Assembly (NCBI GenBank): GCA_947500415.1
Contig: CANMRT010000001.1
Location: forward strand, 1,328,982-1,392,981
Length of the DNA stretch: 64,000 nucleotides
Source of the DNA: an uncultured Roseicyclus sp.
GTDB lineage: Bacteria > Pseudomonadota > Alphaproteobacteria > Rhodobacterales > Rhodobacteraceae
Direction: 5' to 3'
Part shown: positions 1 through 64,000 of the stretch, in pieces
Layout: each line of letters starts with the position of its first letter
Position numbering within the stretch: position 1 is the stretch's first letter
Program-made: the position numbers and the translations under genes
The notes under the pieces: model-generated
The model's input: only the letters and a program-made list of their open reading frames with translations
Told to the model about the DNA's origin: nothing
Databases searched by the model: none

Positions 1-113
1 ACGGGGTCTGCGGGATCGCACGGCTTTCGGTGCGGTCCATCGTGGCGACGGGGGTGTTCATGGTCGCCTGTGTGGTGACGGTCTACGTCATCCGTCACGT
101 GGTGGGGGTGTAA
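1..113 (+). CDS. YeeE/YedE family transporter, C-terminal fragment
   Basis: Partial gene running in from the left edge; the readable frame (codons from position 3) ends at TAA 111-113. The 36 visible residues contain GVCGIARLSVRS followed by one hydrophobic helix, typical of the C-terminal end of YeeE/YedE (DUF395, TsuA-like) inner-membrane proteins, which import or permeate sulfur compounds such as thiosulfate. The next gene, 3 bp downstream, is a second YeeE/YedE half, an arrangement common in proteobacterial sulfur-detoxification operons. The N-terminal part lies outside the window. Confidence 0.75.
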   Translation, partial: GVCGIARLSVRSIVATGVFMVACVVTVYVIRHVVGV

Positions 114-116
114 GAA

Positions 117-548
117 ATGCGGCTGGTTTTGATCTTTTTCATCGGTGCACTTTTCGGACTTGGCATCGTGATCTCTGGCATGGGCAACCCGGCCAAGGTG
201 GTGAATTTCTTCGACATCGCGGGCACGTGGGACCCCAGCCTGATCTTTGTGATGAGCGGTGCGCTGGCGGTGACATTCGTGGGCTACCGCGTGCTTGTGC
301 CGACACAGCGCCCCTTGTTTGACACGTCTTTCCACCTTCCCGTGGCCAAGCAGATCGACCGGCGGCTGGTTCTGGGCGCCACAACCTTTGGTGTGGGTTG
401 GGGCATTGCGGGGTTCTGCCCCGGTGGTGCCTTGCCTGTTCTGGGCGCTTTCGATGCGCCAGTCTGGGTGTTCACGGGTGCGCTGATTGCGGGTATCCTT
501 GCGGCACGGCTGTTGCCCGGCCTGCTGGCCCGGCGCGCGTCAATCTAG
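117..548 (+). CDS. YeeE/YedE family membrane protein (second half-transporter)
   Basis: A 143-residue protein with about four hydrophobic segments and the family signature GFCPGG near residue 100; the conserved Cys is thought to handle sulfur in YeeE/YedE proteins. The N-terminal helix includes the recurrent GxVISGMxNPAKV pattern. It sits 3 bp after the preceding YeeE/YedE fragment and 10 bp before a persulfide-dioxygenase-like hydrolase, so the three form one operon. Known relatives stand next to BigR-type sulfide-responsive regulators; none is visible here, but it could lie upstream of the window. Its role in moving sulfur species across the inner membrane is inferred from family and context. 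Confidence 0.85.
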   Translation: MRLVLIFFIGALFGLGIVISGMGNPAKVVNFFDIAGTWDPSLIFVMSGALAVTFVGYRVLVPTQRPLFDTSFHLPVAKQIDRRLVLGATTFGVGWGIAGFCPGGALPVLGAFDAPVWVFTGALIAGILAARLLPGLLARRASI

Positions 549-558
549 GGAGGCTGCG

Positions 559-1440
559 ATGGATTATCCGGTTGCGATGGGGATTCACCCGAAGGTCACA
601 GGCTTTTTCGACGAGGCAACGAACACGATCTCCTACGTGGTGCAAGAGCCCGACGGGCCTGCCTGCGCGATCATCGATACGGTTCTCGACATCGACTATG
701 CCGCCGGGCGGATCACCCATGACAGCGCCGATGAGATCATCGCTTTCGTGCGCGAAAACGGGCTGGACGTGGCTTGGGTGATCGAGACCCATGTCCACGC
801 CGACCACCTGTCTGCCGCGCCCTACATCCAGCAGGAATTGGGCGGCAAGATCGGCATTGGTGAGAAGATCACGCAAGTGCAGGAGGTCTTCGGCAAGGTC
901 TTCAATGAGGGGACGGAATTTCAGCGTGACGGGTCGCAATTCGATGCCCTGTTTCGCGATGGAGATACCTACGAGGTTGGCACGATGACGTGCTTTGCCA
1001 TGGCCACGCCAGGCCACACGCCGGCTTGTATGGTCCATGTGGCGGGGGATGCGGCCTTTGTTGGGGATACGCTTTTCATGCCCGACGGAGGTTCGGCCCG
1101 GTGCGATTTCCCGGGTGGGGATGCGGGCGAACTCTACGATTCCATCCAGAAGGTCTTGAGCCTGCCGGACGCGATGCGCCTGTTCATTTGCCACGACTAT
1201 GGACCCGGAGGCCGCGCGATTGCCTGGGAGACAACAGTCGCCGAAGAGCGGGAACGCAACATTCATTTGGCCGGTGGAACTTCGCGTGAGGAGTTTATCC
1301 GCGTGCGCGAGGAGCGGGATGCCACGCTGGCGATGCCGAAGCTGATCATCCCGTCTTTGCAGGTGAATATGCGCGCCGGTGATATTCCGACCGATGGCGA
1401 GGGTCGGCCCGTGTTGAAGGTGCCGTTGAACGGGCTGTGA
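559..1440 (+). CDS. blh: MBL-fold hydrolase, Blh/ETHE1-like persulfide dioxygenase
   Basis: A 293-residue metallo-beta-lactamase-fold protein. Metal-ligand motifs are H78-x-H80-x-D82-H83, H153 (PGHTPA), D170 (VGDTLF) and H212, as in the ETHE1/Blh persulfide dioxygenases, which oxidise glutathione persulfide to sulfite. The start at 559 is chosen because GGGAGG precedes it at 548-553; an upstream in-frame GTG at 487 would overlap the preceding gene. Location after two YeeE/YedE genes matches the sulfide-detoxification operons of Rhizobiales and Rhodobacterales. A glyoxalase II role is less likely because of this neighbourhood. Confidence 0.85.
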   Translation: MDYPVAMGIHPKVTGFFDEATNTISYVVQEPDGPACAIIDTVLDIDYAAGRITHDSADEIIAFVRENGLDVAWVIETHVHADHLSAAPYIQQELGGKIGIGEKITQVQEVFGKVFNEGTEFQRDGSQFDALFRDGDTYEVGTMTCFAMATPGHTPACMVHVAGDAAFVGDTLFMPDGGSARCDFPGGDAGELYDSIQKVLSLPDAMRLFICHDYGPGGRAIAWETTVAEERERNIHLAGGTSREEFIRVREERDATLAMPKLIIPSLQVNMRAGDIPTDGEGRPVLKVPLNGL

Positions 1441-1582
1441 AGGCGGAGACGCTGGCCTTGCGGCCTTGCGGCCTCGCCCCTCCCGCCGTCCCGCGTGAGG
1501 GTTTTTACCGATGAGCGCAGAGACCGGGTTTGCCGTCAGATGTGAGTTGTATTGGCCAAGATGAAAAAGCGGCCGCCACGCG

Positions 1583-2515
1583 TCAGGCGGCGAGCTTTGT
1601 CTGGGCCTCTGACAGGCGTGCGCGCCATTCTTCAACCGCTGGCGCGTGGGCTTTACGGGCGTCGTCCAACATCGATTGCAGGGCCTTCTTGGTGATTGGC
1701 CTGCCTTCGGATGGGCCTGAGATGACGGCTTCAATATCTTCCGGGGTGGCACCCCAGCGGCGGACGGGAAATTCGAAGAATTTGTAACGGCTGTCTTTGA
1801 TCGGGGTCAGACCGGTTGCGGGCATCTGGCGTGGGTTCAGCACGCCAAGGAGCGGATAGTAGACGCGCTTTTTCGCGCCAAGCCAGGCCGCCATCCATGA
1901 GAACGTGCTGACGCCTACGGCGACGTTATGTGCGTTCCGGATCGTCTCGAAGTCGTGCAGGACGGAGCCACCTTCGATGAAAGTTGCCTTTGGGAAGGCC
2001 GCGCGCAGGGCGTTGGAATAGGGGTCATCGGCCAGCTCGCCCACAAAAACCGGGCGCAGTTTCTGGGTTTTGACCAACTCAGCGTACCAGGCAATCGGCA
2101 GGGGGCCATAGGCGGGATGGCGACCCGGCTGCATGATGTCGCCCAGGCGCACATGGATGACCAGATCCTTTGCGGTGGTTTTGACGTAGTCTTGATCGCC
2201 CGCATCGAAGATCTTGTTGGCCTTGGCGCGGGTCGGCAGCAGGTTGATGTCGGAGGTGACCGATTTCAGCCGAAGGTGGCTTATCGTTCCGTCATCGATC
2301 CGGTCAAAGAGCCAGTCGTGGTCGAAGGTCTGAATGTCGAGGCGCGGCCAACGGCGATTGCCACCCGAGCTGGATGCGCCGGTCAGGGACCATTCGGGGA
2401 TGTTGTAGCCTGTAATCTCACAACCCTTGTAGCGGTCTGCAATCGAGCGCGCGGTCAGGTATTGCAACATGCGGTTTGCCATCCGCGATCCGTGGCGGAT
2501 TGAGATCTCTTTCAT
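1583..2515 (-). CDS. Glycosyltransferase family 11-like (fucosyltransferase-like) protein
   Basis: A 310-residue soluble protein with an N-terminal HGSRMANRMLQYL segment and HVRLGDI in the middle. That HxRxGD-type motif is the GDP-sugar-binding signature of alpha-1,2-fucosyltransferase-like enzymes (GT11), and a later VSTFSWMAAWLGA segment also fits the family. The start at 2515 follows an AGAGGA ribosome site with 7-base spacing; the frame extends to 2569 but that start lacks one. The acceptor and donor sugars cannot be told. It stands alone, with no polysaccharide genes adjacent. A second glycosyltransferase-like gene lies at 13295-14296. Confidence 0.6.
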   Translation of the reverse strand: MKEISIRHGSRMANRMLQYLTARSIADRYKGCEITGYNIPEWSLTGASSSGGNRRWPRLDIQTFDHDWLFDRIDDGTISHLRLKSVTSDINLLPTRAKANKIFDAGDQDYVKTTAKDLVIHVRLGDIMQPGRHPAYGPLPIAWYAELVKTQKLRPVFVGELADDPYSNALRAAFPKATFIEGGSVLHDFETIRNAHNVAVGVSTFSWMAAWLGAKKRVYYPLLGVLNPRQMPATGLTPIKDSRYKFFEFPVRRWGATPEDIEAVISGPSEGRPITKKALQSMLDDARKAHAPAVEEWRARLSEAQTKLAA

Positions 2516-2653
2516 CTGCTCGTCCTCTGTGGCCGCACTTTTGGTTCGGCGGCTTATTTTCTGTGGCATAGTCTATATCTTGTTACGCGAATTGCCTAAT
2601 TGCGTATTTATGGGGCAGTTTTGCTTGTGGATTTGCCGCAACAGGTGCCGAGA

Positions 2654-3436
2654 TCAGGCCGCGAGCTCGATCCAGACCGGGACGTGGTCAGAGGGCTTTT
2701 CGCGACCACGGACCTCCTTTTCGATCCAGCAATCGCGCAGCAGGTCAGCCGCTTCCGGGCTAAGCAGATGATGGTCGATGCGGATGCCATCGTTTCGGTC
2801 CCAGGCGCCGGCTTGATAATCCCAGAAGGAATACATGCCGGGGGCTTGGTTGCGAGCGCGGAAGGCCTCGGTGAAGCCCAGCGACAGAAGGCGTCGGAAG
2901 GCGGCACGGCTCTCAGAGCGCGCCAGGGCGTCTTCCTGCCAGACCTCGGGACGGGCCGCGTCTTCGTCTTGTGGGATGATGTTGTAGTCGCCCGCCATCA
3001 CGAAGGGCGTTTCCTGCGACAGGAGGGTCTGGGCATGGGCGTGGAGGCGGTCCATCCAGGCCAGTTTGTAGTCGTATTTCGGGCCGGGTGCGGGGTTGCC
3101 GTTGGGCAGGTAAAGGCCGCAGAGGCGGACGGCTTGGGTCTCGCCCATCACGGTGGCTTCGATCCAGCGCGCCTGTTCGTCGGTGTCATCGCCCGGCAGT
3201 CCGCGGCTGACGTCTTCGAGGGGCAGCTTGGAGAGGATAGCGACGCCGTTGAACCCCTTCTGGCCGTGGGTTTCGACATTGTATCCTTTGTCCTCGAAGA
3301 GCTCACGGGGGAAGCCTTCGTCGACCGATTTGATCTCTTGCAGGAGGGCAACGTCAGGCTGCGCCTCATCCAGCCAATCGCCAAGCGCGTTGATGCGGGC
3401 TTTGACGCCGTTGATGTTGAAGGTCGCGATTTTCAT
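2654..3436 (-). CDS. xthA: Exodeoxyribonuclease III
   Basis: A 260-residue member of the exonuclease III/AP endonuclease family acting in base-excision repair: it cuts 5' to abasic sites and removes 3' blocking groups. Visible motifs are N7 in FNINGVKAR, the metal-binding Glu in LLQEIK (residue 34), GDYNIIPQ with the catalytic Asp/Asn pair, RIDHHL and the C-terminal SDHVPV catalytic His. Length is normal for the family. The start at 3436 is the first residue of the conserved MKIATFN opening; the frame runs 17 codons further upstream without homology. Confidence 0.95.
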   Translation of the reverse strand: MKIATFNINGVKARINALGDWLDEAQPDVALLQEIKSVDEGFPRELFEDKGYNVETHGQKGFNGVAILSKLPLEDVSRGLPGDDTDEQARWIEATVMGETQAVRLCGLYLPNGNPAPGPKYDYKLAWMDRLHAHAQTLLSQETPFVMAGDYNIIPQDEDAARPEVWQEDALARSESRAAFRRLLSLGFTEAFRARNQAPGMYSFWDYQAGAWDRNDGIRIDHHLLSPEAADLLRDCWIEKEVRGREKPSDHVPVWIELAA

Positions 3437-3584
3437 GTGGCTCTCCCCGGTTGGGGTCTTTTTGCCCCTTTGTGCGCGGGATGCCAAGCGGGGCCTTGCC
3501 GATCAGAATTCCCCGCATATCTGCAGTTTTGCTGCACTGCCGCATGGGTTAGGCAAGCGGTGAAAATCAATTGTGAGGTAAGAG

Positions 3585-3923
3585 ATGTTCAAGTTCCTGT
3601 TCGGCGGAAAGAAGTCACCTGAAGAAGCGGTGCCGGAAACGGATCGTGAGCAATTCAAGCGCCTGACAACGGATTTGAACGCGTTGATCGACAGCCTTCC
3701 GGTTAAGCCGCGCGTCACGTTTGACCCAACCACGGGGCGGCTGGAGCTGGAAGAGCCGGAGCAATTCGCCGATGAGGCGCTTGCCTTGCCTGCGCCTGTT
3801 GAAGATGTGGTCGCGCCGTCTGTGGCCGAAAAGATCACAGAGGGCGACGCGGTTGCAGCAGCACCGAAGGCGCCTGTTTCTGATGCGGTTGCACCTGCAG
3901 CGTCCCAGCTCGACGCGCGTTAA
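3585..3923 (+). CDS. Uncharacterised 112-residue protein
   Basis: Small acidic protein of unknown function. The first about 50 residues (MFKFLFGGKKSPEE, then a helix with RLTTDLNALIDSLP) look folded; residues 60-112 are rich in Ala, Pro, Glu and Val and probably disordered. GAGGTAAGAG precedes the ATG. It is transcribed divergently from xthA, and its stop overlaps the end of the convergent STAS-like gene by 4 bp. No catalytic motif is visible. The charge pattern and codon use look like a real gene. Confidence 0.7.
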   Translation: MFKFLFGGKKSPEEAVPETDREQFKRLTTDLNALIDSLPVKPRVTFDPTTGRLELEEPEQFADEALALPAPVEDVVAPSVAEKITEGDAVAAAPKAPVSDAVAPAASQLDAR

Positions 3924-4306
3924 GCGGTTGCTTGGCTCTCCTTCAACCAATCCTTTGCGCTGGCCTCGTCGTTGAAACTGCGGATCTCGTAGCCCGGGAT
4001 CAGCGCGCTTTCGACGGCGGCGGCGTTGCGGAAGATTTGGTTGTGGCTGACCAGGGCAGCGCGGTCGATCTGGTGCAGCATGGCCATTAACTGAGGCCAA
4101 TGGCGCAACTCGACGCCCAACGCGCCGAGTGAGGGCCATTCCGCGCCTTCGTCGATCATCAACATATCGCCGTGGGCCATTCCCTCCATCTCGGATGACA
4201 TGGCCTGAAGGCCGACCTCCATCGTCGTGGCGTCCAATACGCCTGCGATGGCCACGCGGATTGAGTTAGGACCGGTCCGTTCGACAGTGAATTTAGGCTC
4301 TGACAT
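3920..4306 (-). CDS. SpoIIAA-like / STAS-related small protein
   Basis: A 128-residue protein with the beta-alpha pattern of the SpoIIAA-like (DUF3478/STAS-related) family: an N-terminal strand pair, a central MLMIDEGAEWPSLGALGVELRHW segment and a C-terminal RSFNDEASAKDWL helix. Family members fold like anti-sigma-factor antagonists, but their binding partners are mostly unknown. The start at 4306 follows GGGAG with 6-base spacing; the frame extends to 4348 without support. It may be a lipid- or protein-binding module rather than a regulator. Confidence 0.65.
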   Translation of the reverse strand: MSEPKFTVERTGPNSIRVAIAGVLDATTMEVGLQAMSSEMEGMAHGDMLMIDEGAEWPSLGALGVELRHWPQLMAMLHQIDRAALVSHNQIFRNAAAVESALIPGYEIRSFNDEASAKDWLKESQATA

Positions 4307-4387
4307 AGCAAGCTCCCACATCGATGAATGATGGTGGGAGTTTGCCATGCTGGTCGGTGACCCACCTTGATGCGGGTCAAGTGAGGG

Positions 4388-5602
4388 TCAGAAAAACGCC
4401 TGTAGGCCGGTTTGGGCGCGGCCCAAGATCAACGCGTGGACGTCGTGCGTGCCCTCATAGGTGTTAACCGTTTCCAGGTTCTGGGCGTGCCGCATGACGT
4501 GGTATTCGGCCATGATGCCGTTGCCGCCATGCATGTCGCGGGCTTGCCGCGCGATGTCGAGCGCTTTGCCGCAGTTGTTCCGCTTTATCAATGAGATCAT
4601 CTCAGGCGCGGCGGCCCCGTCATCCATCAGACGACCAACGCGGAGGGCGGCTTGCAGGCCGAGGGTGATCTCGGTTTGCATGTCGGCGAGTTTCTTCTGG
4701 AACAGCTGGGTCTGCGCCAAGGGGCGTCCGAATTGAGTGCGGTCGAGGCCGTATTGGCGGGCGCGGTGCCAGCAGTCCTCGGCGGCGCCCATGGTGCCCC
4801 AGGCGATGCCGTAGCGCGCGCGGTTGAGGCAGCCGAAGGGGCCTTTGAGGCCTTCGACGCCGGGCAGAAGCGCGCCTTCGCCAACTTCGACGTTGTCCAT
4901 GACGATCTCGCCAGTGACGGAGGCCCGCAGACTGAGTTTGCCGCCGATTTTTGGGGCGGAGAGGCCTTTCATACCCTTTTCGAGGACGAAGCCGCGGATC
5001 TTGCCGCCGTGGGCTTCGGACTTGGCCCAAACCACGAAGACATCGGCGATGGGTGAATTGGAGATCCACATCTTTGCGCCGTTGATGACGTAGCCGCCGT
5101 CGGTCTTCTTGGCGGTCGTTTTCATGCCGGCAGGGTCGGAGCCTGCATCGGGTTCAGTCAGGCCAAAGCAGCCGATCTTGGTGCCAGCGGCGAGGCCGGG
5201 AAGGTGTTTTTGTCGTTGCTCTTCAGAGCCATAGGCGTGGATCGGATACATCACGAGCGACGATTGCACGCTCATCATAGAGCGGTAGCCGCTGTCGACA
5301 CGCTCAACCTCACGCGCCACTAGGCCGTAGGTCACATAACCCGCGCCAAGGCCGCCGTATTCCTCGGGGATGGTCGTGCCAAGCAGGCCCATTTCACCCA
5401 TCTCGGCGAAGACCTCCGGCGTGACATGCTCGTCGAGGTAAGCGTCGGTCACGCGGGGCTGCAGTTTGTCCTTCGCATAGGCGCGGGCGCTGTCGGCGAC
5501 CATGCGCTCGTCCTCTGCCAGTTGCGCCTCAAGGTGGAAAGGATCGGCCCAATCGAAGGGCGCAAGGGAAGGGCCGGTATGGCGCGTCTGACCGTCGGGC
5601 AT
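4388..5602 (-). CDS. gcdH: Acyl-CoA dehydrogenase, glutaryl-CoA dehydrogenase type
   Basis: A 404-residue FAD flavoenzyme of the acyl-CoA dehydrogenase fold. The segments [14 protein letters not shown] and [15 protein letters not shown] are typical of glutaryl-CoA dehydrogenase. The [17 protein letters not shown] segment near residue 385 carries the catalytic Glu of that subfamily. It would convert glutaryl-CoA to crotonyl-CoA in lysine and tryptophan catabolism, passing electrons to ETF. The start at 5602 is set by a GAGGAG ribosome site. It is divergent from the 5719-9331 acyl-CoA operon, suggesting related metabolism. The substrate is inferred from the motifs. Confidence 0.88.
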
Positions 5603-5718
5603 GATAATCTCCTCATCTCTAGGGCGAATAGTGAGCCCGCGCGGGGGCAGAGGCAAGGGCGGTGCCTTGCCGCGCCTTGTTGTGCGGGTTAGCGTCAGGC
5701 GTCTGGGAGGGCTTCATC

Positions 5719-6690
5719 GTGGCAGGCAGAGAATTACCCAAGATTTTGAGCGGCTTGCGCCTTCCCGTGGTGGGCAGCCCGATGTTCATCGTGTCCGGCC
5801 CTGAGCTTGTGATCGCCCAGTGTTGTGCGGGAATCATCGGGTCGTTTCCAGCTTTGAACGCGCGGGAAGGCGAGGGCGAGCCGGTGATGCTGGAGATCTG
5901 GTTGCAGCGGATCACCGAAGCGCTCGATGCCTGGAACCAGGCCAACCCCGACAGGCCCGCTGCGCCCTTTGCCGCTAATCAGATCGTACATCGGTCGAAC
6001 ACGCGGCTGGAGCGGGATCTGGAGATTTGCGCGAAGTGGAAGGTGCCGATCTGGATCACATCTCTTGGTGCGCGCGTAGAGGTGAACGAGGCTGCGCATT
6101 CCTGCGGCGGGATCGCTTTGCATGATGTGATCAACAACACCTTTGCCCGGAAAGCGATTGATAAGGGCGCCGATGGGTTGATTGCGGTCGCGGCGGGGGC
6201 GGGCGGCCATGCGGGGCCGCAATCGCCCTTCGCCTTGGTGGCCGAGATCAGGGAATGGTTCGACGGGCCGCTTCTGTTGAGCGGGTCGATTGCCACAGGC
6301 GGTGCGGTTCTGGCGGCGCGCGCGATGGGGGCGGATTTGGCCTACATCGGCTCGCCCTTCATCGCGACGGAAGAGGCGAACGCGGTACCGGACTACAAGC
6401 AGATGATTGTGGAAGGTGGGGCCGAAGACATCGTGACATCTTCTTTGTTTACAGGGGTTTCCGGGAACTACTTGAAGCCGTCAATTGCGGCGGCGGGCAT
6501 GGATCCCGACGCTTTGCCGGGCGCGGACGTATCATCGATGAATTTCAGTGGCGGGTCGTCGAAGCCCAAGGCGTGGAGCCAGATCTGGGGCTCGGGCCAG
6601 GGGATCGGCGCAGTGAAAGCGGTGGAGCCGGTGGGCGCCTTGGTGGATCGGTTGGAGCGGGAATACATCGCTTCGCGGGAGGGATTGTAG
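5719..6690 (+). CDS. Nitronate monooxygenase-like NAD(P)H-dependent flavin oxidoreductase
   Basis: A 323-residue FMN TIM-barrel protein of the 2-nitropropane dioxygenase/FabK family. It shows PVVGSPMFIVSGPEL at the N-terminus, GAGGHAGPQSPFAL with the conserved His, and GADLAYIGSPFIATEE for FMN phosphate binding. The preferred start is GTG at 5719, preceded by GGGAGG at 5705-5710; a longer frame to 5662 lacks family similarity. It is the first gene of a tightly coupled four-gene operon on acyl-CoA metabolism, so the substrate may be an unsaturated acyl-CoA or a nitroalkane; the sequence does not decide. Confidence 0.85.
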   Translation: MAGRELPKILSGLRLPVVGSPMFIVSGPELVIAQCCAGIIGSFPALNAREGEGEPVMLEIWLQRITEALDAWNQANPDRPAAPFAANQIVHRSNTRLERDLEICAKWKVPIWITSLGARVEVNEAAHSCGGIALHDVINNTFARKAIDKGADGLIAVAAGAGGHAGPQSPFALVAEIREWFDGPLLLSGSIATGGAVLAARAMGADLAYIGSPFIATEEANAVPDYKQMIVEGGAEDIVTSSLFTGVSGNYLKPSIAAAGMDPDALPGADVSSMNFSGGSSKPKAWSQIWGSGQGIGAVKAVEPVGALVDRLEREYIASREGL

Positions 6691-7926
6691 ATGGATTTGG
6701 GTGTTTCCGAGCGGGTGAAGCCGCTGGTCGAGGCGGTCCGCCGCATGGTGCGGGACGAGATTGCGCCGTTGGACGCAGAGTATCACGCGGAGGTTGGAAA
6801 GCACCCCTCAGGCGACCGTTTTGCGATGACGGATCGGCAGTTGGAGATCCTTAAGTCGTTGAAAGAAAAGGCCCGCGCGCAGGGCTTGTGGAACTTCTGG
6901 CTGACGGATTCCGATGGCGGTTATGGGCTTTCCACCGTCGAATACGCCTATTTAGCCGAACAGATGGGGGCGGTGTCGATCGCGCCGGAAATCTTCAATT
7001 GCAACGCGCCTGATACTGGCAACATGGAAGTGTTGGAGCGGTATGGGACGGATGCGCAGAAGGCGCGGTGGTTGCCGGATTTGATGGAGGGCGAGAGCCG
7101 GTCGGCCTATCTGATGACGGAGCCGCAGGTGGCCTCCTCCGACGCCACGCAAATTTCATTAAAATGCGAGCGACAGGGTGAGGAATACGTCCTAAACGGA
7201 GAGAAATATTGGGCAACTGGCGCGGGTGATCCGCGCTGCGCGCTATATATCGTGATGGCTTGTACGGAGCCGGACGGGCCAAAACACGCACGGCATACGA
7301 TGTTGCTGGTTCCCGCGGATAGTGACGGCATCGAGAAGTTGCGGCCAATGGAAGTCTTCGGCCACGATGATGCGCCGCATGGGCATATGCATATCCGGTT
7401 CACGGACGTCCGGGTGCCGGCCGATGCAGTGGTTCTGGGCGAAGGGCGCGGGTTCGAAGTGGCGCAGGGACGGCTTGGGCCCGGTCGCATTCACCACTGC
7501 ATGCGCGCGATTGGCCGGGCCGAATATGCCCTTGAATTGATGGTAAAAAGAGGACTTTCGCGGGAGGCGTTTGGCAAGCGCCTGGTCGATCTGGGTGCGA
7601 ACTATGACATCATCGCCAATGCCCGGATGGAGATCGAGATGTGCCGCCTGCTGTGCCTTAAGGCGGCGTGGATGATGGATCACGCGGGCGTGCGCGCGGC
7701 GCAACCCTGGATCTCGAAAGTGAAGGTCGTGGCGCCTTTGATGGCGCTGAAAGTGGTGGACGAGGCAATGCAGATGTTCGGGGCCACGGGGTTGAGCCAA
7801 GACACCCCGCTGGCGCGACTCTACTGTGATTTGCGGACCTTGCGGCTGGCCGATGGGCCGGACGCGGTGCACAGGCGACAGGTGGCGCGGGCGGAATTGC
7901 GCAAGTTCTCGAACGACGCGCCATGA
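6691..7926 (+). CDS. Acyl-CoA dehydrogenase, ACAD10/11-like (LvaC-like)
   Basis: A 411-residue acyl-CoA dehydrogenase with the FAD-binding stretch LMTEPQVASSDATQI, the KYWATGAGDP region and a C-terminal helix bundle with MQMFGATGLSQDTPLARLYCDLRTLRLADGPD. This C-terminus resembles the ACAD10/ACAD11 branch, which works on phosphorylated 4-hydroxyacyl-CoAs. The ATG directly follows the TAG of the preceding gene, with GGGAGG upstream. The next gene encodes the phosphotransferase that is fused to this domain in animal ACAD10/11, supporting a joint function. Direct evidence for the substrate is lacking. Confidence 0.88.
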   Translation: MDLGVSERVKPLVEAVRRMVRDEIAPLDAEYHAEVGKHPSGDRFAMTDRQLEILKSLKEKARAQGLWNFWLTDSDGGYGLSTVEYAYLAEQMGAVSIAPEIFNCNAPDTGNMEVLERYGTDAQKARWLPDLMEGESRSAYLMTEPQVASSDATQISLKCERQGEEYVLNGEKYWATGAGDPRCALYIVMACTEPDGPKHARHTMLLVPADSDGIEKLRPMEVFGHDDAPHGHMHIRFTDVRVPADAVVLGEGRGFEVAQGRLGPGRIHHCMRAIGRAEYALELMVKRGLSREAFGKRLVDLGANYDIIANARMEIEMCRLLCLKAAWMMDHAGVRAAQPWISKVKVVAPLMALKVVDEAMQMFGATGLSQDTPLARLYCDLRTLRLADGPDAVHRRQVARAELRKFSNDAP

Positions 7927-8930
7927 GCCTTGATCTGGAGCGATTAGCGCCTTGGCTTGAGGCGAATGTCGGTCTGCAAGCCCCTGTGAAGGCGACGAAA
8001 TTTTCCGGTGGGCAATCAAATCCAACCTATCTGATTGAGGGGCTGGATCGCTCGGTTGTGCTGCGCAGGAAGCCTCCTGGCAAACTGTTGAAATCGGCCC
8101 ATGCGGTGGATCGCGAGTTTCGGGTGCAACAGGCGCTTGCCGGGTCTGATGTGCCGGTCGCTGAGGTCTTTGCGCTGTGTCAGGATGCGAAGGTTATTGG
8201 GTCAGACTTCTACGTGATGGAACATGTAAAAGGTCGGGTGTTTGATGATCCGCGTTTGGCTGACGTCGCGAAGGAAGAAAGATACCAGTATTTCAATGAA
8301 ATGGCGGACGTTCTTGCGGCGATCCACAGGGTCGATTTGCCGTCAGTGAGGTTGGAGGATTACGGCCCGTCGGGCAATTATTTCCGCCGTCAGATAGACC
8401 GCTGGTCCGGGCAATATCGTGCAAGTGAGACGGGTGAGATTGCAGCGATGGATGCGCTGATTGAGGCGCTGGATCGCGCCTGCCCTGAGGATGATGGGCG
8501 GGTCACGCTGGTCCATGGCGACTACCGGATCGACAACCTCATGTTCGACAACAACGAACCGCGCGTGAAGGCGGTGCTGGATTGGGAACTGTCGACGCTT
8601 GGCCATCCGTTTGCGGACCTCGCAGGTGTCATCATGCAGTGGCAAATGCCGCCGGGGGATCAGGGTCGGGGCCTGCGTGGCGTGGATCGTGCTGCCGAAG
8701 GCCTGCCTTCTGATTTAGAATTTGTGGAGCGGTATTGCAGGCTTATGGGATTGAAACAGATTGATAATTTTGGCTTCTACGTCGCCTTTTGTTTCTTCCG
8801 TATGGCGGCGATCTTGCAGGGTGTGAAGAAACGGGCGCTTGATGGGAATGCGTCGGACCCCAAGCGCGGACTGACGCTTGGCGCTTTTGTCCCGCTTTAT
8901 GCGGAAGCCGGTTTGGAGTCCTTGGGATGA
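7923..8930 (+). CDS. APH-fold phosphotransferase, ACAD10/11 kinase-domain-like (LvaA-like)
   Basis: A 335-residue kinase-like protein. Motifs are GGQSNPTYLI (nucleotide-binding loop), VVLRRKPPG with the ATP-binding Lys, VTLVHGDYRIDNLMFD (catalytic loop, Brenner motif) and KAVLDWELSTLGHPFADLA (metal-binding Asp). This subfamily is fused to acyl-CoA dehydrogenase in ACAD10/11 and separate as LvaA in the Pseudomonas levulinate pathway, where the 4-hydroxyl of 4-hydroxyacyl-CoA is phosphorylated. It overlaps the dehydrogenase stop by 4 bp (ATGA), as expected for translational coupling. An antibiotic-resistance role is unlikely. Confidence 0.85.
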   Translation: MSLDLERLAPWLEANVGLQAPVKATKFSGGQSNPTYLIEGLDRSVVLRRKPPGKLLKSAHAVDREFRVQQALAGSDVPVAEVFALCQDAKVIGSDFYVMEHVKGRVFDDPRLADVAKEERYQYFNEMADVLAAIHRVDLPSVRLEDYGPSGNYFRRQIDRWSGQYRASETGEIAAMDALIEALDRACPEDDGRVTLVHGDYRIDNLMFDNNEPRVKAVLDWELSTLGHPFADLAGVIMQWQMPPGDQGRGLRGVDRAAEGLPSDLEFVERYCRLMGLKQIDNFGFYVAFCFFRMAAILQGVKKRALDGNASDPKRGLTLGAFVPLYAEAGLESLG

Positions 8931-9331
8931 GCCTTGATCCGCGCCTGAAAGAAGAACCGTATGCGCTTGAGGCGCATCTGGGTTACGAGATGACTGCGTG
9001 GCGGGAGGATGAGGCAGTCGTCGAAATGCCGCTGCATCCGCATATCGCCAATCGGCAAGGCCTGCCCCACGGCGGGGTGCACGCGACTTTGATGGATACG
9101 GCGATGGGTTACGCCGGGTGCTACACTGGCGACCCGGAACAAAAGCAGATGGCGTTGACGCTTTCCTTCAACGTCAACTACCTGTCGCGGCCCTTAGGAG
9201 AACGGTTGATTGCGGCGGCGAAGCGCACGGGAGGCGGGAAATCTACGTTTTTCGCTGAGGCCGAGGTGCGGGACGACTTGGGAACGCTAATTGCGACCGG
9301 TTCCGGCGTGTTTCGGTATCGAAAGGGGTGA
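8927..9331 (+). CDS. PaaI-family hotdog-fold thioesterase
   Basis: A 134-residue hotdog protein. HGGVHATLMDTAMGYAG carries the conserved HGG and the catalytic Asp of PaaI/YdiI-type acyl-CoA thioesterases, and LSFNVNYLSRPLG follows as the usual central strand. It overlaps the kinase gene by 4 bp (ATGA) and ends the operon. It probably releases acids from CoA intermediates made by the upstream enzymes or salvages stalled thioesters. The gene is followed immediately by a DnaA-box-like palindrome. Confidence 0.87.
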   Translation: MSLDPRLKEEPYALEAHLGYEMTAWREDEAVVEMPLHPHIANRQGLPHGGVHATLMDTAMGYAGCYTGDPEQKQMALTLSFNVNYLSRPLGERLIAAAKRTGGGKSTFFAEAEVRDDLGTLIATGSGVFRYRKG

Positions 9332-9332
9332 G

Positions 9333-9354
9333 TTATCCACAGGGATGTGGATAA
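9333..9354. promoter_or_regulatory. Inverted pair of perfect DnaA-box sequences, or operon terminator hairpin
   Basis: TTATCCACA at 9333-9341 and its exact reverse complement TGTGGATAA at 9346-9354 are separated by 4 bp. Each equals the consensus DnaA box. The same dyad forms a 9-bp stem with a GGGA-type loop and is followed 10 bp later by TTTTT at 9363-9367, so it could also act as an intrinsic terminator for the operon above. It stands 2 bp after the thioesterase stop codon. Confidence 0.6.
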
Positions 9355-9428
9355 GTAACTGTCTTTTTCGAACGCAAATTGTGCCTAATTTGGAAGAATC
9401 TGCCTGAAGACTATCAAATCCGAAACAT

Positions 9429-10628
9429 TCAGTTTGAAATGCCATCGATATTGGCCATTAACTCTGGAATGGCCTTCTTGAAGCGGAAAAATCCGTGAGT
9501 TGCGTGCGGCCAAGCGGTGCGATCCCAGTGTCGTTGGACCTCAACGAGAGAGATTCCGTCCGTTTCGAGCCGCTTGCGGAGAAGGCGCAGCGCGCTCGCG
9601 CTGGGACCGACCGGCGCGTAGGGGGCGACGACTTGTTCGAGGCCGTTGTCCTTGGCCCATGCTGCGACGGTGTCCGGCTCTCGCGTAACCGGGCCTTGTT
9701 CGCCTAGCTTGTTTGACCAGCGATCTATGGCGTCCTGAACGGCACCCTCAGCAAAGCCAAGCACCTGGGCGCTGACATCATTTGGCGATCGGCGCGTTGT
9801 CGCGATCAAGGCGGCCCCGGCGATGGGTGCGTCGGCCAGGGCGTCGAGCAAAAACCGGGGCGAGAGGTCATCTTCGTGGAGCAACACGCCGGTGCGCAGG
9901 CCTGCCTGCGGCTCGCCAGATTGCGGGATCGGGCGGCGTTCGGGGTGGGGCGGGCCGGACAACGGCTCCGCTTCTGTGTTCAGCCGCCATTCCGGATTGT
10001 GGCGGCTTTCGGTGTATTTCGCGATGTTGGAGGAGCGGGCGATGTAGTGTTTGCCCTGGGTTTGCAGGCCTGCAACCCAACGCCAGCTGAGCGTGTTTGA
10101 GGCCGGGTCGCCGTCCAGCAGGTGCCGCATGAAGAAATCCGCGCCTGCCTGCCAGGGCAGGCCGAGCGTGAAAATCCAGATCGAGGCGAACCACATGCGG
10201 GCGTGATTGTGGAGGTAGCCGGTCTCTATCAGCTCCTGCGCCCATTCGTTAAAGGCGGCGATGTCGGTCTGGCCCGCCTCGGCCCGCGCCACGCCGTCTA
10301 TCGTGCCCAACCGCTGCACATCGCGTAGGTAATCTGCCCAGATCTGCGGGCGCATTTCCAGCCAGCCCTTCCAATAGGTGCGCCAGCAGACTTCTTGCAC
10401 AAATTTTTCAGCCGTGGAGAGGGAGTAGCGACCAAGCACGGCCTCACACACTTCGGCCTCGGTGATCAGGCGATGGCGGACGTAGGGTGAGAGTTGGCTG
10501 ACGTGGGGGTGGGCCTTGTCTGGCAGGTCGTAATTGCGCCGCGACGCATAATCGCGCCCGGCTTTGGGGACAAAATCAGACAGCTTTCGGAGCGCTTCGG
10601 CACGGGTGGGGGGGAAGATTTCGTTCAT
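9429..10628 (-). CDS. Photolyase/cryptochrome FAD-domain protein with atypical domain order
   Basis: A 399-residue protein. Residues about 30-215 match the FAD-binding helical domain of DNA photolyases: SQLSPYVRHRLI, FVQEVCWRTYWKG, TGYLHNHARMWFASIW and GDPASNTLSWRWVAGLQ. The usual N-terminal alpha/beta antenna domain is absent in front. Residues about 235-399 instead look like an alpha/beta domain, ending in WDRTAWPHATHGFFRFKKAIP. It may repair UV lesions or act as a blue-light sensor. The start at 10628 begins the homologous part, though its ribosome site is weak; an extension to 10772 would overlap clpP. Confidence 0.75.
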   Translation of the reverse strand: MNEIFPPTRAEALRKLSDFVPKAGRDYASRRNYDLPDKAHPHVSQLSPYVRHRLITEAEVCEAVLGRYSLSTAEKFVQEVCWRTYWKGWLEMRPQIWADYLRDVQRLGTIDGVARAEAGQTDIAAFNEWAQELIETGYLHNHARMWFASIWIFTLGLPWQAGADFFMRHLLDGDPASNTLSWRWVAGLQTQGKHYIARSSNIAKYTESRHNPEWRLNTEAEPLSGPPHPERRPIPQSGEPQAGLRTGVLLHEDDLSPRFLLDALADAPIAGAALIATTRRSPNDVSAQVLGFAEGAVQDAIDRWSNKLGEQGPVTREPDTVAAWAKDNGLEQVVAPYAPVGPSASALRLLRKRLETDGISLVEVQRHWDRTAWPHATHGFFRFKKAIPELMANIDGISN

Positions 10629-10758
10629 ATCCCGGCAACTATTGTGAAGGGCGCGATAATCAACCGGGGCGAATTCGACATGGCCTGCCCTTGCAGCCCC
10701 CCAAGGGCAGACATAAGACTCAAGAACAACACTGCGATGAATTCGAGAGGCAGGCGCG

Positions 10759-11379
10759 ATGCAAGATCCCATTCAGACTTACAACAACCTCGTACCCATG
10801 GTCGTCGAGCAGACGAGCCGCGGCGAACGCGCCTATGATATTTTCAGCCGACTGCTGAAAGAGCGCATCATTTTTATCAACGGGCCGATTCACTCCGGCA
10901 TGAGCCATCTTGTGGTGGCGCAGTTGCTGCACCTTGAGGCGGAGAACCCGTCGAAAGAGATCAGCATGTACGTGAACTCGCCCGGCGGCGAAGTGACGGC
11001 GGGCATGTCGATCTATGATACGATGCAGTATATCCGGCCAAAGGTGTCCACGCTCGTTTGCGGCATGGCGGCCTCCATGGGGTCTGTCATCGCGGTGGGC
11101 GGTGAAAAAGGCATGCGTTTTGCGCTGCCCAACGCGGAATTCATGGTGCACCAGCCTTCGGGCGGATCCCAGGGCAAGGCGGCGGATATCCTGATCTCGG
11201 CCAAGCACATCGAAACGACGCGAGAGCGGCTTTATCAACTGTATGTTAAGCATACTGGGCAAGAGTACGATGTGGTGGAGCGTGCGTTGGACCGCGATAC
11301 CTGGATGACGCCTGAAGAGGCAAAGGATTGGGGCCACGTTGATGAAATCGTCGAAAACCGGGGATCTGACGAGGGTTAA
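10759..11379 (+). CDS. clpP: ATP-dependent Clp protease proteolytic subunit
   Basis: A 206-residue serine protease subunit. The catalytic triad is S106 (GMAASMGS), H131 (FMVHQPSGG) and D180 (LDRDTWM). Fourteen copies assemble into the barrel that degrades proteins fed by ClpX or ClpA. Length and motifs are standard. The clpX gene follows 154 bp downstream, giving the usual clpP-clpX order; the gap holds two hairpins, so clpX probably has its own promoter. It is divergent from the photolyase-like gene. Confidence 0.97.
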
Positions 11380-11392
11380 GGCGCCCTCGGCT

Positions 11393-11411
11393 CGTGTGCC
11401 ACAGCACACGG
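11393..11411 (+). other. Hairpin in the clpP-clpX gap
   Basis: CGTGTGC and GCACACG form a perfect 7-bp stem with a CACA loop just after the clpP stop. There is no T-run behind it, so it is more likely an mRNA 3'-end stabiliser or processing site than a full intrinsic terminator. A further CTCGG/CCGAG dyad and a GGGGC/GCCCC dyad lie between it and clpX. Confidence 0.4.
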
Positions 11412-11533
11412 GATTGTTCCGGAATTTGCGATTGTGACCCGAGCGGCGCTGTTCTAGGCTGGCGCAAACTCGGGTTCAGGACCGAGCCTGACGGGGCCAT
11501 CCCGCCCCTGACGGACCGTACGAGGTAAACGAG

Positions 11534-12799
11534 ATGGCTAGTAATTCCGGCAGCGACAGCAAGAACACGCTCTATTGTTCCTTCTGCGGCAAAAGCCAGC
11601 ATGAGGTCCGCAAACTGATCGCGGGCCCGACTGTATTCATCTGTGATGAATGCGTTGAATTGTGCATGGATATTATCCGTGAAGAGACGAAATCGGCTGG
11701 TCTGAAATCGGAAGACGGGGTGCCGTCGCCGAAAGAGATTTGCGGTGTGCTGGATGACTACGTGATCGGGCAGGCGCACGCGAAGCGCGTGCTGTCGGTG
11801 GCCGTTCACAACCACTACAAGCGCCTGAACCATTCCGACAAATCCGAGATCGAGCTGGCAAAATCCAACATACTGCTGATCGGCCCCACGGGCTGCGGCA
11901 AGACGTTGTTGGCGCAGACGCTGGCGCGCATTCTGGATGTGCCGTTTACCATGGCTGACGCAACCACGCTGACGGAAGCGGGTTACGTGGGTGAGGATGT
12001 TGAGAACATCATCCTCAAGCTGCTGCAGGCATCCGAATACAACGTGGATCGGGCGCAGCGCGGCATCGTCTATATCGACGAGGTCGACAAGATCACGCGC
12101 AAGTCAGACAACCCCTCCATCACGCGTGACGTGTCTGGTGAGGGCGTGCAGCAGGCGCTTCTGAAGATCATGGAAGGCACTGTCGCAAGCGTTCCGCCCC
12201 AGGGTGGCCGCAAGCATCCGCAGCAGGAATTCCTGCAGGTGGACACGACGAACATTCTGTTCATTTGTGGTGGCGCATTTGCGGGCCTCGACAAGATCAT
12301 CGCGCAGCGCGGCAAAGGCTCGGCCATGGGTTTCGGGGCCGATGTACGTGATCCGGACAGCAAGTCGGTGGGCGAGTACTTCAAGGATCTGGAGCCAGAA
12401 GACCTGCTGAAATTCGGTCTGATCCCGGAATTCGTGGGCCGTTTGCCCGTGATCGCGACGCTGGAAGATCTGGATGAAGACGCGCTGGTTACCATCCTGA
12501 CTGCGCCGAAGAACGCGCTGGTCAAGCAGTACCAGCGCCTGTTCGAGCTGGAAGATGTGAAGCTGACATTCACCGAAGATGCGTTGAGCGCGATTTCCAA
12601 ACGCGCGATCGAGCGCAAAACCGGTGCCCGCGGCCTGCGGTCGATCATGGAGGACATCCTGCTCGACACGATGTTCGACTTGCCCGGCGCGGAAGGCGTG
12701 GAAGAGGTTGTGGTGAACGAAGAGGCCGTCGGCCCTGACGCGCAGCCGATCATGGTCTATTCCGACAAAGCCAAAGAAGAGCCCGCGAGCGCGGGGTGA
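11534..12799 (+). CDS. clpX: ATP-dependent Clp protease ATP-binding subunit
   Basis: A 421-residue AAA+ unfoldase. The N-terminal zinc-binding domain has C15, C18, C37 and C40 (YCSFCGK and FICDEC). Walker A is GPTGCGKT, the pore loop is GYVGED and Walker B is IVYIDEVDK. The arginine-containing sensor II segment [10 protein letters not shown] lies near residue 365. It recognises and unfolds substrates, including SsrA-tagged and cell-cycle proteins, for ClpP. Length and domains are normal; the start is preceded by GAGGTAAACGAG. Confidence 0.97.
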
Positions 12800-12864
12800 T
12801 CCGACGCATTGGGTCAGCATATTCGTCGTAATCAGCGTGAAATTCGCTATGAGAACCCGAGGAA

Positions 12865-13245
12865 ATGTCTAGGGCGATAATACTATTGGCTACAAGCTCT
12901 GCAGCCTTGTGTGCGTTTTTGTTTTTTTTGCGCGGTGATTTCGCAGAGCGTGAAGAGTTCCGTTTCCAGACCGCCGAAAACCATGGCGCTCGGTCCGTCG
13001 CATTCTCTTGTCGGGTTTCCACGGGCATCGCAGATACTGATGCACGAGCCCGGGCAGCGTTTGCGGCATATACATCGTTTCGTGAGGATCGCCACGCATG
13101 GGCGAGCGAGCGGAATGCGGGCCGGGGCATCGACGAGATACGGAACGCAGAAATGTTGGATATTGTCGAAAGCGCTGACAGGATGGTGCGGGACTTTCAT
13201 CAAAGTCTCGTAGATGATTTTGGATGCCGCATTCTGGACTGGTAG
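12865..13245 (+). CDS. Uncharacterised small membrane-anchored or exported protein
   Basis: A 126-residue protein of unknown function. Residues 5-22 form one hydrophobic helix that could be a signal anchor; the rest is polar, with a helix-prone FHQSLVDDFGC end. GAGGA precedes the ATG but with very short spacing. It sits between clpX and a convergent glycosyltransferase gene. No motif was recognised. Competing frames on the minus strand look less protein-like, so this is the best but uncertain choice. Confidence 0.45.
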   Translation: MSRAIILLATSSAALCAFLFFLRGDFAEREEFRFQTAENHGARSVAFSCRVSTGIADTDARARAAFAAYTSFREDRHAWASERNAGRGIDEIRNAEMLDIVESADRMVRDFHQSLVDDFGCRILDW

Positions 13246-13294
13246 ATGGCATGCTGGGTAAGCGACCGGAATCAGGTTCGGCAAGCGTAACGCC

Positions 13295-14296
13295 TTAACG
13301 CAGCCAAAGGTTGTTGCGTTTCAGCGTGTTACGGATCGCCTGTTCCCGGCGGGGCAGGTTGGCGCGGTCGAAAAGCGCGCGGGCTTTCTGGCCTTTGCCC
13401 TGGTAGATCATGCGCTTCATCGGCTCGTAGCCTTTTAGCACCTTCTTGATCTTATTCGGCGCGGAGACCTCTTCCAGCGTATCGACGACGATCTGGTCTT
13501 CGCGCGCATAGAGAAGGGGCAGAAGTCTGTAATGGCAGGTGGTTTTGCCGTCGAGCCAGCCGGGCTCCAGCGCGTCGCGGCCGCCGCCAAATGAATGGAT
13601 CACGAGGGGCAGGGCCACCTGGTCGAGCCATGGGTCGAGGACCTGGCAAACGATTTCCGCGGGGCCGTTGTCGCGGATCGTGGTGGCATATTCGGTGAAG
13701 CGCTGCCCGAATTCATGTGGGCACTTGTAGTAGAAGAAGCCAGCATTGAAGTAGAGGTAGCGGCGCCAGTATTCATCGGGCTTGCTTTGGTCGAGGGAGC
13801 TTTCGAAATCGAGGCCGAATTGATCGTAGAGCGATTTCCACGTGTCCGTGTAGCCCGGCCCGTAGAGTTCGATTTTGGGCCAGGTGCCTTCGACCCGAAG
13901 GCTGGCGGAGGGTTTGGCGAAATCGAAGGGGACCTTGGTGAGATCATCCATCACAAGCGTGTCGGTGTCGAAGAAGACGAAGGGCTCGCCCTTGGGGAGT
14001 GCCTTGAGGGCTTCGATCTTGTTCCCGTAGGGATAATATTCGCCGAAGTGCTTGTTCTCGAATGAGATAATCTCAGCCCCAAGCTCTTCGAGAAGGCTGC
14101 GGACGGCGTTGTCGCCCATTCGCGGATCTTTGGACCACCGTCCGTTGGGCTGGGGTTCAGCGACGAAGAAGCGACCCGGAAACTTGGGATTGGCCGCACG
14201 GAATGACGCGGCAAAAAGGGCCGCTTCATATTGCAGGCGACCGTTCTGGCCGACGATCACGACGTTGAATGGGATAGCCTTTGGCTTTTTCGCCAT
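13295..14296 (-). CDS. Glycosyltransferase-like protein (GT-A fold)
   Basis: A 333-residue soluble protein. PFVFFDTDTLVMDD near residue 110 contains the DTD (DxD-type) metal and nucleotide-sugar binding motif of GT-A glycosyltransferases. YLYFNAGFFYYKCP downstream resembles the acceptor-side region of family GT8-like enzymes. The N-terminus (NVVIVGQNGRLQYEAALFAASFRAANP) starts as a Rossmann-like strand-helix without a signal peptide. It is likely cytosolic and acts on a surface polysaccharide or lipid; the sugar is unknown. No related genes adjoin it. Confidence 0.6.
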   Translation of the reverse strand: MAKKPKAIPFNVVIVGQNGRLQYEAALFAASFRAANPKFPGRFFVAEPQPNGRWSKDPRMGDNAVRSLLEELGAEIISFENKHFGEYYPYGNKIEALKALPKGEPFVFFDTDTLVMDDLTKVPFDFAKPSASLRVEGTWPKIELYGPGYTDTWKSLYDQFGLDFESSLDQSKPDEYWRRYLYFNAGFFYYKCPHEFGQRFTEYATTIRDNGPAEIVCQVLDPWLDQVALPLVIHSFGGGRDALEPGWLDGKTTCHYRLLPLLYAREDQIVVDTLEEVSAPNKIKKVLKGYEPMKRMIYQGKGQKARALFDRANLPRREQAIRNTLKRNNLWLR

Positions 14297-14364
14297 TGTT
14301 TCGGTGTCCGCTGCTCGTTCTTTTTCGGGACTATAGCGGTAACATCAGCGCCCTTCCAATGGGT

Positions 14365-16794
14365 TTACTGCGCGGGTTCTGTTTGTACGTCACGTAAGCG
14401 GTGACCATGTGGGTCGAATGGCGGCTCGGCCAGAATGCGTGCGGTATGGGGGCGGCCCAGGATCGCGACTTGCAGAGTGTCTCCGGGCTTTGCGGACCCG
14501 GATTTGACGTAGGCCAGCGCGAGGGATTGGTTCACATGGTAGCCATAACCGCCGGAGGAGACTTGGCCGATGGGGGTGCCGTCGGGCAGGAAGATTGGCT
14601 CTCCGCCGCTGGCGTCGGCCTGGTCGGCGTCGACGGACAGCAGGACCATATCCTCGCGTGGGGCGTTTTCGGAGATCTGCAACCAACTGTCTTTGTTCAA
14701 GAAATCCTTGTCCGGCTTGATGAGGCCTGCGAGGCCGGATTCCTGTGGCCAATATTCGGGGGAATAGTCGCGGCCCCAGGAGCCGTAGCCTTTCTCCAGC
14801 CGTAGAGACATCAGCGCGCGCGAGCCGACGGGGCCTGCGCCGACGGCTTTCCCTGCATCGAGTAGGGCGGCGTAAAGGGCCACTTGGTCGGTCTCGGCGC
14901 AGTGCAACTCCCACCCCAGATCGCCGGTGAACGACACGCGGATGGCCACGCAATCGACGCCTGAGACAGTGATGCGCTGGGATCGGAAGAAGGGGAAGGC
15001 GGCGTTTGAGAGGTCGGCGTTGGTCAGGCGTTGCAGGAGGGTTCGCGACTGCGGGCCTGCGATGTTGAAGCCACAGGTGGCCTTCGTCAGGCTGTCGAAG
15101 GTGGTGCCATCGGGCAGGGGAATGGCCTTGAAGAAGCGCTGATGGAAGCGTTCCGCAGCCCCGCCCCCGAGGATCCAGAATTCGTCTTCCGCAAGCCGAG
15201 TGACGGTGAAGTCGCCCGCCACCCCGCCACGTTTGCCGATCAACGGCGTCAGGCACGAACGGCCAACGGCGGTGGGCATTCGGTTGGGGAAAAGCGCGTT
15301 GAGCCATTCCTCGGCACCCGCGCCTTTCACGCGGTATTTGGCGAAGTTCGAGATGTCGATGATGCCTGCATTCTCCCGCAACATCCGCGCCTCGCGGCCT
15401 ACGACATCCCACCAGAGTTGGCGTGTGAAACCGGCGCTGTCGGAGGTGTTTTCGTCAAAGAAAGCAGGGTGTTCCCAGCCGTAATTCAGGCCAAATTTCG
15501 CGCCGAGTTCGGCCTGCATCTTGTAGACGGGGCGGGTCCGCACAGGGCGACCGGCCTCTCGTTCTTCGCCGGGGAAGTGGATTTTGAAGCGGTGGGCGTA
15601 TTGGTCTTCGACGCGGGCCTTGGTGAAGGCTTTGCCGGCCCAGTGGCCGTAGCGGGTGAGGTCCCAGCCGAAGAGGTCGAGGGATGGCTCGCCTTCGACT
15701 ATCCACTCGGCGGCGAGTTTGCCCAGGCCGCCGTTTTGCGAGAAGCCGGGGATGATGCCGTTGCAGCAGAAGTAGCCGGTCAGTTCGGGGACAGGGCCGA
15801 AAAGGGCGGAGCTGTCAGGCGACCAGATCATCGGGCCATTAATGACGCGCTTGATCCCGGCTGTGCCCACAACCGGCACGCGATCAATGGCGCGCATCAT
15901 GTTGGGCTCAATCCGTTCCAGATCGTCCGCGAACAGCTCATGCCCGAAGCCTTGCGGTGTGCCGTCTTCGGCCCAGAACCGCATGTCTTTCTCATAGGCG
16001 CCAACCAGCAGGCCTTGCCCCTCTTGGCGCAGGTAATATTCGCCGTCTCGGTCGGCGACGGAGGGCAGGCGGTTCTCCATCGCAGCGATCTCGGCGATGG
16101 TTTCGGTCACAAAATATTGGTGTTCGGTCGGGATCAGCGGCAGTTCGATCCCGGCCATGGCCGCCACCTCGCGGCCCCAAAGGCCAGCGGCGTTCACGAC
16201 CCAAGGCGTGCGGATTTCGCCCTTTTCCGTGCGCACGATCCATGTGCCGTCGGGTTGTTGTTCCGTGCCCGTGACAGGGCAGAAGCGGATGATTTCAGCG
16301 CCGCGTTGCCGTGCGCCCAGGGCGTAGGCATTGGTCACGCCAGAGGGATCCACGTTGCCGCCGTCGGGTTCAAACATGATGCAGCGGATGCCGTCGTAGT
16401 CGACCAGCGGGTGCAGGCGTTCGGCCTCATCCCGGCTGACTTCATGGAAGTTCATGCTATAGCGGCGGGCCTTGGCCTCTTGCAGGCGGAGCTGGTGTTC
16501 GCGATCTTCCGTTTGGGCGAGATACAAAGACCCGGGCTGGAAAACGCCGCAGGATTGGTCGGTTTCCTCTTCCAACTCCTTATACAAGTTCATGGTGTAG
16601 TGCTGGAGGCGCGAGATATTGGTGCTGTCGTGAAGCCCGTGGATGTTGGCCGCCGCGTGCCAGGTGGAGCCGGAGGTCAGCTCATCGCGTTCCAGCAGGA
16701 CGACGTCGGTCCAGCCCGCTTTGGCCAGATGGTAGAGGATCGAGCAGCCGACAACGCCGCCCCCGATGACGACGGCCTGGGCGTGGGTTCTCAT
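14365..16794 (-). CDS. FAD-dependent oxidoreductase with GcvT domain, dimethylglycine/sarcosine dehydrogenase-like
   Basis: An 809-residue two-domain enzyme. Residues 1-390 are a DAO-type FAD domain (VVIGGGVVGCSILYHLAKAG dinucleotide loop; GSTWHAAANIHGLH where flavin attaches in relatives). Residues about 440-790 are a GcvT-like folate-binding domain (ISNFAKYRVKGAGAEEWLN, GDLGWELH). Relatives demethylate dimethylglycine or sarcosine and pass the one-carbon unit to tetrahydrofolate, as in breakdown of choline and glycine betaine, common osmolytes for marine Rhodobacteraceae. The exact N-methyl substrate is not fixed by the sequence. It is followed by the glycosyltransferase at 13295 on the same strand. 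Confidence 0.82.
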   Translation of the reverse strand: MRTHAQAVVIGGGVVGCSILYHLAKAGWTDVVLLERDELTSGSTWHAAANIHGLHDSTNISRLQHYTMNLYKELEEETDQSCGVFQPGSLYLAQTEDREHQLRLQEAKARRYSMNFHEVSRDEAERLHPLVDYDGIRCIMFEPDGGNVDPSGVTNAYALGARQRGAEIIRFCPVTGTEQQPDGTWIVRTEKGEIRTPWVVNAAGLWGREVAAMAGIELPLIPTEHQYFVTETIAEIAAMENRLPSVADRDGEYYLRQEGQGLLVGAYEKDMRFWAEDGTPQGFGHELFADDLERIEPNMMRAIDRVPVVGTAGIKRVINGPMIWSPDSSALFGPVPELTGYFCCNGIIPGFSQNGGLGKLAAEWIVEGEPSLDLFGWDLTRYGHWAGKAFTKARVEDQYAHRFKIHFPGEEREAGRPVRTRPVYKMQAELGAKFGLNYGWEHPAFFDENTSDSAGFTRQLWWDVVGREARMLRENAGIIDISNFAKYRVKGAGAEEWLNALFPNRMPTAVGRSCLTPLIGKRGGVAGDFTVTRLAEDEFWILGGGAAERFHQRFFKAIPLPDGTTFDSLTKATCGFNIAGPQSRTLLQRLTNADLSNAAFPFFRSQRITVSGVDCVAIRVSFTGDLGWELHCAETDQVALYAALLDAGKAVGAGPVGSRALMSLRLEKGYGSWGRDYSPEYWPQESGLAGLIKPDKDFLNKDSWLQISENAPREDMVLLSVDADQADASGGEPIFLPDGTPIGQVSSGGYGYHVNQSLALAYVKSGSAKPGDTLQVAILGRPHTARILAEPPFDPHGHRLRDVQTEPAQ

Positions 16795-16999
16795 GGGGCG
16801 TGCTCCGGTCTGCGGTCCATGGTGGAACCGTGCGCCGGGAGTGGAATGCGATTCTGGTCAGGGGGCGACGTTTGCGGGCAAAATCGCGCAAGGGGTCGCT
16901 GAGCGGGCGATTGGGGTAAGCAGTAACCGGGGGCTTTCGGGACCGTTTCCTGCTGAAATGACCCTGTCGCTTCTCGCCAGCATACTTCGGATGCGGCGT

Positions 17000-17083
17000 T
17001 GGTGGGTGACCCTGGAATCGAACCAGGCGTGAGTCGCCTCGAGGGAGTTACAGTCCCCTGCCACACCTTGCGGCCTGTCACCC
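17000..17083 (-). tRNA. tRNA-Tyr (anticodon GUA)
   Basis: On the minus strand the 7-bp acceptor stem GGGTGAC/GTCACCC is followed by discriminator A and an encoded CCA at 17000-17002. The anticodon arm GGGGA-CTGTAAC-TCCCT presents GUA, a long variable arm (type II tRNA) follows, and the T arm is CCTGG-TTCGATT-CCAGG. The length of 84 with CCA is normal for tRNA-Tyr. It sits between the dimethylglycine-dehydrogenase-like gene and rlmB. Confidence 0.95.
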
Positions 17084-17191
17084 ATTCCGACGCAAGAGCG
17101 CGAAACGTGGACGCGAAATATCCACGCCCGCGCGGGGGGTCAAGCGGGAATGCGGCTTTGCATAGGCTCCGTGCAACGCTAAGGGTGCGGC

Positions 17192-17971
17192 ATGGCAAAA
17201 AAACCGACATGGGTGATCGACAAAGAGCGTGGCAAACGGGCGGCGGCGGCGGAAACGCTGTGGTTGTTCGGGCTGCATGCCGTTCGCGATGCGCTGGCGA
17301 ATCCTAAGCGTGAGATATTGCGGCTGGTGGTCAGCAAGAACGCTGCCGACAAACTGGGCGAAGCGATTGCCGAGCGGGGTATTGCGCCTGAGATCGCGGA
17401 CCCCCGCAAGTTTCCGGTGCCGCTTGATCCGGGCTCCGTCCATCAGGGGGCGGCGGTAGAGGTCAAACCGCTGGATTGGGGCGATTGGCGTGCGCTTGCG
17501 CGGGGCACGGGCGCGCGGTCCGTGGTGGTGATGCTCGACCGAGTGAGCGACCCGCACAACGTGGGCGCGATCCTGCGTTCGGCTGAGGTCTTTGGGGCCA
17601 CGGCGGTCATCGCACCGGCCCGTCATTCCGCACCCGAAACCGGCGCTTTGGCGAAAACTGCCAGTGGAGCATTGGAGCGGATGCCTTACGCCCGCATCGG
17701 CAATCTGGGCGACGCGATGGAGGCGTTGAAGGCCGACGGCTTCTGGATGGTGGGCCTGGCCGAAGAGGGCGCGCAGGACATTCACGAGGTCGCCAAGATC
17801 CACGCAGAGGGCCACGTGGCGCTGGTCATGGGCGCAGAAGGGCCGGGTCTGCGCGAACGCACGCGGGAATTGTGTGATGTGCTGGCAAAAATCCCCTTCG
17901 CGCGCGATTTTGGGTCGCTCAACGTCTCAAATGCGGCCGCTGTTGCCCTATATGCCCTGACAAAGGGGTAA
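17192..17971 (+). CDS. rlmB: 23S rRNA (guanosine-2'-O-)-methyltransferase RlmB
   Basis: A 259-residue SpoU/TrmH-family methyltransferase. The N-terminal LFGLHAVRDALANP substrate-binding domain precedes the knotted SAM-binding domain with motif I LDRVSDPHNVGAILRSAEVF, motif II MGAEGPGLR and motif III SLNVSNAAAVALY. It methylates the ribose of the peptidyl-transferase-loop guanosine of 23S rRNA (G2251 in E. coli). It lies divergent from tRNA-Tyr and 3 bp upstream of a small zinc-ribbon gene. Other TrmH-family tRNA methylases are possible, but the N-terminal domain favours RlmB. Confidence 0.92.
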   Translation: MAKKPTWVIDKERGKRAAAAETLWLFGLHAVRDALANPKREILRLVVSKNAADKLGEAIAERGIAPEIADPRKFPVPLDPGSVHQGAAVEVKPLDWGDWRALARGTGARSVVVMLDRVSDPHNVGAILRSAEVFGATAVIAPARHSAPETGALAKTASGALERMPYARIGNLGDAMEALKADGFWMVGLAEEGAQDIHEVAKIHAEGHVALVMGAEGPGLRERTRELCDVLAKIPFARDFGSLNVSNAAAVALYALTKG

Positions 17972-17974
17972 TGG

Positions 17975-18289
17975 ATGCCAAAGAATACGAAGATTGCGAC
18001 GTGCTCGTACTGCGGGAGGCGGCAGACGCTGAACTTCACTGCGCGTCAGGGCCATGAGCTGGCTTGCGGGGCCTGTGGTGCGCCGTTGCATGAGATGAAA
18101 TGGCTGAAGCCGCCGGAGCAGCGCACAAAGGCGAAACGATCGCCCCAACGACCTGCGCCCCATGGGTTTGGCCTGCCGGAGCGGGAGTTGAAAAGTCGCC
18201 GAAAGAAGAAGCGCAAGCCCAAGTGGAAGCGGATGATGGGCGAGGTGTTTGAAGAAGCCTTCGAGGTGATCGAAGACATCTTTGACTGA
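17975..18289 (+). CDS. Small zinc-ribbon protein
   Basis: A 104-residue basic protein with CSYC (residues 10-13) and CGAC near residues 32-35, together a four-Cys zinc ribbon. A highly basic stretch (KSRRKKKRKPKWKR) follows, then an acidic C-terminal helix. This suggests nucleic-acid or ribosome association. It starts 3 bp after rlmB and is probably co-transcribed, hinting at an RNA-related role, but no function is known. Confidence 0.7.
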   Translation: MPKNTKIATCSYCGRRQTLNFTARQGHELACGACGAPLHEMKWLKPPEQRTKAKRSPQRPAPHGFGLPERELKSRRKKKRKPKWKRMMGEVFEEAFEVIEDIFD

Positions 18290-18379
18290 CGCCACATCAC
18301 AAACGCGCCAATGTGGGTTCCGTTTTGCGCGGGAATGGGCATTTTGCGAGCGAACGACGCCGACCCGGGAGACATCACC

Positions 18380-18841
18380 ATGCTGACACGCCGCGCAACC
18401 CTTTCCCTTTTGGCAGCTTCTACAGCCATCTTCGCCTCTGGCGGTGCCTTCGCGATGGAGCCGCCGGTCTATGTTGAGGGTGGCATTGCCATTGACGGCG
18501 CGGACGCGGTGGCCTTCTTCTCGCTGGCTGAAGACGATGAACCGGTGATTGGCTCGTCCGAGTATGCTTTGGAATGGAACGGGGCCACTTGGCATTTCGC
18601 GAGTGCCGAGAACCTGGCGCTGTTTGAGGCGGATCCTGAGGCCTATGCGCCCGCTTTCGGTGGCTACTGCGCCTTTGCCGCATCACGCGGCTATGTCGCC
18701 AGCACGGTGCCTGAAGCGTGGTCGATTGTGGATGGTCGCCTGTTCCTCAACTACAGCCTGCGCATCAGGCGCCGCTGGTTGCGGATGTTGCCTGAGGCGA
18801 TTGCTGAAGGTGACGCGATTTGGCCTGCATTGCTTGGGTGA
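18380..18841 (+). CDS. YHS domain-containing exported protein
   Basis: A 153-residue protein. MLTRRATLSLLAAS forms a twin-arginine-like signal, cleaved near AFA-ME at residue 23. The mature part has a YHS domain: DGADAVAFFSL, EYALEWNGATWHFASAENLALFEADPEAYAPAFGGYCAFA. YHS domains are small metal-binding folds, in some cases for copper. The start at 18380 follows GGGAGA; the frame to 18311 adds an unlikely leader. Export suggests a periplasmic metal-handling role, which is inferred. Confidence 0.8.
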   Translation: MLTRRATLSLLAASTAIFASGGAFAMEPPVYVEGGIAIDGADAVAFFSLAEDDEPVIGSSEYALEWNGATWHFASAENLALFEADPEAYAPAFGGYCAFAASRGYVASTVPEAWSIVDGRLFLNYSLRIRRRWLRMLPEAIAEGDAIWPALLG

Positions 18842-18960
18842 TAGCGCCATCATCACGTTTTTGTAGCGAACCTTTTTCGCAGGCTTTGCGACCCCATATG
18901 AATAACAGGCGCCGTGGGTCGGAACCCCGCGCGCCCATCACTGTCCCTCGTTCCGAAACT

Positions 18961-18995
18961 GCGCCCGCCGGTTCTCCGATGCGGGCGCTTTTTTT
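18961..18995 (+). terminator. Strong intrinsic terminator
   Basis: GCGCCCGC (18961-18968) and GCGGGCGC (18981-18988) form a perfect 8-bp stem with a 12-nt loop, directly followed by seven T residues. It lies 120 bp after the YHS gene and 19 bp before the CoA-binding gene. It may end the YHS transcript or a separate short RNA starting in the gap. Confidence 0.85.
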
Positions 18996-19013
18996 GTCTG
19001 GTATAGCATCCGC

Positions 19014-19487
19014 ATGACGACGAACCCTTCCGATGATTTGCTCCGCGATGTGCTGAAAGGCGCGAAATCCTTCGCTTGTGTTGGTGTGTCACCGAACCCT
19101 GTGCGGCCCTCGTATTATGTAGCGCGGTATTTGTCGCTGAAGGGCTACAAGGTGATCCCAGTCAATCCGGGTCAGGTGGGGAAAAGTCTTTTTGGTCAAG
19201 AGTTTCGCGGTGAGCTGGCGAATATCTCTGAGCCATTTGACGTGGTCGATATCTTTCGCAGGCCTGAGGCTGTTCCGGAGATCGTGGACGCCGCGTTAGC
19301 TCTTACGGTGCGGCCAAAGGTGATCTGGATGCAGATTGGCGTGACCCATGCGGAGGCGGCTGCAAAGGCGGAGGCGGAGGGTTTGACTGTGATCCAGAAC
19401 CGCTGCCCCAAGATCGAATATCAGCGCCTGTTTGGAGAGCTTCGGATGGGTGGGTTCAATACCGGCATCATCTCTTCAAAGCTTTGA
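19014..19487 (+). CDS. CoA-binding protein (YccU-like)
   Basis: A 157-residue Rossmann-fold protein: GVSPNPVRPSYYVARYLSLKGYKVIPVNPG is the CoA/nucleotide-binding loop of the YccU/CoA_binding family, and VIWMQIGVTHAEAAAKAEAEGLTVIQNRCPKIE is the conserved C-terminal part. It resembles the N-terminal domain of succinyl-CoA synthetase alpha but lacks the catalytic domain. The physiological role is unknown. It starts just after the strong terminator, so it must use a promoter within that region. Confidence 0.85.
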   Translation: MTTNPSDDLLRDVLKGAKSFACVGVSPNPVRPSYYVARYLSLKGYKVIPVNPGQVGKSLFGQEFRGELANISEPFDVVDIFRRPEAVPEIVDAALALTVRPKVIWMQIGVTHAEAAAKAEAEGLTVIQNRCPKIEYQRLFGELRMGGFNTGIISSKL

Positions 19488-19586
19488 TTGAGCCCAAAAA
19501 GCGGCTGTAGTGATCGTGTAGTGTTTCTATAATTATTCCATAATTACACGATTTTCGCACCATTTTGCCGAGATCGCAGGAGGTCT

Positions 19587-20501
19587 GTGCATTTGCTTAG
19601 GTCTGTGCTTTTGGGATTGGGACTTGCCCTGGTCGTGGTTCCTGTTTCGGAGCTGATGTTCTGGCCGGTGCGGATCGACTCGATCCCCGGTCTCGTCCTG
19701 TTCTACGGAATGAGTGTGCTTTTGGCGGCGCTTCTGCTGGAACGATCCGGCGCGCGAGGGTGGCCCGCTTACGTCCTTGCCGGCGGCATTTTCGGATGGC
19801 TGATCGAAGGCGTGGTGGTGAGCCAGACCTATGAGGCGGTGCCATTCTCGCTGAGCTGGACGCCGCTGGCTTGGCACATGGTGCTGAGCGTGATGGGCGC
19901 GCTCGTCGGATTGGGGTGGGCGCTCAGGCGTGGGTTGGTTGCGGCACTGCTCGCCTGCGCCGTGGTCGGCGCGTTTGCCGGGTTATGGGGGGCTTACGGG
20001 TGGACCGAGTTGGTCGAGGATGTGACTACGGTTGAGACCGGCTTGCCATTCGAGGTGCAGATAACCGTGGCCGCAGCCTTGATGGCCACGGGGCATTGCC
20101 TGTTGAGTCGACTTCCAGACGGGCGAGCACCGGGGTGGCTTTTGTGGGTGCTGTTGGGGATGGCGGTTTTGGTTTGGGCGTTGGCGTGGGCAGTGCCTCT
20201 GTTCCCGATGTCGCTGAATGTCCCAGCGCTAATTGGCGTGAGCATCTGGGCGCTTTCGCGCGCAGGGCGAGGGGCAGTTGCTATGCAGCCGTACGCGCCG
20301 GTCCCGTGGGTGCGGTTTCTGGCGTTCGGTGTGATCCCTTTGGTGGCCGTGCCGGTGCAAGGGGCCTTGCTGGACGTTGCGTGGTTGGCAGAGGCGAATG
20401 CTTTTGTGGCCGGGCCGTTGGTTCTTTTTGGAACAGGCGCTTGGATCGCGGCGCTTGGGATTTCTGTTTGGCGCGGGGCGAGGGGCCGGGCCCTCCCGTG
20501 A
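19587..20501 (+). CDS. Multi-spanning membrane protein of unknown function
   Basis: A 304-residue hydrophobic protein with about eight to nine predicted transmembrane segments and short loops. The GTG start at 19587 is preceded by GCAGGAGGT. The upstream 100 bp is unusually A+T-rich and contains TATAAT at 19528-19533, a likely -10 box. Nothing identifies a transported substrate or an enzyme. It ends before a 286-bp gap preceding the convergent NADAR gene. Confidence 0.65.
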   Translation: MHLLRSVLLGLGLALVVVPVSELMFWPVRIDSIPGLVLFYGMSVLLAALLLERSGARGWPAYVLAGGIFGWLIEGVVVSQTYEAVPFSLSWTPLAWHMVLSVMGALVGLGWALRRGLVAALLACAVVGAFAGLWGAYGWTELVEDVTTVETGLPFEVQITVAAALMATGHCLLSRLPDGRAPGWLLWVLLGMAVLVWALAWAVPLFPMSLNVPALIGVSIWALSRAGRGAVAMQPYAPVPWVRFLAFGVIPLVAVPVQGALLDVAWLAEANAFVAGPLVLFGTGAWIAALGISVWRGARGRALP

Positions 20502-20787
20502 TCGCCGCGCCTCGCTTGCGCGAGCGCTTGGCGATCTTTGGGCGTGGCGCGCCGGGGGCCGCAAGCGGCCCGTCGGCGCGGGGTGTGTTTCGCAATAGGC
20601 GTCGTGCGGGTTTGGATGTTGCAGAGACTCTGCTGAGAGGCCGTTTACGGGCAGGTCTGCCGTAAACAGGCCTGTGCGAGTTTGGTCTGCGAGTCGGGAT
20701 GCGCGTCAAAGACAAGCCGCGCGAAGGGCGCGGTCGGCGGGGCCGATCCTTGACTCACATCCCGAATCGCGGGGTGTGCAGGCTTGG
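20502..20787. other. 286-bp gap with one strong hairpin
   Basis: Non-coding stretch between the convergent membrane-protein and NADAR genes. The one clear structure is the dyad at 20643-20667: GTTTACGGGCAG pairs with CTGCCGTAAAC with one bulged G. There is no T-run on either side. Short frames here lack ribosome sites and are not called. Confidence 0.5.
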
Positions 20788-21237
20788 TTAGCTGGCGCGG
20801 AGGTCGACGCGGACGCGCATGAGGATCTCGCCCAGTTTGTTGAGGCCGGTGCCATCTTGGCCGCCGCCCCAATAGTAGTCCATGGGCGCGTTTTCGACGA
20901 TGTGTGCGTCACCGGTGCTGAGCAGCAACTCGCGTGGTTCTGCATGGGTGCGAAATTTGCGCGAGACGGCGGTGTACATGATGCCGTCTTTCACCTCTTC
21001 CCAATCCGCGCGCAATGGCACCGCACGGGTCATGCCGAGGGCTTTGGCGTCTTTGGGTTTGGATGCGGAACGGATGCGTTCACGGTAGTCTGCGTCGTGG
21101 AACTTCATCGCCTGGAAGTAGTGTTCAACGGTGCGCCAGTAGACGTCTTCCATCTCGATGCCATAGGGCGCGAAGTTCGAGAATTCCGCGTAAGCGTCGG
21201 TTTGGGCGTAGAAGTAGATGGTGTCTGGGTCAGCCAC
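20788..21237 (-). CDS. NADAR family protein (YbiA-like N-glycosidase)
   Basis: A 149-residue NADAR-fold protein: FSNFAPYGIEM, YWRTVEHYFQAMKF and YYWGGGQDGTGLNKLGEILMRVR match the YbiA/DUF1768 family. Members hydrolyse the N-glycosidic bond of damaged or reactive intermediates (early riboflavin-pathway products in YbiA) or remove ADP-ribose from guanine. The GTG start overlaps the hisE stop by 8 bp, so it is translated with the his genes. The link with histidine synthesis may be regulatory convenience or clearing of ribosylated by-products. Confidence 0.85.
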   Translation of the reverse strand: MADPDTIYFYAQTDAYAEFSNFAPYGIEMEDVYWRTVEHYFQAMKFHDADYRERIRSASKPKDAKALGMTRAVPLRADWEEVKDGIMYTAVSRKFRTHAEPRELLLSTGDAHIVENAPMDYYWGGGQDGTGLNKLGEILMRVRVDLRAS

Positions 21238-21538
21238 GGTTGGCTTTTTCTGTCAGGCCGGATTGTGTGGCGCGCTTGGCGAGTTCCGCTTCGATGTCCG
21301 AAAGGCTCACGTCGCGGGCGGCGCACATCACGAGGAGGTGGTAGAGGGCGTCGGCGGCCTCGGATGTGAGGGCCGCGCGGTCGCCTTTGACGGCTTCGAT
21401 GATGGCCTCAACGGCCTCTTCCCCGAATTTCTCTGCGCATTTTTCAGGGCCCTTGGCGAGGAGCTTGGCGGTCCAGGAGCTGTCGGGATCAGCGGATTTG
21501 CGGGCCTCGATCGTGGCGGCTAGGTCTTGGATGCTCAT
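21230..21538 (-). CDS. hisE: Phosphoribosyl-ATP pyrophosphatase
   Basis: A 102-residue MazG-like all-alpha pyrophosphatase catalysing the second step of histidine biosynthesis (PR-ATP to PR-AMP). The metal-binding segment [18 protein letters not shown] and the later [12 protein letters not shown] are the family signatures. Its start overlaps the hisF stop (ATGA), showing translational coupling. Stand-alone HisE is usual in alphaproteobacteria. No hisI is visible in the window. Confidence 0.95.
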
Positions 21539-22296
21539 GTCAGCCTCACGGGGATGCCGGCGTCGGCCATGTGCTGTTTGGCCTGGCCGATGGTGTAGGT
21601 GCCGAAATGGAAGATTGAGGCGGCGAGCACGGCGGAGGCACCGCCTTCGGTCACGCCTTCGACGAGGTGATCGAGGGTGCCGACGCCACCCGATGCGATG
21701 ACAGGCACGTTCACGGCGTCGGAGACGGCGCGTGTGAGGGGCAGATTGAAGCCTGCCTTGGTGCCGTCGCGGTCCATGGAGGTGAGCAGGATTTCACCCG
21801 CGCCCTTGGCGGTGACGGTCTTGGCAAATTCCACCGCGTCGATGCCGGTAGGTTTGCGGCCGCCGTGAGTGAAGATCTCCCACTTGCCCGGCGATACTGT
21901 CTTGGCGTCGATGGCGCAGACGATGCATTGGCTGCCGAATTTGTCGGCGGCGCGCGCGATGCAATCGGGGTCGGCCACGGCGGCGGAGTTGAAGCTCACC
22001 TTATCGGCGCCCGCCAGCAGCAGGTTGCGCACGTCATCCACGGTGCGCACGCCGCCGCCGATGGTCAGCGGCATGAAGCATTGCTCGGCCGTGCGGGTGG
22101 CGAGATCGTACATCGTGCCGCGGTTTTCATGGGTGGCTTTGATGTCGAGAAAGCAGAGTTCATCCGCGCCGGCGGCGTCATAGGCACGAGCCTGTTCCAC
22201 CGGATCGCCCGCATCGATCAGATCGACGAAGTTGACGCCTTTGACGGTGCGGCCTTCGGCGACGTCGAGGCAGGGGATGATGCGGGTTTTCAACAT
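21535..22296 (-). CDS. hisF: Imidazole glycerol phosphate synthase, cyclase subunit
   Basis: A 253-residue (beta-alpha)8 barrel. The catalytic Asp pair is D11 ([15 protein letters not shown]) and the Asp in [10 protein letters not shown] near residue 130; the phosphate-binding LTIGGGV and PVIASGGVG loops are present. With HisH it turns PRFAR and glutamine-derived ammonia into imidazole glycerol phosphate and AICAR. It overlaps hisE downstream; upstream an opposite-strand gene separates it from hisA. Confidence 0.96.
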
Positions 22297-22398
22297 GGGC
22301 GGGTTTTAGACCGAGACGGGCGCGCACGAAAGGGTGATTGGCGGGCGCGGCGCAATCGGGGGAAGTTGGCGCGCGGAACCGAAACGGGAGACGTTGAA

Positions 22399-22845
22399 AT
22401 GACACGGATAATGACGATTGCAGGGGCTTTGATAATGGCTGTGGCACCGGCACTGGCGGAGGATTACGCGGAACGGCGCAGCGCGGATGGTGTGGCGGAG
22501 ACGATGGACCGACTGGTCGCGGCCGTTGAGGGTGCAGGGGCCACGGTCTTTGCGCGCGTGAACCACGGCGGCGGGGCGGCGAGCGTGGATATGGAGTTGG
22601 TCGATGCGGAGTTGTTGATCTTCGGCAACCCGATGTTGGGCACGCCCGCGTTGCAGGACGATATTCGCGCAGGGCTGCATTTGCCGTTGCGGGTGCTGGT
22701 TTACGGCGATGGCGAGGGTAGCGTGATCACCTGGCAGACGCCTGAGGCGATGTTTGAGGATCTGGAGATTGCCGAGGGCGCGCCGTATCTGGAACGGATG
22801 AACGGTGCGCTGGGGAACCTGACAACGGCGGCGGCGGGCGAGTGA
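22399..22845 (+). CDS. Exported DUF302 domain protein
   Basis: A 148-residue protein with a signal peptide (MTRIMTIAGALIMAVAPALA) and a DUF302 domain. TVFARVNHGGGAASVDMELVDAELLIFGNP and LPLRVLVYGDGEGSVITWQ are the usual DUF302 segments. The start at 22399 is chosen for its signal peptide and GGGAG upstream; a much longer frame reading antisense through hisF is spurious. It is oriented against the his genes and inserted between hisF and hisA; its stop is 1 bp from the end of the convergent membrane gene. Confidence 0.82.
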   Translation: MTRIMTIAGALIMAVAPALAEDYAERRSADGVAETMDRLVAAVEGAGATVFARVNHGGGAASVDMELVDAELLIFGNPMLGTPALQDDIRAGLHLPLRVLVYGDGEGSVITWQTPEAMFEDLEIAEGAPYLERMNGALGNLTTAAAGE

Positions 22846-22846
22846 C

Positions 22847-23077
22847 CTAGGGATCCTGGTTGGCGTTGTCGCTTGGCCGATTGAGCCAGCGAACCAACAG
22901 CCAGGTGGCCCCCGAAAGCACAAGCGCCCCGCCAAGAAGCAGCCCGATCTGTTTGGCGACGGTCGTACCAATTGAACGTCCGATGTTGTGATCGGTCGGG
23001 CCTGTGCCGGATAGGAGCGCGACGGCAATGACGAGCGCCCCGATAAAGAGTATTGTGAGAGGGCCGGTGAGTTTCAC
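22847..23077 (-). CDS. Small two-helix membrane protein coupled to hisA
   Basis: A 76-residue protein with hydrophobic helices at residues 5-22 and 45-62 and a basic/polar end. The GTG start overlaps the hisA stop (GTGA), with GGAGGT 6 bp upstream, so translation is coupled to hisA. Small membrane genes of this kind sit in the his cluster of other Rhodobacteraceae, but no role in histidine synthesis is known. Confidence 0.7.
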
Positions 23078-23793
23078 GATCGGACCTCCTTCAATGCCTC
23101 CGTCAGGTCGATGGCACCATCATAGAGCGCGCGGCCCGAAATGGCGCCTGAAATGACGCCGGTGGCCTTTAATGCGCTCAGATCCGCCAAGGAGGACACG
23201 CCGCCGCTTGCAATGACTGGGATCGAGGTTGCGCGCGCGAGATCTGCGGTGGCCTGAACATTCGGGCCACCCATCGCGCCGTCGCGGTCGATGTCTGTGT
23301 AGATGATGGCCGCGACACCGGCATCCTCAAAGGCGCGGGCGAGGTCCGTGACCATCACGTCCGTTTCTTCCGCCCAACCCTTTGTCGCCACGCGACCTTT
23401 TCGGGCGTCGATGCCGACCGCGACCTTGCCGGGGAAAGCTTTTGCGGCCTGACGAACGAGATCGGGATCTTCGACAGCAACGGTGCCAAGGATCACACGG
23501 GCGATGCCTTTGGTCAGCCACATCTCGATCGTGGCCATGTCGCGGATGCCGCCGCCAAGCTGGGTGGGCACATCGGTTTTCGCCAAGATCGCCTCAACCG
23601 CAGCACCATTCACTGGCTCACCCGCGAAAGCGCCATTGAGATCAACGAGATGCAACCATTCGCAGCCCGCATCCTGAAACGCGCGGGCCTGAGCTGCGGG
23701 ATCGGTGTTGAACACGGTGGCCTCGGACATCTCGCCCCGCAGAAGGCGCACGGCGTTGCCGTCTTTCAGGTCGATGGCGGGATAAAGGATCAT
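23074..23793 (-). CDS. hisA: ProFAR isomerase (1-(5-phosphoribosyl)-5-[(5-phosphoribosylamino)methylideneamino]imidazole-4-carboxamide isomerase)
   Basis: A 239-residue (beta-alpha)8 barrel, a sister of HisF. Catalytic acids are D8 ([11 protein letters not shown]) and the Asp in [10 protein letters not shown] near residue 128; phosphate loops are TQLGGGIR and [10 protein letters not shown]. It opens the ribose of ProFAR by Amadori rearrangement. The start at 23793 is the conserved MILYPAID; a frame to 23853 lacks homology. It is followed by the coupled small membrane gene. Confidence 0.96.
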
Positions 23794-23931
23794 GGGTGGG
23801 CGTCCGTGTTGCAGCGATTGGGGGCTTTTGTCCCAGACGGGCATTGCCTGCAAGGCCGCAACGTCATGCTTGCAAGGCTGCCCCGCAGGCGAAAGGATCG
23901 CGCGCAGGAGAGAACAAGGGAGAGATGAGAT

Positions 23932-24324
23932 ATGAAAAAGACGCTTCTTGGCGCCGTTTTGGCGCTTGTGGGCATGGTGGGGGCCGCTCAGGCGCAGGAC
24001 CCGGCCTATGGCGTGTGGCAGACCGAAGTGGATGACGGAGCCTACGCCTATGTCACGCTGGCGGGCTGTGGTGGTGCAGTGTGCGGCACGATCAGCCGGA
24101 CGTTTGATGGCACTGGCGAATACCAGAGCCCGAACTTGGGCCGTCAGATCGTGATCGACATGGTTCCGCAGGGCGGTGGCGATTACGAAGGCTCTGTCTG
24201 GCGTCCGTCGAACGACCGTATCTACATTGGCCGGATGAACGTGAGCGGGAACACTTTGACCCTGCGCGGCTGTGTGGCCGGGGGCCTGATCTGTGCTCGC
24301 CAGACCTGGGCGCGCATCCAGTAA
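23932..24324 (+). CDS. Exported DUF2147 domain protein
   Basis: A 130-residue protein with a signal peptide ending AQA (residue 21) and a DUF2147 domain: [28 protein letters not shown] and [34 protein letters not shown]2147 proteins are small periplasmic beta-barrel-like modules of unknown function. GAGAGA precedes the ATG. It is divergent from hisA and shares a bidirectional terminator with the convergent lipoprotein gene. Confidence 0.85.
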
Positions 24325-24347
24325 GCCTTTCGCAACGCAAAGAAAAA

Positions 24348-24372
24348 GGGGCGTGCCGTGGTGGCGCGCCCC
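24348..24372. terminator. Bidirectional intrinsic terminator
   Basis: GGGGCGTGCC and GGCGCGCCCC form a 10-bp stem with one G-T wobble and a GTGGT loop. On the minus strand it is followed by TTTTTC and TTT; on the plus strand by TTCGTCGTTTC. It lies between the converging DUF2147 (+) and lipoprotein (-) genes and probably serves both. Confidence 0.8.
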
Positions 24373-24397
24373 TTCGTCGTTTCAACTGCTGGCGGTG

Positions 24398-24823
24398 CTA
24401 TGAGCTGCCGTAGGGCTGCCAGCGGGTCAGCTGGATTGTCTGGCCCGTGCGGACCGCGTTGCGGACCTGAGATTGCGAGGCGCAGGACAGGACGTGACCA
24501 GCATTGGAGGTGCGCGCCGAGACGCAGATGCCATCGCGGCCATTGTCGACCTCACCGGAATAGATCGGATAGCCGAAACCGGAGATCGGGTTGGGTTCGG
24601 GGACCAGACGGCAAACGGTGCGGATGCCCGCGCTGTCGCTGGAGTGCTGGGTCATGGCAAGGATTCTGCCATATTCATCAGGCACATAGACCTCGAGATC
24701 AAAAACGTAATCGCCGGTAAAGCAATTCGCTGCTGTAAAGTTTTCGGGGTAGACGGTGGTGGTGGTCGGGGTACAGGCCGAAAGGCCGACAAGCGCCAGA
24801 ACGGCGACGAGCATACGGATCAA
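24398..24823 (-). CDS. Small lipoprotein of unknown function
   Basis: A 141-residue protein with a lipoprotein signal: hydrophobic MLVAVLALVGLSAC with the lipobox Cys at residue 17. The mature part contains four further Cys (NCFTGDY, TVCRLVP, GICVSAR, LSCASQ) that could form two disulfides. No domain was recognised. It is inserted between hisA and hisH on the same strand but has its own terminator, and a perfect 18-bp palindrome lies upstream of its start. Confidence 0.7.
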   Translation of the reverse strand: MIRMLVAVLALVGLSACTPTTTTVYPENFTAANCFTGDYVFDLEVYVPDEYGRILAMTQHSSDSAGIRTVCRLVPEPNPISGFGYPIYSGEVDNGRDGICVSARTSNAGHVLSCASQSQVRNAVRTGQTIQLTRWQPYGSS

Positions 24824-24849
24824 AGGATTCTCCTCCGGAGGGTAAGCGT

Positions 24850-24867
24850 GTTCACAGATATGTGAAC
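24850..24867. promoter_or_regulatory. 18-bp palindrome, candidate operator
   Basis: GTTCACA at 24850-24856 and TGTGAAC at 24861-24867 form a perfect 7-bp dyad around GATA. It lies 27 bp upstream of the lipoprotein start, in the divergent gap to the gene at 25070. Spacing and the TGTGA half-site resemble CRP/FNR- or GntR-type operators. The regulator is unknown. Confidence 0.5.
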
Positions 24868-25069
24868 GATAGCGGCTTGATTGGTGGAGGAAAGGGCAAG
24901 ATCAGGAATGCCGCGCGGGGCGGGACGGTGTTGTGTTTGCGACCTAGCGAAAACGGCAGGTCTTGGCTCGCAGGGTGGGGACCGCGCCTCTCTTTTTCGT
25001 TGCAATATCGGGAGGTTGCGTCGTTAGATGTAGGGTGATGTTTGAATTTTTCTGCAAGGATACTTGAGC

Positions 25070-25774
25070 ATGTCGGATATTTTTTATTTTGCACCACCAC
25101 CTGGCGGTCCCCTGATCTGGCGGACTGAAAACCCGAAAAGCGGTGGTGTTCATCACATAGCGCATCAAGGCGGTTGGATTATCATTATCGAGGATAATCG
25201 TGGCATGAAGGTGGGACCCAATGGTATTCCCGCAACAACGCCGCTTTTGAAGATCCGTTACGCGCCGTCTGGATTTTCCGGTGACTCCCTTTTGCAGAAC
25301 GACCCGTCCGAATTCCAGTTGCTCTGGACAAGGGAATTTGACCAACCCGCTATGAAGTTTCTGGATAATTTCGTGAGGGATATAGAGGCTGGACAGACCC
25401 CGGAAATGGGCGATGACTATATGGTCTTTCCGGCCAAGGACGTTAATAGGGAAAGCGTTTCAGAACAGTCCAGTAGCAGCGAAAGCGGCGGCGGCTCGAC
25501 GCCCAAACCAAAGAAACCCAGTGGTGGTGGCAGCTCTGGAACGACCCAAGGGCAGGACACGCAGAGTGGAACGCAACCAACCCCGAATTCGCTTTATGTC
25601 GACTACGAGGTTGACGAGAAAACGGGTGAGTTGGTTCTTGCCGGTCCGTATCGGGGGTTTCCGATTGTCATGTGGCTCACCGGGCCGGGGCGGGGGCAAT
25701 ACACATCGATCAGCACAGCCGACGCCGAGCATTTCATTGAAACCGGCGAAATGGCAATGGAAATAGAGCGTTAG
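25070..25774 (+). CDS. Uncharacterised two-part protein with Ser/Gly-rich linker
   Basis: A 234-residue protein without signal peptide or recognised domain. Residues 1-125 form one module (SDIFYFAPPPGGPLIW; GGWIIIIEDNRGMKVG). Residues about 130-170 are a low-complexity Ser/Gly/Pro/Lys/Gln linker. Residues 175-234 (DYEVDEKTGELVLAGPYRGFPIVMWLTG) form a second module. ATG 25070 follows CAAGGA with 9-base spacing; a TTG 6 bp earlier is possible. It points against the his genes, ends 4 bp inside hisH, is less G+C-rich at its 5' end than its neighbours, and looks acquired. Confidence 0.65.
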   Translation: MSDIFYFAPPPGGPLIWRTENPKSGGVHHIAHQGGWIIIIEDNRGMKVGPNGIPATTPLLKIRYAPSGFSGDSLLQNDPSEFQLLWTREFDQPAMKFLDNFVRDIEAGQTPEMGDDYMVFPAKDVNRESVSEQSSSSESGGGSTPKPKKPSGGGSSGTTQGQDTQSGTQPTPNSLYVDYEVDEKTGELVLAGPYRGFPIVMWLTGPGRGQYTSISTADAEHFIETGEMAMEIER

Positions 25775-26409
25775 GGTCGCCAGCGCAGGAAATTTGCGAT
25801 CATGCGCAGGCCTGCGCTTTGGCTCTTTTCCGGGTGAAACTGCGTGCCGATCATGGTGTCGCGGCCGACGATGGCCGTGACATCGCCACCGTAATCGACG
25901 TGCGCCAGACGATGCCCGGGGGTATCGACGCGCATGGCGTAGGAGTGGACGAAATAGGCGTGGTCGCCGCTGGAAATACCTTCCAGAACAGGGTGTTGTG
26001 CATCGACGTTCAAGTCATTCCAACCCATGTGCGGGATTTTTAGGGCTGGATCAGAGGGCGTGATGCGGTCCACGACGCCGTCTATCCAACCGAAGCCCGC
26101 GACCTCTTCATACTCCAGACCAAGACGGGCCATCATCTGCATCCCGACGCAGATGCCGAAGAAGGGTTTACCTTTGATTTCAACGGCTTCGAGGATCGCC
26201 TCCTCCAGCCCGTCGATGGCTTTCAGGCCCGTGCGGCAAGCCGGAAAGGCGCCGTCGCCGGGCAGAACGATGCGGTCGGCGCGAGCGACCGCGTCGGGAT
26301 CGGCGGTGACGATCAAATCGCCTGCATCAACCTCGGCCGCCATGCGTTGAAAGGCCTTTTCGGCGGAGTGCAGATTGCCCGCGTCATAGTCGATCAGAAC
26401 AGTCGTCAT
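25771..26409 (-). CDS. hisH: Imidazole glycerol phosphate synthase, glutamine amidotransferase subunit
   Basis: A 212-residue class I glutamine amidotransferase. The triad is C87 (GICVGMQ), H192 and E194 (QFHPEKSQ); the oxyanion segment LPGDGAF is at residues 49-55. It supplies ammonia to HisF. The downstream end overlaps a convergent gene by 4 bp; upstream is a repeat-rich gap to hisB, so the usual hisB-hisH coupling is broken. Confidence 0.96.
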   Translation of the reverse strand: MTTVLIDYDAGNLHSAEKAFQRMAAEVDAGDLIVTADPDAVARADRIVLPGDGAFPACRTGLKAIDGLEEAILEAVEIKGKPFFGICVGMQMMARLGLEYEEVAGFGWIDGVVDRITPSDPALKIPHMGWNDLNVDAQHPVLEGISSGDHAYFVHSYAMRVDTPGHRLAHVDYGGDVTAIVGRDTMIGTQFHPEKSQSAGLRMIANFLRWRP

Positions 26410-26441
26410 GGGGTGTCCCCTAGTGGTCTTGGCTGGCGGAG

Positions 26442-26564
26442 AACTGTGACCATGTGGTCAGAGTTGCGTTCATCTGGTCACATATTTCGCGAAAAATGCG
26501 TTCATCTGGTCACAGTTTCCACAGATGGGCCGCTCACCCGAAACTGTGACCATCTGGACGCATC
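26442..26564. repeat. Cluster of four related repeats between hisH and hisB
   Basis: A 24-bp near-palindrome at 26442-26465 (AACTGTGACCA / TGGTCAGAGTT, one mismatch) is followed by two identical 17-bp copies of GCGTTCATCTGGTCACA at 26466-26482 and 26498-26514, exactly 32 bp apart, with TTTCGCGAAA between them. An inverted relative, AAACTGTGACCATCTGGACG with CATC after it, lies at 26541-26564. Repeated about 20-bp ends are characteristic of IS21-family elements, so this may be an insertion-sequence remnant; alternatively it is an operator cluster. No transposase is present. Confidence 0.7.
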
Positions 26565-26573
26565 TCGCGCACC

Positions 26574-27161
26574 CTAAAGCGAGCCCTTGGTCGATGGGAT
26601 CGCGTCGGCCTTGCGAGGGTCGACCTCAAGCGCATCGCGCAGCGCGCGGGCGACGGATTTGAAGGCGGCTTCCGCAATGTGGTGGCTGTTGATGCCCGCG
26701 CCTTGCGTGACGTGGAGCGTAATGCCGCCGTGGGTGGCGAAGGCCTGGAAGAACTCGCGCACAAGCTCCGTATCGAAGGAGCCGATCTTGGCGGTCGGAA
26801 GGGTCACGTCCCACACCAGATACGGGCGGCCAGACAGGTCGAGCGCGCAGGCGACGCGGGCGTCGTCCATCGGCAGAGTGCATTCGCCGTAACGCCGGAT
26901 GCCGCGCTTGTCGCCCATGGCCTGCGCCAGCGCCTGACCTAGCGCGATGCCGACATCCTCAACGGTGTGATGATCGTCGATGTGCAGATCGCCGGTGCAG
27001 CGCGTGGTCATGTCGATGAGCGCGTGGCGGGCGAGTTGGTCGAGCATATGGTCGAAGAAGCCCACGCCGGTCTGATTGTCATAGCTGCCGCTGCCGTCGA
27101 GGTTGATCTCGACAGAGATGTCGGTCTCAGCCGTTTGGCGCGTTATCTTGGCGGTGCGCAT
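26574..27161 (-). CDS. hisB: Imidazoleglycerol-phosphate dehydratase
   Basis: A 195-residue monofunctional dehydratase (no phosphatase domain) catalysing IGP to imidazole acetol phosphate. Manganese-binding His motifs are [27 protein letters not shown] and [11 protein letters not shown]. The start at 27161 begins the conserved part; a frame to 27515 would run through the divergent gap into the next gene and is rejected. It is the first his gene on this strand. Confidence 0.95.
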
Positions 27162-27368
27162 GGGCCCATAGTCCTGTGGTTGCGAGAGAGGAGCTGCGGG
27201 GGCGTGTATAGGCGCGGCGATGCGGTGGGAAAAGGGGGGTGCGGCGAAGGGAGTGCGGAGTGTTGCGGCGATGGCGGGGGACATGTGCGGTGGGGGGATA
27301 CCGTTTTGCGTTGGATTGGGCGGCATGGGAAGGTACCGCTTCCCGCAATCTGTTTTTGAGGCCAGCAC

Positions 27369-28187
27369 GTGATCGACAAACGCGCAAAAAAAATCCTGAT
27401 GGATCATCATTGGAAGTCGGGATGGATCGACCGACAGAACCGGCAGTCTGACGAAGCGAGCATCGCCTATGCGCGATCGAAAGGGTTCTGGTTTGACCCG
27501 ATCGAAATCACCCATGATGCGTTGGTTGGGTGGATTGGCGAAGTCCGGAGCCGGGTAACGGCGCGAGAGGTGGGCGATGCCTTTTTGGCAAGTCTGTCGA
27601 CGCGACGGCTCGATCTGCGGTCAGCGCTGGGCAGTTTTGGGTATCTGGCACACTTCCCTGACCATGGGTGCGATCCTCTTGATGATTTTGGGCGGACCCG
27701 GTGTCGGGTGTGCTGGTACATGGAGGGCGCGCCGGGTGATAAGGAAGACCTAAACGTCCTGAACTTCGAGCGGCACAAATGGGGTGGGGTGCGTCACGGT
27801 CAGCCAATCTACGCGTGGTTTGATCTGTCGCGATTTGTTGAGAGCGAGAGCGTCGCGCCAACAGATGAAGACCGGCGTCTTCTGCGCGGGATTATCGATA
27901 TTGCCGAGGGTTTGCCGGACGACGCGCGGCCTGCGCAATTGGCGGATGCCTTGAAAGATGTTGTGAAATCCAATGCAAATGAGCGGAAGGTTCTGATCCA
28001 GATCCTGAGCCTTGCCGGGGTTTTGCAGCCCGAAGGATTGGGCGGGTATTTCACGGAGTTCACGCCGACCTCTGAGCGCAAGCAATCGGCGCTGCATTAC
28101 AACGATTGGACATATCCGGCCCTTTGGTGGCGCGGGTCGGATCGGGTGAATTGGGCTGCGGTGGCGGTCTATTTCCCGGACCTTTGA
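27369..28187 (+). CDS. Uncharacterised 272-residue protein
   Basis: A soluble protein of unknown function, divergent from hisB. The GTG at 27369 follows GAGG with about 8-base spacing. Visible features are a basic N-terminus ([18 protein letters not shown]), [16 protein letters not shown] with a CxxC-type pair, a central helical part and an aromatic C-terminus ([19 protein letters not shown]). No catalytic signature is obvious. Codon use resembles neighbouring genes, so it is probably a genuine resident gene. Confidence 0.65.
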
Positions 28188-28264
28188 GCGCGCGCGGGCA
28201 GTCGCACACAGCAAAAAGGCGACCCGAGGGCCGCCATTCGCGTCTTCCGTCTGGAAGGAAACTT

Positions 28265-28339
28265 TGGAGCGGGTGAGGCGATTCGAACGCCCGACCCTTA
28301 CCTTGGCAAGGTAATGCTCTACCCCTGAGCTACACCCGC
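28265..28339 (-). tRNA. tRNA-Gly (anticodon GCC)
   Basis: On the minus strand the acceptor stem GCGGGTG/CACCCGC is followed by discriminator T and an encoded CCA (28265-28267). The D arm is GCTCAGGGGTAGAGC, the anticodon arm TTACC-TTGCCAA-GGTAA presents GCC, and the T loop is TTCGAAT. The length of 75 with CCA is normal. Confidence 0.96.
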
Positions 28340-28630
28340 TCACTAAGTGTGGGGGCGTATTATAAAGGTTCACACCAACGCGCAAGGGGGAAATTCCTAC
28401 CATTGTGCGAACGCATCGATCACGCCAGAGTGAGGGCGATCGCCCTGCCATTTCGGGGCACTGGGAGGACCGGAGCTTGACCGATCCATCAACTGATTTG
28501 CGTGCCGCCCAAGAGGTGAGGCGCGACCTGAGATCCTTCGGGGTGCCGCGTTTGGCATTGCCGGGGATGGCTGCCGGGCGGACATGGTTTACCCGGTTCT
28601 GAAGACCCCTGAGACGGAGAATGTATTTCT

Positions 28631-29593
28631 ATGATTTCTAAAACGCCCTTCCTGCCGGTGCTTGCACTGGCAGCCGCCGCTATTTCTGCCCCTGCATTTG
28701 CGCAAACGGATGCGTTGACGCTGTCCGGCCTGACGGTCCAGCGATTTGACACATTGCCCAATATTGACCCGGATTTCGCGTCGCCCTGTTGCGCCAGCCA
28801 TACCTACGAATCCGGTGAGGCCGAGGACTTCATCTATATCGATGCCAATTTCACTGTGGCCTGGACGGACGCCTTGGACCGCGTGCAGATTTCGTCTGGC
28901 GACATCGGCTTGCAGCTGGACAACGAGCCTGAGCCCCGCGCGGCCTGGGGTCGGATCGACTTTTTCCCCGAGGTTGAGCGCGGTGGCACCAGCCTGAACG
29001 CGCGCCGTCCGCGCGATTGGCCCGAAGAAAATGCGGGCGGCCATCTGGATCTGCTCTTTGCCGTTCCGGCAGGCGCAACAAGTGCCACGCTGGTTCTGGG
29101 CGAAGGGGATGACACCTTGCGCATTCCCGTCGACCTGAGCGTGCCGGTTACAGAAATGCCTGAAGCGTCGAGCTTCTTTGATGTGTCTATCAGTGGCATT
29201 TCAACCTCGCCCGAACTGGTGACCGAGGATCGGCTTGGCCGCGCCAGCATCGCGGGCCGTGTGACGCCGCGTCTGGGAGAGATTGTGCGCGTCGATATTT
29301 CCGTGACGGCGCTTGCGAATATCAATGTCGACTCGGAGCCGGGTGAGAACTCGGCCTTCTTCACCAACACGGACTTCTCGCTGATTGGCCCCGCAGGCTA
29401 TCCGCTGCTGCCGCTTGGGCGGTCCGTTTCAGGTTCGATCCGCAACCGGTATTCGAACTCGATCTCCTGGGATGGGGAAGGTCCGTCGAACCCGGTGTCG
29501 GTGACCCTGTTCTTCCTGGGTGCGGGCACGCCGGGTGATTACGAGTTGTTCTTCTTCAATGAGACAATTGAGAAAGTGACGCTTGCTGAATAA
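28631..29593 (+). CDS. Exported protein of unknown function, beta-rich
   Basis: A 320-residue protein with a signal peptide (MISKTPFLPVLALAAAAISAPAFA, cleavage near residue 24). The mature chain is acidic and beta-strand rich, with an FASPCCASHTYESGEAEDFIYIDA segment containing a Cys pair. It appears to have three similar-sized beta modules. It is likely periplasmic or outer-surface; no enzyme motif is seen. An intrinsic terminator follows 22 bp after the stop. Confidence 0.75.
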   Translation: MISKTPFLPVLALAAAAISAPAFAQTDALTLSGLTVQRFDTLPNIDPDFASPCCASHTYESGEAEDFIYIDANFTVAWTDALDRVQISSGDIGLQLDNEPEPRAAWGRIDFFPEVERGGTSLNARRPRDWPEENAGGHLDLLFAVPAGATSATLVLGEGDDTLRIPVDLSVPVTEMPEASSFFDVSISGISTSPELVTEDRLGRASIAGRVTPRLGEIVRVDISVTALANINVDSEPGENSAFFTNTDFSLIGPAGYPLLPLGRSVSGSIRNRYSNSISWDGEGPSNPVSVTLFFLGAGTPGDYELFFFNETIEKVTLAE

Positions 29594-29615
29594 CGCAGCG
29601 CTGTCGTTGTAAAGG

Positions 29616-29640
29616 AGGCCTCCGGCAGTGCCGGGGGCCT
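29616..29640 (+). terminator. Intrinsic terminator
   Basis: AGGCCTCCGGC and GCCGGGGGCCT pair over 11 bp (one G-T wobble) around an AGT loop, followed by TTGCTATTT. It ends the exported-protein gene; the convergent phosphodiesterase gene stops 4 bp beyond, so it may serve both. Confidence 0.8.
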
Positions 29641-29643
29641 TTG

Positions 29644-30465
29644 CTATTTGTAGGTCAGGACGGAGCCGTCGGAGAGGGCGAAATCCTCGGTATGGACCAC
29701 GACCGTGTTCTTGAGCGCCAGAAGGATGCCGTAGGCGCCGGGTTCATCCACCGAATCCGCGAAGGTGCCTTGGCCCAGGATCATCGGGATCTGGTGGCAG
29801 GGGCTTTTCAGGATTGAGACGGGCAGACCATCGGCGGAGGCATGGATCGTGCGGTGGATATGGCCGCAGATCAGGTGTTTGACGTGGGGAGCGGCGTGCA
29901 GCCGGCTGAGCAGCGCGTCGGAATTGGCGAGGCCAATGGCGTCCATGGCCCAGAAGCCCACGGGGCAGGGCGGGTGGTGGCACATGACCACGACCGATTT
30001 ACCGTCAGAGGCCGCGCGGGCCAGTTGATCATCAAGCCAGGCCAGACGGGTGGCACAGAGGTAGCCGTCGTGTTCCAGCGGGGCCGCGCCGTCGTAGTCG
30101 TGAGTGTCTAGGATGAGGAGGCGCAGCGGACCGAGGTCGAGCGCGTTTTGCACGAAGCCGTCGCGGTCGAGAGCATCAGGGAAGCATGCGACGAGGTTTT
30201 CGCGCAGGTCGTGGTTGCCCATCGTGACAGTGATCGGGATCGGGCAGTTGGCAAGCGCGGGCATCAGGTGGGCGTATTCGGCGGGACTGCCGCTGTGAGT
30301 TAGGTCGCCCAGAAGGATCAGGTGCTGCGCATCGGGGTGGCGGGCCAGCGCATGGGCGAGGCCTTCGGAGAAGCGCGCAAAGGGATCGAGGCCGATGATC
30401 GTCTCCCCCTCGGGGACGATGTGCAGATCGGTGAAGATCAGGGCTTTGTCGAAGTGCTCTCCCAT
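29644..30465 (-). CDS. Metallophosphoesterase, CpdA-like cyclic-nucleotide phosphodiesterase
   Basis: A 273-residue calcineurin-fold phosphoesterase. The dimetal motifs are all present: TDLH, LLGDLTHSG, TMGNHD, VMCHHPPCPVG and ICGHIHR. This set and length match class III 3',5'-cyclic-nucleotide phosphodiesterases (CpdA), which hydrolyse cAMP, though other phosphodiesters are possible. The start at 30465 gives the conserved N-terminus (KALIFTDLH); its ribosome site is weak, and a frame to 30573 adds no homology. Confidence 0.85.
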   Translation of the reverse strand: MGEHFDKALIFTDLHIVPEGETIIGLDPFARFSEGLAHALARHPDAQHLILLGDLTHSGSPAEYAHLMPALANCPIPITVTMGNHDLRENLVACFPDALDRDGFVQNALDLGPLRLLILDTHDYDGAAPLEHDGYLCATRLAWLDDQLARAASDGKSVVVMCHHPPCPVGFWAMDAIGLANSDALLSRLHAAPHVKHLICGHIHRTIHASADGLPVSILKSPCHQIPMILGQGTFADSVDEPGAYGILLALKNTVVVHTEDFALSDGSVLTYK

Positions 30466-30517
30466 AGCGGGACCGTGCCGCAGGCGCGGTGTTGGGGCAA
30501 GATCAAAGCGTGGCGTT

Positions 30518-31033
30518 CTATTCCCACTCAGGCGGCAAGGGCGAGGGCGCGAGGCTGTCGAAGAGATGCCCATTGCCGGGCTGGGCCGCGATCACGCGGG
30601 TGGTGTAGTTGCCGTAGCGGCCGGATGGGCTGGGCAAGCTCCAATCCTCGATGGCGCTTTCGGGGAAGGTCACGAGGTCACCGCGCTGCCAGTCGCCCAG
30701 GTGGAACGGCTGGTTGTTGAGCCGTCCCTGGAAAGTGCCATCGGCGTTGCGGGAAAGGGGGGAGACCCAGATGATCTCAACCCCCTGATCGGTGGGAAAG
30801 GTCTGAAACGCGACTTTGACGGAGCCTTCGTGGATCTGCCCATCGGCGCCGGTGACGTGGTCCAGAAAAAGCGGCAATGTGCGCTGCGCCTCGGCAATGG
30901 CGGCGTTCATGGTGACGTCGCCAGCGGAGAAGAATTCCAGGCCCGGTTGAGGGGCGGGTGGTTCGACCTTTTGGGCAAGGGCGGGGGTGGCGAGCAGCAG
31001 GGTGATCAGGGTTATTCGGAACAGGTTGTTCAT
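30518..31033 (-). CDS. Exported DUF2314-like protein (tandem copy 3)
   Basis: A 171-residue protein with a signal peptide (cleavage near LAQ, residue 21) and a DUF2314/YegJ-like core: MNAAIAEAQRTLPLFL, VKVAFQTFPTDQGVEIIWVSPL, FQGRLNNQPF, GDLVTFPESAIEDWSL. The ATG at 31033 overlaps the stop of the preceding gene (ATGA), so the two are co-translated. It ends in LPPEWE, shared in form with the two upstream genes. Function unknown; DUF2314 proteins in other bacteria are likewise uncharacterised. Confidence 0.75.
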   Translation of the reverse strand: MNNLFRITLITLLLATPALAQKVEPPAPQPGLEFFSAGDVTMNAAIAEAQRTLPLFLDHVTGADGQIHEGSVKVAFQTFPTDQGVEIIWVSPLSRNADGTFQGRLNNQPFHLGDWQRGDLVTFPESAIEDWSLPSPSGRYGNYTTRVIAAQPGNGHLFDSLAPSPLPPEWE

Positions 31034-31518
31034 TTCCACTCCGGCGGCAGGATGTCGGGCATGAGGCTATCAAGGAACGCGGGGTTGTCTTGAGCAATCG
31101 CCTGCGCGCGGGCACTGATATAGCCCCAGCGGCGGCCATCGGGCGAGACAAAGCCCCAATCGGCCACGGCCACTTCGCTGACATTGATAGGTGTGCCTGC
31201 AGGCAGGTTGGGGTTGGTAGAGGAGCCGTTGATGAGGACCCCGTGAAACTGCCCATCGGCTTCGCGGCGGATCTGGTTCACCCAGAGGAATTCGGCGTGA
31301 GGGGAATTCGGCGGAGAGCGGAAGGCGAACAATAGCTGAGCGTTCGGGTGACCCGCGCCGCTTTCATCAAAGGCTTGATCCATGAAGGTTGGCAGCGTCG
31401 CGTCGAGGAGGCGGTAGACCATATCGAGCGGCTCTTCCCCCGGCAAAAGCACCGCCGCCTGGGCGTGGGCCGGAGGGGCGAGAGTGGTCAGCAGGATCGC
31501 AAGGAGCAGGCGGCGCAT
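31030..31518 (-). CDS. Exported DUF2314-like protein (tandem copy 2)
   Basis: A 162-residue protein with a signal peptide (MRRLLLAILLTTLAPPAHA). The core FAFRSPPNSPHAEFLWVNQIRREADGQFHGVLINGS and VSEVAVADWGFVSPDGRRWGYI is a diverged relative of the next gene's core, and the end is ILPPEWK. It is coupled by a 4-bp overlap downstream and lies 4 bp after the first copy, so the three form one operon. Confidence 0.7.
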   Translation of the reverse strand: MRRLLLAILLTTLAPPAHAQAAVLLPGEEPLDMVYRLLDATLPTFMDQAFDESGAGHPNAQLLFAFRSPPNSPHAEFLWVNQIRREADGQFHGVLINGSSTNPNLPAGTPINVSEVAVADWGFVSPDGRRWGYISARAQAIAQDNPAFLDSLMPDILPPEWK

Positions 31519-31522
31519 GGAG

Positions 31523-32035
31523 TCAGTTCCAGTCTGGCGGCAATGGTTCTGGCATCAACGATATCATAACCCCACCTCCATCGGGTGCCCATGTCACGAA
31601 ATCGCGGCTTTGGAATGCGCCGTAGAAGCGGCCATCGCTTTCGGGGGTAATAAGTTGCCAATCCCAGACCTGATCGGTTGTGAAGGTGAAGGTCTGCCCG
31701 AAGAGGTGGGAGTGGTGGGAGAGGGAGTTGCGGACCAAGTAGCCCTCGAAGCGGCCATCGCCGAGGGCACGGATGCCGCGCATCGGTTCGATCGTGCCGC
31801 CGGGGCACTCAGGCGTCAGCTCAGGCGGCAACAGCACGGACAGGTCGAGGCGCTCGGGGCCGGTGCCATCGGGGGCGAAGGTGTTGCGGGTGAGGACGGT
31901 GAAGCTTTCACGCGCCGGGGCGGGGTCGTAAAGCGAGATGGTGGGTGGGGAGGTCTGGCAGAGGGGTTGGCTGTGGGCTGGACTTGCAAACGCCGAAAGC
32001 ACGCAAAAGAAAAGGCAAGGACGGTAAAGACACAT
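31523..32035 (-). CDS. Exported DUF2314-like protein (tandem copy 1, most diverged)
   Basis: A 170-residue protein with an N-terminal signal (CLFFCVLSAFASPAHS). IRALGDGRFEGYLVRNSLSHHSHLFGQTFTFTTDQVWDWQLITPESDGRFYGAF follows the same order as the other two copies (a DGxFxGxL strand pair, then a DWxLxxPxGRxYG segment), and it ends LPPDWN. It adds Cys residues not found in the others. It is first in the three-gene set. Confidence 0.65.
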   Translation of the reverse strand: MCLYRPCLFFCVLSAFASPAHSQPLCQTSPPTISLYDPAPARESFTVLTRNTFAPDGTGPERLDLSVLLPPELTPECPGGTIEPMRGIRALGDGRFEGYLVRNSLSHHSHLFGQTFTFTTDQVWDWQLITPESDGRFYGAFQSRDFVTWAPDGGGVMISLMPEPLPPDWN

Positions 32036-32114
32036 CCTTGCCTTATAGCCTCCAAACGTTTGGCATCAAAGGATTGCCAAAGGCCGGATCGTCACGCCAA
32101 ACACTCTGCCGATG

Positions 32115-32858
32115 TCAGAAGCGGTAGGCCACGTTCAGGCGCAGGATGTTGCCGCCAAAATCTGTAACGCCGACGCGTGGGTTGCCACTAGCGCCAGCCC
32201 CCAAATGTTGGGGACGTTCGATCAGATGAAGGAAATCAAAACCAACGCTGATTTGGTCGGTTGCAAGGTAATCGGCACCAAGTCCGATCACGGCATTTGT
32301 TGCCGTATCGTCAATGTCTGGCTGGAGCCCCACAAATGCCACGTTCACTTCCGTGAATGCGACCCCGGCGGTAAGATAGGGGAGGAGACGGTCAGATGCG
32401 GCGTATCCGACGCGGCCACGTAACATCGTCAATTGGCTTATACTCAATTGGCATGCATTTGCCGCGCCACAAGCGAAGCCTCCGGCTGTTGGCACTCCGT
32501 CAACCAAATCTCCGAACATGATGTCGCCAGCGACGCCGTAGACAATGTTGCCGGCCTGCCAGTCGTATCCTGCCGTTATCCCTACCGTGGCGCCCTCAGG
32601 CTGGGGCTCTGGAAGGACCGGGAATACAGCGTGATCAATGCCTTCACTACAGCTGGCACCGAGGGCGCCTTCCTGACAAAACGTTCCTTGGAACGCGCCG
32701 TAGGCCAGCGACCCGCCGACATAGGCGCCGGTCCACGTGTCGGTGGCGACAACCACGGGCGGAACGACAGCAGGCGCGGGCTGGATGCCGTTGGCAAACG
32801 CGGGAAGGGCCATAGTGGCCAGAACGGTTGCGAGGGTGAGGGTGGTAAGACGGGTCAT
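32115..32858 (-). CDS. Outer-membrane beta-barrel protein (Omp25/OmpA-like porin family)
   Basis: A 247-residue protein with a signal peptide (cleavage near AFA, residue 23) followed by a barrel typical of alphaproteobacterial Omp25/31-like proteins. WTGAYVGGSLAYG is the first strand pair, TAGYDWQAGNIVYGVAGDIMFGD follows, then GRVGYAASDRLLPYLTAGVAF, and the terminal strand GGNILRLNVAYRF ends in Phe as required for outer-membrane insertion. The start at 32858 gives the signal peptide. Role: structural or pore-forming surface protein. Confidence 0.87.
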   Translation of the reverse strand: MTRLTTLTLATVLATMALPAFANGIQPAPAVVPPVVVATDTWTGAYVGGSLAYGAFQGTFCQEGALGASCSEGIDHAVFPVLPEPQPEGATVGITAGYDWQAGNIVYGVAGDIMFGDLVDGVPTAGGFACGAANACQLSISQLTMLRGRVGYAASDRLLPYLTAGVAFTEVNVAFVGLQPDIDDTATNAVIGLGADYLATDQISVGFDFLHLIERPQHLGAGASGNPRVGVTDFGGNILRLNVAYRF

Positions 32859-32998
32859 GGCGGCACGCTCCAAATGTGGTGAATGCAATTAACGCTAGGT
32901 TACGTGCAGACGTGCCGCTTTTCAGAAATTGTCCCTCGCTGCTACGAAATAATCGCTCTGCGTGACGAATCCGCAACGTTTAAAGGGGCTGGCAGGGT

Positions 32999-35900
32999 TT
33001 ATTCCAACTCCACCAGCAGGTCCTTCGCGTCGATTTGGCCGCCGGGGGTGACGTGGACCGCCTTGATCGTGGCGTCCTTTTCGGCGTGCAGTCCGGTTTC
33101 CATCTTCATCGCCTCGATGGTCAGCAGCAGCGTGCCTGCGGCGACCTTTTGGCCGGCTTGCACGCCGACGCTTGCCACGACACCCGGCATGGGGGCGCCG
33201 ATGTGGTTGGCGTTGCCAAGCTCGGCCTTGGGGCGTTTGGCCGACGCGCTAGCGACAAGGCGGTTGGGGACGCGGACGGTGCGGGGTTGGCCGTTGAGCT
33301 CGAAGAAGACACGGACCTCGCCTTCGTCGTTGGTCTCGCCCACGGCCACCAGACGGATCACGAGGGTGACGCCGGGGTCGATCTCGGCCTCGATCTCTTC
33401 GCCCTGATCCATGCCGTAGAAGAAGGTCTTGGTGGGCAGGGTGCGGACGGGGCCGTATTCGGCGTGGCGGGTGGCGTAGTCGGTGAAGACCTTGGGGTAC
33501 ATGAGGTAGCCGTTGAGGTCTTCGTCGTCGATCTCGACGCCAAGCTGCGCGGCGAGGTCTTTGCGGGTGGCCTCAAGGTCCACGGCGTCGAGGTGCTTGC
33601 CGGGGCGTTCCAGATTGGGTTTTTCGCCTTTGAGGGCCTTCTTGACGATAGCTTTGGGGAAGCCGTTGGGGGGCTGGCCCAGATCGCCCTTGAGCATCCC
33701 GATGACAGAGTCTGGGAAGGAGACCTCGGTGTTCGGGTCTTCGACCTGCGCGCGGTCGAGGCCCTGGGAGACCATCATCAGGGCCATGTCGCCCACGACC
33801 TTGGAGGATGGCGTGACCTTCACGATATCGCCGAACATCTGGTTCACGTCGGCATACATCTGCGCCACTTCGTGCCAACGCTCTTCGAGGCCCATGGAGC
33901 GGGCCTGCGCCTTGAGGTTGGTGAACTGGCCGCCGGGCATTTCGTGCAGGTAGACCTCGGAGGCGGGGGCCTGCATGCCGCTTTCAAACGCGGCGTAGTG
34001 GGCGCGCACGGCCTCCCAATAATCCGAGATCTGGCGGATGGCGCCGATGTCGAGCTGCGTATCACGCTCCGTGAAGCGAAGGGATTCCACGATGGTGCCG
34101 AGGGTGGCCTGGGAGGTGTTGCCGCTCAGCGCATCCATGGCGCAATCGACGGCATCCACGCCATGTTCGGAGGCGGTGAGGATGGTGCCGCAGGCGGAGC
34201 CTGCCGTGTCGTGGGTGTGGAAGTGGATGGGCAGGGAGGTGGCATCCTTGAGGGCGGGGATCAGGACCTCCGCCGCGGCGGGGCGCAGGAGGCCCGCCAT
34301 GTCCTTGAGGCCCAGGACATGGGCACCGGCGGCCTCAAGCTCCTTTGCCATATCGACGTAGTATTTCACGTCGTACTTGGCGCGGGCGGGGTCAAGGATG
34401 TTACCGGTGTAGCAGATGGTGCCCTCGACGATCTTGCCGGTCTCCCCCACCGCATCCATGGCGACGCGCATGTTCTCCACCCAGTTGAGGCTGTCGAAAA
34501 CGCGGAACACGTCGACACCCGAGGCCGCCGCCTGCCTGACGAACCCTTCGACCACGTTGTCGGGGTAGTTGGTGTAGCCCACACCGTTCGACGCCCGCAA
34601 AAGCATCTGGGTCATGATGTTGGGCATCTTGGCGCGTATGTCGCGCAGGCGCTGCCAGGGGCATTCTTGCAAGAAGCGGTAGGCGACGTCGAAGGTCGCG
34701 CCGCCCCAGCATTCGACGGAGAAGAGGCCCGACAGGTTGTGCGCGTAGGCGGGCGCGACCTTGATCATGTCGAGGGACCGCATCCGGGTGGCCAGAAGCG
34801 ATTGGTGCCCGTCGCGCATTGTGGTGTCGGTGATGAGAAGCTGCTTTTGCGCCTTCATCCATTTGGCGACGGCCTCGGGGCCTTTGTCGTCGAGCAGGTT
34901 GCGGGTGCCCGGGGGCGGCGCGTCGTAGGGGACTTTCGGGGGCCGTGCTGGCTTGATGTCGGCGGGCGGCATTGGGCGGCCCTGCGTTTCCGGGTGGCCG
35001 TTGACGGTGATGTCGGCCACGTAGCGCAGGATTTTCGTGGCGCGGTCGCGACGGGGGCGGAAATCAAAGAGCGCCGGCGTCTCATCAATGAATTTGGTGT
35101 GGTACTGGTAGTTCAGGAAGGTCGGGTGCTTGAGCAGGTTTTCCACGAAGGCGATGTTTGTGCTGACGCCGCGGATGCGGAATTCGCGAAGCGCGCGGTC
35201 CATCCGGGCGATGGCGGCGTCGGGGGTGGGGGCCCAACAGGTGACTTTTTCCAGAAGGCTGTCGTAGTAGCGCGTGATGACCGCGCCCGAGTACGCGGTG
35301 CCGCCGTCGAGCCGCACGCCCATGCCGGTGGCGGAGCGGTAGGTCGTGATGCGGCCATAGTCGGGGATGAAATTGTTGGTCGGATCCTCGGTCGTGACGC
35401 GACACTGGATCGCGTGGCCGTCGAGCTTCACGTCATATTGAGACGCCACGCCGGTGGCGGCGGCGAGCATTTTGCCCTCGGCGATCAGGATCTGCGCGCG
35501 CACGATGTCGATGCCGGTGACTTCTTCCGTCACCGTATGTTCGACCTGCACGCGGGGGTTCACTTCGATGAAGTAGAAATTGCCCGAGTCCATATCCATC
35601 AGGAATTCGACGGTGCCCGCACATTCGTAGTTCACATGCTCGCAGATCTTCTTGCCCAGAAGGCAGATCTCATTGCGCTGCATGTCCGTCAGGTAAGGTG
35701 CGGGGGCGCGTTCCACGACCTTCTGGTTGCGGCGCTGGACCGAGCAGTCGCGCTCATAGAGGTGGTAGATATTGCCGTGGCTGTCGCCGAGGATCTGAAC
35801 CTCGACGTGACGGGCGCGCAGGATCATTTTCTCCAGGTAGCCCTCGCCGTTTCCAAAGGCCGCTTCGGCCTCGCGACGGCCTTCGAGGACCTTTTCTTCC

Positions 35901-36439
35901 AGCTCATCCTCGGAGGCGATGGGGCGCATGCCGCGCCCGCCGCCACCCCAGGAGGCTTTGAGCATGAGGGGGTAGCCGACCTCTTTAGCTTCGGCCTTGA
36001 TGGCCTCCATGTCGTCGCCAAGGACTTCGGTGGCGGGAATGACGGGAACGCCTGCCTCAATCGCCACGCGGCGGGCGGAGGCCTTGTCGCCCAAGGCGCG
36101 CATCGTTTCGGCCTTGGGGCCAATGAACGTGATGCCGTTTTCCGCGCAGGCATCCACGAAGTCGGGGTTTTCCGAAAGCAAGCCATAGCCCGGGTGGATC
36201 GCGTCCGCGCCGCACTGCTTGGCGACGCGGATGATTTCCTCGATGGAGAGGTAAGCAGCAACGGGCCCAAGGCCTTCGCCGATCTTGTAGGCTTCGTCGG
36301 CTTTGAACCGGTGCAGGCTGAGTTTGTCTTCCTCGGCATAGACCGCGACGGTGCGTTTGCCCAATTCATTGGCTGCGCGCATAACGCGGATCGCGATTTC
36401 ACCGCGGTTTGCAACAAGGATTTTCTGGAATTCAGCCAT
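32999..36439 (-). CDS. pyc: Pyruvate carboxylase
   Basis: A 1146-residue single-chain biotin enzyme making oxaloacetate from pyruvate, bicarbonate and ATP. In order: biotin carboxylase (residues 1-460; KASWGGGGRGMR ATP loop, FIEVNPRVQVEHTVTEE), carboxyltransferase (about 530-800; DTTMRDGHQSLLATRMR, HFHTHDT), the conserved PYC_OADA region, and the biotinyl domain with K1112 in EAMKMETG. The start at 36439 follows GAGGGA; the frame to 36571 is unsupported. In Rhodobacteraceae this enzyme supports anaplerosis. Two copies of a 32-bp repeat occupy its leader. Confidence 0.97.
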   Translation of the reverse strand: MAEFQKILVANRGEIAIRVMRAANELGKRTVAVYAEEDKLSLHRFKADEAYKIGEGLGPVAAYLSIEEIIRVAKQCGADAIHPGYGLLSENPDFVDACAENGITFIGPKAETMRALGDKASARRVAIEAGVPVIPATEVLGDDMEAIKAEAKEVGYPLMLKASWGGGGRGMRPIASEDELEEKVLEGRREAEAAFGNGEGYLEKMILRARHVEVQILGDSHGNIYHLYERDCSVQRRNQKVVERAPAPYLTDMQRNEICLLGKKICEHVNYECAGTVEFLMDMDSGNFYFIEVNPRVQVEHTVTEEVTGIDIVRAQILIAEGKMLAAATGVASQYDVKLDGHAIQCRVTTEDPTNNFIPDYGRITTYRSATGMGVRLDGGTAYSGAVITRYYDSLLEKVTCWAPTPDAAIARMDRALREFRIRGVSTNIAFVENLLKHPTFLNYQYHTKFIDETPALFDFRPRRDRATKILRYVADITVNGHPETQGRPMPPADIKPARPPKVPYDAPPPGTRNLLDDKGPEAVAKWMKAQKQLLITDTTMRDGHQSLLATRMRSLDMIKVAPAYAHNLSGLFSVECWGGATFDVAYRFLQECPWQRLRDIRAKMPNIMTQMLLRASNGVGYTNYPDNVVEGFVRQAAASGVDVFRVFDSLNWVENMRVAMDAVGETGKIVEGTICYTGNILDPARAKYDVKYYVDMAKELEAAGAHVLGLKDMAGLLRPAAAEVLIPALKDATSLPIHFHTHDTAGSACGTILTASEHGVDAVDCAMDALSGNTSQATLGTIVESLRFTERDTQLDIGAIRQISDYWEAVRAHYAAFESGMQAPASEVYLHEMPGGQFTNLKAQARSMGLEERWHEVAQMYADVNQMFGDIVKVTPSSKVVGDMALMMVSQGLDRAQVEDPNTEVSFPDSVIGMLKGDLGQPPNGFPKAIVKKALKGEKPNLERPGKHLDAVDLEATRKDLAAQLGVEIDDEDLNGYLMYPKVFTDYATRHAEYGPVRTLPTKTFFYGMDQGEEIEAEIDPGVTLVIRLVAVGETNDEGEVRVFFELNGQPRTVRVPNRLVASASAKRPKAELGNANHIGAPMPGVVASVGVQAGQKVAAGTLLLTIEAMKMETGLHAEKDATIKAVHVTPGGQIDAKDLLVELE

Positions 36440-36450
36440 GGGTGCACGTC

Positions 36451-36516
36451 CCTCAAGTAGCGGAGTGGTAGGGCGCAAGGACGCCCTCAAGTAGCGAGGC
36501 GGTAGGGCGTAGAGAC
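36451..36516. repeat. Direct tandem repeat in the pyc leader
   Basis: Two copies of a 32-bp unit lie at 36451-36482 and 36485-36516, period 34. Both begin CCTCAAGTAGCG and share GGTAGGGCG; they differ at about six positions. The copy nearer pyc includes its ribosome site. It may be a recent duplication or a protein or RNA control element. Confidence 0.65.
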
Positions 36517-36672
36517 ATCCCTTCGCAGTTGCAGCAATTCTGTAAGGGCCGTGTGACCTGAGGGCAAGCAAAGGGTTCGAATTGGCAAGGTATTGGGCAC
36601 GCTAGAAACGAAATTCTAACGAATTGCAGATAGTCCAAGCAGCATTACAGGCCCCAGCGGGAGGAGCCTTGC

Positions 36673-37116
36673 ATGGTGCATCGCGTAATCTACACCAGCC
36701 GTGCGACGCGGTATTTCTCGGCCCAGGGGATCGAGGGGCTGAGCGTGACGTGCCGCCGCAACAACACGGCGATGGAGTTGACAGGAATTCTCGTCTTCCA
36801 CGAAGGCCGCTTCTTTCAGGTGCTTGAGGGAGAGGAGGAGCCGCTGTTGAAAGTGATAAGGGCGATCACGAAAGACCCACGCCATGCGGAATTACGGTTG
36901 ATAACGCATGGGGCATTTGAAAAACGGGCGTTTTCCGGGTGGCGCATGGGGTTTGCGATCCCGGCAAATATGCCGCGTCCACCGATTGCGTCGTTCGCGC
37001 TGCATGACCTTTTGTCGCCCGACAGCCAATATCGCGGTCGCGATCCGGATGTGCGTAATCACGTCCGCATGTTCCTGTCGAGTTTGCAGCAATTGCCGCG
37101 AGCAGCTGCGGGGTAG
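36673..37116 (+). CDS. BLUF-domain blue-light sensor protein
   Basis: A 147-residue protein that is essentially one BLUF flavin-binding domain. Key residues are Y7 (RVIYTSRA), N31 (RRNNTAMELTG), Q49 (GRFFQVLEG) and W90/M92 (SGWRMGF), the network that shifts on FAD photoexcitation. About 45 C-terminal residues form a short helical extension and no output domain, so it must signal through a partner. GGGAGGAG at 36660-36667 marks the start. It is divergent from pyc, with 233 bp between the starts. Confidence 0.92.
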   Translation: MVHRVIYTSRATRYFSAQGIEGLSVTCRRNNTAMELTGILVFHEGRFFQVLEGEEEPLLKVIRAITKDPRHAELRLITHGAFEKRAFSGWRMGFAIPANMPRPPIASFALHDLLSPDSQYRGRDPDVRNHVRMFLSSLQQLPRAAAG

Positions 37117-37128
37117 GGCCGCAGGTGG

Positions 37129-37506
37129 CTAGGGCCGGACCGCGCGCAGACGGAAGGGCTGCGTCATTTGCCAGCGGATCAGGTAGTCTTCGTCCACCAC
37201 TTGGTAAGCCACATTGTGGAAGCGGCTTACGGTTTCGATCTGATATTCGTATTGGCTTTCCACGCCATCCGTGTCGATCAGGATCACCATCGGTTCTAAC
37301 CCAGCCTCAAGCGCATTGAACGTGGCCTGATGCAGGCTGTCATAGGCCCCACGGGTGTGGTCGAGGCCAACTTCAATAGCATGGGTGTCGGTGATGCAAT
37401 CAACGCGCACGTGGGAGGTCACGGCATCAAGTTCATAATGCACCCGCTGTTCGGGTTCCCCGCCCAAAAGGGCGCAGAGGATCAGGATAGCGTCGGCCTC
37501 GGTCAT
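37129..37506 (-). CDS. Small protein with a PD-(D/E)XK-like motif
   Basis: A 125-residue protein. RVDCITDTHAIEVGLDHTRGAYDSLHQATFNA around residues 34-66 resembles the RVDxxT-AIEV core of compact PD-(D/E)XK nuclease-fold proteins, with Asp then Glu-x-Val; the usual Lys is not evident, so activity is doubtful. MVILIDTDG forms the next strand. A perfect TTAA-N7-TTAA sequence stands 32 bp upstream of the start. It runs convergent with the BLUF gene. Confidence 0.6.
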   Translation of the reverse strand: MTEADAILILCALLGGEPEQRVHYELDAVTSHVRVDCITDTHAIEVGLDHTRGAYDSLHQATFNALEAGLEPMVILIDTDGVESQYEYQIETVSRFHNVAYQVVDEDYLIRWQMTQPFRLRAVRP

Positions 37507-37537
37507 GAGAACGATATAGGAACACCCGCGCGGGATG

Positions 37538-37552
37538 TTAACCCACTGTTAA
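37538..37552 (-). promoter_or_regulatory. CtrA-type box TTAA-N7-TTAA
   Basis: TTAACCCACTGTTAA matches the full CtrA recognition pattern of alphaproteobacteria. A third TTAA follows after 8 bp (37561-37564). It lies 32-46 bp upstream of the start of the gene at 37129-37506, a position expected for a CtrA-activated promoter. A chance match is possible, but A+T-rich runs are rare in this DNA. Confidence 0.55.
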
Positions 37553-37571
37553 GAATTTGGTTAACGGCGTG

Positions 37572-37883
37572 TCAGCATTCTAGTCCGGTGTAGACCAGTC
37601 CCAAAGTGCCGCCGGGCATGGTCAACAACCCTTCCGAGACGAGTGCCATACCAGCGTCGGCGGCCATGAACCCGCTCTCACGCAGAGCGGCGTTGTCATA
37701 GGGGAAAGCTGTCTCGAGGGAGTCGCGGATTTCGAACTGGGTCATGGAGCAGTCGTTCTCTACCATCATGGCGATGTACCAGGCGCGCGCTTCGTCTGCG
37801 TTGGTCAAAGGGGTTTGGGCCAATGCGGACGTGGTTGTCGCTCCGATGGCAAAGAGCGTGATGCAAAGGGGGACAGATTTCAT
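37572..37883 (-). CDS. Small exported protein of unknown function
   Basis: A 103-residue protein with a signal peptide (MKSVPLCITLFAIGATTTSALA, about 22 residues). The mature part has an AWYIAMMVENDCSMTQFEIRDSL helix and ends with a Cys (YTGLEC), so one disulfide is possible. GGAGG precedes the ATG at 37883. No family was recognised. It is divergent from a small lipoprotein gene at 38004. Confidence 0.7.
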   Translation of the reverse strand: MKSVPLCITLFAIGATTTSALAQTPLTNADEARAWYIAMMVENDCSMTQFEIRDSLETAFPYDNAALRESGFMAADAGMALVSEGLLTMPGGTLGLVYTGLEC

Positions 37884-38003
37884 GTGGCCTCCGTGGACTG
37901 ATGCCTTGAGTTTGCAGCGGGGCTGCGCGCGAGGCGATCCCTTGTTGATGGGCCTTCCGTGCAGCAGAGTGTAAGGAAATAGAGCAATCGCAAAGGACTG
38001 CAC

Positions 38004-38252
38004 ATGACCAGCAAAATGAATGTGACCGCGATTGGCCTCCTCCTGCTCTTCGTTGCGGGCTGCGGAACGTCCGTCGGTGGCGTGTATTCCGGCGACGATG
38101 GTGCCTTTCGCGGCGCCCTTCTGGCGTCCCTGAGTGACGCGGAGATTCGCGCATTCATTGGCAATGGGGTCTGCGACGGACGGGGCGTAGCGGAGATCGA
38201 GATCTTGCGCACAGGCGGGTCAGAGGCGCAGGTTACCGGCCAGTGTGCGTGA
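38004..38252 (+). CDS. Small lipoprotein
   Basis: An 82-residue protein. Residues 7-20 form a lipoprotein signal with lipobox FVAGC and Cys20 as the acylation site. The mature peptide is Gly-rich and has two more Cys (NGVCDGRG and the next-to-last residue). Function unknown. The ATG at 38004 has no strong ribosome site; an internal ATG at residue 5 would also keep the signal. Confidence 0.6.
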   Translation: MTSKMNVTAIGLLLLFVAGCGTSVGGVYSGDDGAFRGALLASLSDAEIRAFIGNGVCDGRGVAEIEILRTGGSEAQVTGQCA

Positions 38253-38268
38253 TGGTCGCGGGCGTTGG

Positions 38269-39414
38269 TTAAGGCGTGACGAGTCGCGCAGGCAGATCGC
38301 CATGCGTTCGCGCCCCGATCTGCGCCATGTTGCTTGTCATGTCCTTCACCAGCACGTCATGCCAATGGGCGGGCCCGTTACCTCCCAAAGCGCCGAGCGC
38401 GTAGTGCCAGGCGCGGCCCATCATTACGAAGTCGGCGCCCAGGGCCAGCGCACGGATCACATCCAGCCCGCCTTCGACGCCGCTGTCAAAGATCAAAGGT
38501 AGAGATGTGGCCGCGCGCATGGCGGGCAGCATGGCCGCCGCCCCGGGCGCGCCGTCAAACTGGCGGCCCGCATGGTTGGACACCCAAATGGCGTCCACGC
38601 CTGCGGCCTCAGTGCGCTGGGCGACCTCGGGCTCTGTCACGCCTTTCAGGATGAACGCGCCGTCCCATCGCTCACGCAAGGCTGCAACGTAGTCCCAGTC
38701 CGGGGCCGCGCGCAGCAGATAGCCGACGTGGGCGGTGGAGGGCAGGGGGCCCTTCTCAAGCAAATCCTCGGCATAGCTGTCCATCAACCGCATCCGGGGC
38801 ATACCATTGGCCTGAATGCCCATGGCCCAGGCAGGACAAAGCGCGACCTGGGCCAAGAGGCGCGGGGTCAGGCGCGGGGGTTGCACGAGGCCGCCGCGCG
38901 TCTGGCGTTCGCGGCGCGAGGCGGCGGGGACATCGACGGTCAGGATCAGAGTGTGAAAGCCCGCGGCCTTGGCGCGCGCCAGCATGTCGTCGCGGATCTC
39001 GGGCGCTTTGGGCGGATACATCTGGAACCAACCCTGCGCCCCTGCAAGCGGGCCGATCTTCTCCGGCAAGGCGGTGGCCACGGTCGATAGGCAATAGGGG
39101 ATGCCTGCGCGCGCCGCATGGCGGGCCAGATGAACCTCCGCCTCGGGCCAGATCAGGCCCGACATGCCCACCGGCGCGATGCCGAAAGGGGCGGGATAGT
39201 CGCGGCCGAGGAAACTGGTCGAGATGTCCGGTGCAACCTCACCTTGGAGCGCTGCGGGCTTTAGCAGAATTGTGTCGAGCGCTGTGCGATTGCGCGCCGC
39301 CGTGGCCTCCACGCCGGTTGCGCTGTCGAGATATTCCCAGACGAAATGCGGAATGCGCCGTCGTGCGCGCGCTTTGAGATCGCTCAAACCGGGATATTTG
39401 GCGTGCAGGTCCAT
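38269..39414 (-). CDS. lldD: FMN-dependent L-lactate dehydrogenase / alpha-hydroxy-acid oxidase family
   Basis: A 381-residue FMN TIM-barrel. Key parts are the N-terminal DLKARARRRIPHFVWEYLDSATG, GIAPVGMSGLIWP, ILTVDVPAASRRERQTR, the FMN-binding Lys in FILKGV, the catalytic His in WVSNHAGRQFDGA and GADFVMMGRAWHYAL. It oxidises L-lactate or a related 2-hydroxy acid, passing electrons to quinone in membrane-associated members. The substrate is not certain. It is divergent from the helicase gene across a 205-bp gap. Confidence 0.88.
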   Translation of the reverse strand: MDLHAKYPGLSDLKARARRRIPHFVWEYLDSATGVEATAARNRTALDTILLKPAALQGEVAPDISTSFLGRDYPAPFGIAPVGMSGLIWPEAEVHLARHAARAGIPYCLSTVATALPEKIGPLAGAQGWFQMYPPKAPEIRDDMLARAKAAGFHTLILTVDVPAASRRERQTRGGLVQPPRLTPRLLAQVALCPAWAMGIQANGMPRMRLMDSYAEDLLEKGPLPSTAHVGYLLRAAPDWDYVAALRERWDGAFILKGVTEPEVAQRTEAAGVDAIWVSNHAGRQFDGAPGAAAMLPAMRAATSLPLIFDSGVEGGLDVIRALALGADFVMMGRAWHYALGALGGNGPAHWHDVLVKDMTSNMAQIGARTHGDLPARLVTP

Positions 39415-39514
39415 GGCGCCTGAATACCCCCAAACCCCCGCAACTCAATCAAATTTGTCTCAAATTGCGCGTGTGCCCCTTCCTTGTTTCAAAAATACTC
39501 CGGGGGATCAGCGA

Positions 39515-39554
39515 TCTTTTCCATGGGAAAAGACGCAAAGGGGGCAGCGCCCCC
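39515..39554. other. Two adjacent palindromes in the lldD-helicase gap
   Basis: CTTTTCC-ATG-GGAAAAG at 39516-39532 is a perfect 7-bp dyad; GGGGGC-AGC-GCCCCC at 39540-39554 is a perfect 6-bp dyad. They lie between divergent genes, so neither terminates one of them. They may be regulator sites or members of a dispersed intergenic repeat. Confidence 0.45.
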
Positions 39555-39619
39555 AAGGGCATAGAACAATCTGCGAACAAACCTTTAAAATCGCTCTCAC
39601 ACGCTCTATCCTTGCGCGT

Positions 39620-42220
39620 ATGAGCAGTTTTGACGATTCCGACGCCTTCGAGGCCGCCGCTGGCGCGTCCCTGGCCGCCCGTGCGATGGCCGCGCGCCCG
39701 ATGCCTTATATGGATGGGTTGAACCCCGCGCAGCGCGATGCGGTGGAGCAGGTGGACGGCCCCGTCCTTATGCTGGCGGGTGCTGGCACCGGCAAGACGC
39801 GCGCGCTGACCGCGCGGATCGCGCATTTGCTGAGCATGGGTCACGCGCGGCCCAATGACATTCTGGCCGTGACTTTCACCAACAAGGCCGCGCGAGAGAT
39901 GAAGAACCGGGTGGGACAGCTGCTGGGCCAACCGGCGGAGGGGATGCCGTGGCTGGGCACGTTCCATGCGATCTGTGTGAAGCTGCTGCGCCGCCATGCG
40001 GAGATGGTGGATCTGAAATCGAACTTCACGATCCTCGACACGGACGACCAGAACCGGCTGCTGAAGCAGCTAATTATTGCCTCTGACATCGACGAGAAAC
40101 GCTGGCCCGCGCGAGCCTTGGGCTCGGTCATTGACGGATGGAAAAACCGCGCGCTGACGCCGGATAAGGTGCCTGCCGCCGACCATGGGGCGTTCAACCA
40201 CCGCGGTGTGGAGCTCTATGAGCAATACCAAACCCGCCTGCGCGAGCTGAACGCTTGCGACTTTGGCGATCTGCTGCTGCATGTGATCCGGATTTTCCAG
40301 GAAAACGAAGACCTTCTGGCGCAATACCAGCGCTGGTTCCGGTACATCCTTGTGGACGAATATCAGGATACCAATGTCGCCCAATACCTGTGGCTGCGGC
40401 TGCTGGCGGCGGGGCACAAGAACATCTGTTGTGTGGGCGATGATGACCAGTCGATCTACGGCTGGCGCGGGGCCGAGGTGGGGAACATCCTGCGGTTCGA
40501 GAAGGATTTTCCGGGCGCCAAGGTCGTGCGGCTGGAGCAAAATTACCGGTCTACCGGGCATATTCTGGCGGCTGCCTCCGGCGTGATCGAAGGCAACAAG
40601 GGGCGGCTGGGAAAGACGCTTTGGACCGAGGGTGAGGATGGCCACAAGGTGCGTCTCATTGGCCATTGGGATGGCGATGAGGAGGCGCGTTGGGTCGGCG
40701 AAGAGATCGAGGCATTGACGACTGGCACATCACGGATCGCTCATGGACGCAGGAATGTTCGCTCAACCTCTTTCCAACAGGAGAATGATCGCCGAGCTAA
40801 GGGCGGTGGCGACAGCCCAATCAAGAATCTGAACCTTCAAGAAAGTCTAGGAGGTAGTAACCTTCCAGAGGAAGAAAAATCAGATATTTTCAATACGTTC
40901 TCCTCTAATGAAATTGCGATCCTCGTCCGCGCCTCGCACCAGATGCGGGCCTTTGAGGATCGATTCCTGACCATTGGTTTGCCCTATCGGGTGATCGGGG
41001 GGCCTCGGTTCTACGAGCGGATGGAGATCCGCGATGCGATGGCTTATTTCCGCGTGGTCGTGAGCCCTGACGATGACCTGGCGTTCGAGCGGATCGTGAA
41101 TACGCCCAAGCGCGGGCTGGGCGACAAGGCGCAGCAGACGGTCCAGAAGATGGCGCGCTCTAATGGGGTGAGTCTGCTGGAAGGCGCGCGGCTGTGTGTT
41201 GAGACGAAGGCGATTGGCGGCAAGGGCGGCGCTGCGCTTGGCGTTTTGATCGACGGGATCACGCGCTGGCGGCAGATGCTGCAAGGGCCGTTGCGGCAGG
41301 TTGGGCCGGCGGAGGATTTGATCCAGGAAGAGGGCGCGCCGTCGGGTGTGAGTCATGTTGAGCTGGCGGAAATCATCCTCGACGAAAGCGGCTACACGGG
41401 CCATTGGCAGAACGACAAGACGCCTGAGGCGCCGGGGCGGTTGGAGAACCTGAAGGAGCTTGTGAAGGCTTTGGAAGGGTTCGAGAATCTGCAAGGGTTT
41501 CTGGAGCATGTGTCGCTGATCATGGACAATGAATCCGACGATCAGGAGCCGAAGGTCACGTTGATGACGCTCCATGCGGCGAAGGGTTTGGAGTTTCCGG
41601 CGGTGTTCCTGCCGGGGTGGGAAGATGGGCTGTTCCCGAGTCAGCGGAGCATGGATGAAAGCGGACTGAGCGGATTAGAGGAAGAGCGGCGGCTGGCTTA
41701 CGTAGGCATCACGCGCGCCGAAGAGGTCTGCACGATCAGTTTTGCGGGTAACAGGCGGGTTTACGGGCAGTGGCAAAGCCAGTTGCCGAGCCGGTTTATT
41801 GATGAATTGCCCGAAGCGCATGTGGAGGTGCTGACGCCGCCGGGGCTTTACGGACACCAGGGCGCGATGTCGGCCAGTGCCAGCCCGGTGGAGCAGACGA
41901 TGGCTGGGAGCAACCTGCATGATCGCGCGTCGAAAGCGGATGTCTACAACTCGCCCGGGTGGCGGCGGTTGCAGGCCAATCAGGGGCAACGGACGATGCG
42001 CCAGCCGTCCGAGGCCAAGAACATGACCATCGATGCCGACGCGGTCAGCGCGTTCACGATTGGCGACCGCGTGTTCCACCAGAAGTTCGGCTACGGCGAG
42101 GTGATGAGTGTGGAGGGCGACAAGCTGGGGATCGAGTTCGACAAGGCGGGCAGCAAGCACGTGGTCGGGCGGTTCCTTGTGGCGGCGGGCAATGAGAGCG
42201 GCGGTGACGTGCCGTTTTGA
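39620..42220 (+). CDS. uvrD: UvrD/PcrA-family DNA helicase with in-frame insertion
   Basis: An 866-residue superfamily 1A 3'-5' helicase for repair and replication. Motifs: AGAGTGKT (near residue 55), LVDEYQDTN, GDDDQSIYGWRGA, LEQNYRSTG, VTLMTLHAAKGLEFP and YVGITRAEE. The C-terminus (FTIGDRVFHQKFGYGEVMSVEGDKLGIEFD) is the PcrA/UvrD Tudor-like RNA-polymerase-contact domain. Residues about 370-430 are a polar stretch (40730-40910) absent from usual UvrD alignments. The start at 39620 is the first Met of the plausible N-terminus; a frame to 39224 overlaps lldD. Confidence 0.93.
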   Translation: MSSFDDSDAFEAAAGASLAARAMAARPMPYMDGLNPAQRDAVEQVDGPVLMLAGAGTGKTRALTARIAHLLSMGHARPNDILAVTFTNKAAREMKNRVGQLLGQPAEGMPWLGTFHAICVKLLRRHAEMVDLKSNFTILDTDDQNRLLKQLIIASDIDEKRWPARALGSVIDGWKNRALTPDKVPAADHGAFNHRGVELYEQYQTRLRELNACDFGDLLLHVIRIFQENEDLLAQYQRWFRYILVDEYQDTNVAQYLWLRLLAAGHKNICCVGDDDQSIYGWRGAEVGNILRFEKDFPGAKVVRLEQNYRSTGHILAAASGVIEGNKGRLGKTLWTEGEDGHKVRLIGHWDGDEEARWVGEEIEALTTGTSRIAHGRRNVRSTSFQQENDRRAKGGGDSPIKNLNLQESLGGSNLPEEEKSDIFNTFSSNEIAILVRASHQMRAFEDRFLTIGLPYRVIGGPRFYERMEIRDAMAYFRVVVSPDDDLAFERIVNTPKRGLGDKAQQTVQKMARSNGVSLLEGARLCVETKAIGGKGGAALGVLIDGITRWRQMLQGPLRQVGPAEDLIQEEGAPSGVSHVELAEIILDESGYTGHWQNDKTPEAPGRLENLKELVKALEGFENLQGFLEHVSLIMDNESDDQEPKVTLMTLHAAKGLEFPAVFLPGWEDGLFPSQRSMDESGLSGLEEERRLAYVGITRAEEVCTISFAGNRRVYGQWQSQLPSRFIDELPEAHVEVLTPPGLYGHQGAMSASASPVEQTMAGSNLHDRASKADVYNSPGWRRLQANQGQRTMRQPSEAKNMTIDADAVSAFTIGDRVFHQKFGYGEVMSVEGDKLGIEFDKAGSKHVVGRFLVAAGNESGGDVPF
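40730..40910 (+). other. A+T-richer insertion inside the helicase gene
   Basis: Between the codons for EEIEALTTG and EIAILVRASHQ, which adjoin more closely in other UvrD/PcrA proteins, about 55-60 extra codons rich in Asn, Ser, Lys, Glu and Arg are present. A hand count of 40741-40920 gives 81 G+C of 180 (45%), well below the flanks. The frame stays open, so the helicase is probably still made. Confidence 0.65.
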
Positions 42221-42286
42221 GGCGCTGGACCGCAGCGGGACGCGGCGCTTAGACTTGCAGTGAATGCAGACCAGTGTGAGATTGCC

Positions 42287-42844
42287 ATGCGCCGCGCCCT
42301 CTTTTGTCTTTTTGCCCTGTTTTGCGCCTTTCCGGTGAGCGCGCAGGATTTCCTGACGCAGGCTGAAATTGAAGACATCCTGAGGGAAAACGCCTTTTGC
42401 TACGTGTTGCAGGCCGATGGGACCTGCACCTGGGCGGAATATTATCCGGTGCTGGAAGAAACGCGGCTGGAGCTGCATGTCGCGACGGTCATAGGGCCGG
42501 GCGAGACTGTTGTTTTGCGGCAGGAGGCCGCGTGGATTCAGGATGCGATGTGTATCCGTGACGGGGATCTTGGCGTGTTGGACGGGCAGATGACGGCCAA
42601 TCCGTGGCTGTCGTTCGACTTGTCGGGGCTGACGCCGATGGAGGCTGCCACGGTTGAGGGGATCGTGGCGCAGATTGCCGCGACGCTGAACCCCAAGACT
42701 TGCTTTCGCTTTGCCCGCGATCCGGCGCGACCCGGTGGGTTGGTGCAGATCACTTTCTCGGATTCCGTGCAGTTGGAGGGCAGCGACGCGATCACGCTGG
42801 CGCCCTTGAGCATAGGCGGAGTGCAATTGCTGAACGTGTTCTGA
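42287..42844 (+). CDS. Exported protein, paralogue of 43282-43857
   Basis: A 185-residue protein with a signal peptide (MRRALFCLFALFCAFPVSA). The mature N-terminus QDFLTQAEIEDILRENAFCY and the CTWAEYYPVLEE segment are shared almost position by position with the gene at 43282. A WLSFDLSGL motif and a single Cys in NPKTCFRF are also shared in form. Four Cys suggest two disulfides. Function unknown. TGTGAG precedes the ATG. Confidence 0.75.
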   Translation: MRRALFCLFALFCAFPVSAQDFLTQAEIEDILRENAFCYVLQADGTCTWAEYYPVLEETRLELHVATVIGPGETVVLRQEAAWIQDAMCIRDGDLGVLDGQMTANPWLSFDLSGLTPMEAATVEGIVAQIAATLNPKTCFRFARDPARPGGLVQITFSDSVQLEGSDAITLAPLSIGGVQLLNVF

Positions 42845-42859
42845 GGGCGCCACGGGCCG

Positions 42860-42874
42860 CTAACGATTTGTTAA
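42860..42874 (+). promoter_or_regulatory. Near-perfect CtrA box (CTAA-N7-TTAA)
   Basis: CTAACGATTTGTTAA differs from the CtrA pattern TTAA-N7-TTAA by one base and continues with CC, giving the half-site TTAACC. It lies 71 bp upstream of the small gene at 42945. It is weaker evidence than the perfect box at 37538. Confidence 0.4.
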
Positions 42875-42944
42875 CCAATCCATCCGCATGGTGAACCGGA
42901 ACGACGGCGGGCTGCGTGACAGCTCGATTGGTGTCGGAGGACCC

Positions 42945-43211
42945 ATGAAAACTCTGGTTTACGAACCCGACCCGTTAAGGGCGCGGGTCTATCTTGCGCG
43001 ACTTGGCGCAGAGGCGGGTCCCATCGAAATTGTCGATTGCCTCGATCAGGCGGAGGCCCTGCTGCAGACGGGTGCCTACGAACGGCTCGCCCTGCACAGC
43101 GATGTGGGGGCAGAAAGTGCGCGCCTGACTGCAATCCAGAAGCAAACGCGGCCCGAGATGGATGTGATCGATCTGGCACAATGGCGCGGTGGCATGGTGC
43201 GGCTGGGGTAG
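42945..43211 (+). CDS. Small receiver-like protein of unknown function
   Basis: An 88-residue protein. MKTLVYEPDPLRARVYLARL opens like a response-regulator receiver strand-helix (acidic pair after the first strand), but the phosphoacceptor Asp region is not evident and the domain is short. CGGAGG lies 4 bases upstream of the ATG. It sits between two paralogous exported-protein genes and behind a CtrA-like box. Confidence 0.6.
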   Translation: MKTLVYEPDPLRARVYLARLGAEAGPIEIVDCLDQAEALLQTGAYERLALHSDVGAESARLTAIQKQTRPEMDVIDLAQWRGGMVRLG

Positions 43212-43281
43212 GGTTTCGCTTGCTGGACCTGCCAGGCACTTCCCCCTAGGTTTCCTGCAAAGATGCCAAATGGAGTGCCCG

Positions 43282-43857
43282 ATGCTGTCTGGGAAACTGA
43301 CCCTTCTTGCCGCAACTGCGGCGACGTTTCTAAGCTTGCCCACCGCCGCTGCCGCGCAGGATTTCCTGTCGCGTGCTGAAGTAGAGGCGTTCATGCGCGA
43401 GGCTGCGTTTTGCTATCATCCCAATGATCGCTTCGCCTGCCTTTGGGCCGAGGTCTATTCGGACCTGAACGAAGATCATGCGATCCTGCAATCCGCCCAT
43501 GCCGTTTGGGATGAGCCGATGGAGGTGCAGCAATACCGCATCAATTGGGTCGATAACGCGTTGTGCATCCCATACGAGGATCAGGGATTGCAGGCGGTTT
43601 GGCAGGCAGAGGGATACCGTTTCCCCTTTGATCTGTCGGGGCTGGAGCCCTTGCCGGAGGATGTGATCCCGGAGCGGGTCGCGACATTGCAGGACGGCGC
43701 GCCGCAGGAATTCTGTTTCCGCTACACCATCGATGATGCCGGACCCGACGCGCTGTTCCAGCATGTATTCCGCGACGGGGTGGAGGATGAGGCGCTTGAT
43801 CCCATCGCCTTGATCCCATTGTTTGCGCGCGGCGTGGCGATCAGCCCGTCTGGTTAA
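43282..43857 (+). CDS. Exported protein, paralogue of 42287-42844
   Basis: A 191-residue protein with a signal peptide (MLSGKLTLLAATAATFLSLPTAAAA). The mature part starts QDFLSRAEVEAFMREAAFCY and continues CLWAEVYSDL and FPFDLSGLEPLPED, matching the upstream paralogue. The start at 43282 follows GGAG; ATG 43270 is an alternative. The two copies flank a 267-bp unrelated gene, indicating an old duplication. Function unknown. Confidence 0.75.
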   Translation: MLSGKLTLLAATAATFLSLPTAAAAQDFLSRAEVEAFMREAAFCYHPNDRFACLWAEVYSDLNEDHAILQSAHAVWDEPMEVQQYRINWVDNALCIPYEDQGLQAVWQAEGYRFPFDLSGLEPLPEDVIPERVATLQDGAPQEFCFRYTIDDAGPDALFQHVFRDGVEDEALDPIALIPLFARGVAISPSG

Positions 43858-44459
43858 CCCTCATTCGGCAGCAACATCGGGTAAAGCGACAGAACCAGCA
43901 GGACCGCCATCGTCCAATTGAATGCACGCAGGCGGCCCGGCCCGTCCAACCAGCGGCGGATTTGCGTGCCGCCCCAGGCCCATGTGGCGACGGACGGCAG
44001 GTTCACGAGTCCGAAGATGGCGGCCACAAACACGGCACCGGTCCATCCTGTGCCTTCTGGGGCGTAGGTCGTTTGGGCGTAGATCGACATGTAGACGGCC
44101 TTTGGATTGACCCATTGGAAACCGGCCGCCTGTAGAAACGTCAGGGGCTTTGCATCGTGATCCGCATCTTTGGGCGGGGCTGCGTTGGCGACTTTCCACG
44201 CCAGCCACAAAAGGTAGACCACCGCGATCACGGTTAGCGCTGTGCGAAGCCAAGGGATGATTTCGAACACCTGAACAAGCCCGAGGCCCAGGATCAGGGT
44301 CATCGCAGCGTGGCCAAGCGAGACGCCCAACATATGCGGGACCGTGCGGGCGAGGCCGAAGTTTACGCCCGAGGCCATCAGCATGATGTTGTTGGGCCCC
44401 GGTGTGATGGAGGAGGCGAAGGCAAACAGCACAAGGCCGTAGAGGAGTTCGTATGTCAT
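43854..44459 (-). CDS. LysE/RhtB family amino-acid exporter
   Basis: A 201-residue inner-membrane protein with about six helices. The N-terminal SSITPGPNNIMLMASGVNFG is the LysE/RhtB signature, followed by PHMLGVSLGHAAM and FQWVNPKAVYM. It exports amino acids or related compounds. The divergent neighbour is an Lrp/AsnC regulator, the usual partner of such exporters. It overlaps the convergent exported-protein gene by 4 bp. Confidence 0.9.
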   Translation of the reverse strand: MTYELLYGLVLFAFASSITPGPNNIMLMASGVNFGLARTVPHMLGVSLGHAAMTLILGLGLVQVFEIIPWLRTALTVIAVVYLLWLAWKVANAAPPKDADHDAKPLTFLQAAGFQWVNPKAVYMSIYAQTTYAPEGTGWTGAVFVAAIFGLVNLPSVATWAWGGTQIRRWLDGPGRLRAFNWTMAVLLVLSLYPMLLPNEG

Positions 44460-44484
44460 GGCGCAACATTAGGCGGGGTTGCGG

Positions 44485-44497
44485 GCAATGAAATTGC
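44485..44497. promoter_or_regulatory. GCAAT-GAA-ATTGC operator candidate
   Basis: A perfect 5-3-5 palindrome in the 72-bp gap between the divergent lysE and lrp genes. Lrp/AsnC regulators commonly recognise 13-bp sites of this form. Its position would let one dimer control both promoters. Confidence 0.55.
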
Positions 44498-44531
44498 GAA
44501 GTTGCGGTTCTTGAGGTAATCTCAGCAACAA

Positions 44532-44984
44532 ATGACGAAGATTGATGAAAAAGACCGACATATATTGCGAGAGTTGGCGCGGGACGGGCGGATCTCGAAT
44601 CTCGACCTGGCGGAAAGGGTCGCGCTCTCGCCGTCGGCCACATTGCGGCGGGTGCAGGCGCTGGAAGCTGATGGGGTGATCCGGGGCTACCGCGCGGTGA
44701 TGGATCCGGCAAAGCTTGGGATCGGGTTCATTGCCTACATCACCGTGGGGCTTGGGTTGCACACCAAGGACGCGCAAGCCGCGTTTGAGGCGGCGGTCGC
44801 CGATGCGCCCGAGGTCAGGGAATGTCACAACATCACAGGAACAGTGGAATATCTGCTGCGCGTGGAGGTGGCTGATTTGCCCGCCTACAAGCGGTTTCAC
44901 ACGGATATTTTGGGCGCTCTGCCGCAGGTGGCAACGATCACGACGTTTGTTGTGATGGGCTCTCCCAAAGACACGCGCGCCTGA
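44532..44984 (+). CDS. Lrp/AsnC family transcriptional regulator
   Basis: A 150-residue regulator. Residues 4-60 are the winged helix-turn-helix (DRHILRELARDGRISNLDLAERVALSPSATLRRVQALEADG). Residues 65-145 are the RAM ligand-binding domain (GIGFIAYITVGL, ECHNITGTVEYLLRVEVADLPAYKRF). It probably controls the divergent lysE-type exporter in response to its amino-acid substrate. Its stop is 24 bp before the T-tract/terminator hairpin of the opposite-strand RNA array. Confidence 0.92.
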   Translation: MTKIDEKDRHILRELARDGRISNLDLAERVALSPSATLRRVQALEADGVIRGYRAVMDPAKLGIGFIAYITVGLGLHTKDAQAAFEAAVADAPEVRECHNITGTVEYLLRVEVADLPAYKRFHTDILGALPQVATITTFVVMGSPKDTRA

Positions 44985-44996
44985 AGCGCCCCCCCG

Positions 44997-45044
44997 AAAA
45001 GAAAAAAGCGGCGATGGTCCAAGGGAGGAGAGGACCATCGCCGC
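44997..45044 (-). terminator. Intrinsic terminator formed by the last array hairpin
   Basis: On the minus strand a perfect 13-bp stem (arms 45032-45044 and 45008-45020) is followed by TTTTTTCTTTT (45007-44997). It ends the transcript from the DUF1127 gene and RNA array. Its loop carries the same CCTCCTCCC motif as the other units. Confidence 0.88.
45008..45044 (-). ncRNA. Array unit 6 (terminal, strongest stem)
   Basis: Perfect 13-bp stem with an 11-nt loop AAGGGAGGAGA on the plus strand (45021-45031). It doubles as the intrinsic terminator of the transcript. Confidence 0.85.
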
Positions 45045-45052
45045 CAGATCTG

Positions 45053-45083
45053 AGCACCCCCTAAGGGAGGAGAAGAAGGTGCT
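45053..45083 (-). ncRNA. Array unit 5
   Basis: Stem AGCACC/GGTGCT (6 bp, perfect) with a larger loop containing AAGGGAGGAG (45063-45072 on the plus strand). Confidence 0.7.
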
Positions 45084-45089
45084 TATGGC

Positions 45090-45117
45090 ATCACCCCTCA
45101 AGGGAGGAGGAGGGGAT
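45090..45117 (-). ncRNA. Array unit 4
   Basis: Stem ATC-AC-CCCTC pairing with GAGGG-GAT around a two-base bulge; loop AAGGGAGGAG on the plus strand (45100-45109). Confidence 0.7.
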
Positions 45118-45130
45118 CTACCGGTCGTCA

Positions 45131-45158
45131 CGGCCCCATATTGGGAGGAGAGGGACCG
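45131..45158 (-). ncRNA. Array unit 3
   Basis: Stem CGGCCCC/GGGACCG with one internal mismatch and a 14-nt loop containing TTGGGAGGAGA on the plus strand (45138-45151). Confidence 0.7.
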
Positions 45159-45194
45159 ATGCTTTGGCCCATTCGGGCCGGTGTTGGTGCGGAC

Positions 45195-45218
45195 GCGCCC
45201 AAGGGAGGAGAGGGCTGC
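45195..45218 (-). ncRNA. Array unit 2
   Basis: Stem GCGCCC/GGGC-T-GC with one bulged base and an 11-nt loop AAGGGAGGAGA on the plus strand (45201-45211). Confidence 0.7.
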
Positions 45219-45226
45219 CCGCTGTC

Positions 45227-45256
45227 CCGCGTTTCAATGGGAGGAAGGATACGCGG
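45227..45256 (-). ncRNA. Array unit 1 (DUF1127-proximal)
   Basis: CCGCGT/ACGCGG 6-bp perfect stem enclosing an 18-nt loop. The motif is the variant GGGAGGAAGG on the plus strand (CCTTCCTCCC in the RNA sense), the most diverged of the six. Confidence 0.65.
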
Positions 45257-45273
45257 TATTCGTTAAGCGCAGG

Positions 45274-45495
45274 TTAGGCCTGCTTGCCGTAGGCCGCTTC
45301 CATCGCGATGCGGCGGATCATCGAGGGATTGATACCCAGATCAGCCATTTCACGGGCGGAAAGGCCCTGAAGCTCTTCCAGCGTGTTGCGGTAGACGCGC
45401 CAGTTGCGGTAGGCCTCAACGGCGTTGGTGCGGAAGTCCGCAATGCGGCCGATCAGCGAAGCTGCGGGTGCGCGGTTGCTCGTTACATATGCCAT
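45274..45495 (-). CDS. DUF1127 small protein (CcaF1-like)
   Basis: A 73-residue basic protein. The C-terminal half EAYRNWRVYRNTLEELQGLSAREMADLGINPSMIRRIAMEAAYG is the DUF1127 motif. The CcaF1 homologue of R. sphaeroides binds RNA and takes part in maturation of the CcsR RNAs cotranscribed with it. Here too a CCTCCTCCC-loop array starts 17 bp downstream. The start at 45495 is the conserved MAYVT; a frame to 45648 is unsupported. Expression under heat or oxidative stress is inferred from Rhodobacter. Confidence 0.9.
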   Translation of the reverse strand: MAYVTSNRAPAASLIGRIADFRTNAVEAYRNWRVYRNTLEELQGLSAREMADLGINPSMIRRIAMEAAYGKQA

Positions 45496-45583
45496 GTCAT
45501 TTACTCTTTCATCGGTCGTCTGCGGCCGGGGCCCCTTGCCCTTGGTCCGCGTAGGTGATTGGGTCGTTGCCCTGTCCCGATTG

Positions 45584-45614
45584 AATGTAGGCCAATGCTG
45601 CGGATGCACAATAA
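45584..45614 (-). promoter_or_regulatory. Candidate promoter for DUF1127 and RNA array
   Basis: On the minus strand TTATTG (45614-45609), 17 bp, then CCTACATT (45591-45584). This would start RNA about 80 bases before the DUF1127 ATG. It has some likeness to RpoH-type promoters of alphaproteobacteria, but neither box is a strong match. Confidence 0.3.
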
Positions 45615-45683
45615 CCGATGGCGAAATGCTGCTATGCAGCACGTGCATGACACATATTCGTTACATTCCGTAGGGTTAACGCC

Positions 45684-46892
45684 ATGGTAATCGCGGGTGG
45701 AGCCTTCCGAGACAGGCAGTTTCGGCTGTTCTTCGGGGGCGTTTTCTTTGCTGTGCAGGCGATTTGGATCCAACGGGTCACCCTCGGGTGGCTGGCGTGG
45801 GAGCGCACGGGCTCGGCCCGCGTCGTGGGATTGGTCGCCGCATTGAGCCTGGTGCCCACGCTCTTTGCGGGGCCGTTCTTTGGCGTATTGGCAGACCGGG
45901 TGGACATCCGCGCGGCCTCGCTTGTGACGAACGGTTTGATGGCCTTGGTGCTTGCAGTGCTGGCCATGGTGGCGGGGCACGTGGGCCCTGTGGGCCTTGG
46001 CGTGGCGGCGCTGGCGATCGGCGTGATTTCAGCCGCGCACCATCCGATCCGCATGTCGCTGGGGCCGCGACTGGTGGCCACGGACATGGTGCAGCATGTG
46101 GTTTCGGCCACGGCGCTGAATTTCAACATCGCGCGGCTGGTGGCCCCGGTTCTGGCAGGGTGGATCATCGCCACGGCAGGTGGCGGCACCGCGTTGTGGA
46201 TTGCCGCCGTGTGCTATTTGCCGATGCTGGCGGTGCTGCCGACGCTGAGGCCCCGGGCATTGAGCCCCAGAGCGCCGTCGCCGTTCCTCCAGGATCTCAA
46301 GGAAGGCATCGCCTATGCGTTGCGCGCGCCACTGATCCGGCAGGCGCTATTGATAACATTGGTCTTCGCCACAACCGCGCGTGGCGCGTTGGAGGTCTTG
46401 CCCGTGCTGGCCGACGGCGGCTTTGGCCGCGGCGCTGCGGGCCTTGGCTTTCTGACGGGGGCTGCGGGCGCGGGCGCGCTGGTGGCGGCCGTGATGAAGG
46501 CCGGCGGCGTGGGCGCGGTCGGCGCACGTATTCCCCGCGCCGTTTGGGCGGCGTCCTTCATTGGGCAATTGGCTGTTCTTGGGATGGGGTTGGCGCCTGC
46601 GTGGAGCTTCGCGCTGGCGGCCACGGCGCTGACGGGGTTCTGCGCCACATGGTGCGGGGTCTCGCTGCAATCGGCGATCCAGACCGATTTGCCGGACGGG
46701 ATGCGGGGGCGCGTGATGAGCCTATGGGTGGTCGTGGGCTTTGGCACGGTGGCCATAGGCTCGCTGGGGATAGGGTCGCTTTCGGATCTCACTGACGTTG
46801 GAACCGGGTTGACCATAGCGGGTCTCTTCGGGGCTGCGGCAATGGGGCTAGTCTTGCTGGGGGTGCAGGCCCGTGCAAATCATCCTATGTGA
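45684..46892 (+). CDS. MFS transporter, DHA3/enterobactin-exporter-like
   Basis: A 402-residue membrane protein with about ten to twelve helices. The N-terminus FRDRQFRLFFGGVFFAVQAIWIQRVTLGWLAWERTGSARVVG and the FFGVLADRVDIRAASL loop (motif A form GxxADRxDRR) identify the DHA3/EntS-like branch of the major facilitator superfamily. These act as proton-driven efflux pumps. The substrate is unknown. It is divergent from the DUF1127 gene. Confidence 0.88.
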   Translation: MVIAGGAFRDRQFRLFFGGVFFAVQAIWIQRVTLGWLAWERTGSARVVGLVAALSLVPTLFAGPFFGVLADRVDIRAASLVTNGLMALVLAVLAMVAGHVGPVGLGVAALAIGVISAAHHPIRMSLGPRLVATDMVQHVVSATALNFNIARLVAPVLAGWIIATAGGGTALWIAAVCYLPMLAVLPTLRPRALSPRAPSPFLQDLKEGIAYALRAPLIRQALLITLVFATTARGALEVLPVLADGGFGRGAAGLGFLTGAAGAGALVAAVMKAGGVGAVGARIPRAVWAASFIGQLAVLGMGLAPAWSFALAATALTGFCATWCGVSLQSAIQTDLPDGMRGRVMSLWVVVGFGTVAIGSLGIGSLSDLTDVGTGLTIAGLFGAAAMGLVLLGVQARANHPM

Positions 46893-46924
46893 GGAGCGAG
46901 AGCTTCGATTGGACCGAAAAAAAG

Positions 46925-48010
46925 ATGCCCCAGACCCGCGATAGTATCCTTGAAGCGCTGCGCGCTGTGACCCTGCCCGATGGCGGTGATCTGGTCAGCC
47001 GCGACATGGTCCGTGCCGTTCAGGTGCAGGCCGATAAGGTGAGCTTCATTCTGGAGGCCCCGTCGCCCGAGGCTGCGCAGGCCATGGGCCCTGTGCGCGA
47101 TGCGGCGCAGGCCGTGGTGGAACGGCTGGAGGGTGTTGCGTCGGCAACGGTTGCGCTGACCGCCCATTCGGCCCCGGCGGCGAAACCCGCGCCTGAGACG
47201 CCGCCGCCAAGCCTGAAGGTGGGCGGGCATATGAAGCCGCAAGAGGGCTCCATGAAGCCGTCGGGCGTGCAACGGATCATTGGGATCGGCTCGGGCAAGG
47301 GCGGCGTGGGGAAATCCACGGTGTCTACGAACCTTGCCGTGGCTCTGGCGCGGCAGGGGCGGCGTGTGGGTCTGCTGGACGCGGATATCTACGGGCCAAG
47401 CGTGCCGCGCATGATGGGCGTGAACAAGCGCCCGGCCTCACCCGATGGCAAGACGATCATTCCGTTGCAGGGCCATGGCGTGACGCTGATGTCGATCGGG
47501 TTCATGTTGCCCGAGGAGAAGGCCGTGGTCTGGCGTGGTCCGATGCTGATGGGTGCGCTGCAACAGATGCTGACCCAGGTGGAATGGGGCGAGTTGGACG
47601 TTCTGCTGGTCGACCTGCCCCCCGGAACCGGCGATGTGGCGATGACGCTGTGCCAGAAATCGGATGTGACGGGTGCGATCATCGTGTCGACCCCGCAGGA
47701 CGTGGCGCTGTTAGATGCGCGCAAGGCGCTGGATATGTTCAACACACTTAAGACGCCCATTCTGGGCCTGATCGAGAATATGGGCGCCTTCCATTGCCCC
47801 AATTGCGGGCATGAGGCGCATATCTTCGGGCAGGGCGGGGTGCAGGACGAGGCTGCGAAGCTGGACCTGCCGTTCCTGGGCACGCTGCCGATTGATCTGG
47901 AAACGCGGGTTGCGGGGGACGCAGGCGTTCCCATTGCTGCGGGCGAGACGCCGATGGCGCGGGCCTATGCGGCGCTGGCAAAACGATTCATCGACGGTGG
48001 AATGGCCTGA
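46925..48010 (+). CDS. mrp: Mrp/ApbC-type Fe-S cluster carrier ATPase
   Basis: A 361-residue P-loop protein. An N-terminal DUF59-like (MIP18) domain (residues 5-75) is followed by a Pro-rich linker, then the deviant Walker A GSGKGGVGKST, LLDADIYGPSVPRMMG, VDLPPGTGDVAMTLCQ and the cluster-binding FHCPNCGHEA (CxxC). It carries iron-sulfur clusters to apoproteins. The start at 46925 (MPQTRD) is typical; a GTG at 46889 overlapping the MFS stop is possible. It is likely cotranscribed with the MFS gene. Confidence 0.93.
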   Translation: MPQTRDSILEALRAVTLPDGGDLVSRDMVRAVQVQADKVSFILEAPSPEAAQAMGPVRDAAQAVVERLEGVASATVALTAHSAPAAKPAPETPPPSLKVGGHMKPQEGSMKPSGVQRIIGIGSGKGGVGKSTVSTNLAVALARQGRRVGLLDADIYGPSVPRMMGVNKRPASPDGKTIIPLQGHGVTLMSIGFMLPEEKAVVWRGPMLMGALQQMLTQVEWGELDVLLVDLPPGTGDVAMTLCQKSDVTGAIIVSTPQDVALLDARKALDMFNTLKTPILGLIENMGAFHCPNCGHEAHIFGQGGVQDEAAKLDLPFLGTLPIDLETRVAGDAGVPIAAGETPMARAYAALAKRFIDGGMA

Positions 48011-48262
48011 GCAGGGCTTAAATCCCTCGAATTTCATGGCTGCCCGCCTGAAACGAATCACCTGAAACCAGAACAAACCAAGATCGTCAGACTGGCCTTG
48101 GGATTTTCTGGGAAAAAACTTCCATCTTCTTCCACTTTCTTCCGCCACCGCTTGTGGACCCCATATCGTGGGATTGTCCTCTAGTTGAGCACAATATGCG
48201 GCGTCACTAGGGGCGTTCGCCATACAAGATACTGTGTTCGGATGGGGGCGAAATCAACAGAT

Positions 48263-48297
48263 TGGGGTAAAGTGGAATAAAAAGGTGTTGATTGGGA
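48263..48297 (+). promoter_or_regulatory. MraZ-type operator repeats
   Basis: TGGGG (48263), TGGAA (48273), AGGTG (48283) and TGGGA (48293) repeat with exact 10-bp spacing. MraZ of E. coli binds TGGGN direct repeats separated by 5 bp to repress its own operon, and this is the same architecture, about 310 bp upstream of mraZ. The middle two units are degenerate. Confidence 0.7.
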
Positions 48298-48471
48298 GGG
48301 TGTCCCATGAGACAAACAGTCATCGGCAGAACGAGACAACAACGGGTCGCAAAGACCTGAACCAAAAACAAAAATAGGCAGGTTCATACAGGCATCTCAT
48401 TACGCCGAACAAAGAGATCCGGCGCGCAGGCGAGCAGACATCCCCCCAGGTAGTTTGCGCAGTCGGACACC

Positions 48472-48537
48472 CCAGAAATGGGACGAGGGCGGTGGTTGAG
48501 GAGTGGCAGCTTCCTCAACCGCCGTTTCCATTTCTGG
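48472..48537 (+). other. Long hairpin in the mraZ leader
   Basis: Outer arms CCAGAAATGG (48472-48481) and CCATTTCTGG (48528-48537) are perfectly complementary. The inner arms GGTTGAGGA (48494-48502) and TCCTCAACC (48512-48520) are too, and the inner stem extends outward over about four more pairs. The whole is a 66-nt dyad with an internal loop and a GTGGCAGCT apical loop. There is no T-run, so it is not a simple terminator. Confidence 0.7.
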
Positions 48538-48610
48538 ATCACGAATTACGGCCAGACTTTGGCCAAAATGTGGCGCGACAGACGCGCCCGGGACATGAGG
48601 CAACACGCAC

Positions 48611-49141
48611 GTGGACGCGCGCTTCACAGGAACAAGCACCGTCAAGGTTGACGGGAAGGGCCGGGTCTCGCTCCCGGCTAAGTTCCGTCGTGCGTTGCAG
48701 GCCGCCGATGCCGCCTGCGGCCCCGGTGATGCGCCCCGCCTCTATATTGCTTACGGCAACCCCGCCTATGATTATGTCGAGTGCCTGTCGGGCGACGCTT
48801 ACGACAACCTTGATGCGAAAATTCAAGCAATGCCCGAGGGCGAGGCCGAACGCGAAGTTCTTGAAATCCTTTTTTATTCGCTCTGCGATGAAGTGATCGT
48901 CGACGATGCGGGCCGGTTCGTTTTGCCGGGTTCCGCGCGTGACAAGCTGACGCTGGACGGCGAGGCCGTGTTCCAGGGTAAGGGCACCAAGTTCCACATC
49001 CTCAAACCCGCAGACAGCGAGGCGTCGAAAGACAAGCTGGCCGCGATGCTCGCCAAACTTGGCGAGGGCAAGGAATTCTTCAACCCCGTCTCACTGGCAA
49101 ACGAACCAAAGCCCGCCCCGGTAAACGACAATGACGCATGA
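48611..49141 (+). CDS. mraZ: MraZ transcriptional regulator of the dcw cluster
   Basis: A 176-residue AbrB-fold protein with two tandem SpoVT-like repeats: [20 protein letters not shown] at residues 12-31 and [19 protein letters not shown] near 97-115. It represses its own operon through TGGGN repeats, which are present upstream. The GTG start at 48611 gives the expected [10 protein letters not shown] opening; GAGG is 10 bp upstream. It overlaps rsmH by 4 bp. Confidence 0.93.
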
Positions 49142-50109
49142 CCGACGCCCCGCATATTCCCGTTCTTCTTGGCGCAATCCTGGAGCACGCGGGCCCGATT
49201 TCTGGCGTCTGGTTGGACGGGACCTTCGGCGCTGGTGGATACGCCCGTGGATTGCTGGATAGGGGGGCGGATCTGGTGATTGGGGTGGATCGCGATCCTT
49301 TGGCATTCGAGATGGCAGGTGTTTGGGCCGGGACCTACGGGGACCGGCTTCGGCTTGTTTCGGGGACCTTCTCTGATCTGGATGAGTTGGCGGGTGAGCC
49401 GCTGGACGGAGTGGCGCTCGATCTGGGCGTGTCGTCAATGCAGCTGGACATGGCCGAGCGTGGCTTTTCCTTCATGCGGGACGGGCCGCTGGATATGCGG
49501 ATGGGGCGGGATGGTGTCTCGGCCGAAGATCTGGTGAACGAGGCGTCTGAAGCGCTGCTGGCCGACATCCTGTATCACTACGGGGAAGAGCGTGCGGCGC
49601 GGCGGATTTCCAAAGCGATTGCGGCAGAACGCTTAAAGTATCGCATTAACTCTACCTTGCAGCTTGCCGGAATCGTTGAGTCTTGTTTGCCGCGTAAGAA
49701 GCCGAGGCAAAGCCATCCGGCGACGCGCAGTTTCCAGGCGATCCGCATCGCGGTGAACGATGAGTTCGGGCAGTTGGCCCAAGGTTTGATGGCCGCCGAG
49801 CGCGCGTTGAAGCCCGGTGGCAAGCTGGCTGTGGTGACTTTCCATTCCTCTGAGGATCGGATTGTGAAGCGGTTTATGGCGGATCGGTCCAGCGCAGGGG
49901 GCGGTGGCTCTCGTTATGCGCCCGAGGCTGAGGCCAGGACGCCCGCCTTCACGCTGACCCCGCGCAAGGCGATCCCGCCGACGCCTGAGGAAATCGACCA
50001 AAACCCACGTGCCCGCTCGGCCAAGTTGCGTATCGCAACCCGCACCGATGCGCCCGCGCAATCCATTGATCCGGCCAGTTTGGGCCTGCCAGACGTGAGG
50101 CTCAGCTGA
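49138..50109 (+). CDS. rsmH: 16S rRNA (cytosine-1402-N4)-methyltransferase
   Basis: A 323-residue SAM-dependent enzyme. [12 protein letters not shown] and [16 protein letters not shown] form the SAM-binding N-terminus; [35 protein letters not shown] and [13 protein letters not shown] are RsmH signatures. It N4-methylates C1402 in the decoding centre. It is coupled to mraZ (ATGA) and ftsL (TGATG). Confidence 0.96.
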
Positions 50110-50471
50110 TGCGCTTCACCACACCAATTGCCGTTCTGATCGTGATTGCCCTTGGCTATTGGGCCTATCACCAGACGATCCAGACCCAGATGGCGGACCG
50201 CCAAGTGGACCGCCTGCAACGACAAATTGCGGCGGAACATGAGCGTTTGGGCGTTCTGCGCGCCGAATGGGCCTATCTGAACCGCCCTGATCGGCTGCGC
50301 GAGTTGGCAATGTTCAATTTCGACCGCCTTGGCCTGTTGCCGTTGGCGCCGGACCAATTCGGCGATGTGGCGCAGATCCCTTTCCCGGCGCCGGAGCCCG
50401 AAGATCTGACCCCCGAAATCCTGCAAGGCACGTCGTCGTTGCCAGAGGGTTACGAGGAGGAACCGCTATGA
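50109..50471 (+). CDS. ftsL: Cell division protein FtsL
   Basis: A 120-residue bitopic protein. One transmembrane helix lies at residues 5-22, followed by a coiled-coil-like QTQMADRQVDRLQRQIAAEHERLGVLRAEWAYLNRPDRLRELA typical of FtsL, then an acidic C-terminal tail. With FtsB and FtsQ it activates FtsWI at the septum. It overlaps rsmH by 1 bp and ftsI by 4 bp. Identification rests on topology and position. Confidence 0.88.
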   Translation: MRFTTPIAVLIVIALGYWAYHQTIQTQMADRQVDRLQRQIAAEHERLGVLRAEWAYLNRPDRLRELAMFNFDRLGLLPLAPDQFGDVAQIPFPAPEPEDLTPEILQGTSSLPEGYEEEPL

Positions 50472-52249
50472 GCCTGCGTATTCCCCTGCGCCCGCTGACC
50501 CGCATCCTTGATGCGCGGGCGCGGGGCGAAAACCCTGATAACGTTGAGAAAGAGAACCTGCGCCTGCGCCATGAGGCACAGCGCGACAAGCTGCGCGTGC
50601 GGGCCGAAAGCCGCCTTTTGCTCGTGGCCGCGTGCTTCGTGATGGCCTTTGGCGCGGTGGGCTACAAGATGGCAGAGCTTGCCACGTCCGAGCCGTCCGA
50701 GCCGCGGGTTTTGAACCAGGGGCCGACGATCCTGAACACGCGCGCTGACATCACGGACCGGCACGGGCGGCTGTTGGCGACGAACTTTGCAACCAACGCG
50801 CTTTATGCGCATCCGCAAGACATCATCTACCCGCGCCGTGCCGCCGATGGGCTGGCTGCGATTTTCCCTGAGATGGACGCGGAAGACCTTTATCGTCGCT
50901 TCACCGGAGACAGCCGGTTCATTTGGCTGCGCCGCTATATTTCGCCGGAGCAAGAGCAGCAGGTGCATGACATCGGCTCGCCCGGGTTGCTGTTCGGTCC
51001 GCGTGAGATGCGGCTTTATCCCAACGGCTCCATTGCGGCGCATATCCTTGGTGGGGCGAGCTTTGGCGAGGAGGCCGTGAACGCGGCTGAGGTTATTGGC
51101 ATCGCAGGCGTCGAGGCGCAGTTTGACGAGGAATTGCGCGATCCGTCGCGGGTCGATCCTCTGATGCTGTCGGTCGATTTGACGGTGCAATCGGCGGTCG
51201 AAGAAGTGCTGGCCGGGGGCATGGCCCTGATGAACGCGCGCGGCGCCGCGGCGGTTTTGATGGATGTCCACACGGGTGAGATCATCTCCATGGCGAGCCT
51301 GCCCGATTTCGACCCCAACGCGCGGCCGCGTCCTTTGCTGGAAGGCGACCAGGCGGACAGCCCGCTATTCAATCGTGCGGTGCAGGGCGTTTATGAATTG
51401 GGAAGTGTTTTCAAGACCTTCACGATTGCGCAGGCCTTGGAGCTGAACCTGTTCAGCCCTTATGACATGATCGACACGACGGGCCCGATCCGCATGGCGG
51501 GCTTTGCGATCCGCGACTTTTCAAACTACGGGCCGGAGCAATCCGTGGCCGACGTTCTGATCCATTCGTCCAATATCGGCACGGCGCGCATTGCGCGGGT
51601 GATTGGGGCCTCGCGGCAGGAGAATTTCCTGGCGTCGTTGAACCTGCTAGAGCCCACGGAAGTTGAGCTTGTTGAAGCGGCCTCTGGCCGTCCGCTGACC
51701 CCGCCACGGTGGGGCGAATTGGCGACGATGACGATCAGTTATGGGCACGGGGTTTCGACGAGCCCGCTGCATCTCGCGGCCGCCTATTCGACAATTGTGA
51801 ATGGTGGGACCGAGATCCTGCCAACGCTGGTGCGCCGGGAGACGCCGCAGAATGGCGAGCGGATCATTTCCGAGGCGACGAGTTCGGCGATGAACGCGCT
51901 GCTGCGTGCCATTGTGACGGACGGTACGGCGAGTTTTGGTGAGGTTGAGGGCTACCATGTTGGCGGCAAGACCGGCACCGCCGACCTGCCGCGCCCCAAT
52001 GGCGGGTATTACGAGGATCGAAACCTCAACACCTTCGCCAGCGCGTTCCCGATGAACGACCCGCAATATGTGCTGATCGTGACCTTGCAGGAGGCGGCGG
52101 AGCTGAGCGGCCCGCAGCCGCGCCGCACCGCCGGTTGGACCGCTGTGCCGGTGGCCGCCGAGATCATCCGCCGCACGGCCCCGCTTTTGGGGCTGCGACC
52201 TGACATTGAACATCCCCTTGGTTTGCAGCTATCCAATTCCTCGAACTGA
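50468..52249 (+). CDS. ftsI: Penicillin-binding protein 3 (septal transpeptidase)
   Basis: A 593-residue class B PBP. The membrane anchor is at about residues 48-66. The transpeptidase has S313 in GSVFKTF (SxxK), HSSNIGTAR with S367-x-N369 and GGKTGTAD near residue 500. It cross-links septal peptidoglycan with FtsW. Length and order are normal. A 4-bp overlap links it to ftsL. Confidence 0.96.
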   Translation: MSLRIPLRPLTRILDARARGENPDNVEKENLRLRHEAQRDKLRVRAESRLLLVAACFVMAFGAVGYKMAELATSEPSEPRVLNQGPTILNTRADITDRHGRLLATNFATNALYAHPQDIIYPRRAADGLAAIFPEMDAEDLYRRFTGDSRFIWLRRYISPEQEQQVHDIGSPGLLFGPREMRLYPNGSIAAHILGGASFGEEAVNAAEVIGIAGVEAQFDEELRDPSRVDPLMLSVDLTVQSAVEEVLAGGMALMNARGAAAVLMDVHTGEIISMASLPDFDPNARPRPLLEGDQADSPLFNRAVQGVYELGSVFKTFTIAQALELNLFSPYDMIDTTGPIRMAGFAIRDFSNYGPEQSVADVLIHSSNIGTARIARVIGASRQENFLASLNLLEPTEVELVEAASGRPLTPPRWGELATMTISYGHGVSTSPLHLAAAYSTIVNGGTEILPTLVRRETPQNGERIISEATSSAMNALLRAIVTDGTASFGEVEGYHVGGKTGTADLPRPNGGYYEDRNLNTFASAFPMNDPQYVLIVTLQEAAELSGPQPRRTAGWTAVPVAAEIIRRTAPLLGLRPDIEHPLGLQLSNSSN

Positions 52250-52260
52250 GGGGTGGGCAC

Positions 52261-53733
52261 ATGGCCGCGAAGAGACTTTCTGATCTGGGCCTGACGCCAC
52301 GGGGCGATGACGTTGTCATCACTGGCGTGTCTTTGGACTCCCGCAAAGTCGAAAAGGGTCATCTTTTCGCGGGCTTACCCGGAACGCGGGTCCATGGTGG
52401 CGAGTTTATTCAATATGCCTTGCGCATGGGGGCGGGCGCGGTTTTGACGGACCGGCAAGGGGCCGAAATCGCCAAGAAAGAACTCGCAGCCTCCGACGCA
52501 GCACTTGTTGTGGTCGAAGATCCGGCGGGCGCGCTGGCCCATGCGGCGGCACTTTTCTTCGGCGGGCAGCCCGAATGCATGATCGCGGTGACGGGGACGA
52601 ATGGCAAAACGTCCGTCGCCAGCTTCACGCGCCAGATCTGGGAAGCGCTGGGGCGTGAGGCGGTCAATATTGGCACCACGGGTGTTGAGGGGGCCTTTGC
52701 CGCGCCGGGCATCCATACGACACCGGAGCCTGTTACGCTGCACAAGGTGCTGGCGGACATGGCGGCGGGTGGCGTGACCCACGCGGCGATGGAGGCGTCT
52801 TCCCACGGGCTCGACCAAAAGCGGATGGACGGCGTGCGATTGGCGGCGGCGGGGTTCACGAACCTGACGCAGGATCACCTCGACTACCACGGTGATATGG
52901 AGACGTATTTTCAGGCCAAGCTGCGGCTCTTCAACGACCTTTTGCCGGAAGATGGCGTGGCGGTCGTGAATATGGACGACGCCTTTGGGCTGCGTGTGGC
53001 GGAGGCGTGTAGCGCCCGTGGGATCGAGGTTTTGGGTGTCGCGCAATATGTCGAGGCGGCGCTGAAGATCACCGGACGGCGGATTGATGAGACCGGGCAG
53101 GATGTGCTGTTTCGCTGGCAGGGTGAGGCGCGGCAGGTGCGCCTAGACCTGATTGGTGCGTTTCAGGCGATGAACGTTTTGACGGCGGCGGGGTTGGTGA
53201 TTGCCGGTGGCGAAGCGCCCGATGACGTCTTTGCGCTGCTTCCGAAGCTGGCGGGCGTTCGGGGCCGGATGCAGCTGGCCGCGCGGCGGCACCATGGCGC
53301 GCCGATCTACGTGGATTATTCGCACACGCCGGACTCGCTTGAGGTCGCGTTGAAGGCGTTGCGGCCCCATGTGCTTGGGCGTTTGGTGGTGGTGTTCGGC
53401 GCGGGCGGCGACCGGGACAAAGGTAAGCGACCCCTGATGGGCAAGGCGGCGGCGGAGTTTGCGGACATTGCCATCGTGACGGATGACAACCCCCGTAGCG
53501 AGGACCCGGCGATGATCCGCATGGCGGTTTTGGCGGGTTGCCCCGAGGCCTCGGAAGTGGGCGACCGGGCGGAGGCAATCCTGCGCGGTGTCGATATGTT
53601 GGAACCCGGCGACGCGCTGCTCATCGCGGGCAAGGGGCATGAGACCGGGCAGCAGGTGGGTGATGTGGTCTATCCGTTTGACGATGTTGAACAAGCCTCG
53701 GTCGCGGTGGCTGCGTTGGAGGGGTTGGTATGA
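52261..53733 (+). CDS. murE: UDP-MurNAc-L-Ala-D-Glu:meso-diaminopimelate ligase
   Basis: A 490-residue Mur ligase. Motifs are AVTGTNGKTSVASF (P-loop), GTTGVEG, MEASSHGLDQKRMDGV, LTQDHLDYHGDMETYFQAK with the carbamylated-Lys region, YVDYSHTPDSLE and VTDDNPRSEDP. The DNPR motif marks meso-diaminopimelate specificity. It starts 11 bp after ftsI and overlaps murF by 4 bp. Confidence 0.96.
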   Translation: MAAKRLSDLGLTPRGDDVVITGVSLDSRKVEKGHLFAGLPGTRVHGGEFIQYALRMGAGAVLTDRQGAEIAKKELAASDAALVVVEDPAGALAHAAALFFGGQPECMIAVTGTNGKTSVASFTRQIWEALGREAVNIGTTGVEGAFAAPGIHTTPEPVTLHKVLADMAAGGVTHAAMEASSHGLDQKRMDGVRLAAAGFTNLTQDHLDYHGDMETYFQAKLRLFNDLLPEDGVAVVNMDDAFGLRVAEACSARGIEVLGVAQYVEAALKITGRRIDETGQDVLFRWQGEARQVRLDLIGAFQAMNVLTAAGLVIAGGEAPDDVFALLPKLAGVRGRMQLAARRHHGAPIYVDYSHTPDSLEVALKALRPHVLGRLVVVFGAGGDRDKGKRPLMGKAAAEFADIAIVTDDNPRSEDPAMIRMAVLAGCPEASEVGDRAEAILRGVDMLEPGDALLIAGKGHETGQQVGDVVYPFDDVEQASVAVAALEGLV

Positions 53734-55139
53734 GCCTTTGGACGGCGGCAGAGGCCGCTGACGCGACGGGAGGCAAGGTCGCCTCTGATTGGGTGGCGGA
53801 GGGCGTGTCGATTGACACCCGCACATTGCAGCCCGGCGATCTGTTCGTGGCGCTGGCCGCGGCACGGGACGGACATGAATTTGTGGCGCAGGCGCTGGAG
53901 AAGGGTGCGGCGGCGGCCATGGTCTCCCACGTGCCGGAGGGCGTGGACCCGGCGAAATGTCTTGTGGTTGATGAGGTCCTGCCCGCGTTGGAGCGTTTGG
54001 GCGTTGCGGCCCGCGCAAGGACAGATGCGAAGGTGATCGGGATCACCGGCTCGGTGGGCAAGACGACGGCCAAGGAGATGTTGCGTAAGGCGCTGGAAGG
54101 GCAGGGGAATATCCATGCTGCTGTGGCCAGCTACAACAACCATTGGGGTGTGCCGCTGACTTTGGCGCGGATGCCAAGGGACACGGATTTTGCCGTGATC
54201 GAGATGGGCATGAACCACGCCGGAGAGATCGCGCCGCTGACCAAGATGGCGCGGCCCCATGTGGCGATGATCACGACGATTGCACCGGCGCATCTGGAAA
54301 ACCTGGGCTCGACGGAGGCGATTGCCGCCGAAAAAGGCGCGATATTTGAGGGGCTTGAGCCCGGCGGTATCGCTGTGGTGCCGCTTGATGTGGCGGAGAA
54401 GGACATCCTGATTGAAGCGGGAAAGGTCCATGCGGCGGAGGTTGTGACCTTTGGCGAGACCGAGGGCGCAGACCTGCAATTGAGTGATGTGATCGTATCG
54501 GAAGCGTCCACCGTGATGCGGGTGGCGACGCCCGACGGCGCGCGGTTGGCGAAACTGTCGGTGGCCGGGCGGCACTACGCGCAGAACGCGGTTGGTGTGA
54601 TGCTGGCCGTGGCGGCAGCAGGGGCGGATCTGACCCAGGCCAGCATGGTCTTGTCGCAGTGGGAGCCGGTTGAAGGACGCGGGCAGCGGGAGCGTATCGC
54701 GCTGAGCCGCACTGACGATATCGCCATCGAGCTGATTGATGACGCCTTCAACGCCAATCCGACCTCGCTGGCCGCAGGGCTGGAAGTGCTTGCCGGGATC
54801 ACGCCACCGCGCGGCGGACGGCGGGTGGCGGTTCTGGGCGATATGCTGGAACTGGGTGCGGAGGCAGAGGCGATGCACGCTGGCGTGGCTGATCTGCCGA
54901 CGATGGACGCCGTTGATGTGGTGCATACCTGTGGGCCGCTGATGGCGCATCTGCACAGTGCTTTGCCTGAGGCGAAACGTGGGCTGCACATGGATACGGC
55001 TGCTGAGATGTGCCCGCGAATTGCGCGTGAGCTGCGGCCCGGCGATGTGGTTCTGGTCAAAGGATCAAAGGGATCGAAGGTGTCCCTCGTGGTTGACGCG
55101 CTGCGCAAACTCGGGCAATCGGTTGAGGGTGACAGGTGA
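53730..55139 (+). CDS. murF: UDP-MurNAc-tripeptide:D-Ala-D-Ala ligase
   Basis: A 469-residue Mur ligase adding D-Ala-D-Ala. GITGSVGKTTAKEML is the P-loop, NNHWGVPLTLARMP and IEMGMNHAGEI are MurF signatures, followed by LIDDAFNANPTSLAAGLEVL and VLGDMLELG. It is coupled to murE (ATGA) and lies 11 bp before mraY. Confidence 0.96.
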   Translation: MSLWTAAEAADATGGKVASDWVAEGVSIDTRTLQPGDLFVALAAARDGHEFVAQALEKGAAAAMVSHVPEGVDPAKCLVVDEVLPALERLGVAARARTDAKVIGITGSVGKTTAKEMLRKALEGQGNIHAAVASYNNHWGVPLTLARMPRDTDFAVIEMGMNHAGEIAPLTKMARPHVAMITTIAPAHLENLGSTEAIAAEKGAIFEGLEPGGIAVVPLDVAEKDILIEAGKVHAAEVVTFGETEGADLQLSDVIVSEASTVMRVATPDGARLAKLSVAGRHYAQNAVGVMLAVAAAGADLTQASMVLSQWEPVEGRGQRERIALSRTDDIAIELIDDAFNANPTSLAAGLEVLAGITPPRGGRRVAVLGDMLELGAEAEAMHAGVADLPTMDAVDVVHTCGPLMAHLHSALPEAKRGLHMDTAAEMCPRIARELRPGDVVLVKGSKGSKVSLVVDALRKLGQSVEGDR

Positions 55140-55150
55140 GGAACCGCTAG

Positions 55151-56236
55151 ATGTTGTTTTGGCTGAGTGAGCTGTCCGATGGCGGCGGTGTCTTCAATTT
55201 GTTCCGCTACATCACCTTCCGGGCCGGGGGCGCGTTTTTCACGGCGCTGATCTTTGGCTTCATATTTGGCCGCCCGCTGATCAACCTGCTGCGCCGCAAG
55301 TACCAACATGGCCAGCCAATCCGTGAGGATGGACCTGCGAGCCATCTGGAGACCAAGGCAGGGACGCCCACGATGGGTGGGCTTCTGATCCTTGCGGCGC
55401 TGACCTTGTCGACGCTGCTGTGGGCAAGGCTGGACAACCCCTATGTCTGGCTGGTTCTGGGCGTCACGGTCTGTTTCGGATTGATTGGTTTTGCAGACGA
55501 CTGGGCCAAGGTCAGTCGCAATACGACGGCAGGTGTGTCAGGCAAAGTGCGCCTTGCGGCAGGGTTCGCCGTGGCCTGCGCGGCGGCATTGGTGGCCGCG
55601 CAATTGCACCCCGAGGAGCTGTCGAACCATCTGGCATTCCCAGTGTTCAAGGATGTTTTGCTGAACATGGGCTGGATGTTCATTCCGTTCGCGATGATCG
55701 TGATTGTGGGATCAGCCAATGCGGTGAATTTGACGGATGGTTTGGACGGGCTTGCCATTATGCCGGTGATGATTGCGGCAGGCACGCTTGGTGTGATTGC
55801 TTATGCTGTTGGCCGGGTCGATTTCACCGAATATCTGGACGTGCATTACGTGCCCGGCACCGGCGAATTGCTGATCTTTTCTGCGGGTCTAATCGGCGGC
55901 GGCCTTGGGTTCCTTTGGTACAACGCGCCGCCCGCAGCTGTGTTCATGGGCGATACGGGATCACTGGCGCTGGGCGGGGCGCTGGGTGCGATTGCGGTGA
56001 CCACGAAGCACGAGATTGTGCTGGCAATTGTGGGCGGGTTGTTTGTGGCCGAGGCCGTCTCGGTCATCGTGCAGGTGCTCTACTTCAAGGCCACGGGCAA
56101 ACGCGTGTTCCTGATGGCGCCGATCCACCACCATTTCGAGAAACAGGGGTGGGCGGAGCCGCAGATCGTGATCCGGTTCTGGATCATCTCGCTGATCCTG
56201 GCGTTGATCGGATTGGCGACGCTGAAGTTGCGGTGA
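55151..56236 (+). CDS. mraY: Phospho-N-acetylmuramoyl-pentapeptide transferase
   Basis: A 361-residue inner-membrane enzyme with about ten helices that makes lipid I. Motifs are [22 protein letters not shown] (catalytic Asp pair), [29 protein letters not shown] and [15 protein letters not shown] (HHH motif). GAGGAACCGCTAG precedes the ATG. Length is normal. Confidence 0.97.
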
Positions 56237-56272
56237 GCGTTGCTTGCAGTGCAACCCGTCGGGAAAGCGGTC

Positions 56273-56566
56273 ATGGGACTATTTGACAAATGGGTGCGGG
56301 CGGAAGTCGACGGGCACGCTGTCGCGGGTTTGAACACGTGGTTCAACGGGGCCGCGATCTTTGTTGATGGGGTTGAGGTGGCGCGCGCGCAGGGCCTGCT
56401 GGCGTTGGATGAGGCGCAGCCTTTTGTGGAGGTGTGGGTAAAGGGGCCGCAGGGTGAGATGCACATAGAGTTACACATTCTGTCGGTTCTGTTCACGCAG
56501 CTGGAATTGCGGGTGAATGGGCGCCATGTGGCGGGCGACCGGCTGGTGAAGGAGGATCACGCATGA
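56273..56566 (+). CDS. Small protein between mraY and murD, unknown function
   Basis: A 97-residue soluble protein with no signal peptide. [19 protein letters not shown] starts it; strands such as [40 protein letters not shown] suggest an all-beta fold. GGGAA precedes ATG 56273, and the end overlaps murD by 4 bp, so it is translated with the wall genes. This slot is normally empty in dcw clusters. Confidence 0.75.
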
Positions 56567-57960
56567 TCCCGGTGATTGGATTTGAGGGCAAGCGTGTGCT
56601 GGTCCTGGGGCTTGGACGCTCGGGGCTGGCGGCAGCGCGGGCCTTACGGGCTGGCGGGGCGGAGGCGCTGTGCTGGGACGATGGCGAGGCGGGCCGCGCG
56701 CGGGCTGAGGAAGAGGGGTTTGCGCTGCACGATCCGATGCGCGGGGATGCGTTTGAGGATGTGGCCTGCCTGGTGACATCGCCTGGTATCCCGCATCTCT
56801 ACCCCACACCGCACCGCGCCATTGCCGCTGCCTACGCGGCCGGGGTGCCGGTGGACAATGACGTGGGGCTGTTCTTCCGCTCGCTCGGCACACCGGAATG
56901 GGACCGGATGGAGAGCCCGCCGAAGGTCGTGGCGGTGACGGGATCGAACGGAAAATCCACGACCTCGGCGCTGATTGCCCATGTTCTGGAGGCGGCGGGC
57001 ATTGACTGCCATTTGGCGGGCAATATCGGGCGCGGAGTATTGGATATTGATCCGCCGGAAGATGGTGGCGTGGTGGTGTTGGAGCTGTCGTCCTACCAAA
57101 CGGAACTCGCCCGCGCTTTGACGCCGGACATAGCGGTTTTCACGAATTTGAGCCCGGATCATCTGGATCGCCACGGCGGCATGGGCGGGTATTTCGCGGC
57201 CAAGCGGCGGTTGTTTGCGGAAGGCGGGCCGGAACGGGCGGTGATTGGCGTTGATGAGATCGAAGGGCAATCGCTGGCCGGGCAAATGAGCGAAGGGCCG
57301 GGAGACGCGCGGGTGATCCGAGTGGCCTCGGGCAAGGTGAGCGGTCCGGGCTGGGATCTGTCGATCCGCAAGGGGTGGCTGAGCGAATTCCGAAAGGAAC
57401 GGCAAGTGGCCTCCATTGATCTACGGGGCGTGCCTGGATTGCCGGGGTCGCACAACCATCAGAATGCCGCCTGCGCCTATGGGGTCGCGCGCGCGCTTGG
57501 GCTGGCGCCACGTGTGATTGAGGATGCGTTCCAGACGTTTGAGGGGCTGCCGCACCGCTCGCAGCGGGTGGCGGAGATTGGCGGCGTGTTCTTTGTGAAC
57601 GACAGCAAGGCCACCAATGTGGATGCGGCGGCGAAGGCATTGGGTGCCTTCAAGCGCATCCGTTGGATCTGCGGTGGCTTGGAGAAGGAAGGCGGCCTTG
57701 ATGGGCTATGGGAGGCGGCGAATTCCGTCACCAAGGCCTATGTGATCGGGCGCGAGGCGGAGGCCTTTGCGATGCGTCTGGGTGATGTTCCAAGCGAGGT
57801 TTGCGGCGATATGGCGACGGCTGTGGCGAAGGCTGCGGCGGAGGCTGAGGAAGGCGAGACCGTGCTGTTGGCCCCGGCGGCGGCGAGTTTCGATCAGTAC
57901 GATAGCTTTGAGGCGCGGGGCGCGGACTTCATTGCGCAGGTCGAGGCGTTGCCGCGTTAA
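56563..57960 (+). CDS. murD: UDP-MurNAc-L-alanine:D-glutamate ligase
   Basis: A 465-residue Mur ligase. The N-terminal Rossmann motif [17 protein letters not shown] is followed by [61 protein letters not shown] and [17 protein letters not shown]. It adds D-Glu to UDP-MurNAc-L-Ala. The last 32 bp overlap a convergent gene on the minus strand. Confidence 0.96.
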
Positions 57961-58321
57961 GCGCACGAAGCTGCCAGAGGGCAAGCGCGGCGACCAGAAG
58001 CGCGTCTGCGGCAAGCAGTGTCTGGCCGAGTGGCGTTGCGATGGGGCTGAAGATCAGCAGGGCGACCAGCAGGAGCACGTAGACCGCGAGGGCTGCGATA
58101 TTTCGGCTCGTCCACCACGCGATTGTAGCGCGGCCTGACACCCACATCAGAATGAGCGTGTGCAGGATCAAAGCGCCGCCGATGACCTGATAGGTCGTGC
58201 CTGCGGCAAGGCCGATGGTTTGGGCGAGAGGGGCCGACATCAGCAGACCTGCGAGCCCTGTCACCATTGAGGCGAGTGCATTGGCGCGCAGGGCGCGGGG
58301 CAGGGGAAGCTTTTGCGTCAT
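57929..58321 (-). CDS. Small four-helix membrane protein
   Basis: A 130-residue hydrophobic protein with four predicted helices and a basic N-terminus ([17 protein letters not shown]). It is transcribed against the wall genes, and its 3' end overlaps murD by 32 bp, an unusually long convergent overlap. The start at 58321 matches the signal-like N-terminus; a frame to 58357 is possible. Function unknown. Confidence 0.65.
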
Positions 58322-58550
58322 TGGGCGCAGGGTGCCGGGCTGAGGCGTGTTGCGCAAGGTTTTGCGAGCTGCGCGGACGGGTCAAATGGCTGCTTGAAAC
58401 CGGGGTCGAAGGGGTGGGGCCGCAATATGGGGGTTTGCCCTCATATCGGGGGCGCGCTCTCTCCGACATTAAGGGCGCAATCCAAGCGCCTCCCCTTCAC
58501 CCCCCACGGCTGCCTGGTACATTTTTATCCCTCCCGAAAGGAGGCCCATT

Positions 58551-59015
58551 ATGAAGAAGACCTATTCCATTCTCACCCTTGCCGCGGCCCTGCCGTTTCT
58601 AACGCCCATGCCTGCGGAGGCTTGCTTCGCGCTCGACTGCGGACCTGCCTTTCACTTGCAAAGCGAAGCAGAGTATTCTCGGCAAGCCGCCCTTTTGCGC
58701 GCGAATAGCGAACTTCCCAGTTCCATCGGAAATTCGGCCCAGCCAAACCCGCGCGATCCGCTGCCGTTTTCTGAGCCGATCAGCCGGACGCTGATGCAGG
58801 TTTTTGTGACCGATGAGCGCACGGAATGCCCGCGGATCTGGGGCGCGATTGATTGCCCTGTGGTCGTTCACGGAGACGGCACCCGTGAAGGCATGGTGAT
58901 TGCGAATTACACGCACGACGGCGCCGATTTTGTCACGGTGGAGCGGATCGAATACCCGCAATCTGTCACCTTTACCGATGCATGGCCCGTGTACTTTGTT
59001 GCGGTGGAGGGCTGA
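58551..59015 (+). CDS. Exported Cys-containing protein of unknown function
   Basis: A 154-residue protein with a signal peptide (cleavage near PAEA, residue 24). The mature chain begins CFALDCGPAF and has ERTECPRIWGAIDCPVVVHGDG, giving four Cys and two probable disulfides. CGAAAGGAGG precedes the ATG. It sits with the next exported gene between murD and ftsW; a periplasmic role is inferred from the signal only. Confidence 0.72.
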   Translation: MKKTYSILTLAAALPFLTPMPAEACFALDCGPAFHLQSEAEYSRQAALLRANSELPSSIGNSAQPNPRDPLPFSEPISRTLMQVFVTDERTECPRIWGAIDCPVVVHGDGTREGMVIANYTHDGADFVTVERIEYPQSVTFTDAWPVYFVAVEG

Positions 59016-59019
59016 TCAC

Positions 59020-59367
59020 ATGAAACAGTTTCTCTTGATTGCAGCCCTGTTGGTGCCGGGCGGCGCGTCTGCGATTGACGTCTTCAGCACGATCGAACAG
59101 GGCGCGCCGCCGGTCGCAACAAGCACGCCGATGATTGTGGATGTGCTGGCGGAGCCTGGATCTTGCTGGGTTCACCCCCTGGCTGATCCCGTCGCGTGCT
59201 ATCAGGTCCGGATGCCGGAGGGTTCTGTGGAGCACCACTTCATCGACGGATTCACGGGCGCAGGTCCTGCGCGCCTGCACGTGAACCGGTTGACCTACGA
59301 TTGGACGCAATTGACCGCGAGCCATCCGGTGGTGCCGGGTCTTGAGCTGATTGAGCGTCTGGACTGA
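59020..59367 (+). CDS. Exported small protein of unknown function
   Basis: A 115-residue protein with a signal peptide (MKQFLLIAALLVPGGASA). The mature part has GSCWVHPLADPVACYQVRMPEGSVEHHF with two Cys. GGTGGAGG lies 9 bp upstream of the ATG, 4 bp after the previous stop. The same order of short strands and a Cys pair as the preceding gene suggests co-function, but clear homology is not evident. Confidence 0.7.
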   Translation: MKQFLLIAALLVPGGASAIDVFSTIEQGAPPVATSTPMIVDVLAEPGSCWVHPLADPVACYQVRMPEGSVEHHFIDGFTGAGPARLHVNRLTYDWTQLTASHPVVPGLELIERLD

Positions 59368-59577
59368 GGCTTTCTGCCGGGCGGCCTGATCGGCAGTGCC
59401 TCATTGGCCGATCCCTGCATAATACGTTGAGCGCCCGCGGTTTGACCAATCGCGGGCGGCAACACTTTCGCTGGCCAGCCCTGCATTTTCAGGGTAAACT
59501 ACGCGGATAGACCCGGGAAAACCCGGGCTAGAGCAGAATACGCGGTGGCAAACATCGCATGGCAAGGCAGGCGATCC

Positions 59578-60744
59578 ATGACGGAAATGGCGCACGGCAC
59601 AGTTATTGTGCACACGGGCGACGCGGTTATTCCGCGATGGTGGAACACGATCGACCGGGTGACGCTCGGTTGCATCTTCGGGTTGTTCGCAATCGGCATT
59701 CTATTGGGATTTGCGGCCTCTCCCCCCCTCGCGGAACGCAACGGCCACGAGCCTTTCTATTACGTGATCCGGCAGGCGGCCTTTGGCGGCCTTGCGCTGA
59801 GCGTGATGGTGTTCGTGTCGATGATGACGCCCACTTCGGTGCGCCGCTGGGGCGTGATGGGCTTTTTCGTGGCAATTGGGGCCGTAGCCTTGTTGCCGGT
59901 TTTCGGCACTGATTACGGCATGGGGGCCACGCGGTGGTATTCGCTTGGCTTTGCGTCGCTGCAACCGTCCGAGTTCCTCAAGCCCATGTTTGTTGTGTTT
60001 ACGGCCTGGATGATGGCCGCGAGCCAGGAGGTTGCCGGCCCGCCGGGCAAGACCGTTTCGCTATTCGTCACAGTGATGATTGTTGGCTTTCTGGCGATGC
60101 AACCGGACTTTGGCCAGGCGGCACTGGTGATTTTTGCCTGGGGCGTGATCTATTTCGTGGCCGGTGCGCCGATGCTGATCTTGCTGGTTCTGGCGGGTGT
60201 CGTCGTGATGGTGGGCGTCGCGGCCTACAATGGGTCGGAGCACTTTCAGCGCAGGATCGACGGATTCCTGAGCGATGAGGTGGGTGAAAACACACAGCTT
60301 GGCTTTGCCACGGATGCGATCCGCGAAGGTGGGCTGTTCGGGACGGGGCTTGGCGAAGGCTCGGTCAAATGGACCCTGCCGGATGCCCATACCGATTTCA
60401 TCATCGCTGTTGCGGCTGAGGAATACGGGCTTGTCTTGGTGGCCGTAATCATCGCGCTTTACATGACCATCGCGCTGCGCAGCTACTTCCGGCTGATGAA
60501 AGAGCGTGACCCGTTTGCGCGGCTCGCGGGCACAGGGCTGGTCAGCCTTCTGGCACTGCAGGCGTTCATCAACATGGGCGTGGCCGTGCGCCTTCTGCCT
60601 GCCAAAGGTATGACATTGCCGTTTGTCAGCTACGGCGGCTCATCCCTGATTGCGACCGGCATTGCCGTTGGTATGCTGCTGGTGTTCACCCGTACACGAC
60701 CCCAGGGCGATATTGCCGATCACCTGCTTACGAGGTCCCGGTAA
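59578..60744 (+). CDS. ftsW: Septal peptidoglycan polymerase FtsW
   Basis: A 388-residue SEDS-family membrane protein with about ten helices. GATRWYSLGFASLQPSEFLKP is the SEDS signature with the catalytic Asp loop nearby (VGENTQLGFATDAIREGGLFGTGLGEGSVKWTLPDAHTDFI), and FVSYGGSSLIATG is near the C-terminus. It polymerises lipid II at the division site with FtsI. The start at 59578 follows AAGGCAGG; a GTG at 59545 would add 11 residues. Confidence 0.95.
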   Translation: MTEMAHGTVIVHTGDAVIPRWWNTIDRVTLGCIFGLFAIGILLGFAASPPLAERNGHEPFYYVIRQAAFGGLALSVMVFVSMMTPTSVRRWGVMGFFVAIGAVALLPVFGTDYGMGATRWYSLGFASLQPSEFLKPMFVVFTAWMMAASQEVAGPPGKTVSLFVTVMIVGFLAMQPDFGQAALVIFAWGVIYFVAGAPMLILLVLAGVVVMVGVAAYNGSEHFQRRIDGFLSDEVGENTQLGFATDAIREGGLFGTGLGEGSVKWTLPDAHTDFIIAVAAEEYGLVLVAVIIALYMTIALRSYFRLMKERDPFARLAGTGLVSLLALQAFINMGVAVRLLPAKGMTLPFVSYGGSSLIATGIAVGMLLVFTRTRPQGDIADHLLTRSR

Positions 60745-60747
60745 GGC

Positions 60748-61842
60748 ATGACGCAAAAGCACCTCATCATCGCGGCGGGCGGCACGGGTGGGCATATGTT
60801 CCCGGCCCAAGCGCTGTCTGAGGCGATGCTGCGGAAGGGCTGGCGTGTGACTTTGTCGACCGATGCGCGGGGCGCGCGGTACGTTGGCGGCTTCTCCCAC
60901 GCGGTTGAGATTCGGCAGGTTTCCAGCGCCACATTCACGCGGGGCGGGGTTCTGGCGAAGTTGTCGGTGCCGTTTCGGATTTTCGGTGGAATCGTGACGG
61001 CCACGTTTCGGATGATGCGGGAAAAGCCGGACGCTGTCGTGGGCTTCGGCGGCTATCCAACGATCCCGGCGATGGCGGCTGCCTGGATCACGGGTACGCC
61101 CCGGATGCTTCATGAACAAAACGGCGTTTTGGGCCGGGTGAACCGGATTTTTGCCAAGCGCGTGGCCCATGTGGCCTGCGGGACTTGGCCGACGGAAGTG
61201 CCCGAAGGGGCCGATGCACGGCACACGGGCAACCCGGTGCGCACGGCGATTGTGGATCGCGCCGGTGCACCCTACACGCCGCCCGGTGATTGGCCGATGA
61301 GCCTTCTGGTGTTCGGCGGAAGCCAGGGCGCGCGCATTCTCTCAGATGTTGTGCCCGCGGCGGTAGCGTTATTGCCCGAAGACATCCGCGAGCATCTGCG
61401 CGTGAGCCAGCAAGCCCGCGAAGAGGATGTGGAACGCGTCCGTGCCGCCTACGACGAGATGGGGATGCGGGTGGAGGTTGAGACCTTCTTGCACGACATG
61501 CCGACCCATTTGGCCGAGGCGCAGCTGGTGATTTGCCGCTCAGGCGCTTCATCGGTGGCCGACATTTGCGTCGTTGGACGGCCCGCGATCTACGTGCCAC
61601 TGGCGATTGCCGTGCGCGATGAGCAAACCGCCAATGCACGCGGCCCTGTCGATGCTGGCGCGGCTGTGTTGATGCCCGAAAGCCAGATGACGCCGGAGGC
61701 GCTGGCCGAGGTGATAAAGTCGATCTTGACCCAACCCCAAGCCGCCACGCAGATGGCTGTCGCGGCCCTTTCCGTTGCCGTGCCGGACGCTACGGAACGG
61801 CTGGTTGCGCTCGTCGAGAATCTGGTTGAAGAGCAGGCCTGA
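60748..61842 (+). CDS. murG: UDP-GlcNAc:lipid I GlcNAc transferase
   Basis: A 364-residue GT-B glycosyltransferase making lipid [23 protein letters not shown] is the first G-loop, [17 protein letters not shown] and [18 protein letters not shown] are MurG motifs, and [12 protein letters not shown] contains the UDP-GlcNAc site. It lies 3 bp after ftsW and 15 bp before murC. Confidence 0.96.
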
Positions 61843-61857
61843 GAAAGAGGATTTCCA

Positions 61858-63282
61858 ATGAACGCCGCCGCCACGAAACTCCCCACCCAACTTGGCCCGA
61901 TCCACTTTGTGGGCATCGGCGGGATTGGCATGTCGGGGATTGCGGAAGTTCTTCTGAACCACGGGTATCAGGTGCAGGGCAGCGATCTGAAACCGTCCAA
62001 GATTACCGAGCGTTTGCGGGATCTGGGCGCGCGGATATTCATTGGGCAGAAGGCCGAAAACCTCGAGAATGCGGAGGTCGTTGTGATCTCCAGCGCGATC
62101 AAGCCGGGCAACCCTGAGTTGGATGCCGCGCGCCTCGCGGGCCTGCCGGTAGTGCGCCGGGCTGAGATGCTGGCAGAGCTGATGCGCCTGCGGTCGAACA
62201 TCGCCGTGGCGGGGACGCACGGAAAAACGACGACGACAACGCTGGTGGCCACGTTGCTGGACCATGGTGGGGTCGATCCGACGGTGATTAACGGCGGGAT
62301 CATTCACGCCTATGGCTCCAACGCGCGGGTGGGGCAGGGCGACTGGATGGTGGTGGAGGCCGACGAAAGCGACGGCACCTTCAACCGTCTGCCCGCGACC
62401 ATTGCCATCGTCACCAACATTGACCCCGAGCACATGGAGCATTGGGGGACGGAGGAGAACCTGCATCAGGGGTTCCTCGATTTCGTCTCCAACATTCCGT
62501 TCTACGGCGTGGCCGTCTGCTGCACCGATGACCCGGACGTGCAGACGCTAGTGGGCCGGATTACTGACCGCCGCGTCGTGACGTTTGGCTTCAACGCGCA
62601 GGCCGATGTGCGGGCGATGAACCTGACCTATCAGGGCGGCGTCGCGCATTTCGATATCGCGCTGCAAGGCGACGATATGGTGATCGAGAATTGCCGTCTG
62701 CCGATGCCGGGAAATCACAACGTCTCCAATGCTTTGGCGGCTGTCGCTGTGGCGCGCCATCTGGGAATGAAGGCCGATGAAATCCGCGAGGCGCTGGCGG
62801 GCTTCAAGGGTGTGAACCGCCGCTTCACCAAGGTGGGCGAAGTGGGCGGGATTACGGTGATCGATGATTACGGCCACCACCCGGTTGAGATTGCCGCTGT
62901 CCTGAAGGCCGCGCGCCAGTCCAGCGAGGGCCGCGTGATAGCGGTGCATCAGCCGCACCGCTATAGTCGCCTGCATTCGCTGTTCGAGGATTTCTGCGGC
63001 TGTTTCAGCGAAGCCGATGTGGTCGCCATCGCCGAAGTTTATGCCGCGGGTGAAGACCCGATTGAGGGCGCGTCCCGCGATGATCTGGTTGCCGGTATGA
63101 TCCGCCACGGGCACCGCCATGCTCGCGCCATAATGGACGAGGATGATCTGGAACGACTCGTGCGCGAACAGGCCAGGCCCGGTGATATGGTTGTCTGCCT
63201 TGGTGCGGGTACAATTTCCGCGTGGGCCAATGGCCTGCCCGAGCGGTTGAAGGATCTGAACAAACAGGTGGTGGGCGGATGA
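61858..63282 (+). CDS. murC: UDP-MurNAc:L-alanine ligase
   Basis: A 474-residue Mur ligase, first amino-acid addition. [18 protein letters not shown] is the N-terminal nucleotide fold, [19 protein letters not shown] the P-loop, followed by [29 protein letters not shown] and [27 protein letters not shown] precedes the start. The stop overlaps the next gene (ATGA). Confidence 0.97.
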
Positions 63283-63524
63283 TCAGCCCTGCGCTTATCC
63301 TTGCGAGTTTCTGGGTGCTGGCCTCGGCTATCACGGCGATGCTGCCGTACCGGATGCAGTTTCCGCCAGGTATCACGCTACTCGTCCTATCGGTGCCGCT
63401 GCTGATCTACATTGGGATCAGTCATGGTTTCCTTTGGGTCGCGCTATTTCTGTTTGCCGTCGCCTCGATGTTCCGCAACCCACTTATCTACTTCGCAAAA
63501 CGACTAATGGGGAGGGCCACCTGA
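63279..63524 (+). CDS. DUF2484 family membrane protein, copy 1
   Basis: An 81-residue protein with two to three hydrophobic helices: [40 protein letters not shown] and [19 protein letters not shown]. It matches the DUF2484 family found after murC in Rhodobacterales wall clusters. It overlaps both neighbours by 1-4 bp and is therefore translated with them. Function unknown; a cell-envelope role is inferred from location. Confidence 0.75.
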
Positions 63525-63793
63525 TGCCCCTGTCCCTGATATTGGCCTGTATCTGGGCACTGACGGCCTGTGCGGCTGGCATGGGGCCGCGGCGGTTTCA
63601 TATTCCAGCGGCTTGGGTTCTTGTCCTGACCGGCATCCCGCTTCTGGGCTTTGTGACTTACCAGACCGGCCCGTTCTGGGGGATCGTGCTTTTGCTGGCG
63701 GGTATGTCGGTGCTGCGCTGGCCGCTGATCCGACTGGGCCAACGTATCCGTAGGAGCTTTGCGCCCGCAAAGACCGAGGACGAGGTCGGCTGA
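63524..63793 (+). CDS. DUF2484 family membrane protein, copy 2
   Basis: An 89-residue paralogue of the preceding gene: SLILACIWALTACAAGMGPRR, FHIPAAWVLVLTGIPLLGFVTY and GPFWGIVLLLAGMSVLRWPLIRLG. Helix order and the FWxxxxLLxxxxSVxRxPLIxxxxR ending are shared with copy 1, indicating tandem duplication. Its start overlaps the previous stop by 1 bp and it overlaps the next start by 1 bp. Confidence 0.75.
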   Translation: MPLSLILACIWALTACAAGMGPRRFHIPAAWVLVLTGIPLLGFVTYQTGPFWGIVLLLAGMSVLRWPLIRLGQRIRRSFAPAKTEDEVG

Positions 63794-64000
63794 TGGATCA
63801 GACGCTCGTGGTTTTTGGCTTTTCCACGTTGGCCGGATTGTTGGCCGGATATGTATTGTCGCGCCTTGGCCGGGGCTGGATGGTGCTTGCCGCGTGGGTT
63901 GCGACGGCGATTGCGATCATCGGCTATGCGATATGGCTGGATTCGGGGTCTGGCCCAGCTAGCAGCGCCGTGATTTCGGTTCTCTACATTGTGCTCATCC
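63793..64000 (+). CDS. Membrane protein, truncated by window end
   Basis: An open frame from ATG 63793 to the edge, at least 69 residues, with three hydrophobic segments (VFGFSTLAGLLAGYVLSRLG, WMVLAAWVATAIAIIGYAIW and SSAVISVLYIVLI). It is coupled to the second DUF2484 gene by a 1-bp overlap. In Rhodobacterales a short membrane gene often lies here ahead of murB, but that cannot be checked in this window. Confidence 0.65.
   Translation, partial: MDQTLVVFGFSTLAGLLAGYVLSRLGRGWMVLAAWVATAIAIIGYAIWLDSGSGPASSAVISVLYIVLI

Follow-up and report, generated by a model that had tools for sequence, protein, structure and literature searches.

Gene, hairpin array and terminator

In the window (the whole 64,000-nucleotide stretch of DNA that was analysed), the minus strand carries a ccaF1-like gene at 45274-45495 that encodes a 73-aa DUF1127 protein (Pfam PF06568, 47.8 bits, E 1.1e-12). 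This short gene lies directly upstream, on the same strand, of six successive hairpins (45256-45007), the first of which begins 17 nt past the stop codon. Each hairpin exposes a C-rich loop with a near-constant core on a stem that differs in sequence from the others and is self-complementary, in agreement with the first-pass annotation of this DNA. The neighbouring genes encode an Lrp/AsnC-type regulator (44532-44984, plus strand), a LysE-type exporter (43854-44459, minus strand) and an MFS transporter (45684-46892, plus strand).

Unit 1 (45227-45256) has the variant loop CTTCCTCCCATT, as the same annotation had pointed out. The loop TCTCCTCCCTT is shared by unit 2 (45189-45222), unit 5 (45053-45083) and unit 6 (hairpin 45045-45007), unit 3 (45127-45162) has TCTCCTCCCAATAT, and unit 4 (45087-45122) has CTCCTCCCTT inside CTCCTCCTCCC, being the sole unit with the full 9-mer CCTCCTCCC (1/6). 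The 8-mer CTCCTCCC is found in five of the six units and TCCTCCC in all six. Between units 2 and 3 there is a spacer hairpin without the motif (45166-45179, loop GAAT); as this long spacer sets apart units 1 and 2 only, pairing of the remaining units is not evident in the window. The 14-pair stem of unit 6 runs into T6 (45002-45045 in all), which makes it an intrinsic terminator by anatomy; its absence from a consensus terminator scan is explained by a loop that exceeds the length allowed by the scan.

The possibility that a low-complexity, C-rich stretch simply happens to fold here was weighed against the energies and covariation of the stems. Counting both strands, the 4.01-Mb genome contains 84 copies of CTCCTCCC; five fall in the array, for an expectation of 0.006 per 300 nt. 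When the core was held fixed and the 36 flanking bases were permuted, the real hairpin energy was equalled in 40, 4, 14, 3, 2 and 0 of 1000 shuffles for units 1 to 6, respectively, so that unit 1 is the weakest. A fortuitous fold would draw on the 4% of shuffles that reach the stem energy of unit 1, and on C-rich repeats elsewhere in the genome, including two places where copies of CTCCTCCC lie 15 and 21 nt from each other, but five of the six units lie beyond 98.5% of their shuffles, two stems covary, and the array is kept behind the same gene in nearly all related loci. We consider this explanation to have practically no chance of being right, and it was rejected on the shuffle energies and stem covariation. 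The closely set CTCCTCCC copies at C1:28055 and C1:775082 were not counted as further members either, being C-rich repeats.

Covariation within the genus was measured on two stems, with slid controls that preserve relatedness. In the terminator stem (10 distinct genus rows), 96.4% of 140 cells were paired, both sides had changed in 5 of 14 pairs, and the covariation score was 0.413 compared to 0.052-0.200 for the slid controls, with none of 500 shuffles equalling it. The outer stem of unit 1 (11 genus rows, 5 pairs) was paired in 96.4% of 55 cells and reached 0.567, against at most 0.084 when slid and again with 0/500 shuffles equalling the score; both sides had changed in three of its five pairs, a number equalled by 31/500 shuffles. 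Neither stem contained further pair types beyond those of the shuffles (488/500 shuffles equalled their number for the terminator and 226/500 for unit 1). Both stems tested thus covary within the genus. Pair counts from MAFFT-aligned rows gave 82/84, 123/132, 84/84, 103/107 and 148/154 paired cells for units 1, 2, 3, 4 and the last, with both sides changed in 5/7, 4/11, 1/7, 5/9 and 5/14 pairs; the structure behind these counts was itself derived from those rows, in which loop columns are partly misaligned, so loop identities were left unused.

Loops and hairpin number among relatives

Relatives were compared over 122 loci: the present one, the 29 best other family matches, 12 from the genus and, out of 458 confirmed, the best 80. 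The sample is made up of closest homologues and is not random; after removal of five near-duplicates it provides 114 distinct array loci. DUF1127 homologues (E <= 1e-6) were detected in 13/13 genus genomes and in 89/120 family genomes, own genome included. An array stands behind the DUF1127 gene in 119 of the 122 loci, the exceptions being L009, L100 and L119, and this arrangement of ccaF1-CcsR type is the rule among closest homologues in the family. The genome of the window has two more DUF1127 genes, neither of which has CTCCTCC on its strand within about 1.5 kb.

Over the 858 units of the 114 loci, the mean hairpin energy was -19.2 kcal/mol compared to -7.0 kcal/mol for shuffled sequences, and 99.8% vs 43% were at or below -8 kcal/mol. 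We relied on these energies because the cut-offs of the hairpin caller are permissive, passing a mean of 602/924 shuffled candidates vs 897/904 real ones. TCCTCCC is kept in 846 of the 858 units, a count in which only the position beyond TCCTCC is informative, as TCCTCC was the search core; C follows the loop core in 99% of units, and the full 9-mer CCUCCUCCC is present in 668/858. Together with the two covarying stems, these numbers support the earlier suggestion that loops are kept while stems diverge but stay paired. A further contrast is provided by the motif-free spacer hairpin, which is predicted in 12/12 genus loci: its loops differ from locus to locus beside loops that keep their core, and selection on the loop can be judged against it.

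The number of hairpins per array ranges from 2 to 17 with a median of 7, and six is the commonest value. Two hairpins were called in 3 loci, three in 2, four in 17, five in 2, six in 26, seven in 10, eight in 22, nine in 5, ten in 12, eleven in 2, twelve in 4, thirteen in 3, fourteen in 3, sixteen in 1 and seventeen in 2. Even counts prevail over odd ones (88 vs 26 loci; binomial p 5e-9, kinship ignored), as if arrays changed by pairs, and the median spacing of units is 40.5 nt from odd to even (416 cases) compared to 62 nt from even to odd (328). Hairpin number is in this sense an evolving quantity, mostly even. Within the genus, leaving out the near-duplicate L040, eight hairpins were called in 5/12 loci (L036, L037, L042, L043, L045) and six in 7/12; L044 has further degenerate hairpins past its six. 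By eye, the eight-hairpin loci of the genus show two loop classes, UCUCCUCCCUU and UUUCCUCCCAU, which differ jointly to the left and right of the core; the difference perhaps amounts to one more U-A pair that closes the loop. The longest arrays, with 17 motif hairpins each, are those of L012 (= L071, Wenxinia marina) and L026.

In L021 (genome G051), whose protein is nearly that of Cereibacter johrii, the 14 motif hairpins form seven pairs. Five of these pairs are almost the same in sequence, recur every 114-115 nt and look as if they came from recent tandem duplication. The sample does not establish the last motif hairpin as the terminator in general: TTTT follows it in 46/114 arrays vs 11/744 inner units, by a rough criterion that overlooks genuine examples (L034 among them).

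Relation to CcsR and ar14 RNAs and proposed function

The locus is of the ccaF1-CcsR kind ("cuckoo", CIN1-type) of alphaproteobacteria, a known kind, here with a slightly shifted loop motif. In Rhodobacter sphaeroides, ccaF1 is a 71-aa DUF1127 gene co-transcribed with the CcsR RNAs from an RpoHI/HII promoter; maturation of these RNAs is reported to involve RNase E and CcaF1, and the association of ccaF1 with CcsR to be frequent across alphaproteobacteria (PMC10253847). As in the CcsR1-4/ccaF1 locus of that species, the DUF1127 gene comes first, followed on the same strand by C-rich hairpin loops of anti-Shine-Dalgarno type and, last, by a terminator, so the assignment made in the first-pass annotation holds. 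The loops here are mostly UCUCCUCCC and not CCUCCUCCC, and the hairpins are evenly spaced past the first two, unlike the strict pairs of the CcsR locus. Furthermore, the terminator hairpin of the window carries the motif, whereas in Cereibacter johrii (L092) the final strong hairpin ahead of the T-rich end lacks it, as judged by eye. Members of the cuckoo family are described as having 2-4 hairpins with constant CCUCCUCCC loops and hypervariable stems (PMC4504443).

At Rfam gathering scores, the whole window returned a single tRNA and nothing else. Below them, the model RF02344 (ar14) aligned in full length to the last three hairpins with 47 bits (E 2.2e-7; gathering score 58.8), and RF02791 (CcsR1) matched the last two with 24.1 bits (E 0.0017; gathering score 65.3). 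The CcsR scan suggested previously therefore produced a match, although a better one was obtained with ar14 and neither attained its gathering score. Searched genome-wide, the ar14 model scored 30.9 bits (E 9.6e-4), and it also matches 3/14 unrelated control genomes at E <= 1. In the relatives L021, L092 and L081, which share the promoter-region elements described below, one CcsR1 match each was above the cut-off and 6, 3 and 3, respectively, were below it. Weaker matches in the window were those to ar7, sX13 (24.0 bits) and anti-hemB (21.8 bits). The sX13 RNA of Xanthomonadaceae and anti-hemB of Burkholderia likewise have C-rich hairpin loops, but with scores far under the cut-offs of 50 and 49.5 they are at most functional look-alikes.

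The likeness to the ar14 sRNAs of Rhizobiales (e.g. NfeR1) resides in three hairpins with anti-Shine-Dalgarno loops and stems free to differ. The ar14 RNAs are described as comprising three hairpins and as being transcribed from a sigma-70 promoter of their own (PMC7143759, PMC10746234), with hypervariable stems and constant CCUCCUCCC loops (PMC10746234, PMC7143759, PMC3927594), and in S. meliloti the three loops are reported to repress ntrB redundantly (PMC10746234). Two further matches of the ar14 model in the genome, C1:815127 and C2:1130691, were rejected as members because they are single hairpins, the former running into T6. The latter (G000:C2:1130691-1130768, L128) stands alone, its GC stem carrying a CTCCTCCCAAAA loop (weak ar14 match, 18.4 bits, E 0.57), and might be a lone cuckoo-like unit.

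The first-pass annotation had called the locus expanded, setting its six hairpins against the four CcsR RNAs of R. sphaeroides. This we rejected, since hairpins had been compared with RNAs. The Rfam consensus of CcsR1 describes a single RNA of 83 nt that contains two motif hairpins, and the eight called hairpins of L092 form four pairs with four CcsR1 matches, just as the seven pairs of L021 give seven; one CcsR RNA hence corresponds to two hairpins. The six hairpins of the window would then amount to about three CcsR RNAs, if cut in pairs. Moreover, six is the commonest number of the sample and L092 itself has eight. The arrangement of anti-Shine-Dalgarno hairpins is already in print, and its number here is an ordinary one. 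The interest of the locus lies in the range of copy number and in the promoter elements rather than in the array itself, and whether copy number sets the damping of translation could be addressed with the natural arrays.

We regard a ccaF1-CcsR operon, yielding small RNAs that mask their targets with their loops, as the best explanation and a probable one. Under this model, an RpoH-type stress sigma factor would drive a single transcript comprising the DUF1127 gene and a structured 3' region, with hairpin 6 as its end. Small RNAs with one hairpin or several would be released from the 3' region by an endonuclease, which in R. sphaeroides is RNase E, under the influence of the DUF1127 protein. 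The unpaired (U/C)CUCCUCCC-like stretch of each loop could then pair with Shine-Dalgarno sites of the GGGAGGA type and lower the translation, or alter the stability, of target mRNAs under stress. Stems would serve to keep the loop open, so that mainly their pairing matters, and consecutive hairpins would raise the dose of one redundant seed. What the sequences themselves establish is the layout of the locus, covarying stems, a constant loop and the joint conservation of gene, array and promoter element. Induction, cutting, Hfq binding, the role of the DUF1127 protein and target repression are all proposed here by analogy with published relatives, among which the CcsR RNAs are reported to bind Hfq and to target flhR (PMC8307010).

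A mainly cis role for the array has also to be considered, in which the hairpins stabilise and terminate the DUF1127 mRNA or bind the DUF1127 protein, the loops being a protein-binding motif. The position of the array directly behind the gene in 119/122 loci, the terminator formed here by the last hairpin, and the reports that CcaF1 of R. sphaeroides is an RNA-binding protein with an effect on how its own transcript is cut (PMC10253847, PMC8307010) are all consistent with such a role. On the other hand, the loop core is complementary to Shine-Dalgarno sites, a stabiliser requires neither a fixed loop nor 2-17 copies, and the loop of the motif-free spacer hairpin varies. In addition, ar14 RNAs with the same loops, in whose description no DUF1127 gene was noted, are reported to repress targets in trans by means of these loops (PMC10746234). 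A mainly cis function thus appears improbable. Complementarity to the loops in the leader of the DUF1127 gene itself is limited to GAG, with a maximum of five matching bases across the 114 loci, so the array seems not to be aimed at its own gene.

The pattern GGGAGGAN{4,9}ATG occurs 79 times in the genome vs 10 for the reversed pattern, these being annotation-independent pattern matches, one of which is the antisense of unit 3. This excess lends sequence support to the masking of Shine-Dalgarno sites by the loops. So many sites, and the high copy number in relatives, could also suit an array that acts as a sponge for ribosomes or free 30S subunits, braking translation globally instead of regulating chosen mRNAs. 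However, loops resembling the anti-Shine-Dalgarno end of the 16S rRNA would pair with mRNA and not with the ribosome, and the published work on CcsR and ar14 names particular targets (PMC8307010, PMC10746234), so we give a sponge very little credence.

Promoter elements and candidate PhaR sites

Upstream of the gene, a promoter-like element at 45585-45611 (minus strand) comprises TTGTGCATCCGCAGCA (45611-45596) and CTACAT (45590-45585). By eye, TTGTGC is followed after 15 nt by the -10-like CTACAT, and we infer that both could constitute the -35 and -10 of an RpoH-type promoter, CTACAT being a weak match by eye to an RpoH -10. A sigma-70 scan found nothing at this element, as expected if another sigma factor is used. 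The pattern TTGTGCANNNGCAGCA (45611-45596 here) occurs once in the genome and was found at most 260 nt from the start codon in 99/114 loci, being absent from 15/114.

Farther upstream (45629-45648, minus strand), two dyads overlap, ATGCACGTGCTGCAT at 45648-45634 and CTGCATAGCAG at 45639-45629. The dyad ATGCR-N5-YGCAT is present in 90/114 loci vs 1/407 control windows and starts 37 or 38 nt before TTGTGCANNNGCAGCA in the 76 loci that contain both, with an inner position that pairs in only 56/90 cases. CTGCATAGCAG matches the published PhaR site of R. sphaeroides, CTGCNNNGCAG (PMC12542648), and is by this sequence match a candidate site, with a centre that is not palindromic, unlike many phasin sites. 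This second pattern (CTGCN3GCAG), overlapping the ATGCR-N5-YGCAT dyad, was found in 72/114 loci vs 2/446 control windows and is absent from 42/114. A looser form, [CG]TGCN3-4GCAG, is present in 110/114 loci (all but L008, L063, L085 and L106) vs 26/446 controls, partly because TTGTGCANNNGCAGCA satisfies it; TTGTGCANNNGCAGCA itself has four bases between TGC and GCA, compared to three in the published PhaR site. For reference, CTGCN3GCAG was detected in the upstream regions of phasin genes, known PhaR targets, in 20/30 loci (twice in the own genome), 10/30 being without it.

PhaR (PF05233) is encoded in 41/42 genomes, the exception being G003, which is also the sole genome without a phasin match. 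Among the 40 distinct array loci of these 42 genomes, the looser dyad is missing only from L008, the locus of G003; L007 and L008 are both without TTGTGCANNNGCAGCA. The coincidence would fit control by PhaR, but a single PhaR-less genome is one event, and L009, in a genome with PhaR and without an array, also lacks the looser dyad, which weakens the reading. The four-base gap of TTGTGCANNNGCAGCA, the loci without TTGTGCANNNGCAGCA or CTGCN3GCAG, the non-palindromic centre of CTGCATAGCAG and the phasin loci without the site also count against PhaR. The ATGCR-N5-YGCAT dyad persists in the genome without PhaR and may be bound by a different factor. Judged from these motifs, a regulator in addition to RpoH is suggested by the conserved and rigidly spaced elements of the promoter region; PhaR is a candidate for this role, and actual control of the ccaF1-like promoter by PhaR would be a guess. 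A broader proposal, which we hold to be doubtful, ties the ccaF1-cuckoo operon of the family to carbon storage: PhaR, a polyhydroxybutyrate-sensing repressor, would read the dyads, and stress and stored polymer would jointly set a dose-adjustable Shine-Dalgarno blocker of 2-17 hairpins, whose number would change in steps of two through tandem duplication. No paper naming PhaR together with CcaF1 was found among the matches listed, in a search that left most subscription journals outside, and one Rhodovulum genome comparison names PhaR together with DUF1127. Of the three loci without an array, L100 and L119, unlike L009, carry a TGC-N3-GCA dyad upstream of their DUF1127 genes.
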